In this document: in pieces, positions 1 through 64,000 of the stretch
How the letters are laid out: every line of letters starts with the position of its first letter
Position numbering within the stretch: the first letter of the stretch is position 1
Source of the DNA: Nitrosomonas sp. Nm51
GTDB lineage: Bacteria; Pseudomonadota; Gammaproteobacteria; Burkholderiales; Nitrosomonadaceae
DNA length: 64,000 nucleotides
NCBI RefSeq assembly: GCF_900111165.1
Contig: NZ_FOGH01000006.1
Location: 1 to 64,000 of the forward strand
Direction of reading: 5' to 3'
Translations under genes and position numbers: made by a program
Notes under the pieces: model-generated
The model's input: the letters and a program-made list of their open reading frames with translations, nothing else
Databases searched by the model: none
What the model was told of the DNA's origin: nothing

Positions 1-1
1 A

Positions 2-118
2 GCAGGTCGCTGGCCAGCCTTGGTGCGTTATATCATCAGTAAAATTATTGCCAGCAAACCCCAGAAATCACAATTTCTTGATTCATTTCCCGCTACGTTG
101 GCATTTGATTCCAGCTAA
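2..118 (+). CDS. C-terminal end of an unidentified protein (5' end outside window)
   Basis: An open frame enters from the left edge and ends with TAA at 116-118. It gives about 38 residues that begin AGRWPALVRYIISKI and end ATLAFDSS. No start codon can be seen. The composition (basic and aliphatic, then a Ser/Phe-rich tail) is compatible with the end of a real protein, but I do not recognise a family. The frame could also be open by chance because it is short. Confidence 0.35.
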   Translation, partial: AGRWPALVRYIISKIIASKPQKSQFLDSFPATLAFDSS

Positions 119-170
119 CTGAGGAATTTAGGATTAAATATTTGATTTCAACTTTAAAGGAGTACTAGTC

Positions 171-251
171 ATGGATATTATCTCCGTGATTGTATTACTG
201 GTTGTCGTAATTGCTTTTGCATATATGGCATATGATGCTACCCGGTCTTAA
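171..251 (+). CDS. Small single-span membrane protein, 26 residues
   Basis: ATG at 171 is preceded by a strong ribosome-binding site (AAAGGAG, 157-163) with about 7 nt spacing, and the frame ends TAA at 249-251. The product is a short acidic start (MDII) followed by a continuous Val/Leu/Ile/Ala stretch of roughly 18 residues and a short polar tail (AYDATRS). This is the form of a one-helix inner-membrane peptide with little outside the bilayer. I cannot match it to CydX, KdpF or another named small protein. The strong ribosome-binding site and the clean hydrophobic helix are the reasons to call it; function is unknown. Confidence 0.55.
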   Translation: MDIISVIVLLVVVIAFAYMAYDATRS

Positions 252-277
252 CATCAAGTAAGCCTTGATCTTAAGAC

Positions 278-431
278 ATCGATATGGAACGGACGATTCC
301 GTTTGGTAGCGCGTACCGCTGCACGTAATTCGTCAATATGACGTACCAGCAAATCCAGCCGTCTTCTCGAGAAGATTCACGGTAAAAAAATACGTCCCGC
401 CTGACACCCGATACCTTCGATAATTCGGCAT
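278..431 (-). pseudogene. REP-associated tyrosine transposase (RAYT), truncated and frameshifted remnant
   Basis: Read on the minus strand from ATG at 431, the sequence gives MPNYRRYRVSGGTYFFTVNL, the typical N-terminus of REP-associated tyrosine transposases of the IS200/IS605-like Y1 family. The frame is lost near 365. Homology then resumes in another frame with RLDLLVRHIDELRAAVRATK and PFHID. After PFHID the match stops, so the part holding the HUH motif and catalytic Tyr is gone. This is a 5' fragment carrying a frameshift and a 3' truncation, and it cannot be active. A REP-like palindrome lies just upstream (460-485), as expected for this family. Confidence 0.75.
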
Positions 432-459
432 ATCACTCTATCAGTTTCAGTTTTCGTAA

Positions 460-485
460 GGCGGATGCGCGAAGGATGATCCGCC
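460..485. repeat. REP-like palindrome upstream of the RAYT remnant
   Basis: GGCGGAT (460-466) and ATCCGCC (479-485) form a perfect 7-bp stem with a 12-nt loop. It lies 29 bp upstream of the start of the RAYT remnant. RAYT genes are normally flanked by such palindromes, which their products recognise. Only one copy was noticed in this window. Confidence 0.5.
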
Positions 486-611
486 GTGACAATGTTGTCA
501 TTCAGCCGTTGTCTGTAACTTTCACTCCATTTGGCGGAACGCCTCGGCAATTACCTTTTGAGTTCCCGTTGTACAATGCTGAATAAGTATATCATTGGGA
601 GTGGTTATCAA

Positions 612-848
612 ATGTAAGTTTCAAAATGGGGCAACAGTCTGGCCGTCAGAATACCTGCTTCGGTTGTTGAAGTGCTTATTAATCTGAAGGAAGGTGACGA
701 GATTGAAATTCATGTCGCAGGTTCCCGCGATATTGAAATCATGAAAACGCCGGAAGTTCGTGAAATTCTTGCGCGTTTAAGGAAGTACCGGGGGCGATTG
801 CCGAAAGACTTTAAATTCGATCGCATTGAACTGCATGAACGGTCATAA
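612..848 (+). pseudogene. AbrB/MazE-type antitoxin gene with a stop at codon 2
   Basis: ATG at 612 is followed at once by TAA (615-617). The frame then runs open to TAA at 846-848, giving VSKWGNSLAVRIPASVVEVL, LKEGDEIEIHVA and a C-terminal tail typical of VapC-binding antitoxins. Most homologues have MQVSKWGNSLAVR, so the stop most simply reflects CAA (Gln) to TAA. The swapped-hairpin DNA-binding core is otherwise intact, so translation from a downstream alternative start cannot be excluded. It overlaps the PIN-domain remnant by 14 bp, the usual antitoxin-toxin arrangement. Confidence 0.75.
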
Positions 849-1200
849 CGTTTTTCTGGATACAGATGTAGTGCTGTATCTCTTATCTGAAGATGAAACA
901 AAATCGGCTCAGGCAGAAAATATAATTGCAAATGATGGAACTATAAGTGTTTAGGTGCTCAATGAATTCGCAAGCGTAGCCAGCAGAAAACTGGAAATGT
1001 CTTTTGCAGAAATCCGGGAATTTCTTTCACAAATATGTATGCTATGTCCTGTGGTGCCGGTGACTGTCGATGTACAATTTTCACGGGCTTCGGATAGCGC
1101 AGCTGCGTTGTCTGTTGACTGTACAGCGCTATATTCTGAAGATATGCAGGATGGCCAAATGATAGACAACCGACTTGTTATCCGGAATCCGTTTGTATGA
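835..1200 (+). pseudogene. PIN-domain (VapC-type) toxin gene, disrupted by a stop and an internal deletion
   Basis: ATG at 835 gives NVFLDTDVVLYLLSEDE, the PIN-domain start with its first acidic metal ligand (FLDTD). TAG at 952-954 interrupts the frame where relatives commonly have a Gln codon. The frame continues in phase as VLNEFASVASRK and ends CTALYSEDMQDGQ, IDNRL and IRNPF, the standard C-terminus. Between VTVDVQFSRASDSA and ALSVDCTAL the central segment that normally holds the YDALI-type third acidic residue seems to be missing. Two independent lesions make this a dead toxin. GTG at 955 could start a fragment, but it would lack the active site. Confidence 0.78.
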
Positions 1201-1290
1201 TTTATGTAATGATGGCGTTTACGATGTTGAAGAACTGCGTGTAGATTTAGGCGTTGTGGTTCCGGCCACAAACACAAAATTGCGCAATGC

Positions 1291-1317
1291 AAAAGGGGTG
1301 ATCTTTGACCCCTTTGT
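1291..1317. terminator. Possible bidirectional terminator hairpin
   Basis: AAAGGGGT (1292-1299) pairs with ACCCCTTT (1308-1315), an 8-bp stem with an 8-nt loop. It lies between the PIN pseudogene (plus) and the lipoprotein gene (minus, ending at 1337). The T-run is weak on both strands, so termination strength is uncertain. Confidence 0.4.
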
Positions 1318-1336
1318 GATCTTGTCAATCTGCTTC

Positions 1337-1756
1337 TTAGAAAGGTAAACATATTTCAACGCCTACTCCACCTATTGGATAATATATTGACCGTAGACCC
1401 ATAGCCCAACAGTGGGATTTTTTAATTTCTACGAATGAAAATGCTTGCGGTGGCGAATATGCCCGGGCTGGGCGACGTTCATCCGGGGTAAAGATTTCGG
1501 CGGATTTTGCTTGACTTGATGCGATTGCCAATGGGTTGCCGTTTCTGTCTACAGCAACGATGAATCCAATATTTTCCATGTTTGTGAGTCTTAGCAATTC
1601 TTGTTCAAGTTCTGGCGATAGCTGTGGAACTTTATGATGCTGATAATCTTTTGAATGTTCTCCTGCTGTATTATGATCTGTTCTCTGTTCGTGCTGCATA
1701 GTGACGCAACCTGCCAAAAATATCGATCCTGTCAGTAAAAAAACAACTGCTTTCAT
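1337..1756 (-). CDS. Small lipoprotein of unknown function, 139 residues
   Basis: A lipoprotein signal is clear: MKAVVFLLTGSIFLAGC has a Lys start, a hydrophobic core and an LAGC lipobox with Cys at about residue 17. The mature part begins with a His/Gln-rich polar stretch. It continues with a segment (LTNMENIGFIVAVDRNGNPL) that looks like a small folded domain and ends SIYYPIGGVGVEICLPF. I do not recognise a family. AGAAGGAG precedes the ATG. The gene follows the FecR-TPR-barrel gene on the same strand by 15 bp, so it is probably co-transcribed and may be a partner at the outer membrane. Confidence that it is a lipoprotein is high; its role is unknown. Confidence 0.75.
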   Translation of the reverse strand: MKAVVFLLTGSIFLAGCVTMQHEQRTDHNTAGEHSKDYQHHKVPQLSPELEQELLRLTNMENIGFIVAVDRNGNPLAIASSQAKSAEIFTPDERRPARAYSPPQAFSFVEIKKSHCWAMGLRSIYYPIGGVGVEICLPF

Positions 1757-1771
1757 TTTTTAATTCTCCTT

Positions 1772-4700
1772 CTAAAAATTTAAAGTCACTCGTGCAAAAA
1801 AAGTGCGTGTCGGAATAAACCGGGGATTAATCGCTTCGGATACATAAAAATTCACATTTCTGAAAAAGAAATGTTCATTTAAAAGATTCCTGCCTTCAAA
1901 ACTGACAAGCCCCATTCGGTTCGGAAATCGATAGCCAATAGTCGTATCGAGTAAGAAAAAATTATCTAGTGCTGTAGTGGGAGCTGCGCCTGGAAAAGCG
2001 GCTGTACGGTCAATTTCCTGCCGCACAAAAGTGCCCGTAAGTTTTGCAAAAAGGCCGTGCGGGTTAAAATAGTTAATGCTGACCGGAACACTGAGTGTTT
2101 CAATTCGGGTCGGCTGGTTAAACTGCATGATTCGTCGAGAAAACTTCTCAAGCTGCGCTTCGCTTCTTATCGCCCAGAATTTGTGCGGCAGCAGATAAAA
2201 ATAGCCGCGATATAATTGCTCTTTTTGCTTCTGGGTATCTAACTCCAGTGACTGTGGCATTCCTTGTATTACTGGAACCTTCAGGTCGCGTGAAGATACT
2301 TCGATGCCGCTTAAGATATTTTTTGTAAGTTGAGCATCCAGGCCAATCCCTTTGCGCTGCGCCCTGGTGCCATTAAAATCGTCAAAAAACTGGTTAAAAC
2401 CGGCAACCTGCGTCGGCTCGAGAGTCTGGTTGGCAAACAATGCCGATTTGACGGTTTCAAAAAATGCCAAACGCATGCGGAAACGATCGAGAAAGCTCCA
2501 CTGTAAGCCAAACTTGGGATTGAATTTATTTTCTTTGATAACAGCGCTGTCTTTCAATGCGTCGTAGCTTAAACCCAAAGTGATGCTGACATTGTCTATC
2601 TGGTTAAAATTAGAATAAAGATAACCGTTCTGGCGTTCTCTGATAAAGTTGTCAGGTAATGAGACAAGCGGAATATTTTGTTGATTTTTTGCATCGGACC
2701 GATAAGTACCGGTGCCCATGATGATATTTAAATGTTCTTGCCGGTAATGATATTGCCCTTCTACCAGATAAGCTTTTTCCTTAGTATTATTCAGCAGGGG
2801 GGTGATAACAATGTCATTTGTAGCGGGATCGAAACCGGGTATTGCAAAATTTAGGTTTTCTTTTCGGTCAAAATACGCAGCCGAGAAAATAATATCCTGG
2901 TCAGGTGATAACGCATACCGACCACCTACGCGCGCGGTATCCTGTTCCAACCGTCTGCGTTGATTCGGGTCGAATCTGCCCGGATCGAAGTCGAGCAGTA
3001 AGTCTCCGTGCGTCGTTTCGCGTCTGCGCACCTCTGCCTGAAGATTGAATTTAGACGTGACCGCGTATTGCAAGAAGGCATTGTAGATGTTATGTTTTTG
3101 ATCATTATTCGGGCGAAATCCATCGCTGCCGTAATGAAATTGCCCGATACTCATCGAAGCACGGTCGTAGAGCGCCGATGCGACAACTTCGTCACCGATG
3201 GTGCCGTTGCTGCCGACGATGCCCGAAGCAACTAACTGAGCGCGATTACGTTCGACCAACGGCGTAAATTCATTAAAGCCGGTCACGGCAGGGCCGGTAT
3301 TGGTGATGATATTCAGGTCGGCAACAGCGAGACGCGGCTGTACGGGGTTGACGTTAATCGGTTGCAATAACTGCGCTTGCAACAATTCGCTGACGCGCGC
3401 GATTTCGTGGCGCGGTGTATTTGCATATGTATCCGACAAAAACCGGTGCGCGGAATGATTCGATGGGTCGTAAGCCAGCGATTTGGCGGTTTCCATCAAT
3501 GCGCGCTTTTCAAACCCGAGGTTGTCGTAGATACGCGCGAGGCTGGAACCGCGTCCGGCCTGATCCTGATCCAACAACAGTCGGGAGCGGTATACGGCGC
3601 GGTTGCCGTTGAGTTCAATCGATTTCTGAATGTCCCGCAGCGCTTCAACCGGGCGGTTCTGCGTTTGCTTCTGGATGGCGCCGTAGAACCACGGGGTGGG
3701 ATCATTTGGGTCGCGTTCCCTGGCGAGTTCAAACTGCGTTTCTGCGATTGAGTAACGCTTTTCCTCGAAATACGCTTTGCCAAGGTAGCTGCGAATCAGT
3801 GAATTGCCGGGATCGAGGCTGGCGGCGATTTCGAGCTCGATGCGCCCGGCTTCAAGCCGGCCTTCGCGGATGAGCGAGAGCCCCAGCCCGAGCCTTGGCA
3901 TGGGATCGGCCTGATCAAGCAGTATGGCGTCATGAAAAACCGATTTTGCATCGGCGGTGTCGATTTGCAGTAAATACGCAAATCCCAATACCGTTTGCGT
4001 TTTGGCAATAGCCGGATTCAGGCCGACCGCTTCCTGTGCGGATGCAAGCGCCTGTTCGAGTTCGCCGACAGACATTTGCAGCTCGGCAAGCCTTGCCCAG
4101 ATCAGCGCATTCTGCGGATCGAGAACAACCGCCTGTTTGACGCTGGCCAACGCGGCCTCGATATCGAACGATGCCTGTTGGGCATACGAAAGCGCGAGCC
4201 TGGCCGCGGCTGACAATTCGTCGTATGCAACGGCCCGCTTTGCCAGTTCGAGCGCTGTTTGCTTGTCATTCTGGACCACTGCAATAATGGATTGCAGTGC
4301 AATGGCCGCGCTGTTGTCCGGGTCTTTGGTCAGTATGCTGCCGATGATGCTGCCGGCTTCTTGCGCCCGTCCGACGGACAGCAGCTGCTCCGCTTCCTGC
4401 AACCGGCTGGTGAAGTCTGTTTCAGCTGTATCGAGACGACCCCGGTGATAGCCGATAATCGCCGGGTAATGCAGCGTCCACTGCACGGCATCGAGTGGTT
4501 CGACCACCGTTTCCTTTTGCGGCGGCAGATTGCGGTAGGCGACTGCGGCTTCATGGTCTGTCAGAGAGAGGCTGCCCAGCGTGTTTTCTGCTGATACGCG
4601 GCCTTCAAAAATGATAATCTGTGCGAAATCGCTTTGCACACGCACAAAAAACTCCGTGCCTTCCACGCCTGCGTTCAAAAAAGGCGTTCTGATTTTAAAC

Positions 4701-5104
4701 GGTCTGGGCGTGCGCGTGATAATGTGAATGGCGCCTTCGATCAGGTCGACGAACGAGGTGATTTTATTGGCATCGGTTTGCGGAATAGTGATGGCGGACC
4801 GTTGATCCAGCCGCATCAGGCTGTCGTTACTGAGCCGTATTGAAGCGCGGCCATGCCGGCGCACTCTGAGCGAGTCGCCCGCGCAAAGCGGCGTATCCAG
4901 CCTGGCGGACTCCCATAATGTGGACTGCGCCCGGCGCAGCTCGACATCGCCCTGCACCGAGACGACCAGTGCGGCGTTCACTGCGCAGACATCTGCTGCT
5001 ATTGCGTTGCGTGCCAGCATAACAGGTACAGTGGCGAGTACGGCGAAAGCCAGTAAAACCAGCCAGCTGCTGGTTCGTTTTACTGCCGTTTCCGATATGC
5101 TCAT
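1772..5104 (-). CDS. FecR domain - TPR - outer-membrane beta-barrel fusion protein, 1110 residues
   Basis: Residues 1-37 are a signal peptide ending ARNAIAA. Residues about 43-190 are a FecR-type domain (VQGDVELRRAQ, GDSLRVRRHGRASIRL, RTPFLNAGVEGTEFFVRV). Residues about 225-560 are serial TPR repeats of about 34 residues (for example RLALSYAQQASFDIEAALAS and PNDPTPWFYGAIQKQTQNRP). From about 600 to 1110 the sequence is beta-rich, with alternating aromatic strands, an NLLNEHFF motif and a terminal Phe (ARVTLNF), as in TonB-dependent-receptor-like barrels. I see no clear plug domain or TonB box. The combination suggests a periplasmic sensor/scaffold tied to an outer-membrane pore. It lies downstream of the CHASE2 cyclase on the same strand, a common FecR-CHASE2 pairing. 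Confidence 0.85.
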   Translation of the reverse strand: MSISETAVKRTSSWLVLLAFAVLATVPVMLARNAIAADVCAVNAALVVSVQGDVELRRAQSTLWESARLDTPLCAGDSLRVRRHGRASIRLSNDSLMRLDQRSAITIPQTDANKITSFVDLIEGAIHIITRTPRPFKIRTPFLNAGVEGTEFFVRVQSDFAQIIIFEGRVSAENTLGSLSLTDHEAAVAYRNLPPQKETVVEPLDAVQWTLHYPAIIGYHRGRLDTAETDFTSRLQEAEQLLSVGRAQEAGSIIGSILTKDPDNSAAIALQSIIAVVQNDKQTALELAKRAVAYDELSAAARLALSYAQQASFDIEAALASVKQAVVLDPQNALIWARLAELQMSVGELEQALASAQEAVGLNPAIAKTQTVLGFAYLLQIDTADAKSVFHDAILLDQADPMPRLGLGLSLIREGRLEAGRIELEIAASLDPGNSLIRSYLGKAYFEEKRYSIAETQFELARERDPNDPTPWFYGAIQKQTQNRPVEALRDIQKSIELNGNRAVYRSRLLLDQDQAGRGSSLARIYDNLGFEKRALMETAKSLAYDPSNHSAHRFLSDTYANTPRHEIARVSELLQAQLLQPINVNPVQPRLAVADLNIITNTGPAVTGFNEFTPLVERNRAQLVASGIVGSNGTIGDEVVASALYDRASMSIGQFHYGSDGFRPNNDQKHNIYNAFLQYAVTSKFNLQAEVRRRETTHGDLLLDFDPGRFDPNQRRRLEQDTARVGGRYALSPDQDIIFSAAYFDRKENLNFAIPGFDPATNDIVITPLLNNTKEKAYLVEGQYHYRQEHLNIIMGTGTYRSDAKNQQNIPLVSLPDNFIRERQNGYLYSNFNQIDNVSITLGLSYDALKDSAVIKENKFNPKFGLQWSFLDRFRMRLAFFETVKSALFANQTLEPTQVAGFNQFFDDFNGTRAQRKGIGLDAQLTKNILSGIEVSSRDLKVPVIQGMPQSLELDTQKQKEQLYRGYFYLLPHKFWAIRSEAQLEKFSRRIMQFNQPTRIETLSVPVSINYFNPHGLFAKLTGTFVRQEIDRTAAFPGAAPTTALDNFFLLDTTIGYRFPNRMGLVSFEGRNLLNEHFFFRNVNFYVSEAINPRFIPTRTFFARVTLNF

Positions 5105-5389
5105 AGCTCTCTTGTTTTTCTCGTAATATCCATTACGTAGCTGAACTGCAACGCAGTCAAAAGATTAACATAATATAATTGTTGCGGTCTAAAAATCTTG
5201 TAGCCGGGCTATAATTTGCGTATAAGTGCCCTGAATAGTTTTGAGTAAAGAAATACTCCTATAAGGCATCAAACGTTAACTGTTTTTGTAGCAGATTGCG
5301 CGTGGAAGCGATGCAGTCGATAACATGCTAACGTGCAAAACGTATGTTGAAAGCGGGAATTATCGCACCATGCAGCGAAAGGTTTATGG

Positions 5390-7654
5390 TTATGGATTTT
5401 TTGTAAGTTTGTGGATGGTCTGCCATTGTTCGGGCGGCGATTTAAGGCAAATATTCAGATAGAATGTTGCGGGTCCGTCTTCCGGAAAAATCTCGAGGAT
5501 TTTTTGCCACTGATTAATTGCATTGGACTGCTGTTGCCGGTAGGTTGCTAACGCCGCGTTGAACATAGTACATAACAGCCGCTGCTGGTCGCTGGCGGTT
5601 TGCCGATAGTCTATCAGTTCAAACAAGCTGACCGGTGTTGATCTGCCCGCAAGCTGAAAACTGCCCAGCGGGCGGGTTAGAAAGCGGTCGATGCCGTCAA
5701 TCACTTCGTCGGTGACCAGCAAATGGGTGCCCAGAGACTTATTGGCGTTTTCGATACGGCTGGTAGTGTTGACCAGATCGCCGATAACACGGTAGATATA
5801 GTTGTCCATCGCGCCCAGCCTGCTGACCAGCAGATCGCCAAAATGGATACCGATGCGTGTGGGCAGTGGCGGGTGACTGCCCTCGCGATTAAAGCGGTTG
5901 AGATTGTTGATGATGGTCAGGCCTGCTTCGCAGGCTTCTTCCCGAAGCGTTTTGCTGGCGGAGGTGGCTTCCCAGATCGCCAGCATGGCATCGCCGATTT
6001 TTTCAGAGACGACGCCATTGTTTTGTCTCACCGAACGGGACAAGACTTGAAAATAATCGTCTATCAGCCGTCTTAGTGCGCGGACATCCATTTTTTCCGC
6101 AAGCGTTGTGTAACCCTGGATATCGGTGAACATACACGCGCCAAAAACGAGTTGATCCTTGCTCAGACTGGCATCGATGCGTCTGGTTAAATCGCCCACC
6201 ACACGATCAGGCGTAAACTGGCCGAACAATTCCAAAAGCTGATCGCGCTCTTGCCTGGCTGTGAAGTAATTGAGCAAAACAGAACCGAAAATTGCGCCAG
6301 GGAGGAGAACGAGCAGTGGAATAATCAGCGGCAGCCAGATGCCGGCCTGTTTAAACAGCAACCAGGTGAAAACAGTATAGGCGCCCGCTGTGATGATGCC
6401 GGCTGCGATCAGCGCCTTACTGGACAGTAATGGAAAAACAAAACCCAGCGTCAAACCCGTGACAAATAACAGTCCGAGGCTGCCTGCGTAGGGGAAAGGC
6501 CTGACCGGTCTGTTTTCAAGCAGATTGGCGAATGCTGTGGCGGCAATCTCGACGCCGCTGATTTTGACGCCTTTCGAATCGGTAAAAACAGTGTCATATG
6601 CATCGCGTGTAATTTCGTACTCAGCATGTGTTAACTGAGATAATCCGACAAAAACCACTTTACCGCGGACCTGATCGAGCAATGCGCCGGATTGTTTTTG
6701 TTCTTTTGCCGCCGGCTGCAAAAATTGATAATAAGGAATGGTTTTGATCGTGCCTGGCGGTCCATAAAAATTCAAGTAATATGCCTCCTGACCGGCGTAA
6801 AGATTGACCAGTGCCTGAATCAATTGTTTCTGCCGGATATTGAATGTTGTGTTGTGACGTAATTCGGACATTATTTTGGGCTTGATTTCAGGATGATTGA
6901 TAAATAATTGCCGCAAGAAAAGCGCCGCTGATTCCAGATCCTTGGTCTGGTCTTGATAGTGTTGAAAATGTGCGGTGTCGAACGGATGTACCTTGTGCAG
7001 TAACGCGGTCAAATGGTCATAAACTTCATGTGCATAGGCATGTAACACCACGGCCGGGATTGTTGGAGAGTCGCCTATACTTGGTTTAAAAGCCCAGTAG
7101 GCGTTGATGGGAACAGGGAATTTATCCGGCAGTGGAAAGGGGGTATGCGCCAATACTGCCGCCGAGATCTCTTTCAGCAGCGGGATGCTTTTTTCCTCGA
7201 TCAGTTTAAATTCAGAAGGATTACCTGGGTTAGCCGCCAGATCGTGTTCTTTGGTGAATAACCGCTCTACAACAATAACATTGCCAGCATTTTCAATCGC
7301 TTGTGCCAGTTGCAGATCGTGTTCAGGTATTGCGCCGGCTTTGCGGAAAATAAGATCCAGCACAATGACGCGCGCGCCTGACCGATGAAGCCGGTCAATC
7401 AGCCGGGCATGCAGGTTGCGCGGCCATGGCCAGAAGTCTGGCGGTGTAAGCGCTAAACCCAGCTTGTTGGCCGATTGGCTGTCAATGGTAATAATCATCA
7501 CATCATCGGGTGCTGGCGCCGCTCCGCGTAACTGGAACAGCAAGTCCAGACCGTATTTTTCTTCCAGATACCACCCTTGGGGCGAAAGGTAGAAAGCCAT
7601 GCCAGACAGGCCGATAATAATGCCTAAAAAAGTCTGCCTGACATATTTTGTCAT
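5390..7654 (-). CDS. CHASE2-domain class III adenylate/guanylate cyclase, 754 residues
   Basis: From the ATG at 7654 (MTKYVRQTFLG) the protein has an N-terminal membrane anchor and then a long extracytoplasmic CHASE2 sensor domain (DVMIITIDSQSANKLG, ARVIVLDLIF, GKVVFVGLS). Three closely spaced helices follow (SLGLLFVTGLTLGFVFPLLS onward), and then the cyclase domain. Both metal-binding Asp residues are present (FTDIQGYT, about D510; EKIGDAMLAIW, about D554). The Lys of SEKIGD and the Asn/Arg of GDLVNTTSRIE fit an active enzyme that makes cAMP. A longer frame upstream to 7828 would overlap yaaA and adds no domain, so I prefer 7654. Gene order suggests it signals together with the FecR-TPR-barrel protein. 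Confidence 0.88.
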   Translation of the reverse strand: MTKYVRQTFLGIIIGLSGMAFYLSPQGWYLEEKYGLDLLFQLRGAAPAPDDVMIITIDSQSANKLGLALTPPDFWPWPRNLHARLIDRLHRSGARVIVLDLIFRKAGAIPEHDLQLAQAIENAGNVIVVERLFTKEHDLAANPGNPSEFKLIEEKSIPLLKEISAAVLAHTPFPLPDKFPVPINAYWAFKPSIGDSPTIPAVVLHAYAHEVYDHLTALLHKVHPFDTAHFQHYQDQTKDLESAALFLRQLFINHPEIKPKIMSELRHNTTFNIRQKQLIQALVNLYAGQEAYYLNFYGPPGTIKTIPYYQFLQPAAKEQKQSGALLDQVRGKVVFVGLSQLTHAEYEITRDAYDTVFTDSKGVKISGVEIAATAFANLLENRPVRPFPYAGSLGLLFVTGLTLGFVFPLLSSKALIAAGIITAGAYTVFTWLLFKQAGIWLPLIIPLLVLLPGAIFGSVLLNYFTARQERDQLLELFGQFTPDRVVGDLTRRIDASLSKDQLVFGACMFTDIQGYTTLAEKMDVRALRRLIDDYFQVLSRSVRQNNGVVSEKIGDAMLAIWEATSASKTLREEACEAGLTIINNLNRFNREGSHPPLPTRIGIHFGDLLVSRLGAMDNYIYRVIGDLVNTTSRIENANKSLGTHLLVTDEVIDGIDRFLTRPLGSFQLAGRSTPVSLFELIDYRQTASDQQRLLCTMFNAALATYRQQQSNAINQWQKILEIFPEDGPATFYLNICLKSPPEQWQTIHKLTKNP

Positions 7655-7757
7655 GATTTGGATTGATTTACTGCGTACTTGCAAAATGCCCAGGCAAGAT
7701 TTTAGTATACTTACCCGGAAAATGTTACCCGATCTAGAATTTTCAGGATAAAAATGC

Positions 7758-8561
7758 ATGATTATTGTTATTTCGCCCGCAAAAACACTGGATTTTGAAG
7801 CGCCCGCCGGTACTGAGAAATTTACCATACCGGATTTTCTTGACGATTCGGCCAGGCTGATCGATCAGTTGAAAAAGCTGGAGCCCGATCAAATTGGCCG
7901 GTTGATGTCGATCAGTCCCAAGCTGGCCGTGCTCAATTCCAACCGATATTTTGAATGGAAGCGCCCGTTTAATCCGGATAATGCCAAACAGGCGGTGTAT
8001 GCATTCAAGGGCGATGTGTATACCGGTCTCGATGCAGAATCGCTGGATGCGCAGGCGGTGGATTTTGCACAGCATCATTTGAGAATTCTCTCCGGTTTAT
8101 ACGGAGTGCTTCGCCCGCTCGACCTGATTCAGCCGTACCGTTTGGAAATGGGCACGCAGTTAACAAATCAGCGCGGCAACAACCTCTATGCATTCTGGGG
8201 AGACAGTTTGACAGACGCCATTAATCGGCAACTGCGCGAACAAGGCTCGAATACGCTGATCAATCTTGCGTCCCAGGAATATTTCAAATCGATCAATACC
8301 AGGAAATTGAATGCCAAAGTCATTTCACCGGTTTTTAAGGATGAAAAGAATGGTGTATACAAAATAATCAGTTTCTTTGCCAAAAAAGCGCGTGGTTTGA
8401 TGAGCCGGTATATTATCCAGAATAATTTGATGAAACCTGAAGATATTAAACAATTTGATGCCGCCGGATATACGTTCAATGAAGCCGCAAGTAATGATGA
8501 TGAATGGATTTTTATGCGCGAAGAATCTGCAGCATCTGCTGCACGAGATGATCAGCACTAG
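7758..8561 (+). CDS. yaaA: Peroxide stress protein YaaA (DUF328/UPF0246)
   Basis: The 267-residue product matches YaaA throughout: IVISPAKTLDFE at the start, KFTIPDFLDDS, VDFAQHHLRILSGLYGVLRP, and NLASQEYFKSI near the C-terminal third. Escherichia coli YaaA is about the same length, binds DNA and lowers free iron during peroxide stress. It is cytoplasmic, with no signal peptide. The gene is divergent from the cyclase gene; the 103 bp between the two starts probably holds both promoters. A Ser/Ala-rich tail at the end (EESAASAARDD) is slightly longer than usual. Confidence 0.93.
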   Translation: MIIVISPAKTLDFEAPAGTEKFTIPDFLDDSARLIDQLKKLEPDQIGRLMSISPKLAVLNSNRYFEWKRPFNPDNAKQAVYAFKGDVYTGLDAESLDAQAVDFAQHHLRILSGLYGVLRPLDLIQPYRLEMGTQLTNQRGNNLYAFWGDSLTDAINRQLREQGSNTLINLASQEYFKSINTRKLNAKVISPVFKDEKNGVYKIISFFAKKARGLMSRYIIQNNLMKPEDIKQFDAAGYTFNEAASNDDEWIFMREESAASAARDDQH

Positions 8562-8611
8562 CCATTGTTACTATTAACAGGAAATCAGTTATTTTTTTGG
8601 GAGGGCGGTAA

Positions 8612-8977
8612 ATGAGTGTACAAAAAAATATGGAACTGGCAAAAAATTACATCGAATTATCGAATAAGCATGACCTGAGGCGCATTGAAACGCTGTTTCT
8701 GGGAGAGGCCACGTATCATTCCGCGTATTTTGGCGAGTATAAGGGCAGTGTTGCCATACATGAAATGATGCTGAGTTTTTTTGCGCGTTATCCCGACGTG
8801 CATTGGGAAGTGTCGAATTACCGCCCGATCGGAACAAACGGTGTTGCGTTTGATTTTCTCATGACGGCAACAGATGCCGCCGCAGATGAGCCTGTCAGAA
8901 GACAGGGGCGTGAATGTATTTACTTTGAGCCTGACGGTCTGATCAGCCGTATCGAGGTGTATAAAGCAGGCGAATAG
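8612..8977 (+). CDS. SnoaL-like / NTF2-fold protein, 121 residues
   Basis: The size and pattern fit the SnoaL-like NTF2 superfamily: an N-terminal helix (AKNYIELSNKHDLRRIETLF), then THE strand-rich cone-shaped fold with HEMMLSFFARYPDVHWEV and a final strand GLISRIEVYKAGE. Members bind small hydrophobic ligands or act as isomerases or hydrolases. I see no residues that fix a reaction. GGGAGGGCGG lies just before the ATG at 8612. It follows yaaA by 50 bp and could be co-transcribed. Function remains open. Confidence 0.75.
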   Translation: MSVQKNMELAKNYIELSNKHDLRRIETLFLGEATYHSAYFGEYKGSVAIHEMMLSFFARYPDVHWEVSNYRPIGTNGVAFDFLMTATDAAADEPVRRQGRECIYFEPDGLISRIEVYKAGE

Positions 8978-9072
8978 CCGCCTGGTGGAATTATTATAAA
9001 AACCCGGTATTTTTTCAGACAGCATCGCCGGACTGCCTGTAAAAGCCAAAGCAATAAATATGTGTATGCAGT

Positions 9073-9555
9073 CTATGGCCGTGTTTGATCGGGCGTTCCT
9101 GGTGTTTTTGTGATCGATTCCGATTTTTCCGGCCTTGCTTTTTCACCAGGACTGGCATTTTCACTGCCAATGCGTTCATTTTTTTCAAATGCTTCTGTTG
9201 CACCGGTTTGAGCCGTTCCGGTCATTTCTGTCTGACCGGCTTCTTCCGCTTCCGGTATTTCAGCCAGTGAAGGCAGGCCCAGGTGCAAGGCTGCTTTAGC
9301 CAGCAGATGCGCGCTCACTGGTGCTGTGATAAACAGGAAAATCGTAATTAAAAATTCGTGAAGACTGATCTGTTCGCTATAGGTGCTGAAATAAATCGCC
9401 GAGGCGATCAACAGACTGCCGACACCCAGTGTGGTTGCCTTGGTCGGTCCGTGCAGGCGGGTGTACAAGTCTTTTAGCCTGATCAGGCCCAAGGAGCCGA
9501 TGAATGCGAAACTGGCGCCGGTCAGCACCAGCAGGGAAAGAAGAAATTCCAGCAT
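9073..9555 (-). CDS. mrpG: Na+/H+ antiporter subunit G (MrpG/PhaG), with long polar tail
   Basis: Residues 1-95 carry three membrane helices and the MrpG signature (GLIRLKDLYTRLHGPTKATT; FLFITAPVSAHLLAKAALHLG). MrpG is one of the small subunits of the multi-gene Mrp Na+/H+ antiporter of the inner membrane. Residues about 96-160 form a hydrophilic extension rich in Glu, Lys, Thr and Pro (EKNERIGSENASPGEKARPE). MrpG proteins usually end shortly after the third helix, so this tail is unusual. The gene is the last of the operon mrpAB-C-D-E-F-G and follows mrpF by 3 bp. Confidence 0.92.
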   Translation of the reverse strand: MLEFLLSLLVLTGASFAFIGSLGLIRLKDLYTRLHGPTKATTLGVGSLLIASAIYFSTYSEQISLHEFLITIFLFITAPVSAHLLAKAALHLGLPSLAEIPEAEEAGQTEMTGTAQTGATEAFEKNERIGSENASPGEKARPEKSESITKTPGTPDQTRP

Positions 9556-9558
9556 GAT

Positions 9559-9828
9559 TTATTCGATAATATCGCCGCGTAACAGATATTTGCACAGCGC
9601 AACGGTGCCGATAAATCCCATCAGCGCGATCAGCAGCGCCGCTTCAAAAAAAAGCGCGCTGCCCAGGTGAATACCCAGCAACACGAGTATTGCAATGGTG
9701 TTGATATACAATGTGTCCAGCGCCAGTATGCGGTTGGGCGCATCGGGGCCGCGTAACAGCCGCCAGAAGCTCATCGCGACTGCGGCGGCGACCAATGCAA
9801 ATGCTATCTGAATTGAAATCGCTAGCAT
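9559..9828 (-). CDS. mrpF: Na+/H+ antiporter subunit F (MrpF/PhaF)
   Basis: The product has 89 residues and three predicted helices. It carries the MrpF core RLLRGPDAPNRILALDTLYI followed by AALLIALMGFIGTVALCKYLLRGD. The Asp of the RGPDAPNR-LALD segment is conserved in MrpF and is linked to activity in characterised systems. The start overlaps the end of mrpE by 7 bp, which fits translational coupling within the operon. Confidence 0.93.
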   Translation of the reverse strand: MLAISIQIAFALVAAAVAMSFWRLLRGPDAPNRILALDTLYINTIAILVLLGIHLGSALFFEAALLIALMGFIGTVALCKYLLRGDIIE

Positions 9829-10313
9829 GATTCAAAAATCTCCTTTAACGGTTTTTCATAACGCTGTTTAATGGTTGCAATAAGCCTGTCCGGGTCTGTT
9901 TCATTCAATGCATGAATCAACAGATAGCTGTGATCGTCCGAAAGCCGTGCCCATAATGTGCCTGGCGTCAAGGTAATGCTGTTAGCCAAAAGCCCGATTG
10001 CCAGGTCGGTAGTCAAGTCCAGCGGCAGTTTAATGAAAACAGGATGCAGTTGATCGGTATTTCCCAGTATCAGCCGCGCCACCGTGAAATTCGCCTTTAT
10101 AATGTCATAAAATAACACCATAAGGTAGCGTATGAGTACCGCCGGTCTGCGGATGGATACCTTATCCGGCCAGAAGTGTATCGTGAGTACCGGTATCGCC
10201 CAGCCGAATATCAGACCCAGTGTGATCTGTCCGGGAGCGATACTGTTGTTGAGCAGCAGCCAGATAAAAGCCAGTACCGGTGTCAGGACAGGATGCGGTA
10301 ACAGGCGCGTCAT
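9822..10313 (-). CDS. mrpE: Na+/H+ antiporter subunit E (MrpE/PhaE)
   Basis: This 163-residue protein has two or three N-terminal helices and the MrpE segment FYDIIKANFTVARLIL. The conserved soluble part NSITLTPGTLWARLSDDHSYLLIHAL follows. MrpE is needed for assembly or activity of the Mrp complex. The stop of mrpD and the start of this gene share one base (TAATG), and the end overlaps mrpF, so it lies firmly inside the operon. Confidence 0.93.
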   Translation of the reverse strand: MTRLLPHPVLTPVLAFIWLLLNNSIAPGQITLGLIFGWAIPVLTIHFWPDKVSIRRPAVLIRYLMVLFYDIIKANFTVARLILGNTDQLHPVFIKLPLDLTTDLAIGLLANSITLTPGTLWARLSDDHSYLLIHALNETDPDRLIATIKQRYEKPLKEIFESC

Positions 10314-11854
10314 TATTGTTTAACCTCCAGATTCAGCACCGATTGAATGTACAGCTCGGGTTGCAGTAATTGACTGGCAGTGACGGTTGTATATTCAGTG
10401 ATGGCGCCGGCCCAGATCAATAAGCCGATACAAAATGCAAGCAGATAAACAACCGGCGCCAGTTCGGTTGTTACGGATATGCCGCTTCGCTGCAGATTGG
10501 CGTCGGGATGGATATGACAGATATGCGGAGCCTGCGCCCGGTAAAACATCATGCTGCCGCCGCGCGCCAGCGCGATCAAAGTGAACAGACCGGTGATGAG
10601 CACAACGCCCATGATCCACGGCAGAGCTGCATGCGGCAAGGCGGCTTGCAGAATTAAAAATTTCCCGATAAAGCCGGAAAGCGGCGGCAGGCCGGCTATC
10701 AGCGCCGCCAGTATAAAAAACAGCGTGCCCAGTATCCGCTGTTGTTGAATGATGGGCCCCGGTTCGAACTGATCTTCCATGACGTCGCGCCGGTTGGCGA
10801 TGCAATCTGCAAGAAGAAACAAAGCGGCTCCCGCAAAGGTTGAGTGCGGCAGGTAAAATAAACCGGCGGCAATGCCGGCTTCGTTGTTCATGCCAAAGGC
10901 CGTCAGCAGCGTGCCAATGGAAGCGATGACAAGATAAGCAACTTGCTGGCGCAGCCGTGTACTGGCCAGCGTTCCAAAGACGCCGATTATTAAAGTCATT
11001 AATGCCAGGGGTAAAAGCCATGCCTCAATCAAATTCGATACCGGGCCCGCCTGCGTACCAAAAATCAGGGTATAAACACGTAAAATACAGTATGCGCCGA
11101 CTTTGGTCATAATGGCAAATAACGCGGCGACGGCTGCCGTGGTATGGGCGTACGCGGCGGGCAGCCATAAATAAAGCGGCAGTAGCGCGGCCTTCAGCGC
11201 AAACACAGCAAACAGCAGCAGGCCGGCTATCTGAATGAGCGCGACATCTTCAGTCTGCGCGCCGGCGACTTTGACAGCCAGATCGGCCATGTTCAGCGTA
11301 CCGAGCAAACCATACAGTGTGCCTACAGCGAACAGAAAAAGCGTTGAACCGACCAGATTAATGACAACAAAATGCAGACCGGCTTTGGTTTTCAGACGGC
11401 CGCCGCCATGAAGCAGCAGGCTGTAGGAGGCCAGCAGCAGAATCTCAAAAAAAACAAACAGATTAAACAGATCTCCCGTCAGGAATGCGCCGTTTAAGCC
11501 AAGCAACTGTAAGTGAAACAGTGCGTGGAAATGCGCGCCGTCTTTATCTGTACCGCGCACAGCGTATAACAGAGCGCAAGTGGCAACCAGTGCCGTTACA
11601 ACAAGCATCCAGGCAGCCAGACGGTCCGCTACCAGTACGATGCCAAAAGGCGGCGACCAGTTTCCCAGCGCATAGACAAAAATAGCGCCGCTGTTGACAG
11701 CGTTCAGGAGAAGGCCGGCTGCGGCAAGTTGCAGCGCTATCGCCGCAAGACTGGCGGCGCGCCTGAACAGTAGATGCCGCTGGGGCATCAGCAGAAGCAG
11801 TATGCCCGCCAGCAGCGGCAGTATAACCGGGAAAATAACGATATGATTTATCAT
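10313..11854 (-). CDS. mrpD: Na+/H+ antiporter subunit D (MrpD/PhaD)
   Basis: A 513-residue polytopic membrane protein of the NuoL/M/N-MrpA/D family. The proton-transporter core is seen as ALLPLYLWLPAAYAHTTAAVAALFAIMTKVGAY, with the conserved Lys in the LPxAYAHTxAxVxALF-KVG block, and a second conserved block TRLRQQVAYLVIASIGTLL. Fourteen or so helices are expected. MrpD is one of the two large ion-translocating subunits. It overlaps mrpC by 4 bp (ATGA). Confidence 0.94.
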   Translation of the reverse strand: MINHIVIFPVILPLLAGILLLLMPQRHLLFRRAASLAAIALQLAAAGLLLNAVNSGAIFVYALGNWSPPFGIVLVADRLAAWMLVVTALVATCALLYAVRGTDKDGAHFHALFHLQLLGLNGAFLTGDLFNLFVFFEILLLASYSLLLHGGGRLKTKAGLHFVVINLVGSTLFLFAVGTLYGLLGTLNMADLAVKVAGAQTEDVALIQIAGLLLFAVFALKAALLPLYLWLPAAYAHTTAAVAALFAIMTKVGAYCILRVYTLIFGTQAGPVSNLIEAWLLPLALMTLIIGVFGTLASTRLRQQVAYLVIASIGTLLTAFGMNNEAGIAAGLFYLPHSTFAGAALFLLADCIANRRDVMEDQFEPGPIIQQQRILGTLFFILAALIAGLPPLSGFIGKFLILQAALPHAALPWIMGVVLITGLFTLIALARGGSMMFYRAQAPHICHIHPDANLQRSGISVTTELAPVVYLLAFCIGLLIWAGAITEYTTVTASQLLQPELYIQSVLNLEVKQ

Positions 11855-12180
11855 GGCCTGTGCTTCCCGTCGACCTGATCGTTACCCATTTCCAGAAAAG
11901 CTTTCAGCGACAGGATGATCACGAAGGCAGTCATGCCAAAACTGATGACAATGGCGGTTAATACCAGCGCCTGCGGCAGTGGATCGGCATAATTCGCGGC
12001 GTTATCGTTGATAATCGGCGGATTGCCTATTGTCAGCCGCCCCATGACCAACAGAAACAGATTGACTGCATACGATAAAAAAGTTAGTCCCAGCACGACG
12101 GGAAACGTGCGGCCGCGCAGTGAAAGATAAACGCCGCAGGCTGTCAGTACACCGATGATGATCGAAACGAGTAATTCCAT
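11851..12180 (-). CDS. mrpC: Na+/H+ antiporter subunit C (MrpC/PhaC)
   Basis: The 109-residue product has three helices and is homologous to NuoK. Diagnostic stretches are GVYLSLRGRTFPVVLGLTFL, NLFLLVMGRL and DPLPQALVLTAIVISFGMTA. It lies between mrpAB (1 bp away) and mrpD (4-bp overlap). In Mrp complexes this subunit contacts the large antiporter-like subunits. Confidence 0.95.
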   Translation of the reverse strand: MELLVSIIIGVLTACGVYLSLRGRTFPVVLGLTFLSYAVNLFLLVMGRLTIGNPPIINDNAANYADPLPQALVLTAIVISFGMTAFVIILSLKAFLEMGNDQVDGKHRP

Positions 12181-14991
12181 TTAACGTATCCGCTTTCTGG
12201 GTTTCATTTGATGGCTTTGATGATGCACCAGGCCCAGATAGACCAAAATAAGCAATGTGGCGCCGACGACAACCAGATAAACGCCGAGATCAAACGCCAT
12301 GGCCGAAGCCAGCTCAAATTCGCCGATAACCGGCCAGTGAATATGGCTGTGTGTCGAGGTTAGGAAAGGGTGGCCGAAAATCCAGCTCGCCAGTCCGGTG
12401 CAGGTGGCAATCATCAGGCCGTAACCGGTGACTTTGTGCATATTGATCGGTAACCGTTGCTGCGTCCAGATTACACCGTTGGCCAGATACTGCATTACCA
12501 GTGCTACTGCGGTAACCAGGCCGGCAATAAAACCGCCGCCGGGCAAGTTGTGCCCGCGCAGCAGTATAAACATGGAAACCAGCAACGCAAGCGGTAATAG
12601 CAGGCGCGCAAACGATGCCATAATGGTTGGATGCAAATCTTCATCCCAGGCGCGCCCTTCGCTGTCATGGCTGGCGCCGGCAATTTTCAGGTGCTCCAGC
12701 AAGGCGTAAATGCCCAGCCCGGCCAGCGCCAGCACAGTGATTTCCCCAAGCGTATCATAGCCCCGGAAATCAACCAGGATCACATTGACCACATTGGTAC
12801 CGCCACCTTCTGGCAGGCTGTTTTCGAGAAAATAGCCGGCAATACTTTCGTAAGGCCGGGTTAATACCGCCCATGCCAGCAGCGCAGCGCCGCCGCCCGC
12901 CGTTGTTGCGATTAAAGCATCGCGGCTGCGCAGCCATTTTCCCGACTCGTCAGGCGATTGCTGCGGCAGAAAATACAGTGCAAGCAGCATGAGAACAATG
13001 GTGACGACTTCAACGGAAAGCTGTGTCAAGGCCAGATCCGGTGCGGAGAATTTAACAAAAATCAGCGATACGACCAAACCGACGGCTCCCAGCAGCACCA
13101 GTGAAATCAGTCGTTGCCGGTGCATGACAACGGTTGCAATTGCGGCAGCGACGAGTACTGCGGCAACCAACAGGCTGACACCGTCAACCGGCAGTATGCC
13201 GCGCTCACCGGTCAGATCATAATCATGATCCGTTGCTGTTGCGCCGAATATTCCCAACGCTATGACAAACAGCATAAAAATGAACAGCATGCGCTGCAGC
13301 GAATGCGTATTCAGAAAATGCGTGACGGCGCTGGCAAAAGCAAGCAGCTTTTCCAGCAGGAATTCGTACAATGCCTTGAAATCGAACAGGCGCTCCAGGC
13401 GTTCCTGTAGTGTAAACAATGGCTTGCGTATCAGATAAAGTATCACCCCGCCAGCCAGCGCGGTAATGCTCATAAACAGCGCTGTGTTAAAGCCATGCCA
13501 GATAGCCAGGTCATGTTCGGGGACCGGGCCTTGTAATACGCTGGAAGCAGCAACAGCCAGGATGGGCTCAACGGTGAACGCCGGAAAGATACCGACCAGC
13601 AGGCACAAACCGACCAGGATTTCGACCGGTACTTTCATAAAGCGGGGAGGTTCATGCGGTTGCTTGGGCAGCTCAGTGGGTTCACCGTCAAAAAATACGT
13701 TGTGAATAAAGCGTAACGAATAAGCGACGGCAAAAATACCTGCCAGTGTTGCGGCTGCCGGTAACAGCCAGCCCCACGGCAGGTTGATGACAAAAAGTGT
13801 TTCGGCAAAAAACATTTCTTTTGACAGAAAGCCGTTAAATAGAGGCACGCCGGCCATCGATGCAGCTGCGACCATCGCAAGCAGTGCGGTATGCGGCATG
13901 TACTTCCATAGGCCCTTGAGTATGCGCATGTCGCGGGTACCGGTTTCATGGTGGATAATTCCCGCGGCCATGAATAGCGAAGCTTTGAAAATCGCATGAT
14001 TGATGATATGAAAGACACCCGCCAGCGCAGCCATGGGCGTGCCGATGCCAAATAATAATGTAATCAGGCCCAGATGACTGATCGTCGAATAGGCAAGCAG
14101 TCCCTTTAAATCATGTTTGAACATGGCAATATAGGCGGCCACAACCAGTGTTACAAGCCCTGTGAAGCAGACAAGCCAGAACCATGCAGATGTACCCGAT
14201 AACGCCGGAAACAGGCGCGCCAGCAGGAAAACGCCTGCTTTGACCATGGTAGCCGAATGCAGATAGGCTGAAACGGGCGTGGGCGCAGCCATGGCATTGG
14301 GCAGCCAGAAATGAAAAGGAAATTGTGCGGACTTGGTAAATGCGCCAAGCAAGACCAGAATCAGCATCGGCAGATATAAGTCGTGGGAGCGGATCAGGTC
14401 GCCGGAGGCCAGAATATCCGTTAAATTGTAGCTGCCGACAATTTGGCCCAGCAATAAAAAGCCGCCCAGCAGTGCCAATCCGCCGCCGCCGGTAACGGCT
14501 AAAGCCATACGCGCGCCGCTGCGCGATTCATGACGTGTCTGCCAGTAACTGATCAACAAAAAAGAAGACAGGCTGGTCAGTTCCCAGAAAATCAGCAGTT
14601 GAATAATGTTTTCTGAAGTGGCGATACCCAGCATGGAACCCATAAACATGAGCAGATAGGCGTAAAAACGCCCCATGTCATCGCGATCGGACAGGTAATA
14701 TCTGGCATAAAGAATAATCAGCAGACCGATACACAGTATCAGGAGGGTGAATAACAGCCCCAGGCCATCCAGACGGAAAGCAAAATCCATACCCAGCATG
14801 GGCATCCAGGGAATACTGTGCACCAGCACCTTGCCTGAAAAAGCATCGGCTGTGTGAGGCAGTAGAAAAAGCAGCGCTATTAAAGCGACCAGACCGGCAC
14901 CCCAGGCGGCATGCAAACGCCCCAGTTGTGCAATGACTGCAACAAAACCGGCGCCTAGAAACGGCGTTAACGCAATAAGCGATAGACTCAT
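12181..14991 (-). CDS. mrpA: Na+/H+ antiporter subunit A/B fusion (MrpAB, PhaAB type)
   Basis: A 936-residue membrane protein from ATG 14991 ([16 protein letters not shown]). The N-terminal two thirds are the NuoL-like MrpA ([20 protein letters not shown] with the following TMVKAG Lys, then [17 protein letters not shown]). Next come the DUF4040-type segment ([20 protein letters not shown]) and [19 protein letters not shown]. The last 150 residues are the MnhB domain ([20 protein letters not shown]). The A+B fusion marks the six-gene type of Mrp operon found in many proteobacteria. A start 24 bp further upstream is possible but adds no typical sequence. It is the first gene of its operon. Confidence 0.93.
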
Positions 14992-15436
14992 ACAATGTAG
15001 AAACACTGAACACAAAAATGCATCATTGTAGTCGATGTCTTCAATATAAAAAAATTTTCCGGCAGAAAAAAACAGAAACCCGGCTGGGCTGGCGGTAATT
15101 CAGGCGATGATAATGTTCAGTGATAATAGTAACCGCCGAAGATTATCTACTCTTGTTTGATTTTGGGATAAACTTTAACCTGCTGGAGGTATCCATTCAG
15201 ATACATTAGAAGGACGACAATCAGGAAATTATTTTTGTTGTCTTCGAAATAGCGTCAGGCAAGGCATGAGAAGCGCGGCTTGCTTATTGTTCCGAATGCG
15301 CAACGAATAACGCGGTATGGCGCCATTTTAATGACAACCCATTTTGACCCCCCGCGGCGTTATCATTCTAATACAATTATAAAAAATCCGAGAAAATCGG
15401 AGATGCACAGAATACAATTTATAAAGGAGCTTTACC
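14992..15436. other. 445-bp divergent intergenic region between mrpAB and the CBS gene
   Basis: No coding frame is convincing here. It must hold the promoters of the mrp operon (minus) and of the CBS/nqr genes (plus), but I could not fix -35/-10 pairs with confidence. A small hairpin (TCCGA 15387-15391, TCGGA 15397-15401) lies in the presumed leader of the CBS gene. A clear AAAGGAG (15423-15429) precedes its ATG. Confidence 0.5.
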
Positions 15437-15877
15437 ATGAAAACTGTCGAGCAATTATTGCAGGCCAAGGGACACAAAGTCATCAGCATCGCCCCTGAAA
15501 AATCGGTTTTTGACGCCATGCAGTCAATGGCCGAATACAATACCGGTGCACTGCTGGTCATGCGGGACGACGAGCTGGTCGGGATTCTGACCGAACGGGA
15601 TTTTTCCCGCAAATCTTATTTGCTGAATAAACCGGTCAAGGATATTCAGGTCAAAGAAATCATGACGCGCCATGTCGCTTATGTTGGTCTGAACGATACC
15701 AATGAAAATTGCATGGCGCTGATCACCGAATTGCGTATACGTCATCTGCCTGTTATCGATAAAGATAAAGTCATCGGTATTCTGTCGATTGGCGATCTGG
15801 TGAAGGACGTGATATCCGAGCATCAATTCGTTATCGAGCAACTCGAACGCTACATATACGATACTCCCGAAATATAA
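15437..15877 (+). CDS. Two-CBS-domain protein, 146 residues
   Basis: The protein is a Bateman module: CBS1 about residues 8-62 ([33 protein letters not shown]) and CBS2 about 75-130 ([36 protein letters not shown]). Such stand-alone pairs bind adenine nucleotides or NAD and regulate partners. No other domain is attached. It has a strong ribosome-binding site and lies 46 bp upstream of nqrA on the same strand. Co-transcription with nqr is plausible, which would link an adenylate sensor to the Na+ pump. The regulatory link is inference. Confidence 0.9.
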
Positions 15878-15923
15878 ATCCGCCCAACTTTCGCGCCGGA
15901 CGTTACTTTCAGGAATACGGGTT

Positions 15924-17309
15924 ATGCTGATAAGGATTAAGAAAGGGCTCGATCTGCCCATTAGCGGTCAGGTCAACCAGGCGATAGTGGAACAGGCGGC
16001 TCCTGTTCATCATGTGGCTGTACTGGGCCCGGATTATATCGACCTCAATCCTGCCATGCAGGTCAATGAAGGCGATGACGTCAAGTGCGGTCAGGTGCTG
16101 TTTACGCACAAAAAGCTGCCAGACGTTCGATTCACGGCACCGGGGGCGGGCAGGATTATTGCGATTTGTCGCGGCGCGCGGCGAAAGCTTTTATCCGTCG
16201 TTATTCAACTTGGCGCGACAGACAATCACGCAACTGAAGGCCATGAAACTTTTTCTGCTTACGCGCCTGACCGGTTGCCCGGTCTGACAACCGGTCAGGC
16301 CAGGGAAAATCTTCTCGCCTCAGGTCTGTGGACGGCACTGCGCACGCGGCCTTACAACAAAATACCCGATCCGGGAACGCAACCCGCTGCGATTTTTGTC
16401 ACTGCTATCGATACCAATCCGCTCGCTGCCAGTCCCGCGCCGATTATTCGTGAGCAGGCCGGATCCTTTCATCATGGTCTTAGCGTGCTGGCGCATTTAA
16501 CGTCCGGATCGTTGTGGGTGTGTAAAGCGTCTGATGCGGATTTTCCGTTACCCGGTAATCTGCCGCAATTACATGTGGCCGATTTTGCCGGACCGCATCC
16601 GGCCGGTCTGGCTGGTACGCATATCCATTTTCTGGAGCCTGTCGATGCGCGCAAAACCGTCTGGTATCTTAATTATCAGGAAGTTATTGCGATTGGTAAA
16701 CTGTTTACCACTGGGCGGCTGTGGACTGAGCGCATCATTGCGCTTGGTGGGCCGCAAGTCAGGCGGCCGCGTCTGTTGCGCACACGGCTGGGCGCGAGTC
16801 TTGAGGACCTTCTTGAGAATGAGCTCAGCGCATCCGCGGAGACAGATAACCGCATTATCTCCGGTTCGGTCTGGTCCGGACGGCAGGCTTCCGGGTGGTC
16901 GACCTACCTGGGCAGGCATCATTTGCAGATCAGCGTCATCCGGGAAAAACCGGAACGGGAATTTTTTGGCTGGCTGATACCCGGACGAAGAAAGTTTTCG
17001 CAAATGAACGTAATGCTGCCGGATTTTTTTCGTAAACGTCATGAGGCCTTCGATTTTACCGCCGGCCAGAATGGCAGCCTACGCGCCATGATACCCACCG
17101 GCAGCTTTGAAGAAGTCATGCCGCTCGACATTTTGCCCACGCAGTTGCTGCGCTCGCTGCTGGTTGGCGATACCGAGATGGCACAGAAACTCGGATGTCT
17201 CGAACTGGATGAAGAGGATCTCGCGCTGTGCTCCTTTGTTTGTGTCGGTAAGCATGACTACGGTACGCTATTGCGCGAGAATTTAAGACAGATCGAGAAG
17301 GAGGGCTGA
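15924..17309 (+). CDS. nqrA: Na+-translocating NADH:quinone reductase subunit A
   Basis: NqrA is the peripheral cytoplasmic subunit of the Na+-pumping NADH:ubiquinone reductase. The 461 residues match the family: [16 protein letters not shown] at the start, [95 protein letters not shown] and the end [13 protein letters not shown]. Length is close to the usual 445-450. It opens the operon nqrABCDEF, with nqrB only 6 bp downstream. Confidence 0.96.
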
Positions 17310-17315
17310 AGAACG

Positions 17316-18515
17316 ATGCGGCGCTGGCTGGAATCCATGAAGCCGGTGTTCTCCAAAGGGGGACGGTTTGAGAAATATTATGCGCTGTATGAAATGGTGG
17401 ATACCTTCCTGTATACGCCTGCCGATACCGCGCGCGCCGCGCCGCATGTCCGGGACGGCGTCGACCTGAAGCGTCTGATGAGTTATGTCGTGGTTGCGCT
17501 GATTCCGTGCATACTCTGGAGCTGGTTCAATACCGGTTACCAGACCAATCTCGCCCTGCAGGAGCTTGCCATTGTCAAGAATGACTGGCGCGGCCTGCTG
17601 CTGCAAGCCCTCGGTATTGGCTTCGATCCGGGCAGTATTCTGGCCAATATGGCGCATGGTTTTTTATATTTTTTACCGATTTATCTGACCACGTTAATCG
17701 TCGGCGGCTTCTGGGAAGTACTTTTTGCGGTTGTACGCAAGCATGAGGTTAACGAAGGCTTTCTGGTGACTTCCATGCTGTTTGCATTGACGCTGCCGCC
17801 GGATATGCCGCTGTGGATGGTCGCACTGGGCATCAGCTTCGGCGTGGTGATCGGCAAGGAGGTTTTCGGCGGCACAGGCAAAAATTTCCTCAATCCCGCG
17901 CTGGTCGGCCGCGCTTTTCTCTATTTTGCCTATCCTGCGGAAATTACCGGCGACCAGGTGTGGGTGGCGGTCGATGGTTATTCGAGCGCGACTCCCCTGG
18001 GAATGGGCGCGCTGGGCGGAATCGACGCCATCACCGTTGCCGGGTATACCTGGTGGCAGGCGTTTATCGGCCTGATACCGGGCTCACTCGGCGAAACCTC
18101 GACGCTGGCCTGTCTGATCGGCGCGGTTTTCCTGATTTATACCAAAGTCGCATCCTGGCGGATTATCGCCGGTGTTTTTCTGGGCATGGTAGGGACAGTG
18201 CTGCTGTTCAATGTGCTGGGCAGCGGTGACAATCCGATGATGGCGATGCCGTGGCACTGGCATCTGGTACTGGGCGGTTTCGCTTTCGGTATGGTATTCA
18301 TGGCGACAGATCCGGTTTCTGCTGCGATGACTACCGCAGGGCGTTGGGTTTTCGGTCTGCTGATCGGGTTTATGACGGTATTGATACGCGTAGTGAACCC
18401 GGCCTTTCCGGAAGGCATCATGCTGGCCATTCTGTTTGCCAATATTTTCGCACCGCTGATTGATTACGTGGTAATCCAGATCAATATCCGCCGGAGGCTG
18501 CGCCGCCATGGCTGA
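17316..18515 (+). CDS. nqrB: Na+-translocating NADH:quinone reductase subunit B
   Basis: The 399-residue membrane subunit has the expected N-terminal cytoplasmic part, about ten helices and [20 protein letters not shown]. The flavinylation motif GYSSATPLG provides the Thr (about T226) that carries covalent FMN, attached by ApbE. NqrB also holds riboflavin and is the main Na+-translocating subunit in characterised enzymes. It overlaps nqrC by 8 bp. Confidence 0.96.
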
Positions 18516-19317
18516 GTCCGGTTCGTCCCGCAAGCCGCGTTCTTCGCACAGCAACGCAAAAACGTTGCTGGTGGCGTTTGCGGTCTGTCTCGTCTGCTCA
18601 CTGCTGGTCGCCAGTGCCGCCGTACTGCTTAGGCCGATTCAGCAGGCTAACCAGCATATCGAACGTCAGCGCATCATCGTCGGGATTGCCGGTTTGATGA
18701 AGCCGGATCTGAATGTCGCGCGGACCTATCGGCAGATCGATGTTGCCATGATAGAACTCAGTAGCGGCCGTGTGGTCGATACACTGGATCCGGAAAATTT
18801 CGATATCGCAAAAGCGGCCAAAGACGAGCATCTATCGGAACCACTACCGCGCAGCGCAGATCCGGCGCAGATCCGGCGTAAACCCCGATATCTGCCAGCC
18901 TATCGGGTCAACGATGACAGTGGGCGACTGAAAACGCTGATTCTGCCGGTTTACGGCTACGGATTATGGTCTACACTGTACGGCTATATTGCATTACGGG
19001 AAGATTTGCGGACGATACAGGGTGTCCGGTTTTACCAGCACGCTGAAACGCCGGGACTTGGCGGAGAAGTCGACGATCCCCGGTGGCTCGATTTGTGGGA
19101 AGGCAAAATTGCCTTTGACGATAACGGAGATCCGCGTATTGAGCTGGTCAAGGGTACAGTGACCAGCGCCACGCCGGATAATCAGCATAAAGTGGATGGG
19201 TTGTCAGGTGCAACGTTGACTTCCCGCGGTGTGACGCAGTTATTGAATTTCTGGCTGGGAAGGGAGGGTTTTGGCCCTTACCTGACCCGCCTGCGCGAAG
19301 AAAGAGAAAGGGGTTGA
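18508..19317 (+). CDS. nqrC: Na+-translocating NADH:quinone reductase subunit C
   Basis: A single N-terminal helix ([20 protein letters not shown]) anchors a periplasmic FMN-binding domain. The motif [12 protein letters not shown] provides the acceptor Thr (about T236) for covalent [23 protein letters not shown] is a further family signature. The 269 residues are near the usual length. Both FMN sites of the complex (here and in NqrB) are intact, which fits the apbE gene at the end of this operon. Confidence 0.96.
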
Positions 19318-19321
19318 TAGT

Positions 19322-19987
19322 ATGACTGATTCTGTTCGCAAGATTTTGTTTTCTCCGGTCGTTGACAATAATCCGATCATTCTGCAGGTTCTGGGCATCT
19401 GTTCGGCGCTCGCGGTGACCACGCAGCTGTCGACGGCGATTACCATGAGTATTGCGCTAACGCTGGTCGTTGCCTGTTCGAGTTCGGTGATCAGCCTGAT
19501 TCGTCATCATATACCGGCCAATATTCGAATTATAGTGCAGATGACTGTTATTGCCTCGCTGGTGATCGTGGTTGATCAGTTTCTGCGTGCCTTTGCCTAT
19601 GAAATCAGCAAGGAGCTGTCGGTTTTTGTCGGATTGATTATCACCAACTGCATTGTAATGGGCCGTGCGGAGGCGTTCGCCATGAAAAATCCGCCCTGGC
19701 CGAGTTTTCTCGACGGCCTGGGCAATGGACTCGGTTTCAGCGCAATTTTACTGACCGTCGGAACAATCCGTGAACTGTTCGGATCAGGCACTTTGCTGGA
19801 CTATACAATTTTTCCGCTGGCCAGGGACGGCGGCTGGTATGTTCCCAACGGCCTGTTGTTGTTGCCGCCGAGTGCGTTTTTTCTGATCGGATTGATCATC
19901 TGGGTGGTGCGTTCATGGAAAAAAGCACAGGTGGAACAGGCTGAATTCCGCATCAAGGAAATGCGTCGACCGACTGAGACCACCTGA
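19322..19987 (+). CDS. nqrD: Na+-translocating NADH:quinone reductase subunit D
   Basis: A 221-residue membrane subunit of the NqrD/RnfE family. It begins [26 protein letters not shown] and carries [21 protein letters not shown], with the conserved Cys that helps bind the membrane Fe-S centre together with Nqr[27 protein letters not shown] is diagnostic. The stop and the nqrE start share one base. Confidence 0.96.
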
Positions 19988-20595
19988 TGGATACGCTTGT
20001 CAACCTGTTTATAACCGCGGTTTTTGTCGAAAATCTGGCGTTGTCTTTTTTTCTGGGCATGTGCACTTTTCTGGCGATTTCAAAAAAAATTGAAACGGCG
20101 CTGGGTCTCGGTATTGCGGTGATCGTCGTTCAGGCACTGACCGTGCCCATCAACAATCTGATCTATCGCTATCTGCTGCGCGACGGCGCGCTTGACTGGG
20201 CCGGACTGTCCAGTGTCGATCTCAGCTTTCTGGGTTTTGTCAGCTACATCGGCGTCATCGCTGCGATGGTGCAGATTCTTGAAATGTTTCTGGATCGCTT
20301 CGTGCCCGCGCTGTATAACGCGCTGGGTATTTATCTGCCGCTGATTACCGTCAATTGCGCGATTCTCGGCGGCACGCTGTTCATGGTGGAGCGCGACTAT
20401 ACTTTTGCGGAAAGCGTTACTTACGGATTCGGCTCCGGTTTCGGCTGGGCGCTGGCGATTACCGCCATGGCCGGCGTGCGCGAGAAGCTCAAATATTCGG
20501 ATGTTCCCGACGGTCTGCAGGGGCTGGGCATCACGTTCATCAGCGCCGGATTAATGGCGCTGGGTTTCATGGCATTTTCCGGCATCCGGCTGTAA
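19987..20595 (+). CDS. nqrE: Na+-translocating NADH:quinone reductase subunit E
   Basis: This is the 202-residue NqrE/RnfA-family subunit. It has [20 protein letters not shown] with the Fe-S-binding Cys, [20 protein letters not shown] with the second conserved Cys, and the end [24 protein letters not shown]. It is inverted in the membrane relative to NqrD. Unlike the tightly packed genes before it, it is followed by a 164-bp gap before nqrF. Confidence 0.96.
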
Positions 20596-20759
20596 TGGAG
20601 AAATAAAGCACGCTTATGAGCATCCCAAAAAATCCGGATTTTGTCGCAACATTCTGTTTTTCGAAAAAAATGCTTCCTTGCATAGCAGGCATATACTGCA
20701 TCGACTTTGTTTATTCGCGCTTTGTTTTTCTTAAGGCGTTGAATTTTTAGGACACCCGT

Positions 20760-21980
20760 ATGCTGGAAATTGCCCTGGGTGTATTTTTTTTCACGTCAAT
20801 CGTCATTGCGCTGGTCTTTCTGATCCTGGGCGCGCGCGCTGTGCTGCTGACAGAGGGCAGTGCTCAGATAGTCGTCAACGACAAGCGCACCGTTGAAGCG
20901 CCGACTGGCGGAAAACTCCTTGGCGCGCTGGCCGGCGCGGGAATATTCGTGAGCTCACCCTGTGGCGGCGGTGGTTCCTGTGGTCAGTGCCGGGTAAAGG
21001 TTTTCGAAGGCGGCGGCGCTATTCTGCCGACCGAAACCGCGCATATCAATAAGCGCGATGCGCGCGCCGGTTATCGCCTGTCCTGTCAGCTGTCGGTCAA
21101 GCAGAACATGAAGATTGCCGTGCCTGACGAGGTTTTTGGTGTCAAAAAATGGGAATGCACGGTGCGTTCCAACGATAACGTCGCCACCTTCATCAAAGAG
21201 TTGATTCTCGAGCTTCCCGCCGGAGAAAATGTCGAATTCCGCGCGGGCGGCTATATTCAGATTGAGTGTCCGCCGCATCGCTGCGCGTTCAAGGATTTCG
21301 ACATCGAGGAACGGTTTCGCAAAGACTGGGACCGCTTCAATCTCTGGCAATATGTTTCGCAAACCCGGGAAGCCGTGACACGGGCGTATTCGATGGCAAA
21401 TTATCCGGAGGAACGCGGTATTATCGTGCTGAATGTGCGTATCGCCACACCGCCGCCGAAAACTGGCGGTATACCGCCCGGCCAGGGTTCATCATATATC
21501 TTCGCGCTCAAACCCGGCGACAGGGTTGATATCATGGGACCGTTCGGCGATTTCTTCGCGCGCGAAACCGATAACGAAATGATTTTCATCGGCGGCGGCG
21601 CGGGCATGGCGCCGATGCGTTCGCATATCTTTGATCAGCTGTGCCGTCTCGACAGCAAGCGCAAGATTACGTTCTGGTATGGCGCGCGTTCCAAAAATGA
21701 AATGTTCTATGTTGACGATTTCGACAGACTGGCGCACGAGCATAAAAACTTCGAATGGCATGTGGCACTGTCGGAGCCTTTGCCGGAAGACAATTGGGAA
21801 GGTTACACCGGCTTTATTCATCAGGTGCTGTACGATGTGTATTTGAAGCACCATCCCGCGCCGGAAGATTGCGAGTATTATTTATGCGGCCCGCCGATGA
21901 TGAGTAAGGCGGTTACTGAAATGCTGCTGGATCAAGGTGTTGAACAGGAAAATATCCTGTATGATGATTTTGGCGACTGA
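20760..21980 (+). CDS. nqrF: Na+-translocating NADH:quinone reductase subunit F
   Basis: NqrF takes electrons from NADH. The 406 residues show a membrane anchor ([20 protein letters not shown]) and a 2Fe-2S ferredoxin domain with [15 protein letters not shown] and a later SCQLS Cys. The FAD-binding part has [11 protein letters not shown], and the NADH-binding part has [21 protein letters not shown] and [13 protein letters not shown]. All expected cofactor motifs are intact. A 164-bp gap separates it from nqrE. The gap contains a 44-codon open frame (20616-20750) that I do not think is a gene. The gap might allow separate expression of nqrF and apbE-nqrM. Confidence 0.96.
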
Positions 21981-22003
21981 TTGTTATTTTTTATGACCAG
22001 GCT

Positions 22004-23263
22004 ATGCGAATCCGATTATTGACACCTCTGCACACCGCCAGCATTTCCATCGCCGCTGTTCTGCTTATTATTGCCGTTGCGGCCGGTTTTGTCCGCTTTT
22101 CTGCGCCGCTGCTGGAATCGCATTTGACCGGCGGCACGATGGGCACCGGTTACACTGTCAAATACCGTCACGCGTCCGATGCTCTATCTGTGCAAGCGAT
22201 CCGGATGGAAATCGAACAGCAGCTTGCAAAAATCAATCAAAGCATGTCCACTTACGGTGCCGGTTCTGAGCTGTCGCGATTCAACCGCTCCGGCTCGACC
22301 GAATGGATACCTGTATCTACTTCGCTTTACACCGTTCTCGCGGCTGCGCTTGAAATTGGCCGGCAAAGCGAAGGCGCGTTCGATATCACTATCGGTCCGC
22401 TGGTCAATCTCTGGGGGTTTGGGCCGGAAAAGCGGGTGCCGGGTATTCCCAATGCGGGCGAAATCGCCGCAACACTGGAACGCGCCGGGCATGACAAGCT
22501 TATGCTGGATGAAAGCGCGCGTGCTGTGCGTAAAACGCGTGTGGATGTCTATGTCGATCTTTCCGCAATCGCCAAGGGATATGCGGTCGATCAAATCGCT
22601 GCAACGCTTGAGCGCCATGGCATCGAACACTACATGGTCGAAATCGGCGGAGAAATCCGCGCGCGCGGAACCAATGCGCAGCAATTGCCCTGGCAGATCG
22701 GTATCGACAAGCCGCAGGTCTCAGGCCGTACGGTGCAGAAGGTGCTGCCTCTCGATAATGCCGCGCTCGCCACTTCAGGAAACTACCGCAACTACTTCAT
22801 GATCGGTGACCGGCGTTACATGCATGTCATCGATCCTGCCACGGGCTGGCCGGCGGAAAGCCGCCTGGCTTCGGTTACCGTGCTGGCGGAGACCTGCATG
22901 CTTGCCGATGCCTGGGCAACCGCGTTGCTGGTGCTGGGTCTTGAGCGGGGGCTGGCGATGGCTGAGCAGCTTGGATTGCAGGTACTGTTCATCGCTGACC
23001 GCGGCGGCGTTTTTACCGAGCACGCTACCAGCCATTTCGAATCCAGCAATGCACAAAATTTCGCCGCCACTTTTCTGGCGGCTTTTCTGGTCATGGCAAT
23101 CGCCATAGCTGCCATGGCGATTGGCGTGATGATGGGCCGTAAGCCGATTGCCGGCAGCTGCGGCGGACTCGGGCGGCTGGGGCTGGGGTGTGACGGCGGC
23201 TGCGGCAAACCCTGTTCCGCGGACACGGATTGCAAACCTTCCACGGATAAACCGGAGCCGTGA
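22004..23263 (+). CDS. apbE: FAD:protein FMN transferase fused to Nqr maturation factor (ApbE-NqrM fusion)
   Basis: Residues about 1-340 are ApbE, the flavin transferase that attaches FMN to NqrB and NqrC. It has an N-terminal anchor, GGTMGTGYTVKYR, GSELSRFNRSG, the core DLSAIAKGYAVDQIA, VEIGGEIRARG, and HVIDPATGWPAE with the metal-binding Asp. From about 345 onward a second module follows: a helix (FAATFLAAFLVMAIAIAAMA) and GVMMGRKPIAGSCGGL with a Cys-rich end (GCDGGCGKPC). This matches NqrM (DUF539), the small factor needed for Nqr maturation, possibly for Fe delivery. NqrM is normally a separate gene, so this is a fusion. It lies 23 bp after nqrF and ends 13 bp from the convergent Mrp cluster. 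Confidence 0.92.
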   Translation: MRIRLLTPLHTASISIAAVLLIIAVAAGFVRFSAPLLESHLTGGTMGTGYTVKYRHASDALSVQAIRMEIEQQLAKINQSMSTYGAGSELSRFNRSGSTEWIPVSTSLYTVLAAALEIGRQSEGAFDITIGPLVNLWGFGPEKRVPGIPNAGEIAATLERAGHDKLMLDESARAVRKTRVDVYVDLSAIAKGYAVDQIAATLERHGIEHYMVEIGGEIRARGTNAQQLPWQIGIDKPQVSGRTVQKVLPLDNAALATSGNYRNYFMIGDRRYMHVIDPATGWPAESRLASVTVLAETCMLADAWATALLVLGLERGLAMAEQLGLQVLFIADRGGVFTEHATSHFESSNAQNFAATFLAAFLVMAIAIAAMAIGVMMGRKPIAGSCGGLGRLGLGCDGGCGKPCSADTDCKPSTDKPEP

Positions 23264-23276
23264 ACGCATTGCCGTG

Positions 23277-25025
23277 CTAATTGTTAACACCCGCAATGAA
23301 CCCTATCCCCACTGCCATGATGATTGCAAACAGCATGGCCATTTCCCAGCGCGCCAGATAATTTTCGATGCCTTGAAGTTTCTCTTTTGCAATCAATTTC
23401 AGTTCTGCCAGATATGCTAACACTACTGTTTGCGCTTTATTCCAGTTGGTTGTGAGACGGATCAGGCCATTTTCTAAATAATGTAACAAAGGTAAAATGC
23501 GTGTCATTAGCACCAGTATATCCCCGGCAGGCGGGGCTTGAATTGCCCGGAACATACCCAGGCGCAATACAAGCCAGGTCATAGCTGCAGTCACCAGAAC
23601 CGGCCAGAGGCTATCCGTTACAGGCAGCATTTTTATTTCCGGCACGCTCATGGCAGCTGCAAGCCACCAAGGCATCAGCAGAACCGCCAGCAGTAATATC
23701 GACCAGGGCCAAACCAGGCCTGCAGCGGGCAGCGAAACCGAAAGCGCAGCGGCAGGCCGGCACAGATAAAGCAAACGCGCCATGAGTAATGCGGTGGCCA
23801 GTGCGCTGACTGACAGCAGAAGTGGCAGCAGCGAATCCCATGGCGCTGCAGCATATACGGCATTTACTTTGACGAATTGCTTGGCAAGCATGCCGCTGGT
23901 CCAGGGCGCGCCTGCCAGCGCCAGCGCGGGAAGCCACATGACAAGCCAGATACGGCGCGGCAGCCTGCGGCCATCGCCAGTCGCAAGACCCGTACCCAAA
24001 AACAGGGCGCCTTTGCTCAAACCATGGTGCAGCGCATAAAAAGCAATCGTCGGTAAAATGAGCGGCCAGGCGGACGGAATCAACATGCCCAGCCCCACCA
24101 CCATGGTCATGACGCCCATCTGGCTTATGCTGGAATACGCAAGCAGCGTCTTCGGCTCGTGCTGCATCAGCCCGATTACCACACCATAAAGGGCGGCCGC
24201 CAGTCCCAGCATGATCATGATTGCTCCCCAGCCGGGCAAGGCCATCTCGCCCAAGGGCAGCAGTTGCAGCCAGCCCAGCAGGCCGGCTTTAATCATTGCG
24301 CCTGATAAAACCGCGCTGGCCGGCGCGGGAGCGACGGGATGCGCCAGCGGCAGCCATATATGCAATCCAAGCATGCCCGCCTTGATGCCGAATCCGGTGA
24401 CACCGAGCAGAATCACCCAGTACCGGTCCGCCGGATCCATCAGCGCAACGCCGGCGCGCATGGCGTCGAAGGCGGTGGCGCCGGTCATACCCGCCGCCAT
24501 CAGCAGCGCAACGAATACCATCAGTTCACCCGCCACGGTCAAGATAATGTAAATTCGCCCGGCCCGTAAAGCTGCGGCGCTGCGATCAAAGACAATAAGG
24601 CCGTAAGCCGCAAAGCTCATCAAAGAAAAACCGAAATAAAATCCGAATACATCCTGCGCCGCAATCAGACCGAAATTGCCGGCCATCGACAGCAGAAAGT
24701 AAATATAAAATTCCGCGTGCCGGGTTGATCGCGACAGATAGGTACGGGCATAGACACCGGATACACTCCATAACACTGCTGTTAACAGCATAAATACCTG
24801 CTCCGTTGTATCCAGCCCCATTTCGCTGCCAAGCAGCATGCCGGGAAGCTGCCAGTACACCTCGCCAGATGCTGGCAGCAGGCTTGCCGCCAGCATCGGC
24901 AGTGCGGCCCATGGCGCCAGCAGCAGCGCCGGAATGCGCGTCGTCTTGAATCCCAGCAGGCAAACCAGCAGGAACGGCCAGGACACACCCAACAGTAGCC
25001 CGTAAAAACTCAGTGCGGTGTTCAT
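23277..25025 (-). CDS. MrpD/NuoM-type proton-conducting subunit, third copy of the second Mrp-like operon
   Basis: This 582-residue polytopic protein begins at ATG 25025, which overlaps the previous gene by 4 bp (ATGA). A longer frame to 25082 has no support. The NuoL/M/N core is present: MLGLHIWLPLAHPVAPAPASAV with MIKAGLLG carrying the conserved Lys, and LLAYSSISQMGVMTMVVGLG. The C-terminal part (about 440-582) diverges from standard MrpD and ends with a separate helix (EMAMLFAIIMAVGIGFIAGVNN). It is the last gene of an eight-gene operon. I read it as an extra ion-translocating subunit; the transported ion cannot be told from sequence. Confidence 0.85.
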   Translation of the reverse strand: MNTALSFYGLLLGVSWPFLLVCLLGFKTTRIPALLLAPWAALPMLAASLLPASGEVYWQLPGMLLGSEMGLDTTEQVFMLLTAVLWSVSGVYARTYLSRSTRHAEFYIYFLLSMAGNFGLIAAQDVFGFYFGFSLMSFAAYGLIVFDRSAAALRAGRIYIILTVAGELMVFVALLMAAGMTGATAFDAMRAGVALMDPADRYWVILLGVTGFGIKAGMLGLHIWLPLAHPVAPAPASAVLSGAMIKAGLLGWLQLLPLGEMALPGWGAIMIMLGLAAALYGVVIGLMQHEPKTLLAYSSISQMGVMTMVVGLGMLIPSAWPLILPTIAFYALHHGLSKGALFLGTGLATGDGRRLPRRIWLVMWLPALALAGAPWTSGMLAKQFVKVNAVYAAAPWDSLLPLLLSVSALATALLMARLLYLCRPAAALSVSLPAAGLVWPWSILLLAVLLMPWWLAAAMSVPEIKMLPVTDSLWPVLVTAAMTWLVLRLGMFRAIQAPPAGDILVLMTRILPLLHYLENGLIRLTTNWNKAQTVVLAYLAELKLIAKEKLQGIENYLARWEMAMLFAIIMAVGIGFIAGVNN

Positions 25026-26521
25026 GGGCGATAAAATTCCCGCTGTGCGATGAGTTTCACCCACTCCAGAGGACTGAACCACGCGGATGCCATCACACCC
25101 GCAAGAAGCGCTAGTGTTGCGGTGATAACCGGTGGCAGCAATAATGCCCAGGCGGTTTCTTTATTGCCGAAATTACGCACTTTAGGCCAGTTGTCCGGCG
25201 GATCCCGGAACCAGGCGCGGTGCAGAACCGGCAGGAAGTAAACCGCATTGAGAAGGCCGCTTCCGACCAGCACAGGAATCATCCAGTACTCGCCGGTTTC
25301 CAGTGCACCGAGTCCCAGATACCACTTGCTGACAAATCCGGCGATCGGCGGCGCGCCGATCATGCCAAAAGCGCCAATGGTGAATGCCGTCATGGTCCAT
25401 GGCATACGCCGCCCGACGCCATTCATTTCGCGCACCTTGTGAATCCCCAGCGTTTCCGCGAGATTGCCCGCACAGAAGAACAACGTGATTTTCATCAGGC
25501 CCTGATGCACCAGATGCACGACACCGCCGATACTGGCCAGTGGTCCGGCGATCGCAACACCCAGCGTAATGTAAGACACTTGACTGACCGTGGAAAAGGC
25601 CAGTCTGCGCTTCAGATTATCCTGAGTCAGCGCGCGCAATGAACCGTAAAGAATCGTTATCGCCGCCAGACACGCCAGCGGTTCGGTAACGCCAAGTCCT
25701 GCGGCAAAATCGATGCCGAACACATCGTATACAACACGTACAATACCAAAAGCGCCGGCTTTCACGACTGCTACCGCATGCAGCAGAGCACTGACAGGCG
25801 CAGGCGCAATCATTGCCTGGGGCAGCCAGCCATGTAACGGAACGAGCGCCGCTTTTACACCCAGGCCGGCAATCAGTAATGCAAATATAATAATCAGAGC
25901 CGGATGATTTTCTTCATCAAGTGTGTGCAAAATGCCCAGCGGTTTGAATTCCAGCGTTCCCGTTAAAGTATAAAGCCACGCTGTGCCCAGCAACAACAGG
26001 GCGCCGCCGGACATTGTGTAAATAAGATAGGCTTGTCCTGCCTGCCGTGCCGCTTCAGTGCCCCGATGGACAACCAATGGATAGGTTACCAGTGTCAGCA
26101 GTTCATAAAACAACAGAAAAGTAATCAGATTGCCGGAAAGGGCCACGCCGCTCGTGCTGGTTACGCACAGACTGAAGAAACCAAAAAAGCGGCTGCGGTG
26201 CGGGGAACCTTCCAGATAGCCAATCGCATAAATTGTGGTCAATAGCCAGAGCAGGCTGGATAGCGCGATGAACAATAGCGAGAGGGAATCGGCGCGCAAT
26301 ACCAGATCAAGATTCGGCAGAAACACGATGCGCGCTTCATATTGATAGCCATGATAAACGCCCCATAACATCCATCCCGTCAGCAGCAGTTTGGAAAAGG
26401 CGCCGGCCAGATTGAGAACCGTGCGCCAATATACTTTTTCCTCAGGCAAACAGAAGATAATCAGACCCGGCAGCAGCGCGCTTGCCACTACCATCAACGG
26501 AAGCCAGACACTCCAGTTCAT
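25022..26521 (-). CDS. MrpD/NuoM-type subunit, second copy of the second Mrp-like operon
   Basis: The 499-residue membrane protein has the proton-antiporter core LVPLHGWLPQAMIAPAPVSA, then LLHAVAVVKAGAF with the conserved Lys, and RLAFSTVSQVSYITLGVAIA. It is more like archaeal and hydrogenase-linked MrpD/MbhH proteins in the loop MNGVGRRMPWTMTAFTIGAFG. It overlaps its neighbours by 4 bp at each end. The position between two other paralogues implies that all three enter the same complex. Confidence 0.88.
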   Translation of the reverse strand: MNWSVWLPLMVVASALLPGLIIFCLPEEKVYWRTVLNLAGAFSKLLLTGWMLWGVYHGYQYEARIVFLPNLDLVLRADSLSLLFIALSSLLWLLTTIYAIGYLEGSPHRSRFFGFFSLCVTSTSGVALSGNLITFLLFYELLTLVTYPLVVHRGTEAARQAGQAYLIYTMSGGALLLLGTAWLYTLTGTLEFKPLGILHTLDEENHPALIIIFALLIAGLGVKAALVPLHGWLPQAMIAPAPVSALLHAVAVVKAGAFGIVRVVYDVFGIDFAAGLGVTEPLACLAAITILYGSLRALTQDNLKRRLAFSTVSQVSYITLGVAIAGPLASIGGVVHLVHQGLMKITLFFCAGNLAETLGIHKVREMNGVGRRMPWTMTAFTIGAFGMIGAPPIAGFVSKWYLGLGALETGEYWMIPVLVGSGLLNAVYFLPVLHRAWFRDPPDNWPKVRNFGNKETAWALLLPPVITATLALLAGVMASAWFSPLEWVKLIAQREFYRP

Positions 26522-27984
26522 ACCGCTTTCCCATCAATATTAACGGCAATGTCCAGGCGAATCAGCGTTAGAATTTCAGGCGCCATGAATCCCAGCAGAA
26601 TGGCGCCGGCGGCCAGCAAAAAGGCCGTCCATTCCATGCTTGCGGATACGGTTTTGGCGTCATGCGGTTTTTCAGCTTGCGTAAACGCATATCCCAATAC
26701 TTTAAAAACATAACCGGCGGCTAGCACCCCGCCGGCAATTATGACGAGGGCGAGATCCCACCGCTCCTGCGTCACGGCTGTCTCGAGCAGCAACCATTTT
26801 CCGGTAAAACCGCTGCTGGGCGGTAAACCCATGATGCTGACACCTGCCAGTGCAAAGGCGGCAACTGTTAGCGGCAATCGCTGCACGGCGCGATCCAGGT
26901 CTGTAATACGGTCATGACCGCCAAACTGTATCAGATTTCCGGTAGCCAGAAACATGGCGGATTTCGCCAGCGCATGCGAGAAAGCAAGATATACTGCAAC
27001 ACTCCAGATCATGTCATTGCTGCCTGAAGCCAGGGGATAAGCCAGGAATAGATAGCCGATCTGAGCAACGGTGGAATAGGCGACCAGCAATTTTATCCTG
27101 GTCTGGCACAAAGCCTGCAAGGAACCCCAGAGAATCGCTGTTGCGCCCAACAGGCCCAGTAACAACGCAGCGTTGTCGGCAAACGATCCGAAGATTTCCA
27201 GCCACAGGCGCAGCAGAATATAAAACGAAGCTTTTACGACCAACGCAGATAACAGCGCGCTAACCGGTGCCGGTGCGCTCGCGTGCGCCGGCGGCAGCCA
27301 GAAATTTAACGGAAAAAGTGCGGTCTTGAGCGCCAGACCGGCACTCATCAGTCCCAGAGCCGTCCAGACGGTGGCATTGGGCTCGATGCGTTGCGCCAGT
27401 GTCGCAATATCCACGCTGCCGGCATCATGATAAAGCAGCGCGACACCGAGCAGGTAAGTCAGCGATCCCAGCAGCATTGCCAACAGGTAACGCATGGCGC
27501 CGTTCAGGGCATCGATTCGGCCTGTCAAGGCTGTCAATGCAACGGCGGCCAGGCCGGTCAGTTCCAGCGTTACATAGAGATTAAAAATATCTGCAGAGAG
27601 AAACAAAGCATTCAGCGCAGCCAGTAAAAACAGCCAGATCGGCCAGAACCAGACGGCACGGCGTGACTCGAAATAACTGCTTGCATAAAAACTGATGCCC
27701 AAGCCTACCGTGGTAATCATGATCAACATACACAGACTCAGGCCATCGGCAAACAGATCGATACCCAATGGCGCCCCCCAGCCGCCCACGGCATGACGAT
27801 ACGCACCGTGCTCCATGATTCGCCAGCCCAGTCCCGCGACCGACAACGCAATACCCGTTACGGTGATGAGTCCCAGCTGTTTAGACATTACCGGCCAGAG
27901 AAAGCAGGCTATGCCGCCTGCCAGCGGCAGCATGATGACCACTACAGCCCAGTCGACAGCCGTGAGCATGGTTTCGATCTGCAT
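26518..27984 (-). CDS. mrpD: MrpD/NuoM-type subunit, first copy of the second Mrp-like operon
   Basis: A 488-residue polytopic protein with TALFPLNFWLPPAHASAPAP, then SALLSALVVKASFYILLRL containing the conserved Lys, and LLVAYSTVAQIGYLFLAYPL. By position directly after mrpC this is the closest equivalent of canonical MrpD. It shares one base with the end of mrpC and overlaps the next gene by 4 bp. Like its paralogues it should lie in the inner membrane with about fourteen helices. Confidence 0.9.
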   Translation of the reverse strand: MQIETMLTAVDWAVVVIMLPLAGGIACFLWPVMSKQLGLITVTGIALSVAGLGWRIMEHGAYRHAVGGWGAPLGIDLFADGLSLCMLIMITTVGLGISFYASSYFESRRAVWFWPIWLFLLAALNALFLSADIFNLYVTLELTGLAAVALTALTGRIDALNGAMRYLLAMLLGSLTYLLGVALLYHDAGSVDIATLAQRIEPNATVWTALGLMSAGLALKTALFPLNFWLPPAHASAPAPVSALLSALVVKASFYILLRLWLEIFGSFADNAALLLGLLGATAILWGSLQALCQTRIKLLVAYSTVAQIGYLFLAYPLASGSNDMIWSVAVYLAFSHALAKSAMFLATGNLIQFGGHDRITDLDRAVQRLPLTVAAFALAGVSIMGLPPSSGFTGKWLLLETAVTQERWDLALVIIAGGVLAAGYVFKVLGYAFTQAEKPHDAKTVSASMEWTAFLLAAGAILLGFMAPEILTLIRLDIAVNIDGKAV

Positions 27985-28292
27985 TATTTTTTATGCCTGT
28001 CGGACAATGCAGCCTGACCGGTTTTTGCGAATATTTTTAACAGCAGAACAAGCATCAGCGCAGTCGCAGAGACGGCGATCACGATTCCGGTAATCACCAT
28101 GGCGTGCGGAACAGGATCAGGATACGCGTCATGCGTTCGCTTTGCCAGTGCCACGAGCACAAGAAAAACGCCGCTGCCCATGATATTGAGCGCCAGGATT
28201 TTACGCAGCAGATGCGCATGTATGATCAGCGCGTAAAAGCCCAGCAAAAACAATCCCACGCCAACCAGGGCGTACAAGAGCGCATGATTCAT
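27984..28292 (-). CDS. mrpC: Na+/H+ antiporter subunit C (MrpC/NuoK-like), second operon
   Basis: The 102-residue product has three helices with LLGFYALIIHAHLLRKILAL, NIMGSGVFLVLVALAKR and DPVPHAMVITGIVIAVSATAL. The last block is the MrpC counterpart of DPLPQALVLTAIVI in the first operon. The gene overlaps mrpB by 4 bp. Sequence identity to the first-operon MrpC is visibly low, so the two operons are not a recent duplication. Confidence 0.92.
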   Translation of the reverse strand: MNHALLYALVGVGLFLLGFYALIIHAHLLRKILALNIMGSGVFLVLVALAKRTHDAYPDPVPHAMVITGIVIAVSATALMLVLLLKIFAKTGQAALSDRHKK

Positions 28293-29248
28293 TGATTTTC
28301 CGTATGATCAGGAGCTTCCGCCAGAAACAGCGCGGCCAAAGTCGCGGCGATTGATACTGTCGCCAGGCTTTCGAGCAACAGAATCAGCGTGCCGGCTTGC
28401 GCAGGAGGGTACGCCAACAATTGTCCTTGGTGCAGCATTGTCAGCAAGCCCAGGATGATAAAAGCACTTGCGCCGGCTGTCAGTGCAAACCGTAAGTACC
28501 GCAACGTAAAGCGGTCATGTGGCCGCCAGCCGCTCAACAGCATCAATACGCCAGCCGCACCCAGTACCGACCCGGCTTGAAAGGCGCCGCCGGGCGCATC
28601 GGCGCCGACCCACAGCAAATATGCCGCCACCAGTATAAATACCGGCGCCAGAAACCGTGAAAAAATATCCAGTACAGCAGCGGCAGGCCTTCTGGGCCGT
28701 GGCGGCAATCCGCCCAGCGACCAGATTCCCAGCAACGCCATCAGCAGTACAGTCATCTCCAGCATGGTATCGTAACCGCGAAAATTGAGCAGTACGGCAG
28801 TAACCGGATTACTCACGCCGCTGGCGTCAAGGTTTGCGGCGACATCCAGACGCAATCCATTCGAATTAGACGGCAAAACCCAGACTGCATAGCCTATTCC
28901 CGCTGCTGATCCTGACAGCAGAACGATTAATAATCCACGCAGAAACAGCGACTTGAAAGCCGGCTGTGCTGATAATACGAAAGTGTTTTTGCCGGTCATG
29001 GTTTGTAGCTTTGCTAGTGTGGCAAGCAAGATCGCACCGGTTAATCCGGCGCCGATGGCTGCCTCGGCCAATGCGATGTCCGGCGCGTCCAGCCGCACCC
29101 AGGCCAATGCCATCAGCAATCCGAAAGAAACGAACAATACAATGGCTTTAAACAGGTCCGGGCTAGCCAGAGCGTGCCACGCCAGCCATAGCAATGCCGC
29201 TCCCAGCACCGCATCGAATATCGCTACCGGCATCATTACGGTCTCCAC
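28289..29248 (-). CDS. mrpB: DUF4040 - MnhB fusion (MrpB-type subunit), second operon
   Basis: The 319-residue protein has two parts. Residues 1-80 are DUF4040 (the MrpA C-terminal/MbhD-like segment): SFGLLMALAWVRLDAPDIALAEAAIG. Residues about 95-320 contain NFRGYDTMLEMTVLLMAL and then the MnhB domain (VGADAPGGAFQAGSVLGAAG). The same modules end the MrpAB fusion of the first operon. Here they stand apart from a NuoL-like subunit, as in the Mbh/Mrp-like clusters of archaea and respiratory hydrogenases. It overlaps mrpG by 13 bp and mrpC by 4 bp. Confidence 0.9.
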   Translation of the reverse strand: METVMMPVAIFDAVLGAALLWLAWHALASPDLFKAIVLFVSFGLLMALAWVRLDAPDIALAEAAIGAGLTGAILLATLAKLQTMTGKNTFVLSAQPAFKSLFLRGLLIVLLSGSAAGIGYAVWVLPSNSNGLRLDVAANLDASGVSNPVTAVLLNFRGYDTMLEMTVLLMALLGIWSLGGLPPRPRRPAAAVLDIFSRFLAPVFILVAAYLLWVGADAPGGAFQAGSVLGAAGVLMLLSGWRPHDRFTLRYLRFALTAGASAFIILGLLTMLHQGQLLAYPPAQAGTLILLLESLATVSIAATLAALFLAEAPDHTENQ

Positions 29249-29535
29249 ACACGGATCCCCTTATGCCGCGCACGGCGGGCAATCAAATGAGAAACGCTGG
29301 CGCCAGCAAACAGCACCAGCAGCCAGATCAACAATAATTTGCATGCAACGAGCCATGATTCAGCCTGCAGGATCAATCCTGACACAATGAGACCCAATCC
29401 TACATTATCGGCCTTGGTGAGAGCATGAAGACGTGTGTAGACATCCGGCAAGCGTAACAGGCCGGCCGTGCCTGCGAAAAAGAAAATGCCGCCCAGAACG
29501 AGCAGGCATGCAGCTATATAATCAGTCGCGGTCAT
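29236..29535 (-). CDS. mrpG: Na+/H+ antiporter subunit G, second operon
   Basis: The 99-residue product has GGIFFFAGTAGLLRLPDVYTRLHALTKADN, the MrpG signature of helix one and following loop, and two further helices. Its length is normal for the family, unlike the first-operon MrpG, which has a polar tail. The start overlaps mrpF by 14 bp. Confidence 0.92.
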   Translation of the reverse strand: MTATDYIAACLLVLGGIFFFAGTAGLLRLPDVYTRLHALTKADNVGLGLIVSGLILQAESWLVACKLLLIWLLVLFAGASVSHLIARRARHKGIRVWRP

Positions 29536-29803
29536 GTTCTGACTCCTTTATTCCCGGCCAGATGCGCCGCACGAATGTTACTGCTGTAACCGCTGCCAAC
29601 AAAGCGAAAACCAGGGCAACGTCACGCAAAGCCGGATTGCCAGATGCTTGCGCCAGTAACAACAGTATCGCCACTACGGCCGTGCCAAATAGCTGGGCAG
29701 CCAGCATACGGTCGGCTGTAGTCGGACCGTGTAATACGCGCCACATTCCCACGCATAAATTGAGCAGCAGAAAAAGAGCCAGTACCTGATAAAGCGCTTG
29801 CAT
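29522..29803 (-). CDS. mrpF: Na+/H+ antiporter subunit F, second operon
   Basis: A 93-residue protein with three helices and the MrpF motif RVLHGPTTADRMLAAQLFGT followed by LALVFALLAAVTAVTFVRRI. GGAGGTG lies about 8 nt before the ATG at 29803. A 249-bp gap separates it from mrpE upstream, while all downstream genes overlap, so a secondary promoter here is possible. Confidence 0.92.
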   Translation of the reverse strand: MQALYQVLALFLLLNLCVGMWRVLHGPTTADRMLAAQLFGTAVVAILLLLAQASGNPALRDVALVFALLAAVTAVTFVRRIWPGIKESEHDRD

Positions 29804-30052
29804 TCGTATTACACCTCCAACGTAACAGGTGTTGTAAATTCAGGCGGTTTGATCGCGCGCGCTTCTTGCGCGCAGCGCCTTTCAATAAATGTATCCGCGG
29901 CTTGAGATAATCCATCGCATCCTGCTCAAGAAAACCTGGTATTTTATGTATCAATGCATCCAGGTGTTTCCGGTGCCACGGCACGTTCCAGCGCGGGTTT
30001 GTAATTCCTGCCGGTCGCGGTTATGCACAAAATGTTCTTAATTCTTTCCACT

Positions 30053-30568
30053 TTACTGTTTCCTGCCTTCATGCTGTAAAGATACGCCAAACATTCGCGC
30101 CACGCGCCGTTCTACCGATTCGAGCTCGGTCATAAAATTCTTTTCTTTATCCAGTATATGTACTTTCAAAATATTTTGATTCAGATCGGCGCTTAATGTG
30201 CCCGGCATCAGACTGACTGTATTCGCCATAAAAACCTGCGGGAGCCCGGGCGGTATGCGCAGTGGATACGTTACCAGATCGGGCGCTATGGGCATAAGCG
30301 GGTGCAGTACGCGATAAGCGACATCCGCGCCGGCCGCAAGCGAACGTATCAGAAAGAAGGCAATGAAACCGGGCACTTCGGACCATATTAGAGGAACTGG
30401 TGAAACAAGCCTGGTACTTGCAATGACTGCGAACAGAATTGCTGGCGCACCGATCAGCCAGGATGACGGATCGCCGTTAGTGAGAATCAACCAAAGAATC
30501 GAAAATAATAATATCCGCAACACGATATCCAGCAAACGGTACTTTATTTTTTCAATTTTCACTATCAT
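30053..30568 (-). CDS. mrpE: Na+/H+ antiporter subunit E, second operon
   Basis: The 171-residue protein begins with two helices (VLRILLFSILWLILTNGDPS) and continues with FFLIRSLAAGADVAYRVLHP. It has the conserved MrpE segment FMANTVSLMPGTLSADLNQN and a charged tail. It is the first gene of the second operon, so the order is E-F-G-B-C-D-D'-D''. This matches the E-F-G-B-C-D order of Mrp-like modules in archaeal membrane-bound hydrogenases and differs from the A-C-D-E-F-G order of the first operon. Confidence 0.92.
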   Translation of the reverse strand: MIVKIEKIKYRLLDIVLRILLFSILWLILTNGDPSSWLIGAPAILFAVIASTRLVSPVPLIWSEVPGFIAFFLIRSLAAGADVAYRVLHPLMPIAPDLVTYPLRIPPGLPQVFMANTVSLMPGTLSADLNQNILKVHILDKEKNFMTELESVERRVARMFGVSLQHEGRKQ

Positions 30569-30779
30569 TTTTGGTGTGTTACTAAATTTTTTTCAGTTTA
30601 ATTTGTGCGTGATTTAAACAGGCATCGAGTTCGATGATGGCAAATTGCCAGAATGACATAAGGTTTCGACGTCAACATATTAACATGGATAGAGTTCATT
30701 CCACCGGGCTAGGAATGAATGAAACCGGGACAAGTTATTACAAGAAATTTTTGCTTTTTTATAACCTGTTAAAGAACTT

Positions 30780-30940
30780 AGGAGCCGCGAATAAATAAGT
30801 GTGACAATTGGGCGCGTCTGGCGGGATGCAATGCAAGGCGGGAGGATGAGTCATAGCACAAGCTATGGCGACGACGAACAACGCCGAAGTGTGCCCGCCA
30901 GATGCGATCCAATGTTACAGTTATTTACGAACGAACTCCT
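30780..30940. mobile_element. MITE-like dispersed element, copy 1 (about 161 bp)
   Basis: The ends are imperfect inverted repeats of about 30 bp: GGAGCCGCGAATAAATAAGT on the left and, read inverted on the right, GGAGTTCGTTCGTAAATAAC. Inside is a second inverted pair (TCTGGCGGG ... CCCGCCAGA). The element is about 90% identical to 44727-44886. TA is present next to both ends, which fits the TA target preference of IS630/Tc1-type elements. No coding capacity. It lies in the 497-bp gap between mrpE (second operon) and the ybaN-like gene; the rest of that gap shows nothing else. Confidence 0.75.
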
Positions 30941-31065
30941 TACTGTAGATCGCGGCGCGACGCTAAAATCAAAACGCAAATGCTCACAGATACTTCATGC
31001 ATATCGGAACTCTGAGTGACCTTTGACGCCTGTATAACAGTAGCTTCATCACGTGACTGTTTGTG

Positions 31066-31548
31066 TCAGAGGTGGACTGAAGTATCGCCGCTGTCACATT
31101 CTCTAACGGGTATGCGTGAAAGACAAAACGCTAAGATGCAAGCAATGGTTGCGAGCATAATTTTTTGCCATATTTCGGGGACTATAAGAATAGAAACACT
31201 GAATGACAGTGCTGTCATGATATAAGCTAACCGTTTGGCTTTGCGGGGGATGCTGCGGTGTAAACGCCATTGAAGAATAATCGGTCCGGTATAACGATTG
31301 GTCATCAATCGAGTGTGGAAACGCTCAGAGCCCCGGGCAAAACAGGCGGCTGCCAGCAAAACAAATGGTGTCGTCGGCAATACCGGCAGTATGACACCAA
31401 GCCCACCCAGCATGAGCGCTACACAACCCGCGCCCAGGTACAGACTACGGATTATCGGTGAATGATGCAGACGCAACAGCCCGGCCGTTTCCGCGCCGAG
31501 CAACGCCTGTCTGTCTGTGTTAAGTTGATTTTTTTCGAAAAGCTGCAT
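31066..31548 (-). CDS. YbaN-family (DUF454) inner-membrane protein
   Basis: The core VALMLGGLGVILPVLPTTPF, LLAAACFARGSERFHTRL and GPIILQWRLHRSIPRKAKRLA is diagnostic for DUF454/YbaN. These are small inner-membrane proteins with three helices and unknown biochemical role. Family members have about 120-130 residues. From ATG 31548 (MQLFEKNQ) the product has 160. Starts at 31599 or 31638 are also open, but the latter would overlap the divergent FKBP gene region, so the exact start is uncertain. Confidence 0.82.
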   Translation of the reverse strand: MQLFEKNQLNTDRQALLGAETAGLLRLHHSPIIRSLYLGAGCVALMLGGLGVILPVLPTTPFVLLAAACFARGSERFHTRLMTNRYTGPIILQWRLHRSIPRKAKRLAYIMTALSFSVSILIVPEIWQKIMLATIACILAFCLSRIPVRECDSGDTSVHL

Positions 31549-31664
31549 AGCGTCAATCAAAAGCATCCAAAAAGGATTCGTCAAAACGAATGAATTCATG
31601 CTAGGGTTATGATACATGAGAGTATACAATTTAATCAATGTTTTACAAATTTTTGAGGGACTTC

Positions 31665-32135
31665 ATGGTTAAAAGAAAAAAATTATTGTATTCAGTGGCT
31701 TCTGTTATGTCTGTGTTGGTGTTTCTGTTATCGCAGACCCTGCTTGCATATCAGGAACAGGCTGAAGAGTCGGGGCCGAAGTTTGAAAAAATTGACCGGA
31801 ACGTGGGAGAAGGTGAGGAGGCCGAAGTTGGAAGCGCTGTAAGTGTGCATTATACGGGGTGGCTTTACGACGAAAATGCAGCGGATAACAAGGGTAAAAA
31901 ATTCGACAGTTCGCATGACCGAAAGACCCCTTTCTCTTTTATGTTAGGCGCCGGTAGAGTAATTAAAGGGTGGGATCAGGGTGTAAGAGGCATGAAAGTT
32001 GGCGGACAACGCACGCTTATCATTCCGCCGTCCATGGCTTATGGCGCACACGGTGCTGGTCGAGTGATTCCGCCCAATGCGACGTTGATTTTTGACGTTG
32101 AGCTGGTTGGAATACAGGCAGAATCGCATTATTGA
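31665..32135 (+). CDS. Exported FKBP-type peptidyl-prolyl cis-trans isomerase
   Basis: ATG 31665 is chosen because GAGGGA (31654-31659) precedes it; an upstream ATG at 31638 lacks one. Residues 1-32 form a signal peptide (RKKLLYSVASVMSVLVFLLS then QTLLAYQ). The FKBP domain (about 45-154) has GSAVSVHYTGWLYDE, FDSSHDRKTPFSFMLGAGRV, IKGWDQGVRGMKVGGQR and FDVELVGI. The active-site aromatic and Asp residues are kept, so it should be an active isomerase, located in the periplasm. It is preceded by the divergent ybaN-like gene. Confidence 0.92.
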   Translation: MVKRKKLLYSVASVMSVLVFLLSQTLLAYQEQAEESGPKFEKIDRNVGEGEEAEVGSAVSVHYTGWLYDENAADNKGKKFDSSHDRKTPFSFMLGAGRVIKGWDQGVRGMKVGGQRTLIIPPSMAYGAHGAGRVIPPNATLIFDVELVGIQAESHY

Positions 32136-32287
32136 TTTGCTGCCGGGCGCTTGCTCAAACACAATCCGGGTATGCGTAATCGATCCCTGGTCTTTTTAAT
32201 TTACAATTTTTACACTGCATATATGCGATCTATACAGTCCTGTAATACCCAAAACATTGCATAATCCATCAGCAAAAGGATATTTTC

Positions 32288-35200
32288 ATGACGCAGACGC
32301 AAGACAAGGCGCAAATACAGATTCGTCCACCAGGTACCCGCTTTATTGTTTGGAAGCGCCTTGGCATTGTCCTGGCCGTCTTTGTGGCAATGATTGCGCT
32401 GTTTGGCGTGCTGGGTTATTACTGGTTGCCCGGATATGCAAAATCCCAGCTTGAATTGCGCTTATCGGTGCTTCTGGATCGTCCGGTCAGTGTTCAAGCG
32501 ATTGAAGTCAAACCGTATACGCTGGAATTGTTTGTGCATGGTTTTCATATTGGTGAACGACAGGATAGCGTCGATGCAACGGAAACTTTTGTTTCATTCA
32601 ATAGGCTGCATATTGACATCAGCTCGGAGTCGGTCACCAAGCGCGCGCCTGTAATCAGTACAATTACACTGGATGACTTGCACATCCGATTGGCAAGAGA
32701 GGGTGAAAATCGGTTTAATTTTTCAGATTTAATCGAAAAATTCTCACAACTTCCGGAAGATGAAGAAGATACAAGCGCATTGTTCTCGGTCAGCAATCTG
32801 GTATTGAGGAACGGGCATATTGAATGGGTGGACCGTTTCGAACAGAATTACCAGGAAATAACCGAAATCAATTTTGCCGTTCCATTTATCGCCAACCTGG
32901 ACAAAGTCAAAGATAATTGGATTGAGCCGCATTTCAGCGCCAGCGTTAATGGCGCGCCAGTGAGATTGGATGGCAAGCTGCGTCCTTTTACGGACAAACG
33001 CGAAGCAACGCTGGCATTCAAAGTCGATGATATCGATATAACGCGTATCGATGAGTATGTACCGTTCCCTGACGGATTCAGCTTAGGGTCCGGTTATTTC
33101 GATAGTGATCTGACTGTCACGTTTGCGCAATCCGGCGACGGCGCGCCTGAGGTTACATTATCGGGACAGGCGGAATTAAGAAAGGTCACCGTCAAAAATG
33201 CAGCAGCACAGGCGCCTTACCGGCTGACCCTGGATGTGTTTCATCTCGCGCTGGACCGGTTCGACATCACCGGCAGAAAGCCTTCTCCTGTGGTTATGGC
33301 TTTGAGTGATATTGCTGTGTTGCCCGTGTCGCCAAAGACAGATAATCCGGAAGCTGCGGTTTCATTAGCAAAAGTGGCTGTGAGCAGCATGGTTGAATTG
33401 GCTGGTCAAACAATAGCGCTGAAAAACGTGACAGTTGATGGCCTGAACACGCGTATCCATCGTGAAGCCGGTGGTGCTATTGATCTGGTGCGTTTTTTTA
33501 AACCTTCAGATTCAGGCGCAGCCAAAAATGCGGTAGTGGAAGAACCGGCGTCTGAGCACGAAACCGCCATTGTAAAGCCCCGCAGAAAGCCATCCGATGA
33601 AGACTATCAGGCATGGCTGTTGGCCGGCCAGGAAGCAATGCAACCTGCCGAAACGAAGCAGACTGTGGCATCTATGCCGTTACCGGATAGAAAGCCGGCA
33701 TATGAGGTGCAGCCTGAACAGATTAAACAGACAGAGACAGCAAAAGAAAGCGATAGCGCGCAGAAGGAGGAAGGAAAAGCAGGACCATGGGTTGTGCGAA
33801 TTGATCAGTTTCGATTGCGCAATGCAGCCATACACTATATTGATTTAACATTGAATAATGCTATACCAATGGTGGTGAAGCCTTTGAATCTGATCGTTAC
33901 GAATATCGATATCAGTGGTGTAAAACCGTCTGAACTGAAATTGAAAGCCCAGGTAAATGAAGATGGTGTGATCGAAACCGAAGGCCGGCTGGCTTGGTCG
34001 CCGCCCGCCGTGGATCTGAATCTGAATTTGCAGGCAGTTGATCTGGTTTCTTTACAGGGATGGGCGGGCGATGCGTTAAATGTTTTGTTGACCAGTGGCA
34101 ATTTTTCCTTCCAGGGTACGGTCAAGGCTGAGGGTGAACCACTTGAGGTGGTTGTCAATGGTCAAAGCCGGTTGGATAATTTCAATGTTATTGATCAAGA
34201 CAGCGCTAGAGACCTGTTTCGCTGGAAGTATCTTGATATCGAGAAACTGGATTTTGTCAGTGATCCGTTGAATATCAATGTCGATTCCGTAACACTGGGT
34301 GACTTTTTTGCACGTGTGACGTTATTGCCCGACGGGGAATTGAATCTCAAGCATATCGTGCGGCAGGAAGAGGAACAAACAGCAGAAGATGTACAGATTC
34401 AAGCGGAGACTGAAAAAAAGAGTGAAAGCGCACCACTGCCACTGCGTATCGGAAAAATTCTGCTGCAACACGGTGATGTTGATTTTCATGATCGTTTTGT
34501 AGAACCCAACTACCGTGCCAATCTAACAGGTTTGACCGGCCAGATTGGCCCGATTCATGCTGAGTGGCCTGGAGCCATTGATATAAAAGGCAAAATTGAT
34601 GGCACCGCTCCATTGCAGATTCGTGGCGATATTAAGCCGCTCGGTTCGGAGTTATTGCTCGATATTGTTGCCAAGGCAAAAGAAATCGATTTGCCGCAGT
34701 TTAGTCCCTATTCAGGTAAATATGTAGGGTATGCCATCGAAAAGGGAAAACTGTCTGTGGATGTGCATTATCATGTTGAGAAGGGAACGCTAACCGCTGA
34801 AAATAATGTTTTTTTAGATCAGTTTACGCTTGGAAAGCGCGTTGACAGCGAAGAAGCGGTGTCGGTACCGCTTGAGTTGGCTATTGCGTTGCTCAAAAAT
34901 CGGCGCGGCGAAATTGATATTCATTTACCTGTTAAAGGCTCCATTGACGATCCGCAGTTCAGCCTCGGCGGCATCATTCTGGATGCGTTTGTGAACCTCA
35001 TCACCCGGGCGGTAACAGCGCCGTTTGCGTTGTTAGGCTCATTGCTCGAAGACGGTGAAGAACTGTCTGAAATCAGTTTCTCTCCAGGTTTTGCTGAGAT
35101 TGATACTGAAGCGGAAAGCCGGTTGCAGGCCTTGTCTGATGCGCTCAAAGACCGGCCAGCCTTGCGTCTTGAAATTGCCGGCCATGTTGATCCGGAAGAA

Positions 35201-35617
35201 GACCGCGAAGGTTTGAAGCACGCTATTCTGAAACGGCAGATCAAGGCAAAGAAGCTTGCGGCAGAAGCCAAGCAGGGAAAGGCTGGCGGTTCACTTGCAG
35301 GCGTGACACTGACGCCGGAAGAATACAGCCAATTTCTGGAGGTAGTTTACACGGAAGCGGATTTTGAGAAACCGACTAATTTTCTGGGTTTTACGAAAAG
35401 CCTGCCTGATGCGGAAATGGAACAATTGTTGCTGACGCATATTGAGGTGGGAGAGGATGATATGCAAGAACTGGCGCGAGACAGGGCGCTGGCTGCGCAA
35501 AACTGGCTGCTTGAAAAAGGCGGGATTTCCGGTGACCGTTTGTTTGTGATGAGTGAGCAGGAAACTGAAGCAGTGGAAGACGGAAAGGGGCACCGCGTGG
35601 AATTCATGCTGAAATAA
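32288..35617 (+). CDS. AsmA-like DUF748 protein, 1109 residues
   Basis: An N-terminal helix (GIVLAVFVAMIALFGVLGYY) anchors a very long, beta-strand-rich periplasmic part with repeated DUF748 features: LPGYAKSQLELRLSVLLDRP, VSVQAIEVKPYTLEL, LVLRNGHIEWVDRF and, in a second unit, ILLQHGDVDFHDRFVEPN. The end of the repeats is IDIHLPVKGSIDDPQFSLGG. A low-complexity charged linker (about 405-500) splits the two halves. Residues about 940-1109 resemble an OmpA-like domain (ISFSPGFAEIDTEAESRLQAL; LRLEIAGHVDPEED). AsmA-type proteins are thought to bridge the envelope and handle lipids. No neighbour shares an operon clearly. Confidence 0.87.
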   Translation: MTQTQDKAQIQIRPPGTRFIVWKRLGIVLAVFVAMIALFGVLGYYWLPGYAKSQLELRLSVLLDRPVSVQAIEVKPYTLELFVHGFHIGERQDSVDATETFVSFNRLHIDISSESVTKRAPVISTITLDDLHIRLAREGENRFNFSDLIEKFSQLPEDEEDTSALFSVSNLVLRNGHIEWVDRFEQNYQEITEINFAVPFIANLDKVKDNWIEPHFSASVNGAPVRLDGKLRPFTDKREATLAFKVDDIDITRIDEYVPFPDGFSLGSGYFDSDLTVTFAQSGDGAPEVTLSGQAELRKVTVKNAAAQAPYRLTLDVFHLALDRFDITGRKPSPVVMALSDIAVLPVSPKTDNPEAAVSLAKVAVSSMVELAGQTIALKNVTVDGLNTRIHREAGGAIDLVRFFKPSDSGAAKNAVVEEPASEHETAIVKPRRKPSDEDYQAWLLAGQEAMQPAETKQTVASMPLPDRKPAYEVQPEQIKQTETAKESDSAQKEEGKAGPWVVRIDQFRLRNAAIHYIDLTLNNAIPMVVKPLNLIVTNIDISGVKPSELKLKAQVNEDGVIETEGRLAWSPPAVDLNLNLQAVDLVSLQGWAGDALNVLLTSGNFSFQGTVKAEGEPLEVVVNGQSRLDNFNVIDQDSARDLFRWKYLDIEKLDFVSDPLNINVDSVTLGDFFARVTLLPDGELNLKHIVRQEEEQTAEDVQIQAETEKKSESAPLPLRIGKILLQHGDVDFHDRFVEPNYRANLTGLTGQIGPIHAEWPGAIDIKGKIDGTAPLQIRGDIKPLGSELLLDIVAKAKEIDLPQFSPYSGKYVGYAIEKGKLSVDVHYHVEKGTLTAENNVFLDQFTLGKRVDSEEAVSVPLELAIALLKNRRGEIDIHLPVKGSIDDPQFSLGGIILDAFVNLITRAVTAPFALLGSLLEDGEELSEISFSPGFAEIDTEAESRLQALSDALKDRPALRLEIAGHVDPEEDREGLKHAILKRQIKAKKLAAEAKQGKAGGSLAGVTLTPEEYSQFLEVVYTEADFEKPTNFLGFTKSLPDAEMEQLLLTHIEVGEDDMQELARDRALAAQNWLLEKGGISGDRLFVMSEQETEAVEDGKGHRVEFMLK

Positions 35618-35635
35618 AACGTTGTTATGCTGCTT

Positions 35636-35668
35636 AATGAGAAAACAGAAACATTCTGTTTTCTCATT
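35636..35668. terminator. Bidirectional terminator between convergent genes
   Basis: AATGAGAAAACAGAA (35636-35650) pairs perfectly with TTCTGTTTTCTCATT (35654-35668), a 15-bp stem with a 3-nt loop. It lies between the DUF748 gene (plus, ends 35617) and the DUF2780-like gene (minus, ends 35705). A/T content at both ends suits termination in either direction. Confidence 0.75.
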
Positions 35669-35704
35669 TGATTATGGGTTTTGTAAAATGTCAGAGGGTA
35701 AATT

Positions 35705-36382
35705 TTATGGTGCGCTTAATGCGGAACGCAACAGGTTCGCTGTAACTTGGCCGCTGGTATTCTGTACATAGTTTGTCACGATGGGGATAAACTGACCCAC
35801 CATGTCCGGCGACAGATTTAGTTGCTGAAACGAAGCAGCAAGTGACGCAGCACTGTTTAAGGTCTTGCCGGTGCTGCCGAGCATGGAAGATACTCCGCTG
35901 CCCATTCCGCCGAGTGGCCCTGAAACAGCAGGTGCGGCATTGAGCATTTCATTGATACCGGGGACCGATTGAGATAATGAGGAAAAAGCCTGGGGATCCA
36001 TACCTGCCTGTGCTGTCTGGAAAATAGCACCGGCGCCGCCCAGTGCCTGTTGCTGCGAGATGCCGAGCTGTTGCGTAAGGATATTGACCAGACCAGCCTG
36101 TCCGGCAGCAGTTCCTGCCATGCCAGTCATTCCGGAAGCCGCTGCAGCACCGGATGCAATCGCTGCGTTGGCTTGATTTGTCATATCCGCTGCGGCTGTG
36201 GTACCGGTCTCGATTGCCCGGCGTCCTGCCTGTGCAGACTGCTCCACCGATGCTAAACCGCTATCGACCGTACTAAGAGTATCGGCATTGTTTCCGCCGC
36301 CACTTGAGGCGCAGCCTGTTACCGTTAACATTGCGCCCGCAATACTTGCTATTGTCAGTGATGTGTAAATCCGGTTTCTCAT
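35705..36382 (-). CDS. DUF2780-like lipoprotein, 225 residues
   Basis: The signal MRNRIYTSLTIASIAGAMLT then VTGC gives a lipobox with Cys at about 24. A Ser/Gly/Asn spacer follows, then an Ala-rich region (TTAAADMTNQANAAIASGAA). From about 100 the sequence matches the DUF2780 (VcgC/VcgE) pattern: LVNILTQQLGISQQQALGGA, AIFQTAQAGMDPQAFSSLSQ, VPGINEMLNAAP, and LNLSPDMVGQFIPIVTNYVQ near the end. Function of the family is unknown. The gene is single, convergent with the DUF748 gene. Confidence 0.8.
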   Translation of the reverse strand: MRNRIYTSLTIASIAGAMLTVTGCASSGGGNNADTLSTVDSGLASVEQSAQAGRRAIETGTTAAADMTNQANAAIASGAAAASGMTGMAGTAAGQAGLVNILTQQLGISQQQALGGAGAIFQTAQAGMDPQAFSSLSQSVPGINEMLNAAPAVSGPLGGMGSGVSSMLGSTGKTLNSAASLAASFQQLNLSPDMVGQFIPIVTNYVQNTSGQVTANLLRSALSAP

Positions 36383-36563
36383 AAAATTTCCCCTGAGTGC
36401 TATGATTTGTTTGAAAAAGATATTAAATCAGTGGCTTCTGCTGTTTATAGCGTATTAGCTGTTGACTATGACATAAAATGACTGATCAATCAACTTACAG
36501 GGTCGGCAGCAGGTGTATTGGCCAATCAGTTTTGGATGCGCAGTTCCGGTTGGATGGAGCTGG

Positions 36564-37013
36564 TCAAGGGCGTTGTTGTATTTCCTTGCTAATTTCTCGC
36601 TCAACCAGTTTTACCAGACTGGATAATTCTTGAGACAACAATTGCAACAGATCATCGAGGGTGACGATGCCAACTAATTGTTCATCGTCGTTGATTACAG
36701 GTACACGCCTGACCGCTTTGCGGCGCATATACCGGATAACTTCGAATACATCGGTGTTTTCTTTAATTGTGGCGAGTTCGGGTTTCATAATGTCACCTGC
36801 GGTGATAACGGCAGGGTCCAGCTCTGTTGCCATGATTTCAACCACAAGATCCCTGTCGGTTACAATGCCAATGGGTTTGCGGATACCTTTTTCCTCTGCA
36901 ATGATAATTACATCGCCAACATGGTGCTTGCGCATCAGTCTGGCGGCTTCCAGAGCACTTTCATCTTTCTGCATGGTAATGACTTCGCGATGACATAGTT
37001 CGCTGACTGGCAT
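36564..37013 (-). CDS. Two-CBS-domain protein, 149 residues
   Basis: The start at 37013 (MPVSELCHREVITMQKDESA) is preceded by AGGAGAA at the right distance; a longer frame to 37088 lacks one. CBS1 covers about 6-65 (ARLMRKHHVGDVIIIAEEKG, PIGIVTDRDLVVEIM) and CBS2 about 75-130 (MRRKAVRRVPVINDDEQLVGIVTLDDLLQLL). The C-terminal helix SSLVKLVEREISKEIQ is polar. It should bind adenylates. It is distinct in sequence from the CBS protein upstream of nqrA. The partner is unknown. Confidence 0.9.
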   Translation of the reverse strand: MPVSELCHREVITMQKDESALEAARLMRKHHVGDVIIIAEEKGIRKPIGIVTDRDLVVEIMATELDPAVITAGDIMKPELATIKENTDVFEVIRYMRRKAVRRVPVINDDEQLVGIVTLDDLLQLLSQELSSLVKLVEREISKEIQQRP

Positions 37014-37133
37014 AATTTCTCCTTTTCTTTTTTTGATCCTATGGTTATTGCATGGTGTATAACATAAGGTCAAATTCAGCGTTGGCAAGTAGAATGGCGA
37101 ATCAAATCCGGCATCAGGCCCGTTTCTGAATAC

Positions 37134-37159
37134 AAAAAACCCCGGTGAACCGGGGTTTT
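37134..37159 (-). terminator. Rho-independent terminator of the cold-shock gene
   Basis: AAAACCCCGGT and ACCGGGGTTTT form a strong GC stem around a GA-containing loop. On the minus strand it is followed by a T-run (37134-37139). It lies 33 bp after the stop of the cold-shock gene. Confidence 0.85.
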
Positions 37160-37192
37160 CGATTTGTTACGTACGTGTTTTACGTACTGGCA

Positions 37193-37396
37193 CTATTCAG
37201 GCCGAATATTAGATGCTTGCTTTCCCTTCGGACCGGTCGTTACCTCGAAGACGACGCGTTGCGCTTCTCTAAGTGATTTAAAACCTTCACTTTGGATTGC
37301 TGAGAAATGTGCAAATAAGTCTTCTCCACCGTCATCCGGGGTAATAAAACCAAACCCTTTCGAATCATTAAACCATTTTACAATACCTGTTGCCAT
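37193..37396 (-). CDS. cspA: Cold-shock protein (CspA family)
   Basis: The 67-residue protein is a single cold-shock domain. It has [20 protein letters not shown] with RNP1 (KGFGFI), [10 protein letters not shown] as the RNP2 region, and [16 protein letters not shown]. It binds single-stranded RNA and DNA and acts as an RNA chaperone. RNP2 has DLFAHFS where many family members have VFVHFS, a mild variant. AAGGAA precedes the ATG. A strong terminator lies just downstream. The symbol is by family; paralogues may exist elsewhere. Confidence 0.93.
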
Positions 37397-38063
37397 GCTA
37401 TTTTTTTCCTTAATAAAGAATTAAATAATAAATGAAGTTACACTTGCATAAGATAAGTTGAATATGCAAGCAGTCATCGAATATCAAGGAAAAAGTCCGC
37501 ACAAAGGTACTGTTCCACAACTTGAATCCATACGACTTTTAAGAGTATACGCGTTATTTTCATTAAAAAAAAGCATAAAAACATCAGCACAATCACTCCC
37601 GAAAGTAAGTGTCCGGTGCTGCGCGGGCGATTCCATACAAGAATTTTAGTAATGAAGGAAACTTCCAGCTAAAAGCTGCAAATCCAGACATGAGACAATC
37701 ATTCAGTGAAAAAACTTTGCCGTTTCCGTGACCTTCCACGCTTTCAAAACAAGTATGGACCGCTTTGAGTAGGCCGGAGGCGCTTAATGCTGGCGAAAGG
37801 TATTCTTCGGCACATAGGGTTCACCCTATTACGTTAATTGATGCTCCCATGATACTGTAATTCTTTAAAAATTTATTTTTAAAGACCGCTTGGTGATTTT
37901 ATTTTCCTTGTGTTGGGGTTGTTGGCGGGAATTGCTGAACAGACGAACGACATGTTTTAAAATTATCCAAAACCTGCTTTTCTCTGCTCAGCTTTATTTT
38001 CAAACATTCTTTCAAATGTTTGCTTTTGTCTCTACTTGTTATATCCGAGCGACAAGCAAAGCG
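37397..38063. other. 667-bp intergenic region
   Basis: The 37397-37560 part is probably the leader and promoter of the cold-shock gene (AT-rich on the minus strand). Between about 37650 and 38063 I see no gene, no tRNA and no convincing repeat. The right end borders the stop of the giant secreted protein gene. Confidence 0.5.
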
Positions 38064-41000
38064 TTATTCTTGTAATAGATATTCAATCTCAAGCGCGGGC
38101 CGCAAAGTAGCATCTTCAGCATAGTCGCTGCTGACAAAAGTCTTTGTATTACCATTACCACTCACAGGCACCAATTTCCATCCAAAATTTGATCTGCCAT
38201 TTTGAATCGCCTGCACACCCTGGGTTACATCTATAATAAGCCAGCTAGGTTCCCATGAAGCTGAAGCTTCACCATCATATTGGCTATCAATGTCTGTTCC
38301 AAAACCTGTGGCTCCAGGCTGGTCCCAGAAAACTGCCAGCTGGCTTTCTTGCCAGGTAACCTGGTCTTCCAGCCATGGTAAAAGCAATGGGTGTGCACGG
38401 TAAACATGATCATAATAAGATGATTTATATAGCTTTAATTTCGCTGAAGTAATTATTGCCTGGTCAGGAACCAAACCACCTTCTGATTCAAAAATTGCAA
38501 ACTGAATCAGTGACGTAAAATGCGAATTTCGTGACTTGTCCAGCAGTTTATTTTGGCTGCCAAAATTTACAAAATCATGGTATTCATATAAATAACTATC
38601 CCACACATTGACAAACCCATTGAGTCCCTTTTGCAGCGTAACGCGAAGACCATTATTTGCCGATTGCGTCACATCAATACCTACTGAAGCGGAATTCACC
38701 GTTAAGGCGCCGTCATCAGTTGCCACCACATGCAGTGTATGCATGCCTTCAGTTGCATCCAGCCAGGAATATTCATAGGGTGACTGAGTTACTTCGCCGA
38801 GCAAAGCACCATTGGCGTAAAATGCCACTTTTGTAATGTTGCCGTCACTGTCGTTGGCATCAGCTGTTATCAGTATGGGGTCTCCGGTTTCGAATATCGC
38901 GCCGGCGCCAGGAGCAGTCAATGTCACGGTTGGTGGTTGATTGATCAAATTTGAGACAGAAATCGACGCGCTTAAGGAAGTTGCCTGTTTTCCATCATCA
39001 TCTGTGGCTACTGCAAGTAGCGTATGCGCACCAGCTGTTGCACTATTCCAGGAAAACTCGTAGGGGCTGCCGGTATCTTCACCCAGTAAAACACCATCCG
39101 CATAAAATTCGACTTTAGTAATGATACCGTCAGGGTCGCTCGCATTGGCGGTTAATAAAATGGGATCTCCCTGAATAAATTCAGTACCTGATGATGGAGC
39201 AGTCAAATCCACATCAGGCGGTAAATTTACCGTACCGGTATCAGGTATATATTCAATCTCGAGTATGGGGCGAAGCGCGGGATCGGTTTCATATTCGCTG
39301 CTGGCGAATTTTTTAGTATTAGAATTGCCGCTTACTGGCAACAATCTCCAGCCATGGTTTTGTCCGGTTACGCTCATGGCCTGAACACCGCTGGTCACAT
39401 CCAGATCTAGCCAGCCAGGACTCCAGCCTACAGCACTTTCGCCATCAGGAATATCTGCGATATCCTGACCAAAACCAAGTCCGCCGGAGACATTCCATAC
39501 GGCTCCGGATTCTCTCTGTTCCCAGGTTACGTCATTTTCGGACCAGTTAAGCAAAATCCGGTGTGCGCGGTAAACATGGTCGTAGAATGACGTTTTAAAT
39601 AAAGATAGCTTGGCGGACGTAATAGTAGCGCCGTCAGGTACTGGACCGCCTTCATTGTCAAAGATTGCAAAACGGATAACTGAAGCAAAGCGGCTGCCGT
39701 TTATTTTATCCTGTAATAAAATATTTTCTCCGTAATTGACAGAATCAAAATATTCATACATGTAGGAATCTACAGTGCCCATATAGTCATCCAGCCCTTG
39801 CTGCAGGGATATGATTATATTATTGCCTGAACCGGATTGGGTAACGGTTACCTGGCTGATTTGAGAAGCTGCCGTAGCGCCGTTATCATCTGTCGCAATC
39901 GCGTTCAGATTATGCGTGCCAGTCGTTGGATTCGTCCAGGCAAACTCAAATGGCGCGCTGGAAACCTCGCCCAGTAAATTTCCATTAGCATAGAACGCCA
40001 CTTTGGTTACAATGCCGTCGGAATCATCCGCCGTTGCACTTAAAGAAATGGAGGCTCCGGTTTGAAAACTGGTTCCGGTAACCGGTGAAACCAGATTGAT
40101 TGTTGGAGGCAGATTTACGACAGTTGTAGAATTAACCGTAATCGATATGTTTGAAGAAGTTGTTTTTTTATTCTTATCGTCTATGGCAACAGCTTTCAGG
40201 GTATGCGTGCCGACTGTTGCGCTGCTCCAGGAAAATTCAAAGGGGCTGCCGGTATCTTCGCCCAGCAAAACGTCATCCGCATAAAATTCGACCTTGGCAA
40301 TGTTGCCATCGGCATCGTTCGCATTGGCGGTTAATAAAATGGGATCTCCCTGAATAAATTCAGTACCTGATGATGGAGCAGTCAAATCCACATCAGGCGG
40401 TAAATTTACCGTACCGGTATCAGGTATATATTCAATCTCGAGTATGGGGCGAAGCGCGGGATCGGTTTCATATTCGCTGCTGGCGAATTTTTTAGTATTA
40501 GAATTGCCGCTTACTGGCAACAATCTCCAGCCATGGTTTTGTCCGGTTACGCTCATGGCCTGAACACCGCTGGTCACATCCAGATCTAGCCAGCCAGGAC
40601 TCCAGCCTACAGCACTTTCGCCATCAGGAATATCTGCGATATCCTGACCAAAACCAAGTCCGCCGGAGACATTCCATACGGCTCCGGATTCTCTCTGTTC
40701 CCAGGTTACGTCATTTTCGGACCAGTTAAGCAAAATCCGGTGTGCGCGGTAAACATGGTCGTAGAATGACGTTTTAAATAAAGATATCTTGGCGGACGTA
40801 ATAGTAGCGCCGTCAGGTACTGGACCGCCTTCATTGTCAAAGATTGCAAAACGGATAACTGAAGCAAAGCGGCTGCCGTTTATTTTATCCTGTAATAAAA
40901 TATTTTCTCCGTAATTGACAGAATCAAAATATTCATACATGTAGGAATCTACAGTGCCCATATAGTCATCCAGCCCTTGCTGCAGGGATATGATTATATT

Positions 41001-43817
41001 ATTGCCTGAACCGGATTGGGTAACGGTTACCTGGCTGATTTGAGAAGCTGCCGTAGCGCCGTTATCATCTGTCGCAATCGCGTTCAGATTATGCGTGCCA
41101 GTCGTTGGATTCGTCCAGGCAAACTCAAATGGCGCGCTGGAAACCTCGCCCAGTAAATTTCCATTAGCATAGAACGCCACTTTGGTTACAATGCCGTCGG
41201 AATCATCCGCCGTTGCACTTAAAGAAATGGAGGCTCCGGTTTGAAAACTGGTTCCGGTAACCGGTGAAACCAGATTGATTGTTGGAGGCAGATTTACGAC
41301 AGTTGTAGAATTAACCGTAATCGATATGTTTGAAGAAGTTGTTTTTTTATTCTTATCGTCTATGGCAACAGCTTTCAGGGTATGCGTGCCGACTGTTGCG
41401 CTGCTCCAGGAAAATTCAAAGGGGCTGCCGGTATCTTCGCCCAGCAAAACGTCATCCGCATAAAATTCGACCTTGGCAATGTTGCCATCGGTATCGTTGG
41501 CATTGGCGGTCAGTGAAATGAGGTCGCCTTCGGTAAATACAGCGCCTTCTGAAGGTGTAGTTAAACTGATGGATGGTGGAAAGTTAGCCGGACCGGAACT
41601 TGAAACATATTCTATTTCTAAGGAAGGCCGTAATAATGGGTCGTTAGAAAACTCGCTACTGTGAAATTTTATAATATTATTATTCCCGCCTTTGGAGACC
41701 ATTTTCCAGCCGAAATTTTGACCGTTTGCGCTCATATCTTGAACACCTGATGACACATCGATTATAAGCCATTCCGGATCCCATTCTACGCTGCCCTCGC
41801 CATCCGAATTAGCGGCAAAATCTACATCGGGTGTATTAGCCCCTGGCGTGTTCCAGCTTGATCCAGACGCTTTCTCAAACCAAGTTACAGTATTTCCATC
41901 CCAATCGGATAATATACGGTTTGCGCCATAGACATGATCATAGGCAGAATATTTGTATACAGATAGATCCGCCTTGCGGATTATTGCGCCATCGGGAATC
42001 GGTCCACCTTCACTTTCAAAAATTGCAAAACGAACTAAAGGCATGATGGAGCCATTACCCCGGCTGAGTAAACTGGCATTTTCCGACATGTTACTCGTAC
42101 TCAGAAATAGATCAAGATATGTATCCGTTGTGCCAGTATATTCATTTAAACCATGCTGTAGTTTTATGGTTTCAATTGTGTCGGATGATACAACAATGTT
42201 TACAGGATTCGATACAGCCGACGAACCGTCGGTAAATAAAGCGCTGGCTGTCAAAGCGTAAGTGCCAGGCGTTCTGTCAATCCACTCAAAAGTATAAGGA
42301 GCGGCATTTGAAGTGCCAATTACATTACCGTCAAGAAGATATTGCACACTTGAAATTGTTTTTCCTAACGTATAGATCGACAGATCGACAGACTGATTTG
42401 CATAAATGATTTCATTTTCTTTCAAATGTGCAATCGATACGCCTTCACTAGCCACTTCAGGTTGCCAGTTTGTCGGCTTATACACCCAGATGTCACCGGT
42501 TAATTCATCGAATAACCCTACAAAAGCATCAAGCGCCTTCGAATATTTCCATTTTCCAAGAATTGGATTCGCGGTGCCGCTCTGCTGCGGCGTAGTGACA
42601 CCTTGCGGTGTAACTCGGCTCAGCACCCAGTTTCCAGAAGCCAAATCCTGGGGAGGTATCAAGTGCCAAACGTCCTGGTTGCCGTCCCACAGAACAAAAA
42701 ACTGACGAATGTGATCAAAATCAAGTCCATAATCATCTAACCTGGAGAAATTGAAAGCTCCTCCAATTACGTCGGGTGAAAATATTACATTCTGTGCAAT
42801 TGTTCCTGCCGGCTGATTCAGGTCCCAAAAAATAAATGTGCTGCCAGCGGTCCGTACAAAAATTTTACGCTGCGGATCAAATGCCCCGGCGCCCTGACCT
42901 GCAAAGGTAGACCCGGATTGAACATTACCGACTATTTCATATGTGTCCTGGGATGGGTCTGTAGGTGAAAAAGCAGAATAGCGAAACAGTCGATTGTTTG
43001 TTTGCAAATATAATACATCAACTCCGTTTTCTTCAGAATAAGCGGTCGCGGTATTAATGAAATTTGTGGGCAGAATTGTTCCCGGAGTGCCGGGAGTCAG
43101 GTTGTCCCGGTTGCTCCACATATTCTTGCCAATTACATTTGGAAATAACTGGGGGTTTACCTGCGACCCTGTTGTTCCGCCAACAGCATTCTGATCTGCC
43201 AGAGCAGGATTGAAAAAATACGGCCCCGTAGGAGAGCCGTCTGTATGAATATAACGCGAGCCAGTGTTAAAAGCTGCGCCACCAAACGTGACAAATCTAT
43301 CCAGAAGTGGAAAAAATTCAGAATTGTCATAGGTATGCGCAGCCACCGGCGCGTTTAATACGCCATCAATACTTTCGAACTGCCCGTCAATGATATGCTT
43401 GACTTCTGACGGCAATGATGCGCGCGTCCACTTCAGGGTTGACGATTCCCAGACATAGACTTCGTTTCCTGGATAATTTGCATGACCGCCGCCATAGATC
43501 ATGATATTGCCGCGATTAGGATCCCAGACCATCGAACTCCATGCCCCTATAATGCTATGCGGTGCACCAACCGCGGGTGCCTCAGGAGGGGCTGGCCGCT
43601 GTTCCAGTGGCGTCCAAACATCATCATAGCGGTTTGTATTAAGTTTTATCCAGCTATTTTCAGGTGCGAGAGCTAGCGTGCTCGCGATTTCAGTGTCCAG
43701 ACTTAACTTCCAATTGGCTTCGCTTTTGTTGGACAAAGCCATTAAAACTATACAGATGATAATAAAACCAATATGGCCTGCCATTCTGGCGGGCAACGTA
43801 TTTCGCGCTTCTTTCAT
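38064..43817 (-). CDS. Giant secreted modular protein: kelch-like head, Ig-like domains and four DNRLRE/CBM96-type modules
   Basis: A signal peptide (GFIIICIVLMALSNKSEA) starts a 1917-residue protein. Residues about 50-460 look like a kelch/beta-propeller (SMVWDPNRGNIMIYGGGHAN; FVTFGGAAFNTGSRYI). From about 465 Ig-like domains of the Big family (KVEFYADDVLLGEDTGSPFE; VAFYANGNLLGEVSSAPFEF) alternate with four modules of about 180 residues. These begin LQxGLN/DxYxGTxDxY and contain ASVIRFAIFDNEGGPVPDGA, HRILLNWSENDVTW and WLDLDVTSGVQAMS. Such DNRLRE/CBM96-like modules occur in extracellular surface or polysaccharide-binding proteins. No sorting tail is seen. Residues about 769-1555 are two almost identical 393-residue units. 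The role is probably adhesion or matrix binding (inference). Confidence 0.87.
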   Translation of the reverse strand: MKEARNTLPARMAGHIGFIIICIVLMALSNKSEANWKLSLDTEIASTLALAPENSWIKLNTNRYDDVWTPLEQRPAPPEAPAVGAPHSIIGAWSSMVWDPNRGNIMIYGGGHANYPGNEVYVWESSTLKWTRASLPSEVKHIIDGQFESIDGVLNAPVAAHTYDNSEFFPLLDRFVTFGGAAFNTGSRYIHTDGSPTGPYFFNPALADQNAVGGTTGSQVNPQLFPNVIGKNMWSNRDNLTPGTPGTILPTNFINTATAYSEENGVDVLYLQTNNRLFRYSAFSPTDPSQDTYEIVGNVQSGSTFAGQGAGAFDPQRKIFVRTAGSTFIFWDLNQPAGTIAQNVIFSPDVIGGAFNFSRLDDYGLDFDHIRQFFVLWDGNQDVWHLIPPQDLASGNWVLSRVTPQGVTTPQQSGTANPILGKWKYSKALDAFVGLFDELTGDIWVYKPTNWQPEVASEGVSIAHLKENEIIYANQSVDLSIYTLGKTISSVQYLLDGNVIGTSNAAPYTFEWIDRTPGTYALTASALFTDGSSAVSNPVNIVVSSDTIETIKLQHGLNEYTGTTDTYLDLFLSTSNMSENASLLSRGNGSIMPLVRFAIFESEGGPIPDGAIIRKADLSVYKYSAYDHVYGANRILSDWDGNTVTWFEKASGSSWNTPGANTPDVDFAANSDGEGSVEWDPEWLIIDVSSGVQDMSANGQNFGWKMVSKGGNNNIIKFHSSEFSNDPLLRPSLEIEYVSSSGPANFPPSISLTTPSEGAVFTEGDLISLTANANDTDGNIAKVEFYADDVLLGEDTGSPFEFSWSSATVGTHTLKAVAIDDKNKKTTSSNISITVNSTTVVNLPPTINLVSPVTGTSFQTGASISLSATADDSDGIVTKVAFYANGNLLGEVSSAPFEFAWTNPTTGTHNLNAIATDDNGATAASQISQVTVTQSGSGNNIIISLQQGLDDYMGTVDSYMYEYFDSVNYGENILLQDKINGSRFASVIRFAIFDNEGGPVPDGATITSAKISLFKTSFYDHVYRAHRILLNWSENDVTWEQRESGAVWNVSGGLGFGQDIADIPDGESAVGWSPGWLDLDVTSGVQAMSVTGQNHGWRLLPVSGNSNTKKFASSEYETDPALRPILEIEYIPDTGTVNLPPDVDLTAPSSGTEFIQGDPILLTANANDADGNIAKVEFYADDVLLGEDTGSPFEFSWSSATVGTHTLKAVAIDDKNKKTTSSNISITVNSTTVVNLPPTINLVSPVTGTSFQTGASISLSATADDSDGIVTKVAFYANGNLLGEVSSAPFEFAWTNPTTGTHNLNAIATDDNGATAASQISQVTVTQSGSGNNIIISLQQGLDDYMGTVDSYMYEYFDSVNYGENILLQDKINGSRFASVIRFAIFDNEGGPVPDGATITSAKLSLFKTSFYDHVYRAHRILLNWSENDVTWEQRESGAVWNVSGGLGFGQDIADIPDGESAVGWSPGWLDLDVTSGVQAMSVTGQNHGWRLLPVSGNSNTKKFASSEYETDPALRPILEIEYIPDTGTVNLPPDVDLTAPSSGTEFIQGDPILLTANASDPDGIITKVEFYADGVLLGEDTGSPYEFSWNSATAGAHTLLAVATDDDGKQATSLSASISVSNLINQPPTVTLTAPGAGAIFETGDPILITADANDSDGNITKVAFYANGALLGEVTQSPYEYSWLDATEGMHTLHVVATDDGALTVNSASVGIDVTQSANNGLRVTLQKGLNGFVNVWDSYLYEYHDFVNFGSQNKLLDKSRNSHFTSLIQFAIFESEGGLVPDQAIITSAKLKLYKSSYYDHVYRAHPLLLPWLEDQVTWQESQLAVFWDQPGATGFGTDIDSQYDGEASASWEPSWLIIDVTQGVQAIQNGRSNFGWKLVPVSGNGNTKTFVSSDYAEDATLRPALEIEYLLQE
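39154..41512. repeat. Tandem duplication, two copies of 1179 bp, inside the giant protein gene
   Basis: About 39154-40333 is repeated at 40333-41512 with period 1179 bp (393 codons), so the frame is kept. Comparing by eye I find one mismatch in the interior, G at 39608 versus T at 40787, which changes Leu to Ile. The unit holds two Ig-like domains and one DNRLRE-type module. At the outer borders the sequence drops to the lower similarity seen among the other repeats. The near identity means a recent event or ongoing homogenisation. Confidence 0.95.
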
Positions 43818-44726
43818 GCTTTATGCTACCTGTAATATCCTGGAAAACGTTGATTAGGGGTGTTAGTAATTTTCCTAATATGCCCCGACAAACATCCGCA
43901 GACTGGTTTTTTTGCTTCTCAATATAATTTGGACTCCAAAACAAGTATGATCTCAGATTTGTCTTGTTGTATGGAGGCCAAATTGATACTGTTACGGTTT
44001 CTGCGCATCCTTTGTCTGCTTTTCGTATGCCACACTGTATAGAAAACTGCTGACAGTTAGTTTGTGGCGCGAATTGCTGTCAGCGAACTATCTCTTTACC
44101 CGAATCGAAAAAGTATTTGAGAGCATTGCAAGCCGTGCGCTTAAGTTAAGGTAAACGATGGCGCCTAAAACAGATCGCCTTCTTGTTGGTTTGATAATGT
44201 ACATCAATGCGTCAATGTGAATAATAAGCGCATCTAACTTGAACCCGGAAATAGACAACAGTAGAATTGCCGCCTCGCTGTTGCGTGTTGTCATAGTTGA
44301 TGTTCGGGCTAATTCAATGCTTGAAAAGAAAACAAGTAAAGATATTTCTTTCCATATGTAGACAAGCAAAATTTGTGCCATTTTTATATAAATAAATATA
44401 TTCAATTGATTATTATGAATTCTACTCTTTAGTTTTTCAGGTTTGTGCGCTTGTGTAAGATTTTTCGACAGCTTTGGGATGCGTAAAAAAACCCGGGAAG
44501 ATCTTAGTCAGTCGAATGCGCCATCAATTGACCCGTTCCGGGTTGCAAGAATTTTTAACAGATTGCTGACGAAGCCTTTAAGCCGTACTTGAGACGGCGG
44601 CTGTTCGCATAAAAGTCGAAAACGATTTGCGCCTTGGCGCTGTGGTCGGTGTCTGAACAGCTGTTAGCCGGTACTCCCTGGAAAGGGTGATTGACCGGAA
44701 GCCATCGCTCAGTGCTTGAAGTGTTT
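43818..44726. other. 909-bp region without a convincing gene
   Basis: It begins with the upstream region of the giant protein gene. A stem GCTGACAG (44049-44056) / CTGTCAGC (44077-44084) is present. Two minus-strand open frames (44088-44405 and 44555-44827) have no recognised domain, no ribosome-binding site and odd composition. The second overlaps the MITE-like element. The stretch looks like degraded sequence. Confidence 0.45.
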
Positions 44727-44886
44727 AGGAGCCGGAATAAATAAGTGTGACAATTGGGTGTGTCTGGCGGGATGCAATGCAAGGCGGGAGGATGAGTCAT
44801 AGCACAAGCTATGGCGACGACGAACAACGCCGCAGTGTGCCCGCCAGAAGCGATCCAAATGTTACAGTTATTTATGAACGACTCCT
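44727..44886. mobile_element. MITE-like dispersed element, copy 2 (about 160 bp)
   Basis: This is the second copy of the element at 30780-30940. The left end GGAGCCGGAATAAATAAGTG and the inverted right end GGAGTCGTTCATAAATAACT form terminal inverted repeats, and TA flanks both ends. The inner part from TCTGGCGGGATGCAATGCAA onward matches copy 1 almost base for base. It has no coding capacity. Confidence 0.75.
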
Positions 44887-45269
44887 ATTAATGCATATTT
44901 AATATTACACGAGGATATCGAAGAACGCATTATCCAATCATCCAATTCGGCTAGCGTTTGTTTCCCGGCTTGGAAAGCGAATACAATTTGCAGGTTGCTG
45001 TAAACCACTTTGCGTGGCATTGATTCCATGGTACAGCGATGCCTGTGGGTAGAAATGGGCAACTGCCTGAATGCCTTTGATAGTTACAGGCCGTCCGCAT
45101 AATAACGATCGGCAAACAAGCAAAATTCCAGTCGCTTTTCGTGCGATGTGGATGCCGGTGTTCTGTTGCAGCGCTTAAACACGAAATATTATGTATCGTT
45201 AGATTCTGCTCAAACGGTGCGAGTCTTGTCCATTCAATTCGATACAGTGTAAGTTAAAAGCCAGCAACT
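44887..45269. other. 383-bp region upstream of the BCCT transporter
   Basis: A minus-strand reading between 44868 and about 45190 gives fragments (FCLFADRYYADGL, then RKVVYSNLQIVFAFQAGKQT) broken by a stop. This might be a decayed gene, but I do not recognise it. The right part should hold the promoter of the BCCT gene; no clear -35/-10 pair could be fixed. Confidence 0.35.
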
Positions 45270-46940
45270 ATGAGCAGCGAAGCCAATAAAAAGAGGGGAG
45301 ATGTTATCAAGCCGCCATTTAAAATTATTCAGATTGAATTAGCCGAATCCGGGTTCTATAAAGGGTTTAACAAATTCATGACAATTGCCAGCAAGCTGTT
45401 GATTACCGCATTGGCTCTGTGGGCCGCGGTTTTTCCAGATAAGGCATTATCTGTTTTAGATGCAGCGAGCAGTACGCTGCTGAATCATTTCAATGTTTAC
45501 TATGTTTATGTGGTTACGTTGTTTCTGTTTTTCTGCATTGTCATGACAATGATACCCGCAATAGCGAAACGAAAACTCGGCGATGCCGATTCGCAGCCCG
45601 AGTTTTCAAATTTTTCCTGGTTTTCCATGATGTTCGGTGCCGGCATGGGCATCGGGTTGATGGTTTTTTCAACGGCGGAACCGCTGTGGCATTTTGGAGA
45701 AAATCCTGAAATTATTGGCGGCGATGTCGAACCACATACGGATGAAGCGGTTCGACTCGCATTTCGTTATGCATTTTTGCACTACGGCCTGCATCCATGG
45801 GGTATCTATGTTGTGACAGGGCTCGCGCTCGCCTACTTTGCGCATCGTTATCATTTGCCGCTGACGATACGTTCGGCGCTGGTCCCCCTGCTGGGAAAAC
45901 ACCTCAATGGCTACGTGGGACATTTGCTTGATATCACGGCCATCATTGCAACGTTACTGGGTATTGCAGTGACGATTGGATATGGCATCAAACAGTTGAT
46001 CGCCGGCATTAGTGAAATTACCGGGGGCGAGTGGATGATGACATCAGGAATCGATTCCGTCCCTGAAGCAACACAATCTGCGTTGCTTTTGGCGTTATTG
46101 ACGGTGATGGTGCTGTCAATTGTGTCTGCTGCCACGGGTATTGGGCGTGGAATCAAGTTGCTCAGCAATCTGAACCTGAGTTTGTCGTGCCTGCTGCTAC
46201 TGGTTTTTTCAATATTCGGTCCGCTGCTTTTTTTATTGGAGCTTTATGGGCGTGCAAGTATCGATTATTTGCGTGTCCTGCCTGCTATATCAGTCGAGGT
46301 TTTTGAACCGGACACCGCCAGCGGTCAATGGCAGGAGCAGGGCACAATATTGTACTGGGCATGGTGGATTGCCTTTGCGCCATTTGTCGGTTTGTTTCTT
46401 GCGCGTATATCTAAAGGGCGCACAATTCGGGAATTTATATTCGGCGCAATGCTGGCACCCGCAGCAGTGTGTTTTATCTGGATAACCTTGCTTGGTGGCA
46501 CGGCGATTCATCTGGAGTTATCGGGTGTGGCGGACAAACGTATTATTGAAGCGCCGATGTCTGCCCAGCTGTTTGAAACCTTAGGCGTTCTGCTTTCCGG
46601 CAGCTGGTTCATTGGGCTTGCACAGCTTGTTTCCACGCTTACAGTCGTGCTAATTCTGACATTTCTGATTACCTCTGCAGATTCAGGGATTCTGGTCTTA
46701 AATACGATCATGACGGGTGGCGGCAATCATGCGGATTTGAAACATAAGATCATCTGGGGGATGATTCTTTCCGCAGTGATTGCGGGTTTGTTAATATCCG
46801 GAGACGGCAGTCTGGAAGCGTTGCAAAAAGCCATGATTATGGGTGCATTACCCTTTTCCATCGTCATGCTGCTAATGTGCTGTGCGCTTGCTAAGGATTT
46901 CATTTGCGGTGGTCTTTCCCGGCGCGCATTAACCAAGTGA
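45270..46940 (+). CDS. BCCT-family transporter (betaine/choline/carnitine type)
   Basis: The 556-residue inner-membrane protein has the BCCT signature: FSMMFGAGMGIGLMVFSTAE with PLWHFGENP, then YGLHPWGIYVVTGLALAYFA, LDITAIIATLLGIAVTIGYG and WWIAFAPFVGLFLARISKGR. The aromatic substrate-box residues in WWIAFAPFVG and the Gly-rich helix are kept. BCCT carriers take up compatible solutes such as betaine, choline or ectoine with Na+ or H+. The exact substrate cannot be told. Na+ coupling would fit the nearby sodium genes, but that is inference. No clear ribosome-binding site precedes ATG 45270. Confidence 0.9.
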   Translation: MSSEANKKRGDVIKPPFKIIQIELAESGFYKGFNKFMTIASKLLITALALWAAVFPDKALSVLDAASSTLLNHFNVYYVYVVTLFLFFCIVMTMIPAIAKRKLGDADSQPEFSNFSWFSMMFGAGMGIGLMVFSTAEPLWHFGENPEIIGGDVEPHTDEAVRLAFRYAFLHYGLHPWGIYVVTGLALAYFAHRYHLPLTIRSALVPLLGKHLNGYVGHLLDITAIIATLLGIAVTIGYGIKQLIAGISEITGGEWMMTSGIDSVPEATQSALLLALLTVMVLSIVSAATGIGRGIKLLSNLNLSLSCLLLLVFSIFGPLLFLLELYGRASIDYLRVLPAISVEVFEPDTASGQWQEQGTILYWAWWIAFAPFVGLFLARISKGRTIREFIFGAMLAPAAVCFIWITLLGGTAIHLELSGVADKRIIEAPMSAQLFETLGVLLSGSWFIGLAQLVSTLTVVLILTFLITSADSGILVLNTIMTGGGNHADLKHKIIWGMILSAVIAGLLISGDGSLEALQKAMIMGALPFSIVMLLMCCALAKDFICGGLSRRALTK

Positions 46941-47093
46941 TTTCCGTTTGACAAAATATCGTTGTTGTCGGTAAGGTTATTATTTGTTGTTTTGAATGAA
47001 GTAAAAAGCGGTGCGTTTTCATTATCAAAACAATGATAGACTGACAAATGAATGCTGTAGTGATTTAAATAAACAAGGTCAAGGGAGTCAATA

Positions 47094-47402
47094 ATGAAAA
47101 AATTAAGAGTAGTGTTAACGTTTTTTGCAGCAGCTGCGTTGGTTGGCTGCGGCAGTAGTAATGACTATACGCCGCCTGCAGACGCGTCAGGTGAGCGGAT
47201 TTTTAGCACCGCCTGTTCGGAATGCCATAAACCGTTAAAGGGTGATGTGGCCATGATTCTGAGCGAAAACATGGCTAACAAGGATGCGCTGAAAAACAAA
47301 GTTAAGAATGGCAGTATGAGAATGCCGGCATTTCCAAATATTCAAGGTGATGCGGCAGATCGTTTGACGGACTACCTGTTGGAAAATAGTGAAGTGAAAT
47401 AA
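47094..47402 (+). CDS. Lipoprotein c-type cytochrome, 102 residues
   Basis: The signal MKKLRVVLTFFAAAALVGC has a lipobox LVGC with Cys 19. After a short linker the mature domain has ERIFSTACSECHKPLKGDVA with the haem-binding CSECH motif at about 41-45. A probable distal Met ligand lies in GSMRMPAFPNIQ, followed by DRLTDYLLENS. It is a small monohaem class I cytochrome tethered to a membrane facing the periplasm. AAGGGAG precedes the ATG. Its role is probably electron transfer to or from a larger oxidase or dehydrogenase elsewhere. An FNR regulator gene follows on the same strand. Confidence 0.9.
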   Translation: MKKLRVVLTFFAAAALVGCGSSNDYTPPADASGERIFSTACSECHKPLKGDVAMILSENMANKDALKNKVKNGSMRMPAFPNIQGDAADRLTDYLLENSEVK

Positions 47403-47907
47403 CAATATTCGGTTAATGTATCATTTGTCAGAGGATTTCTGGTCCTCTGGCGGCTTAAGCAGCTGTTTAATAAACAGCTGCATAGTGATTGCAGGGCTTG
47501 AAACGGATTCGGCATGTGCGCTTTATTATAATTGTACTTTCTCCCGACGCACCGATTTTCATTCTCTCTCAGGAAAGCTTTTTCAGCGGCATGTTAACGG
47601 CCAGCCAGAACAAAAACACTTGATTCTTCTTCGGGCAGGGGTCAAAAATCCTGTAAACGCTGCCAATCTCATTGGCAAAATACTGTTTGAAATTGATTGG
47701 AAAGCAGGTTTCGGCTGATTCAGGCGCTATGGCAGATGGCGTATCTGCACTGGAGCCTGACTTAAGAATATCAACACATCATCACTATATGACAGTAGAA
47801 TGATGCTTAAAGATTGAATAACGGTTTTTGATTCAGATCAATAAAATGATTTAAAAGCCTAATGCGAGCAGTTCCAGCCTGTTAAACCATGCTACGGATA
47901 TAAGCGT
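47403..47907. other. 505-bp region with two hairpins, no gene called
   Basis: Two stems lie just after the cytochrome stop: CAGAGGA (47429-47435) / TCCTCTG (47443-47449), and a perfect 11-bp GCAGCTGTTTA (47459-47469) / TAAACAGCTGC (47471-47481). They may end the cytochrome transcript, though no T-run follows. A 100-codon frame (47416-47718) has no family match and no ribosome-binding site. The right end should hold the fnr promoter. Confidence 0.5.
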
Positions 47908-48660
47908 TTGTTACCGGAAGGTTTTTTTTCGACAAATTTTGATGTTTCCCGGCTTCGTTCAAGCTGCGCGACATGTAGTCTGCGTGAATTGTGTTTGCCG
48001 GTAGGTCTTGATGACCGGGAAATCAGTGTGCTTGGAGAAGTGGTCAGTCATAAAAAGAAAATTCCGCGGGGGGGATATCTTTATCGTGCAAGCATAAAAT
48101 TCCAGACGCTGTATGCTATCAAGAGTGGTTTTTTTAAAACATGTATTCTTGAGGAAGGCGGACGTCAGCAGGTAACGGGATTCCACATGACCGGCGAGCT
48201 GCTTGGTTTAGATGCTATTAGCAGTGATTTGCATACTTGTGACGCAATTGCCTTGGAAAACAGCGAAGTGTGTGAAATTCCTTTTGCCAAATTGGAAGAA
48301 ATCGGCCGGACAATTCCTTCGTTAATGCGTCATTTTCATAAAATCATGAGCCGTGAGATTGTGCGCGATCATGGTGTCATGGTGTTGCTCGGCAGTATGA
48401 AAGCCGAAGAGCGCCTGGCATCGTTTCTGTTGAACATGTCCCGACGTTTTGCGATTCGTGGCTATTCGGAGACCAGCTTTAATCTGCGAATGACGCGCGA
48501 AGAAATCGGAAGTTATCTGGGATTAAAACTGGAGACAGTAAGCCGCGCTTTTTCAAAATTACAGCAAGAATCTGTTATTTCCGTAAATAACAAGCATATA
48601 CAGATTCATGATCTCGAACGTTTGAAGTTAAAAATGGGTAATTCTTCCTGTGCCACATAA
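47908..48660 (+). CDS. fnr: FNR-type [4Fe-4S] oxygen-sensing transcription regulator
   Basis: From TTG 47908 the product has 250 residues. Cys20, Cys23, Cys29 (CATCSLRELC) and Cys122 (SEVCEIPF) match the four cluster ligands of Escherichia coli FNR in number and position, which supports this start. The cyclic-nucleotide-like beta-roll runs about 30-150 (GGYLYRASIKFQTLYAIKSG). The helix-turn-helix is MTREEIGSYLGLKLETVSRA with the ETVSR recognition core, so TTGAT-N4-ATCAA-type sites are expected. It should switch genes on low oxygen. The upstream lipoprotein cytochrome is a candidate target. Confidence 0.94.
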   Translation: MLPEGFFSTNFDVSRLRSSCATCSLRELCLPVGLDDREISVLGEVVSHKKKIPRGGYLYRASIKFQTLYAIKSGFFKTCILEEGGRQQVTGFHMTGELLGLDAISSDLHTCDAIALENSEVCEIPFAKLEEIGRTIPSLMRHFHKIMSREIVRDHGVMVLLGSMKAEERLASFLLNMSRRFAIRGYSETSFNLRMTREEIGSYLGLKLETVSRAFSKLQQESVISVNNKHIQIHDLERLKLKMGNSSCAT

Positions 48661-48728
48661 ATTCTCCCATGAGTTTAATACTCTATCTTTATAATCTTCA
48701 TTCTTTATGGTCCGCTGCTTTTGTCAGC

Positions 48729-48756
48729 TTGAGTGCCGGTCTGAAAATGCTATAAT
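48729..48756 (+). promoter_or_regulatory. Sigma-70 promoter of rpsB-tsf
   Basis: TTGAGT (48729-48734) and TATAAT (48751-48756) are separated by 16 bp. They lie about 195 bp upstream of the rpsB start, leaving a long leader. In many bacteria the rpsB leader binds S2 for feedback control; I did not verify the fold here. Confidence 0.65.
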
Positions 48757-48950
48757 GCCCGGGTGGCGGATGAATAAACAATTGTATTCGATTCGATGGT
48801 AGTTTGAATGCTGTGTCTGTCCTAAAATTGTTTTTATTTCACACATTCACCTGATAGATAAAAAAGGGTGCTTCGCAGTTTTCCCTAAAAAGAAGAGGGG
48901 AGCGGCGAGGTCACTTGGTGAATGGCGGTTCAACCCTTAAAGGAGAATTC

Positions 48951-49676
48951 ATGTCAGTAACAATGCGGCAAATGCTGGAAGCAGGCGTTCATTTTGGTCA
49001 CCAAACACGCTTCTGGAACCCTGGAATGGCACCCTACATCTTTGGCCATCGGAATAAAATCCATATTATCAATCTGGAACGCACCTTGGAAAAATACGAG
49101 GAGGCGATGAATTATGTGCGCCAGCTATCAGCAAACAAAGGCGTTATCCTGCTTGTAGGGACCAAGCGCCAGGCGCGCGATATCATACGTGAAGAGGCGA
49201 CGCGGTGCGGTTCTCCGTATGTTGATCAGCGCTGGCTGGGTGGCATGCTGACCAATTTCAAAACCATCAAGCAATCGATTAAGCGCTTGCATGATATGGA
49301 AACGATGGTGCAAGAAGGCATGCTGGAAAAAATGATCAAAAAAGAAGCGCTGGATATGCAGCGCGAACTCGATAAACTGAACGCCAGCTTAGGTGGTATC
49401 AAAGAAATGAAAGGCCTGCCGGATGCGTTGTTTATCGTTGATGTAGGTTACCAAAAAGGCGCGGTTACTGAAGCAAAAAAACTGGGCATACCAGTCGTGG
49501 GTGTGGTTGATACGAATCATAATCCTGAGGGGCTGCACTATATCATTCCAGGTAATGATGATTCCAGCCGGGCGATCCGTTTGTATGCGCGCGGTGTGGC
49601 GGATGCGATTCTGGAAGGACGTAACCAGGCGCTTCAGGAGATCGTCGAAATGAGTGCCGAGGATTCATACGAATAA
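48951..49676 (+). CDS. rpsB: 30S ribosomal protein S2
   Basis: ATG 48951 follows AAAGGAG with good spacing; a longer frame from 48915 is not needed. The 241 residues match S2: [80 protein letters not shown] and [20 protein letters not shown]. It opens the conserved rpsB-tsf-pyrH-frr block. Confidence 0.98.
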
Positions 49677-49683
49677 ATATGGA

Positions 49684-49710
49684 AAAGAACGGCTGTGCCG
49701 TTCTTTTTTA
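49684..49710 (+). terminator. Terminator/attenuator after rpsB
   Basis: AAAGAACGGC and GCCGTTCTTT form a 10-bp stem around TGT, followed by a T-run. It lies between rpsB and tsf. Such a hairpin lowers tsf expression relative to rpsB in other bacteria (known for this operon type). Confidence 0.85.
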
Positions 49711-49869
49711 TTTTTCTGGTTGTGTTTTTATAATGGATATTGCCGGTTACATTCTGCCGGTGCATTTTTTGTCAGGTTCAGCTTCTTGCATAGGCATGAT
49801 GCAAAATTGAATATCCATTCAAAATGAATAATTAGACTTTGTTTAAACTGTATCTGGAGTAAAAAAAAT

Positions 49870-50754
49870 ATGTCGGCGATTTCCGCAAGCATGGTAAAGG
49901 AATTACGCGAGTCAACAGGGCTTGGCATGATGGAATGTAAAAAGGCCCTGACGGAGACCAATGGTGATATGAAAGCGGCAGAAGATCTGCTCAGGATTAA
50001 AAGCGGCGCCAAAGCAAGTAAAGCCGCCGGGCGCGTTGCGGCGGAAGGTGTTGTGGGCGCTTTTATTGCTGCCGATAATCAATCGGGCGCCCTGGTTGAG
50101 GTCAACTGCGAAACGGATTTTGTTGCCAAAAACGAGGATTTTATCAAATTCGCCAACGATCTGGCTGAACTGATTGCAGAAAAAAAAGAGAGCGACCTGC
50201 AGGCCCTCAGTGAAACCGCCTTGTCTGACGGCGAGACAATCGAGGCGGCACGCAAGGCGCTGGTAATGAAGCTTGGTGAAAATATCAGTATCCGCCGTTG
50301 TACTTATCACGCAACAAATGGCCGACTGGCTTCCTATTTGCACGGAACCAGAATTGGCGTTATGGTCGATTATCAGGGTGGCGATGAGACTCTGGGTAAG
50401 GACTTGGCGATGCACATTGCCGCCAGCAAACCGATGTGTGTTTCCAAAAATCAAGTATCCCCGGACGTGCTGGCGCATGAACGCGAAATCTTCGTGGCGC
50501 AGGCTGCCGAGAGCGGCAAGCCGGACAATATTATTGAGAAAATGGTCGATGGACGTATTGCAAAGTATCTGGCCGAGATTACTTTGCTGGGTCAGCCGTT
50601 TGTCAAGGATCCTGAGCAGACGGTAGAGAAACTGTTGGCAAAAAAATCTGCAGCAGTGAATGGATTTACTTTGTTTGTTGTCGGCGAAGGTCTCGAAAAG
50701 AAAACAGAGAATTTTGCGGAAGAAGTTAAAGCGCAGATGGGCCAGGCTAGATAG
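49870..50754 (+). CDS. tsf: Elongation factor Ts
   Basis: EF-Ts is the guanine-nucleotide exchange factor for EF-Tu. The 294-residue product has the N-terminal UBA-like start [20 protein letters not shown] with LTETNGDM, and the core [20 protein letters not shown] with its TDFV motif. [20 protein letters not shown] and [20 protein letters not shown] follow. The length is typical. GGAG lies about 11 nt before the ATG. The rpsB-tsf gap of 193 bp carries a terminator-like hairpin. Confidence 0.98.
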
Positions 50755-50791
50755 GCATGATAACCGCTTCATTCTTTTAAACAGTACGAAC

Positions 50792-51505
50792 ATGCCTACG
50801 CAATACCAGCGCATTTTGCTCAAGCTGTCAGGAGAAGCGCTTATGGGTGATGATAGCTATGGTATTAATCAGGCCGTAATTGGCCGTATTGTTTCAGAGA
50901 TTGCGGAAATCAACGACCTGGGTGTCGAAGTCGCCATAGTAGTCGGTGGCGGCAACATTTTTCGTGGCATGAAGACGGCCAACGATGGCATAGAACGCGT
51001 GACAGCGGATTACATGGGAATGCTGGCTACCGTTATGAATGCGCTTGCATTACAGGACGCAATGAAGCAGGCGGGGCTTGTTCCCAGGATACAATCGGCT
51101 TTGCGTATTGACCAGGTTGTCGAACCATATATACGTGGTAAGGCGATACGGTATTTGAAAGAAGGCTGGGTAGTTATTTTTGCCGCCGGAACGGGAAATC
51201 CTTTTTTTACAACCGACACGGCTGCAGCGTTGCGCGGCATGGAGATGAATGTCGACATTATGCTCAAAGCAACCAAAGTCGATGGTATATATTCCAGTGA
51301 TCCTAAACTAGACCCGCAGGCAACACGTTTTCAGAAAATATCCTTTGATGAGGCGCTTGACAAAAATCTGCAGGTTATGGATGCAACTGCGCTGACATTG
51401 TGCAGAGATCAAAAATTACCGCTCAATGTATTCAGTATCTTCAAGCCAGGTGCGCTCGGACGTATTATCCTCGGGGAGGAAGAGGGAACTTTTGTTATGG
51501 TTTAA
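50792..51505 (+). CDS. pyrH: UMP kinase
   Basis: The 237-residue protein begins [20 protein letters not shown] at ATG 50792; the longer frame to 50660 lies inside tsf. Family motifs are [58 protein letters not shown] and [20 protein letters not shown]. It phosphorylates UMP to UDP, supplying nucleotides for RNA and cell-envelope synthesis. It lies 37 bp after tsf, the standard place. Confidence 0.97.
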
Positions 51506-51574
51506 CTTTGATGCCGGCTGTTATGTTCATTCGTTATCAATTACTGCTGGTGCGCAGCTTATGGAAAGATGATT

Positions 51575-52132
51575 ATGATTGCAGATGTAAAGAAAACTGC
51601 TGAACAGAAAATGCAGAAGAGCCTGGAGGCGTTAAAAGTCGATTTAAGTAAGGTCAGAAGCGGGCGCGCGCATACTGGCCTGCTTGATCACGTGATGGTC
51701 GATTACTATGGCGCGCCAACGCCCGTCAATCAAGTGGCCAATGTCAATTTGATCGATGCGCGCACAATTGGCGTGATTCCATGGGAAAAAAAGATGGCCG
51801 GTGCTGTTGAAAAAGCGATCCGCGAATCTGATCTTGGGTTGAATCCCATGTCGGTTGGCGAAACCATTCGTGTTCCTATGCCGCCATTGACCGAAGAACG
51901 CCGTAAGGAATTGACGAAAGTTGTCAAACATGAGGCGGAAAACGTCCGTGTTGCCATGCGCAATATACGCCGGGACGCTAACACCCAGTTAAAAGAGTTA
52001 TTGAAGTCCAAGGAAATTTCAGAGGATGAAGAGCGTCGTAGTGAAGATGAAATACAAAAAATAACAGATCGTTACATTGCTGAGATTGAAAAGATTTTGC
52101 AAGCAAAAGAAGCAGAATTGATGGCTGTTTAA
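51575..52132 (+). CDS. frr: Ribosome recycling factor
   Basis: The start at 51575 gives 185 residues, the usual length, with GGAAAG about 7 nt upstream; ATG 51569 is also in frame but is too close. The sequence shows [60 protein letters not shown] and [20 protein letters not shown]. Together with EF-G the protein splits post-termination ribosomes. uppS starts 2 bp after its stop. Confidence 0.98.
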
Positions 52133-52133
52133 T

Positions 52134-52883
52134 ATGTCTCAAGGTACAAGCTCCACGCGAGAAATACCTGAAACCGGACCAATACCGAAGCATATAGCCA
52201 TTATAATGGATGGTAATGGACGTTGGGCAAGGAAACGTTACTTGCCCCGGATGGCAGGACATAAACAAGGGATTGAAACTGTCCGTAATGTCATTAAGTC
52301 CTGTTCTGATCACGGTGTCGAATATCTGACACTTTTTGCTTTCAGCAGTGAAAACTGGCGGCGTCCTGATGATGAAGTTTCATTTCTGATGCAGCTTTTT
52401 GCCGGCGCTCTGGAGCAAGAGATTTCCAAACTGCATGAAAACGGCATACGCTTTAAGGTGATTGGTGATATTTCCAGATTTGAATCCAAAATTATTCAAT
52501 TTATCCAAAAAGGCGAGCAATTAACCGCAAACAATTCCAAGCTGACGCTAACGGTAGCGGCGAACTATGGCGGACGCTGGGATATTTTGCAGGCCATGCG
52601 ACGGTTGATAGAAAAATCGGCTGATTTACCGGTGCATTTGAATGAAGAAAATCTTGCGCAATATCTTTCTATGTACTACGCACCCGAACCTGATCTGTTC
52701 ATACGTACGGGCGGAGAATGCCGCATCAGCAATTTTTTATTATGGCAGCTTGCCTATACGGAATTATATTTTACCGATACGCTTTGGCCGGATTTCGATG
52801 AAAAAGAATTCGATCTTGCTATTCAATCATATCAGCAACGGGAGCGGCGTTTTGGCCAAACCAGCGAGCAAGTTCAGCAATAA
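52134..52883 (+). CDS. uppS: Undecaprenyl diphosphate synthase
   Basis: The 249-residue enzyme adds eight isopentenyl units to farnesyl diphosphate to make the C55 carrier for cell-wall and O-antigen synthesis. It shows the P-loop [20 protein letters not shown] with catalytic Asp, [20 protein letters not shown], and the [20 protein letters not shown] block, which has Cys-Arg where many homologues have Gln-Arg. [11 protein letters not shown] follows. It is coupled to frr (2 bp gap). Confidence 0.97.
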
Positions 52884-52982
52884 ATGGCTTGATGCAATCA
52901 GCTTGCGTGGTGCTAGCCAGCTGGCTGCTGTTAATTTTTTCTATTGTCGTTCTGACAGGTTTCAACGGTACAGCAGGGAGTT

Positions 52983-53807
52983 ATGCTAAAAACCCGCATC
53001 CTGACTGCGTTCGTGGTGTTACCGCTGTTTTTATCCGCTTTGTTTTATCTGCAGGATATATTCTGGGCTGCCTTAATACTGGTTCTGACAGTTATCGCTG
53101 CGCGGGAATGGTGTTATCTGGCTCGATTCTCAGTCAGAAATACCGTTATTTTCATGGTGCTGACTACATTACTGGGCGGTGAACTGCTGTTTTTGTTAAG
53201 CGAAGCGGTAGAGACCGATCCCTATGCGCTGACTGCAATCTGGATTTATGTGCTGTCAGTGTTTTTCTGGGTTGGTTACGTGCCTTTGATGTTGAAAAAA
53301 TCGATTGCCGTCAACCATACAATCATGTTGACGGTAATGGGCTGGCTGGTATTATTACCAACTGCGCTAGCGCTCTATCAGTTACGCGCCGTCAGTCCGC
53401 TTCTGCTGCTGGGTTTTATGGGAACCATATGGATTTCAGATACAGCAGCTTATTTTACGGGCCGGACTTTCGGCAAACATAAGCTTGCCTTTCATATCAG
53501 TCCGGGAAAAACCTGGGAGGGCGTGGCCGGTGCCATGTTAGCGGTGGCGGTTTACGGATTTGTCTGGGTGTATGTATTTGCTGAAGGCGCGTATTTGCTG
53601 TCGTTGGTGCCTTTGTTGATGGCTCTTGCCATGCTGGGCATTATTGGCGATTTGTTTGAATCATTGGTCAAGCGTCAGGCGGGCGTCAAGGATAGCGGTA
53701 AAATTCTGCCAGGACATGGCGGTATTTTGGACCGGATCGACGCGCTGACACCGTCTTTGCCTTTGGCCATTCTGGCATTACTACTTTTTAATTCTTTTCA
53801 ATCATGA
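52983..53807 (+). CDS. cdsA: Phosphatidate cytidylyltransferase
   Basis: CdsA makes CDP-diacylglycerol for phospholipid synthesis. The 274-residue membrane protein has several helices and the CDP-DAG synthase signature FESLVKRQAGVKDSGKILPG followed by HGGILDRIDALTPSLPLA. TIWISDTAAYFTGRTFGKHK and ISPGKTWEGVAGAMLAV are also typical. The metal-binding Asp of KDSGKILPGHGG and the Asp of LDRID are present. The gene is 99 bp from uppS and overlaps dxr by 4 bp (ATGA). Confidence 0.97.
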   Translation: MLKTRILTAFVVLPLFLSALFYLQDIFWAALILVLTVIAAREWCYLARFSVRNTVIFMVLTTLLGGELLFLLSEAVETDPYALTAIWIYVLSVFFWVGYVPLMLKKSIAVNHTIMLTVMGWLVLLPTALALYQLRAVSPLLLLGFMGTIWISDTAAYFTGRTFGKHKLAFHISPGKTWEGVAGAMLAVAVYGFVWVYVFAEGAYLLSLVPLLMALAMLGIIGDLFESLVKRQAGVKDSGKILPGHGGILDRIDALTPSLPLAILALLLFNSFQS

Positions 53808-55000
53808 ATAAAATTCGCCATTTGACGATTCTGGGCTCCACGGGCAGTATCGGCGAGAGTACGCTTGATGTTGTTAACCGTCATCCCGATCTGTTCAATG
53901 TCATTGCACTCACTGCAAATAACAACACCGATAAAATGCTGGCGCAATGCATACAATTCCGGCCGCGTTTTGCCGTGATGCTGGATGCCGATCAGGCCGG
54001 CCGCCTGGCACGGGCTATCGATCAAACTGAACTCGATACGATAGTTTTGTCCGGCATAGAATCACTGGAAAAAGTTGCCTCAATGTCTGACGTGGATGTG
54101 GTCATGGCGGCTATTGTCGGTGCAGCCGGCATACGCCCGGCATTTGCAGCGGCACGGGCCGGCAAACTGATATTATTAGCGAATAAAGAGACGCTGGTTA
54201 TGGCAGGGCGTATATTTATGGACAAGGTCAAGCAACATGGTGCAACGTTGCTGCCTATTGACAGCGAACACAATGCAATCCATCAGTCGCTTCCACATGA
54301 TTTTGATGGAAATCTGCCAGGTAAGGGTATCCGGCGTATATTGCTGACTGCTTCGGGAGGACCTTTTCGAAGTGCGTCTCTGGATTCACTGGCACATGTA
54401 ACGCCGGAACAGGCATGCGCCCACCCTAACTGGGATATGGGACGTAAGATTTCTGTCGACTCGGCGACCATGATGAACAAAGGGCTTGAAGTCATCGAAG
54501 CGCATTGGCTGTTTAATGCTGCGCCCGAGAACATCCAGGTCGTCATTCATCCGCAAAGCGTTATTCATTCAATGGTCGAATATATTGATGGCTCTGTGCT
54601 GGCGCAACTCGGAAATCCGGATATGCGCACACCGGTCGCGCATGCCATGGGGTATCCGAAAAGAATTGAAAGCGGTGTATCGTCGTTAAATATGTTCGAT
54701 GTTGCTCATTTGAATTTTGAAAAACCGGATTTTGAACGATTTCCCTGTCTGAGGCTGGCTTATCGGGCGCTGGAAATGGGCGATAACATGCCTGCCGTAC
54801 TTAATGCGGCTAATGAGGTCGCGGTCGAGACATTCCTTGAAGAAAAAATGCCCTTTACTGCGATCCCGGCCATGATTGAGCATGTCATGAATATATCGGA
54901 ACGGGAAACAATGCACTCGCTTAATGATGTTCTCAAGGTCGACAGCGCGGCCCGGGATGCGGCGCGTGACTGGCTCGGCACATTCAGGCAGACTGCTTGA
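53804..55000 (+). CDS. dxr: 1-deoxy-D-xylulose 5-phosphate reductoisomerase
   Basis: The second enzyme of the MEP isoprenoid pathway. The 398 residues have the NADPH-binding start LTILGSTGSIGESTLDVVNR, AGKLILLANKETLVMAGRIF, PIDSEHNAIHQSL with metal ligands, LLTASGGPFRSASLDSLAHV and KISVDSATMMNKGLEVIEAH. It makes precursors for the product of the nearby uppS gene, so pathway and context agree. A 176-bp gap follows before rseP. Confidence 0.97.
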   Translation: MNKIRHLTILGSTGSIGESTLDVVNRHPDLFNVIALTANNNTDKMLAQCIQFRPRFAVMLDADQAGRLARAIDQTELDTIVLSGIESLEKVASMSDVDVVMAAIVGAAGIRPAFAAARAGKLILLANKETLVMAGRIFMDKVKQHGATLLPIDSEHNAIHQSLPHDFDGNLPGKGIRRILLTASGGPFRSASLDSLAHVTPEQACAHPNWDMGRKISVDSATMMNKGLEVIEAHWLFNAAPENIQVVIHPQSVIHSMVEYIDGSVLAQLGNPDMRTPVAHAMGYPKRIESGVSSLNMFDVAHLNFEKPDFERFPCLRLAYRALEMGDNMPAVLNAANEVAVETFLEEKMPFTAIPAMIEHVMNISERETMHSLNDVLKVDSAARDAARDWLGTFRQTA

Positions 55001-55176
55001 TTTTCACGTTGTGTTGATTTCTCTGATGATAATATAGTGCTTCTTCTGAATGGTAGTACATAAAAAAATCGTGAATAGCACACAGACAATTTGCAGGATA
55101 GCGAAAACAAAGCGCTATGGCTTTTGTCTGGTCAATCCAGCGGAATCTCAATAACGATTTTACACACTGAGCTGAC

Positions 55177-56544
55177 ATGTCAATATTTTTCACACTTACA
55201 GCATTCATTGTAGCACTTGGTATTCTGATAACCTTCCATGAATTTGGTCATTACCTTGTGGCGCGCTGGAATGGCGTCAAAGTACTGCGGTTTTCCGTCG
55301 GCTTTGGCCAGCCTGTTTTCCGGAGACGTTTAGGCAAAGATCAAACCGAATGGGTTGTGGCGGCCATTCCTTTGGGCGGTTATGTCAAAATGCTCGATGA
55401 GAATGAAGGCAAGGTTGAAAAGAAAGACTTGCCGCGCGCATTTAACCGCCAGTCGGTCGGGCGCCGCTTTGCCATTGTAGCCGCCGGGCCGTTGGCTAAT
55501 TTTTTACTGGCAATCGTCATATACTGGTTCATGTTTGTGCTAGGTGTCGAGGGTATCAAGCCCATGCTTGGCCCTGCCGTGCCCGATACGCCGGTAGCCA
55601 GGGCAAATTTTGAGCAGGGTGAAACCATTGTCCGCATTCAGAATGAACCCGTCGAAAGCTGGCAGGATGCACGCTGGACGCTATTGCGCTATACAGTTGA
55701 GCGATCTGATACCGTGACCGTCGAGACGGTTGACCAAAGCGGTGCAATCAATTGGCGTCAGCTTGATTTAAGTGGTATTCACCCGGATGAACTGGATGGG
55801 AACGTGCTCGGCGTTATCGGATTCAGTATTTATCAGCCTGAAATCAAGCCGGTGATTGCAGAAGTCATGTCCGGCGGTGCAGGTGAACGCGCGGGAATGC
55901 GGGCGGGCGATGAAATTTTGGCCGTTGATAACCGGGACGTCTACAGCTGGATTGAGTTTGTGCCTGAAGTGCAAAAAAACCCGGGCCGCGCTTTGGTTCT
56001 CGATGTGTTGCGCGGCGACCGCATCATCACGTTGACTGTCACGCCGGATTCGGTTGTAGAGAATGGGCAAACGGTAGGGCGTATCGGCATAATGCCGGAA
56101 ATTGATCAGTCACTGTTCGAAGCGATGCGCGTTACCGTGACCTATCCCGTTGGCGAGGCGGTCATGATCGCAATGAATAAAACCTGGGAGACCACCGTGC
56201 TGACGTTGAGCATGCTCTCTAAAATGATTACCGGCGACGTTTCCTGGAAAAACGTAAGCGGACCGATTTCCATTGCCGACTATGCCGGGCAATCGGCACA
56301 AATGGGGCTGGCTTCCTATCTCGCATTTCTGGCTTTGATCAGTGTCAGCCTCGGTGTTTTGAATCTGCTGCCGATCCCGATTCTGGATGGCGGGCACCTG
56401 ATGTATTATGTCATTGAAATGATTAAAGGTTCTCCTGTCTCTGAAAAGGCCATGCTTATCGGTCAGAAAATTGGCTTGTTAATGCTTTTTACACTCATGA
56501 CATTCGCGATCTATAACGATATTCACCGGCTGGCTACTGGTTAG
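55177..56544 (+). CDS. rseP: Site-2 protease RseP (RIP zinc metalloprotease)
   Basis: RseP cleaves membrane-anchored anti-sigma factor RseA and remnant signal peptides. The 455-residue protein has the zinc motif [20 protein letters not shown] (HEFGH), two PDZ domains about residues 115-205 and 220-300 ([20 protein letters not shown]), and the second active-site motif [20 protein letters not shown] with the third zinc ligand Asp. It lies 2 bp before bamA. Confidence 0.97.
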
Positions 56545-56546
56545 TA

Positions 56547-58880
56547 ATGAACTACTACAGGTATCTTGCCGCGCTTTTTGGCTTGTTATGCGCAGTGGCA
56601 GTATGGGCCGGAGAGCCGTTTGTCGTTCAGGATATTCGTGTTGAAGGCATACAGCGCACCGAGGCCGGAACGGTTTTCAGTTATCTGCCTGTCAAGGTTG
56701 GCGATATCATCGATGAAGCGAAAGCAACTGACGCGGTCAAAACACTATACGCGACAGGATTCTTTAAAGATGTGCAGTTAAAGATGGAAGGCGGCGTACT
56801 GATTGTACAGGTTGAAGAGCGGCCGGCGATTGCACAGATTAATATCAATGGTGCCAAGGCATTCGAAAAAGACAAGCTCAAGGAAGGGCTCAAACAGGCC
56901 GGGTTGTCCGAATCGCGAGTATTCAGCCGTTCTTTGCTGGATCGGGCCGAGCAGGAATTGAAGCGGCAGTACCTCAGCACCGGGAAATACGCCGTTAAAA
57001 TCACCACAACCACAACGCCGCTGGATAGAAACCGCATCAGCATTAATTTCGATATAGTCGAAGGACGCACAGCCCGCATCAAGAAAATCAATTTTGTCGG
57101 TAACGCAGCGTTTGATGACAAAACGCTGCGCGGTATGTTTGTGTTGACGACGCCCAATCTGCTCACCTGGTTTACCAAGAATGATCAATATTCCAAGCAG
57201 AAACTGTCTGCGGATCTGGAGACGCTGCGTTCGTATTATCTTGATCGCGGCTATTTGGAGTTCAGTATTGATTCCACGCAGGTATCGATTACGCCGGATA
57301 TGAAGGATATTTATATCACCGTCAATGTTACCGAGGGCGAACAGTATACCGTTTCTGACATCAAACTGGCGGGTGACTTGATTGTGCCCGAGGAAGAACT
57401 GCGGGAACTGATATTGCTGCAACCCGGGGATGTGTTTGCACGCGAGAAATTGACCGAATCGGTGCAGCTGATTTCCGACCGGCTTGGAGATGATGGCTAT
57501 GCGTTTGCAAATGTGAATGCGGCGCCCGAGCTGGATCATGAAAACAGACAAGCGGCTTTCACGTTTTTTGTCGATCCGGGGCGGCGGGTTTATATACGCC
57601 GGATCAATATCACCGGAAATGACCGTACCAAGGATGAAGTTATCCGTCGTGAATTCCGCCAGATGGAAGGTGGATGGCACTCTACTTCGAAAATCAACCT
57701 GTCCAGGCAGCGCATCGACCGGTTATTGTTTTTTAACAGCGTCAATGTGGAAACGCCACCCGTCCCGGATGCGCCCGACCAGGTTGATGTCAATGTCCAT
57801 GTTGAAGAAAGACCGACCGGCGCCATCATGTTTGGCGCAGGCTTTTCAGACCGTGAGGGATTGATCCTTAATGGTTCGGTTTCGCAAAACAATATTTTCG
57901 GCACGGGTAACCATTTCAGTTTTCAGGTGAATACCGGCCGTATTAACCGCGTGTTTGCCATATCGTTTAACAATCCATACTTCACCGTCGATGGCATCAG
58001 CCTGGGTTTCGATGTATTCAGAAGAAGCCTCAATACATCGCGCTTATCCAGAGTGAATGCTTTTAAAACAATAACTTCTGGTGCAATCCTGCGTTTCGGT
58101 CTGCCTATCGCTGAAAACGACATCGTATCGTTTGGTGCGGGCGCCGAACAAACCAAAATTGGTATATTTGAAAATAGTCTTCCGCGAACAGTAAGATTTG
58201 TCGAGCAATTCGGATCGACCGCAAACAATCTGCCGCTTACCGTAAGCTGGGCGCGTGACCGGCGTGACAGCGCGATCTACCCGACTTCGGGTACGACGCA
58301 CCGGCTGTTTGGCGAAGTCAGTGCTCCGGGGGGCGATCTGAATTATTATAAGCTCAGTTACAATCAGAAAACCTATTTCCCGCTGACCAAAACGTTTACG
58401 TTATTTTTAAATACGGAATTCGGTATCGGTGACGGCTATGCCGGCAAACCGCTGCCGTTCTTTAAAAACTTTTTTGCCGGCGGTAATAATTCGGTGCGCG
58501 GTTACGATCTGAATTCTCTGGGTCCCAGAGAGCCGGTTCCGGGCTCTGACAGAACATTTGCACTGGGTGCCAGCAAGCGTGTGGTTGCGAATCTTGAATT
58601 ATTGTTTCCAATGCCTTTTATGAAAGACGACCGGTCTGTCCGTCTGGGTGCCTTTATCGATGGTGGCGCGGTGTTTGATAATTTTAAAAGAAAAACCGTA
58701 TTACTGGAAGGTTTTTCGGTGGAACAAGGGCTGCCCGATCTGTTACGATTCTCTGCAGGGATTTCAGTGACCTGGGTTTCGCCTATGGGTCCTTTGAAAG
58801 TCAGCCTCGCCAAGCCGCTTAACGATAAACCGGAGGATAATTTGCAAATGTTCCAGTTTCTGTTCGGACAACAATTTTAA
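56547..58880 (+). CDS. bamA: Outer-membrane protein assembly factor BamA
   Basis: The essential barrel-insertion protein. The 777 residues start with a signal peptide ([18 protein letters not shown]) and five POTRA domains about 22-425 ([60 protein letters not shown]). The barrel has [20 protein letters not shown] with the conserved VRGY motif, and the terminal strand ends [11 protein letters not shown] with Phe. skp follows by 29 bp, as in related genomes. Confidence 0.98.
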
Positions 58881-58909
58881 GCCGAGTTAAAACCGTACAG
58901 GATAATCTA

Positions 58910-59467
58910 TTGAAAATTAAGCTTCTGTGGTGGAAGCCACACTATCTTCTCGTTCTGGCGGCAGCAGTCATGCTGCCGCTGTTCAGTCCGTTGATTCATG
59001 CGGATGGTATAAAAATTGGTGTTGTGAACACTGAAAAAATTTTGCGTAAATCTATTCCAGCGCTGAATGCCCAGCAGAAAATTGACCAGGAATTCATTCC
59101 GCGCGATGCTGAAATCAAGGAAATGGCACAGCAGGCGAAAGTATTGCAGGATAAGCTGGAAAAAAAGGGCGCGGCCATGAACGAAGCCGACAGACGCGAA
59201 CTGGAACGCGAACTGGCGAATCTGAGCCGTAATTACCAGCGCGCGCAGCGTCAGATGCGCGAGGATTTAACCGTGCGCCAGAATGAAGAATACGGCGTGA
59301 TCCTGGAACTGACTGATAAAGCCATTCACTTTATAGCGAAAAAAGAAAATTACGATTTGATTCTGCAGTTGCAGGATTCTGTCTATCGCAGCCAGCGTAT
59401 CGATATTACCGATCAGGTGATTGACGTACTGAATGCAAAAAAGGGAAAAGATGCGGATCAGCCATAA
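58910..59467 (+). CDS. skp: Periplasmic chaperone Skp/OmpH
   Basis: Skp holds unfolded outer-membrane proteins for the BAM complex. The product (185 residues, TTG start at 58910) has a signal peptide ending PLIHADG. The OmpH family start IKIGVVNTEKILRKSIPALN is followed by a long coiled-coil arm (KEMAQQAKVLQDKLEKKGAA; ELERELANLSRNYQRAQRQM) and a C-terminal beta strand region (YDLILQLQDSVYRSQRIDIT). In most betaproteobacteria lpxD would come next; here fabZ follows after 78 bp. Confidence 0.95.
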   Translation: MKIKLLWWKPHYLLVLAAAVMLPLFSPLIHADGIKIGVVNTEKILRKSIPALNAQQKIDQEFIPRDAEIKEMAQQAKVLQDKLEKKGAAMNEADRRELERELANLSRNYQRAQRQMREDLTVRQNEEYGVILELTDKAIHFIAKKENYDLILQLQDSVYRSQRIDITDQVIDVLNAKKGKDADQP

Positions 59468-59545
59468 TTGGGTCTGCAAAGCAGAACCCCGTCCGGTTAT
59501 ACTGTGCGCAGCGAATAAATCTTACGAATCAATAAGGAAAATCCG

Positions 59546-59989
59546 ATGAATACCATGGACATCCATGAAATCCTTAAATATTTACCGCATCGCTATCCAC
59601 TGTTGCTGGTGGATAAGGTGTTGTCGATTGAACCGGGAAAAAATATTGTCGCGGCTAAAAGCGTGTCGATCAACGAACCGTTTTTCCAGGGTCACTTCCC
59701 GCATCACCCGGTAATGCCAGGTGTGCTGATCGTGGAAGCCCTGGCGCAGGCGGCAGCGTTGCTCACGCTTAAAACCAGTGGTGGAACCAACAAAGAGGAT
59801 ACGGTGTATTATTTTGTCGGCATTGATAACGTCCGTTTCAAAAAGCCGGTGATGCCGGGAGACCGGTTGATTCTTAAAGCCGCTATCGATCGTGAGATAA
59901 AAGGCCTGTGGAAATATACCGCGCGTGCCGAAGTTGATGAGCAACTGGTGACGGAAGCCAAACTGATGTGTACAGCCAGAAGTGTATAA
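59546..59989 (+). CDS. fabZ: (3R)-hydroxyacyl-ACP dehydratase FabZ
   Basis: The hot-dog-fold enzyme of fatty-acid elongation. The 147 residues show [20 protein letters not shown] and [20 protein letters not shown] with catalytic His (GHFP) and Glu (VEALAQ). [20 protein letters not shown] follows. AAGGAAA precedes ATG 59546. Commonly fabZ sits between lpxD and lpxA; both neighbours are absent at this locus, and rnhB begins 34 bp downstream. Confidence 0.97.
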
Positions 59990-60023
59990 GCAATAAGCGG
60001 TAGCATTAACCGGAGACCGATTA

Positions 60024-60635
60024 TTGCAGACTGTTGCAACCGTATCCCGACAAACAGCCCGGCTGATTGGTGGGGTCGACGAAGCAGGCCGTGGACCGCT
60101 GGCCGGACCCGTGGTAGCCGCCTGTGTGGTACTGGGTGCGCAGTACGATTTGCCTGGCTTGGCGGACTCCAAACAATTGAGTGAGAAAAAACGCAACAGC
60201 CTGGCGGCTGCAATCAGACAGCATGCCAGGGCCTGGGTGGTGGCATCGGCAACGGTCGCGGAAATTGACCGGCTGAATATCCTGCAGGCAACGTTGCTGG
60301 CTATGCAAAGAGCGGTTGCACAGCTGCCGATGACGCCCGGTCTGATAATGATTGACGGGACGCATAGTCCGAAACTTACAATTCCGGTGCGCACCGTGAT
60401 CAAAGGTGACAGTCGGATTGCCGAAATCTCCGCCGCGTCCATTCTGGCAAAAACCACACGTGATGCCGATATGATGGCGCTGCACCAGCGTTATCCGGAA
60501 TACGGGTTTGACCGGCACAAAGGTTACCCGACCAGGCGGCATATCGCCGCTTTACAAATGTATGGTATAACAGACATACACCGGAAAAGCTTCGCGCCTG
60601 TTCAAGCCATTGTAAAATCTATCGTTAATCGCTGA
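60024..60635 (+). CDS. rnhB: Ribonuclease HII
   Basis: RNase HII removes ribonucleotides embedded in DNA. The 203-residue product from TTG 60024 has the family start [20 protein letters not shown] (first Asp-Glu active-site pair), [40 protein letters not shown] and [20 protein letters not shown], then [15 protein letters not shown]. All catalytic acidic residues appear intact. rnhB follows lpxB in most relatives. Confidence 0.96.
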
Positions 60636-60656
60636 ATTATTCATAAAGGAATCGAC

Positions 60657-61106
60657 ATGGAAACCCTGAAAGTTGTGCATATACTCGGCGTCGTTATCTG
60701 GGTGGGCGGCATGTTCTTTGCCTATATGGTATTGCGGCCGGTTGTCAATCAACTGTTACCGTCACCGCCGCAGATGCTCAAGTTCTGGCAAATGGTTTTT
60801 GCCGGCTTTTTTCACTGGGTATGGCTGTCCATTACGGTGATTCTTGCAAGCGGATTGCACATGATTTCTCAAATGGGCGGGTTTGGCAGGTTACCCTTCA
60901 ATGTGTATCTGATGTTTGCCATCGGTTCCATGATGATGCTGATATTTCTCTACGTGTACTTTACCGCTTACCGGAAGCTGAAACGTTATGTGGCGGCTGA
61001 AGAATGGGAATCGGCGGGTATCGCGCTGGTGCAGATACGCGTCCTGGTTGGTTTGAGCCTGATTCTGGGTTTTGTAACCATTGCTATCGCCATTCTGGAT
61101 GCCTAG
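60657..61106 (+). CDS. CopD-like small integral membrane protein, 149 residues
   Basis: The protein has four predicted helices: VVHILGVVIWVGGMFFAYMV, FAGFFHWVWLSITVILASGL, YLMFAIGSMMMLIFLYVYFT and QIRVLVGLSLILGFVTIAIA. The first with HxxxxxxWxGG resembles the CopD family and UPF0093/HemJ-like membrane proteins that may bind haem or copper. AAAGGA precedes ATG 60657. The stop codon TAG (61104-61106) lies inside the left end of the inverted-repeat element at 61102. The original C-terminus may therefore have been altered by that insertion. Confidence 0.75.
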   Translation: METLKVVHILGVVIWVGGMFFAYMVLRPVVNQLLPSPPQMLKFWQMVFAGFFHWVWLSITVILASGLHMISQMGGFGRLPFNVYLMFAIGSMMMLIFLYVYFTAYRKLKRYVAAEEWESAGIALVQIRVLVGLSLILGFVTIAIAILDA

Positions 61107-61373
61107 TGCTCTATCAATATGATATTGCCGGGTTCAGTGAGCTTGTCAGCGACCATGGCAAGGCGTGCCTTGCAGGCAATAGTTGTTCTATTGTCGAAAG
61201 GCGCAACGCAGACCATGGACGCTGACAAGCTCACCCACAGGGCGTTACCGTGGTGTTCTGCAACTGCGTTACAGCACTTGAAAAGGGAGCAACCCTTTCC
61301 TGCGTGCTGCGCCTTGTTGCATAACACCACGGTAACGCTGTACCAGGCAATATCATATTGATAGAGCACTAGG
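61102..61373. mobile_element. 272-bp MITE-like element with perfect 28-bp terminal inverted repeats
   Basis: The ends CCTAGTGCTCTATCAATATG ... (61102-61129) and its exact complement (61346-61373) are perfect inverted repeats. Two further inverted pairs lie inside: GAGCTTGTCAGCGACCATGG near 61139 with its near-complement ending about 61230, and GCGTTACCGTGGTGTT near 61242 with AACACCACGGTAACGC near 61323. The RNA or single strand would fold into a two-armed cloverleaf. TA flanks the core ends. There is no open frame that resembles a transposase. It is unrelated to the 160-bp element. Confidence 0.8.
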
Positions 61374-61418
61374 GGGTGTTGTTTTTAATCAATTGATAAA
61401 ATGGGGAGTTAAACCTAT

Positions 61419-61898
61419 ATGCGTATAGACAAAGATACTGTGGTGTCGCTTCAGTACGAACTATCCGATTCATCCGGCAACCTGATTGAAAAAACGGAAG
61501 ATCCGATCAGCTATCTGCACGGCGGGTATGACGGCATTTTTCCCATGGTCGAGGAAGCCCTGCATGAAAAAGAGATCGGTTACAGTTGTACCGTTTCAAT
61601 GGAACCGGAACATACTTTTGGTGACTATGACAGCGCTCTGGTCCGCCTGGAACCGCGCAGCGCTTTTCCCGAGAATGTCGAAGTCGGCATGCGTTTTGAA
61701 GGCGCTGCCGAAGGTTCGGACGATTACCAGATCTATACCGTGACCGATATCGCGGAAGATAAAGTGGTCGTGGACGGTAACCATCCGCTGGCCGGCATGA
61801 AGCTGAATTTTGCTTGTACGGTGATCGACGTGCGTGCGGCAACGACGGAAGAAATTTCGCATCAACACGTGCATGGATCCGATGGCCATATGCATTAG
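61419..61898 (+). CDS. slyD: SlyD-type FKBP peptidyl-prolyl isomerase
   Basis: The 159-residue cytoplasmic protein starts MRIDKDTVVSLQYELSDSSG and has EDPISYLHGGYDGIFPMVEE, GDYDSALVRLEPRSAFPENV in the insert-in-flap chaperone domain, and VDGNHPLAGMKLNFACTVID returning to the FKBP core. The C-terminus ISHQHVHGSDGHMH is a short His-rich tail, as in metal-binding SlyD proteins. It acts as a folding catalyst, and in other bacteria it supplies Ni to hydrogenase. It is convergent with mutS, 35 bp apart. Confidence 0.93.
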   Translation: MRIDKDTVVSLQYELSDSSGNLIEKTEDPISYLHGGYDGIFPMVEEALHEKEIGYSCTVSMEPEHTFGDYDSALVRLEPRSAFPENVEVGMRFEGAAEGSDDYQIYTVTDIAEDKVVVDGNHPLAGMKLNFACTVIDVRAATTEEISHQHVHGSDGHMH

Positions 61899-61933
61899 TA
61901 CTAGCAAGCAGTTATCCATCGGGCGCTTTACTG

Positions 61934-64000
61934 TCAGCATTGTTCGTCCAGTATTTGCTTGATTTTATAGAGCTGTTCGAGCGCCTGCCGCGGTGTCAGT
62001 TCATCGGGTGAAATGGCGCGCAGCATGGGAATCAACGGATTTTCCTGTGGTTCGATATCGGTGTCGGCCTCGGCGTCGTCAAAAACCAGATCAAGTTGCG
62101 GCGTTTTGTCGGCGCTGTGTTTCTCGAGTTCCGTCAGATGTTTTCTGGCCATGCGGATCGCCTGACGAGGAACGCCCGCCAGCGCGGCGACCTGCAGGCC
62201 GTAACTCTGGCTCGCCGGTCCTGCGGTGACTTTATGCAGGAAAACAATGCGGTGTTTATGCTCCACGGCTTCCAGGTGGACATTGCGGATTTGTCTGAAT
62301 TCTTCGGCCAGCTGCGTTAGTTCAAAATAATGCGTGGCAAACAGCGTGCAGCTTTTATTCCTGGTCAGCAGATAGCGCGCGATTGCCAGGGCGAGCGCAA
62401 GTCCGTCGAATGTCGACGTGCCGCGGCCGACTTCATCCATCAGCACCAGACTTTGCGCCGTGGCGTTGTGCAGAATATTGGCAGTCTCCGTCATTTCCAC
62501 CATAAAGGTCGAATGCCCGCCTGCAAGATCGTCCGACGCGCCGATACGGGTAAAAATCTGGTCGAGCAGGCCGATTTGCACTTTTTCCGCCGGAACGAAG
62601 CTGCCGCAATGCGCCAGTAGCGCAATCAGCGCAACCTGGCGCATATAAGTTGACTTGCCGCCCATATTGGGCCCGGTGATAATCAGCATCTGATGGCCGC
62701 CGCGGTATTGCCGGCCCAGCTGCGCGTCATTGGGGATATAATTGTCCACCTGGCGCTCCACCACCGGATGGCGTCCCGCTTCGATATCGATCATCGTGTC
62801 TTCCGTGAATACCGGCGCGGTGTAGCCGAGCGCTTGCGCACGTTCCGCAAAGGCGCACAGCACATCAATACCGGCCACGCTGGCGGCGGTTTGCTGCAAC
62901 ACCGGAACCGATGCGGACAGCTTGTCCAGCAGTGTATCGTACAAAAATTTTTCGCGTGCTAGCGCGCGGTCCTGCGCAGCCAGCGCCTTGTCCTCAAATG
63001 TTTTGAGCTCGGGCGTGATGTAGCGTTCGGCGCTTTTGAGTGTCTGTCTGCGGCGGTAATTGTCCGGTACCTTGCCGGTATGCGCATGCGTGACTTCGAT
63101 GTAGAAACCGTGCACACGGTTATATTCTACCTTGAGATTCGGAATGCCGGTACGTTCCTTTTCACGCGTTTCCAGTTGCAGCAGAAATTCGCCGCAGTTG
63201 TGTTGTAGGGCACGCAATTCGTCGAGTTCGGCATCATAACCGTCGGCAATCACGTTGCCTTCACGCAGCACAGCGCCAGGCTCCGGCCGGATTGCCTGCT
63301 CCAGCAAACTGGCCAGCGTGGGATCGGGCTGCAGATCCTGTGCTAACAGTGGAAGATTGCCTGCAGTGCATGCGGCAAGTGCTCTGGCCGCTTCGGGCAG
63401 CAGTTTCAGGCTGTCACGCAAACCCGATAAATCCCTTGGGCGCGCCGTGTGCAACGCAATGCGCGCCGTGATGCGCTCAATATCGGCGACATGCCGCAGA
63501 CAATCGCGCACCGCCGAATACGCATTGTGCGCGATCAAGCCGGCCACGCTGTCCTGCCGTTGCTGAATTGCCGACAGGTCGCGCAGCGGATGATGCAGCC
63601 AGGACTGCAACAGACGGCTGCCCATGCTGGTGGCGCAGGTATCGAGCAGCGACAACAGTGTCGGCGCGCGCTCATTGCGAATGGTCTCGGAGATTTCCAG
63701 ATTGCGGCGGGTGGCCGCATCCATGCGCACATATATATTATTACGCACTACCTGCAGCGATGTTACATGCAGTGCGGTGCTGCCCTGCGTCAGACGGGCG
63801 TATTCGAGCAGCGCATTGGCCGCTCCCAGCGCCGTTGTCAAATCCGCGCAGCCGAAGCCGGACAGATCGTACGCTTCGAAATGACGGGTCAGACTGCGCA
63901 CGGCACTGTCGAAATCGAACTGCCACGGTGGCAGTGTTTTCAGAGTCCAGCGGCCGCGCAAATCCGGCGCCGAACGCAGCGATTCAGGCAGCAGAATTTC
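61934..64000 (-). CDS. mutS: DNA mismatch repair protein MutS (5' end outside window)
   Basis: The visible part is the C-terminal 688 or so residues of MutS. The frame stays open to the window end ([20 protein letters not shown]), so the N-terminal mismatch-recognition domain of about 170-190 residues is missing from view. Seen are the connector/core ([20 protein letters not shown]), the ATPase with Walker [21 protein letters not shown], Walker [21 protein letters not shown], the His of LFATHYFEL and the helix-turn-helix/dimer region [20 protein letters not shown]. It recognises mismatches and recruits MutL. Confidence 0.97.

Follow-up and report, generated by a model that had tools for sequence, protein, structure and literature searches.

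In the 64,000-nucleotide window analysed here, from Nitrosomonas sp. Nm51, an eight-gene operon (order E-F-G-B'-C-D1-D2-D3) probably encodes a group 3 Mrp-type cation/proton antiporter that lacks MrpA and has three antiporter-like subunits, none interchangeable with another; the last of them, D3, would act as a distal open proton entry or shuttle. The three NuoM/MrpD-type genes stand at the end of the operon (Table 1). The earlier note on this DNA covered positions 23277-28292, a stretch limited to C and D1-D3; the operon continues to 30568 with E, F, G and B'. We confirmed its account of the genes: on the minus strand, three consecutive genes for PF00361 proteins (488, 499 and 582 aa) immediately follow an MrpC-type (PF00420) gene, and the operon holds no MrpA carrying a NuoL part. 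The conserved Lys that it assigned to each of the three was found on TM7 in all of them. Some details needed amending. The 4-base overlap (ATGA) exists between D1 and D2 and between D2 and D3, but C and D1 share a single base (TAATG), and the LPxAHxxxPxPxSA block is present in D1 and D3, but D2 has LPxAM at that place.

Table 1. Genes of the Mrp-type operon, in operon order
Feature	Position in the window	Strand	Product and domain match
mrpE-like	30053..30568	-	171 aa, PF01899
mrpF-like	29522..29803	-	93 aa, PF04066
mrpG-like	29236..29535	-	99 aa, PF03334
B'	28289..29248	-	319 aa, MbhD + MbhE + MnhB domains
mrpC-like	27984..28292	-	102 aa, PF00420
D1, MrpD-like antiporter subunit	26518..27984	-	488 aa, PF00361
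D2, antiporter subunit	25022..26521	-	499 aa, PF00361
D3, antiporter subunit	23277..25025	-	582 aa from ATG (601 aa from an upstream GTG, the alternative start), PF00361

All eight co-directional genes reach the Pfam gathering score for the expected family and the same gene order recurs in other genomes, so the operon is more than a chance arrangement. The hallmark of MrpA, a NuoL part fused to an MbhD/MbhE-type C-terminal part, is found in none of D1-D3, which lack the MrpA C-terminal domains in Pfam. B' lacks PF00361 and its matches, to MbhD, MbhE and MnhB only, correspond to the C-terminal part of MrpA plus MrpB, without the NuoL part. Among 155 B' pieces from 108 loci, counted by pattern and not by alignment, the MbhD-type Glu is kept in 97 and RGxDxxxE in 76. 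With homologues of MrpE, F, G, B and C, no mrpA and several D-type subunits, the operon has the composition of group 3 Mrp, which the accessible part of PMC8415708 defines by an absent mrpA and, sometimes, several mrpD. The three-D, MrpA-less layout itself is thus already known. The genome does hold a full MrpA, since a complete group 2 Mrp operon lies in the same window at 9073-15015: its MrpA' has 944 aa and scores 1380 bits against a cut-off of 1104, its MrpD scores 620 against 476, C, E and G are above their cut-offs, and F is a weak match.

Neither is the three-D operon unique to this genome, a possibility that we rejected. The layout is found in several phyla, and D3 was detected (E <= 1e-45) in 21/369 class genomes and 14/398 phylum genomes, two samples that overlap, and in at least 80 named loci. 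The number of antiporter-like units per operon ranges from two to four among relatives. D3 is fused to D2 in 4/80 among the named matches listed, and operons with D1 and D3 lacking D2 account for 5/39 in one operon set and 4/80 among the named matches listed. Our searches of open-licence PMC papers gave no account of three separate D families, or of the D3 acid change described below.

Judged from the aligned residues, the key positions of D1 and D2 are intact. D1 carries TM5 Glu141, TM7 Lys220 and TM12 Lys396, the TM5 Glu being present in 107/107 sequences. D2 carries TM5 Glu140, TM7 Lys223, TM8 His248, TM8 Lys254 and TM12 Lys399; its TM5 acid is kept in 101/101 sequences (100 Glu, 1 Asp). 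All residue counts come from rows added to a fixed alignment, with 12 short D1/D2/D3 rows left out. In D3, the TM5 Glu position is Ser134 in the window copy, and an acid, Glu167, is found on TM6; TM7 Lys215, TM8 Lys246, TM12 Lys382 and an extra Lys386 complete the set. A decayed D3 in this genome was considered and rejected for the window copy, Lys215, Lys246, Lys382 and Glu167 being intact. Across 118 D3 rows (a non-independent sample, with close relatives among them), an acid is never found at the TM5 Glu position (0/118) and always on TM6 (118/118); the lysines are kept in 118/118 (TM7), 117/118 (TM12) and 108/118 (TM8).

The TM6 acid was found outside D3, within the comparison set, in NuoL, which also keeps the TM5 Glu, and in DabB only; D178 of E. 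coli NuoL shares the alignment column of D3 Glu167. Among 65 other antiporter-like proteins used as a control, of which 6 have gaps in these columns, a non-acid TM5 position combined with a TM6 acid was seen in one DabB only. The combination was present in all 6 DabB read, that one included (6 DabB from 16 fetched loci with one strand read; 2 loci were NuoL-type and 8 yielded no usable protein). Proteins other than D3 can also be without the TM5 Glu: two HyfB-classed proteins of the control set miss it, though they have no TM6 acid.

Of 12 D2-bearing genomes with no D3 match at threshold, 11 have a diverged D3 after D2. In these 11 genomes, where the operon is a related one, the TM8 Lys has been lost, and TM12 shows no Lys wherever it is readable. 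Both readings rest on aligning distant rows, with the TM12 column a gap in most and the TM12 part of some copies cut by the contig end. The diverged D3 could therefore hardly be the sole proton entry in those genomes.

From operon order, phylogeny and the D2-D3 fusions, we infer that the three antiporter-like units belong to one Mrp-type complex. The subunit chain would be [E-F-G-B'-C]-D1-D2-D3, an order that rests on genes and fusions; the operons that have D1 and D3 but lack D2 count against this reading. D1 would occupy the place of MrpD, adjoining the cation site, and D2 would be the middle proton unit, its TM5 Glu facing the TM12 Lys of D1, on the geometry given in the accessible text of PMC7419157, where the TM5 Glu of MrpA faces the TM12 Lys of its neighbour. 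D3 would cap the distal end. The membrane potential would drive protons in, and the cation would be expelled through the small subunits. D3 would retain a TM7 Lys-TM6 acid pair, like Lys229-Asp178 of NuoL and Lys235-Asp185 of DabB2; in the latter, the available part of PMC13144422 gives Ile151 at the TM5 Glu position, and it offers a precedent for the open state. Lacking the TM5 Glu needed to close the switch towards D2, D3 would most likely serve as a proton entry or shuttle that stays open constitutively, not as a third fully coupled pump. The three ion paths suggested in the earlier note are only partly supported: D1 and D2 keep the key residues, but D3 lacks the TM5 Glu and, in its diverged forms, the TM8 Lys as well.

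The strong conservation of the proton-path lysines in the 118 full-length D3 sequences would also fit a third working pump. Three fully coupled pumps, in which the TM6 Glu takes over the function of the TM5 Glu, would move 3 H+ per cation and form a high-gear antiporter that would still extrude cations when the proton motive force is low. Besides the invariant TM6 acid and the conserved lysines, the named holders of D3 may lend support to this reading: among the matches listed, they include Thioalkalivibrio, Halomonas, Marinobacter and Halospina, which are halophilic or alkaliphilic genera. It is nevertheless an unlikely, if respectable, explanation. In the Bacillus complex the TM5 Glu is essential in both MrpA (E140A) and MrpD (E137A), according to the portion of PMC5703873 available, the MrpA residue has the interface position described above, and 11 genomes have kept a diverged D3 that lacks the TM8 Lys.

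In the phylogeny, D1, D2 and D3 each form one group at 100/100, in a careful tree whose bootstrap had not settled; as far as sequence can tell, they are separate orthologous families. D1 falls on the same side as MrpD, MbhH and NuoN at 80/87, and holding D1 and MrpD together gave a better fit than the quick free tree (AU p 0.792). A D2+MrpA clade (AU p 0.338) and a D3+HyfB/HycC clade (AU p 0.487) were not rejected. Since these three AU tests were not decisive, we make no claim about how D1, D2 and D3 are related to their deep sister groups. The phylogeny proposed as a check in the earlier note bears on whether D2 is an MrpA minus its C-terminal part, which would make the complex the usual A+D pair with one subunit to spare. 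The TM8 His of MrpA, NuoL and HyfD is present in 101/101 D2, B' carries the MrpA C-terminal domains, and the AU result for D2+MrpA is compatible with such an origin. We regard it as doubtful all the same: in the free tree no D protein lies inside the four MrpA, which group with NuoL, DabB and HyfD at 100/99 and leave D2 outside, and D2 lacks the acid beside the TM12 Lys seen in the MrpA compared. Moreover, D3 shows conservation of its own and so is not a spare.

The D3 model (pLDDT 90.3, pTM 0.89) is predicted to have a NuoL-like fold, on the strength of the top structural matches and of C-terminal helices of lower confidence. The top solved structures were NuoL/ND5 (8e9g_L, Z 42.6, rmsd 3.0 over 503 residues), and NuoM-type chains also scored high (6tjv_D, Z 39.7). 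Helices 528-557 and 560-581 lie beyond the core, in a region where confidence drops from residue 501 on (pLDDT about 53-76). The model of a natural D2-D3 fusion had a pTM of 0.61. Could D3 be mainly a structural cap or brace, standing in for the lateral helix of MrpA without a proton path of its own, and D1 and D2 an ordinary two-unit Mrp? The predicted C-terminal helices, the persistence of a diverged D3 after D2, and a genus relative (L047) that has D1 and D2 with no D3 beside them are all consistent with such a role. We consider it improbable, as a pure brace would not need the proton-path Lys/His residues that are near-invariant in full-length D3 over several phyla, and operons with D3 but no D2 exist.

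Docking of the module to a redox enzyme, as in MBH, MBS or formate hydrogenlyase, and as the earlier note had suggested by comparison with Mbh hydrogenases, is very improbable: HyfB is the best NCBIfam match of D3 (172 bits against a curated cut-off of 667) and the D3+HyfB/HycC clade was not rejected, but no HyfC/E/G/I-type match was obtained in the 30 loci searched with those queries, none is listed for the annotated plasmid copies, Pfam gives no hydrogenase-type gene among the eight, and the nqrA-F and apbE neighbours in the window are convergent with the operon, not co-directional. An identification of D3 as HyfB was likewise dropped, its score being far under the cut-off, although the tree test allows a common clade. 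Database records of the annotated plasmid copies name D3 'complex I subunit 5 family protein', though it lies among antiporter genes.

In the small subunits, the equivalents of MrpE Pro114 and His131 are kept, as is Asp31 of the mrpF-like protein (D29 of MrpF). Gln37 replaces MrpF D35, a position that is Asp in 1/103 homologues and mostly Gln. The mrpG-like protein has Ala where most MrpG compared have a TM3 Pro; Pro is found in 1/103 homologues, and the Dietzia MrpG also appears to lack it. At the positions of MrpC His37 and His40, the mrpC-like protein has Ser and Phe. Position 40 is Phe in 106/116 homologues; among the six reference MrpC it is His in 2 and Asn in 4. His37 is absent from 116/116 homologues, yet it is also absent from 4/6 references. 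The cation-site comparison used 4 MrpF and 6 MrpC references. These substitutions suggest that the ion specificity differs. With Gln at most MrpF Asp35 positions and Phe where MrpC usually has His or Asn, the cation is uncertain; Na+ or K+ is taken on the precedent of the family. More tentatively, these operons may belong to an ancient subclass of Mrp found across many phyla; in it, D3 would be a permanently open conduit feeding two coupled units, and the cation path would have been rebuilt for a substrate or stoichiometry other than that of known Na+/H+ Mrp.

How many protons pass per antiporter-like unit, and what the TM5 Glu-TM7 Lys switch does, are open questions in Mrp, complex I and related pumps. 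Here, one antiporter offers two units with the switch and one with its acid on the next helix, a shift that may alter proton flow through the antiporter. Relatives with two, three and four units, and with decayed third units, form a comparison set without a redox domain. If D3 is an open conduit, the series from two to four units would be a natural test of the protons coupled per cation; should it be no more than a brace, the finding would still improve database annotation.

Canonical Mrp complexes of groups 1 and 2 (PDB 6Z16, 7QRU and 7D3U) share all the small subunits and an MrpD-like subunit with this operon; they differ in having two antiporter-like units, an MrpA fused to C-terminal domains, and the TM5 Glu in both units. 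MBH and MBS of P. furiosus have MbhD/E/F-, MbhG- and MbhH-like parts in common with it, MbhH being the best PDB sequence match of D3 (81 bits), but they carry a hydrogenase or sulfane reductase module that is missing here, and MbhB retains Asp at the position occupied by Gln here. NuoL/ND5 of complex I is the best structural match and has a TM6 acid in the Glu167 column; it keeps the TM5 Glu too, whereas D3 is encoded with Mrp subunits and without a redox module. The 6 copies read of DabB, from the DAB CO2-uptake complex, resemble D3 in lacking a TM5 acid and having a TM6 Asp; unlike D3, they have His for the TM12 Lys, and the partner of DabB is DabA, not Mrp subunits. In the S. meliloti pSymA cluster, which we take to be a green complex I, MrpD1 is D2-type: it scores 484 bits against the D2 model and is 44% identical to the window D2. 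MrpD2 of that cluster, with the TM5 Glu in place but Asn instead of the TM7 Lys, is not D3-type. The rhizobial 'green' complex I and Complex_I_3 of Manganitrophaceae, as presented in the accessible part of PMC9040806, also have extra MrpD-like units but are complex I enzymes. The cluster of 'Ca. Nitrospira alkalitolerans' has two further NuoM/NuoL-like genes after mrpD in the available text of PMC7784846. Group 3 Mrp itself (CPA3, including the stand-alone Mrp of P. furiosus) shares, from what is accessible of its description (PMC8415708), E, F, G, B and C with one or more MrpD and no MrpA; the operon described here is set apart by three defined orthologous families, the TM5/TM6 acid change of D3, and an MrpF Asp35 position that is mostly Gln.

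The acidic residue that D1 and D2 carry on TM5 is found on TM6 in the third antiporter-like subunit, D3. At the TM5 position, Glu is present in 107/107 D1 and 100/101 D2 proteins, the remaining D2 having Asp, and the 118 D3 proteins have Ala (85), Ser (17), Thr (13), Gly (2) or Val (1). The TM6 position is Glu in 117 of the 118 D3 proteins and Asp in the other, and is acidic in 0/107 D1 and 0/101 D2. Lysine occupies the TM7 position in 118/118 D3 proteins, the TM12 position in 117/118 and the TM8 position in 108/118; a second Lys, four residues past that of TM12, was found in 109/118 D3, 1/101 D2 and 0/107 D1 proteins. The control was a set of 65 further antiporter-like proteins encoded in the loci (17 MrpA, 13 NuoM, 9 HyfB, 8 NuoN, 6 HyfF, 6 NuoL, 5 MrpD and 1 DabB), and the combination of a non-acidic TM5 with an acidic TM6 occurred only in DabB, six of the 65 being gapped at these columns. 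Two control proteins classed as HyfB have no TM5 Glu, and these also lack an acid on TM6.

The operon and the other features with coordinates are listed in the table. All eight operon products scored above the Pfam gathering threshold. The 4-base overlaps described in the earlier note were confirmed for D1/D2 and D2/D3, but C and D1 overlap by a single base, and the LPxAH block that had been attributed to all three D proteins reads LPxAM in D2. The nqrA-F genes, each above an NCBIfam cut-off, are convergent with the operon, as is an apbE gene (PF02424) with 13 bases between the two facing ORFs. The ApbE protein, adjoining nqr, has a C-terminal NqrM domain, so that two Nqr maturation factors are fused. 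A complete group 2 Mrp operon is found in the same window, and the genome thus has both Mrp kinds; the two types flank one gene set for a Na+-pumping NADH dehydrogenase.

Features of the window and of related loci
Feature	Location	Strand	Content
MrpA-less operon	window, 30568-23277	minus	E, F, G, B', C, D1, D2, D3 in this order
E product		minus	PF01899, above gathering score
F product		minus	PF04066, above gathering score
G product		minus	PF03334, above gathering score
B' product		minus	319 aa, MbhD+MbhE+MnhB in a single protein
C product		minus	PF00420, above gathering score
D1, D2, D3 products		minus	three PF00361 proteins
ApbE-NqrM protein	window, 22004-23263		PF02424 + PF04400
Group 2 Mrp operon	window, 9073-15015		MrpA' 944 aa, C, D 513 aa, E, F, G
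DAB set, same genome	L041, 5615-11910 (G000 contig 82)		566-aa DabB-like protein; DabA (PF10070, 837 bits); 420-aa PF00361 protein
S. meliloti pSymA complex I cluster	L124, 6662-10129		MrpD1 (D2-type) beside longer MrpD2
Reading frame in a genus relative	L040, 12850-13833		328 aa, between the F/G genes and E of the same operon
D2-D3 one-frame genes	L151, L160, L161, L182		1067-1083 aa; uncultured gammaproteobacterium, Pseudoalteromonas, Marinagarivorans and Paraglaciecola records

D1, D2 and D3 each form one group (100/100) in a careful tree of 68 proteins. D1 falls on the MrpD/MbhH/NuoN side (80/87), MrpA clusters with NuoL, DabB and HyfD (100/99), and D2 and D3 are split together from the other 38 rows (96/93). 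Groupings of D2 with MrpA (AU p 0.338), D1 with MrpD (0.792) and D3 with HyfB/HycC (0.487) were not rejected. The TM8 His common to MrpA, NuoL and HyfD is present in 101/101 D2 proteins and in 0/107 D1 and 0/118 D3. By search of PDB sequences, the nearest relative of D1 is MrpD (7qru_D, 170 bits), those of D2 are MbsH and MbhH (152 and 151 bits), and that of D3 is MbhH (81 bits). A D2-type protein is also used in the complex I cluster of S. meliloti pSymA, which is probably the 'green complex I' of PMC9040806; there, Asn replaces the TM7 Lys in MrpD2, another altered unit.

The D3 model, built with 56 sequences, reached a pLDDT of 90.3 and a pTM of 0.89, with helices 528-557 and 560-581 lying beyond the core at a pLDDT of about 53-76. 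Its top solved matches are NuoL/ND5 chains (8e9g_L: Z 42.6, 503 residues, rmsd 3.0), followed by MrpA chains (7d3u_A, Z 40.6), with NuoM-type chains within 3 units of the top (6tjv_D, Z 39.7). The predicted fold supports, and does not prove, a NuoL/MrpA-type distal unit. The genes in which D2 and D3 are fused place D2 next to D3.

By profile search (E <= 1e-45), D3 was detected in 21/369 class genomes and 14/398 phylum genomes. The order D1-D2-D3 was found in 31 of 39 examined loci, the others being D3-D1-D2 (1), D1-D3 without D2 (5), D1-D2 only (1) and D3 only (1). Two of the 31, L097 and L104, have two D3 genes in tandem and hence four antiporter-like subunits, and in L097 a group 2 MrpA operon directly follows. 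Among the matches listed, 65 of 80 named loci have D1-D2-D3, including one (L199) that resembles a fusion interrupted by a frame break, and in four a fused D2-D3 gene comes after D1; the rest are D1-D3 (4), D3 only (4), D2-D3 only (2) and a broken D2 (1). The unbroken order F-G-B-C-D1-D2-D3 occurs in 50 of these 80 listed loci, and in 45 with E in front, several of the loci without the full order being short contigs. Record titles of the listed D3 loci cover Pseudomonadota, Verrucomicrobia, several Desulfo- groups, Chloroflexi classes, Myxococcus, Anammoxibacter and Bacteroidales. The same eight genes are found on annotated plasmid records: two of these label D3 'complex I subunit 5 family protein', and another labels it 'NADH/ubiquinone/plastoquinone (complex I)'. 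On a Rubrobacter plasmid, the genes of the set are in a different order. Within the genus, strong D3 matches were found in 3/25 genomes, the window's own included (G000, G002 and G010), and one locus (L047) has D1-D2 without an adjoining D3; D3 is therefore patchy. The additional reading frame in the operon of a genus relative (L040) had no match to the query set. In four loci (L088, L107, L120 and L191), D1-D2-D3 is accompanied by no more than a weak C-type match, and E, F and G were not found; L088 and L107 have other reading frames upstream, of about 590 and 228 aa.

D2 was detected in 33/369 class genomes (E <= 1e-110), 21 of which are exactly the D3 genomes of that sample. In 11 of the remaining 12, a shorter or diverged D3 directly follows D2; in the other (G117), no D3 was found within the 2.7 kb left on the contig. 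Of 15 loci examined around such D2 genes, 12 gave readable rows, L225 and L236 being without D3 and L235 cut too short. None of these 12 diverged proteins has an acid on TM5, and all have one on TM6 (Asp in 11, Glu in one); Lys is absent from TM8 (0/11 readable) and from the TM12 alignment (0/10 uncut by the contig end, mostly a gap). The diverged proteins of L222-L233 have 408-544 aa where uncut, beside D2 neighbours of up to 77% identity with the window D2. In G093, about 33 kb separate the D3 gene from the D1-D2 operon.

The small subunits are also modified. The Asp35 of MrpF, termed invariably conserved and important in section 8 of PMC7419157, is Gln in 83/103 operon copies and Asp in one, and is Asp in 4/4 references. 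MrpC position 40 is Phe in 106/116 copies, and His or Asn in all six references. His37 of MrpC is found in 0/116 copies, which says little because 4/6 references also lack it. A Pro of MrpG is Ala in 73/103 and Pro in 1/103; this Pro also appears to be missing from Dietzia MrpG. Retained residues include MrpF Asp29 (Asp 95/103, Glu 6/103), MrpE Pro114 and His131 (102/103 each) and an MrpG His (102/103). By pattern counts on B pieces, the MbhD-type Glu is present in 82/97 hits and RGxDxxxE in 76/155. In the window copy, the altered positions are occupied by Gln, Phe, Ser and Ala, and the conserved ones are intact. Together, the changed and kept residues point to a cation path that is Mrp-type but altered, and the ion transported by the predicted antiporter is not certain.

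In Mrp, MrpA directs its TM5 Glu towards the TM12 Lys of MrpD, and MrpD's own TM5 Glu points to the cation (PMC7419157, sections 7 and 8). If D1 adjoins the small subunits, it would form a normal coupled pair with D2. If D3 is distal, it would offer no TM5 Glu to answer the TM12 Lys of D2 and would keep its TM6-TM7 pair; we infer that D3 may serve at that end as an open conduit or entry for protons. The main alternatives are that D3 is a third coupled pump or that it is a brace. Docking to a redox enzyme, as in Mbh, was suggested in the earlier note and is not supported, no redox partner having been found among the operon genes by Pfam or in the 30 loci searched for HyfC/E/G/I-type matches.

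The operon layout is that of the known group 3 Mrp type. Group 3 mrp operons are defined in the introduction of PMC8415708 by having no mrpA and only mrpD, at times in several copies. According to PMC7784846, mrpD in the group 3 locus of 'Ca. Nitrospira alkalitolerans' is followed by two genes that resemble NuoM and NuoL and were considered additional mrpA/mrpD-like genes, and PMC5703873 records group 3 operons of irregular order that contain two mrpD. From these sources, an operon that lacks MrpA and encodes several antiporter-like subunits is of a known kind. What is new is that D3 forms a defined family with the acid placed on TM6, together with an altered cation site; no paper on either was found in the open-licence literature searched.

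Parallels to the acid arrangement of D3 are found in other complexes. NuoL has a TM6 acid like D3 (D178 in E. coli), where Lys229 and Asp178 are 3.3 A apart within a double ion pair (PMC13324432), but keeps the TM5 Glu. The D3 pattern is common to all six DabB copies read, the control one among them. The window's own genome has a DAB set (L041), in which the second PF00361 protein looks unusual and had no NCBIfam match at E 1e-20. As described in PMC13144422, DabB2 retains Lys235/Asp185, has Ile151 in place of the Glu and possibly stays 'open', and restoring the Glu costs half of the growth yield; on that account, an arrangement like that of D3 already works in another complex.
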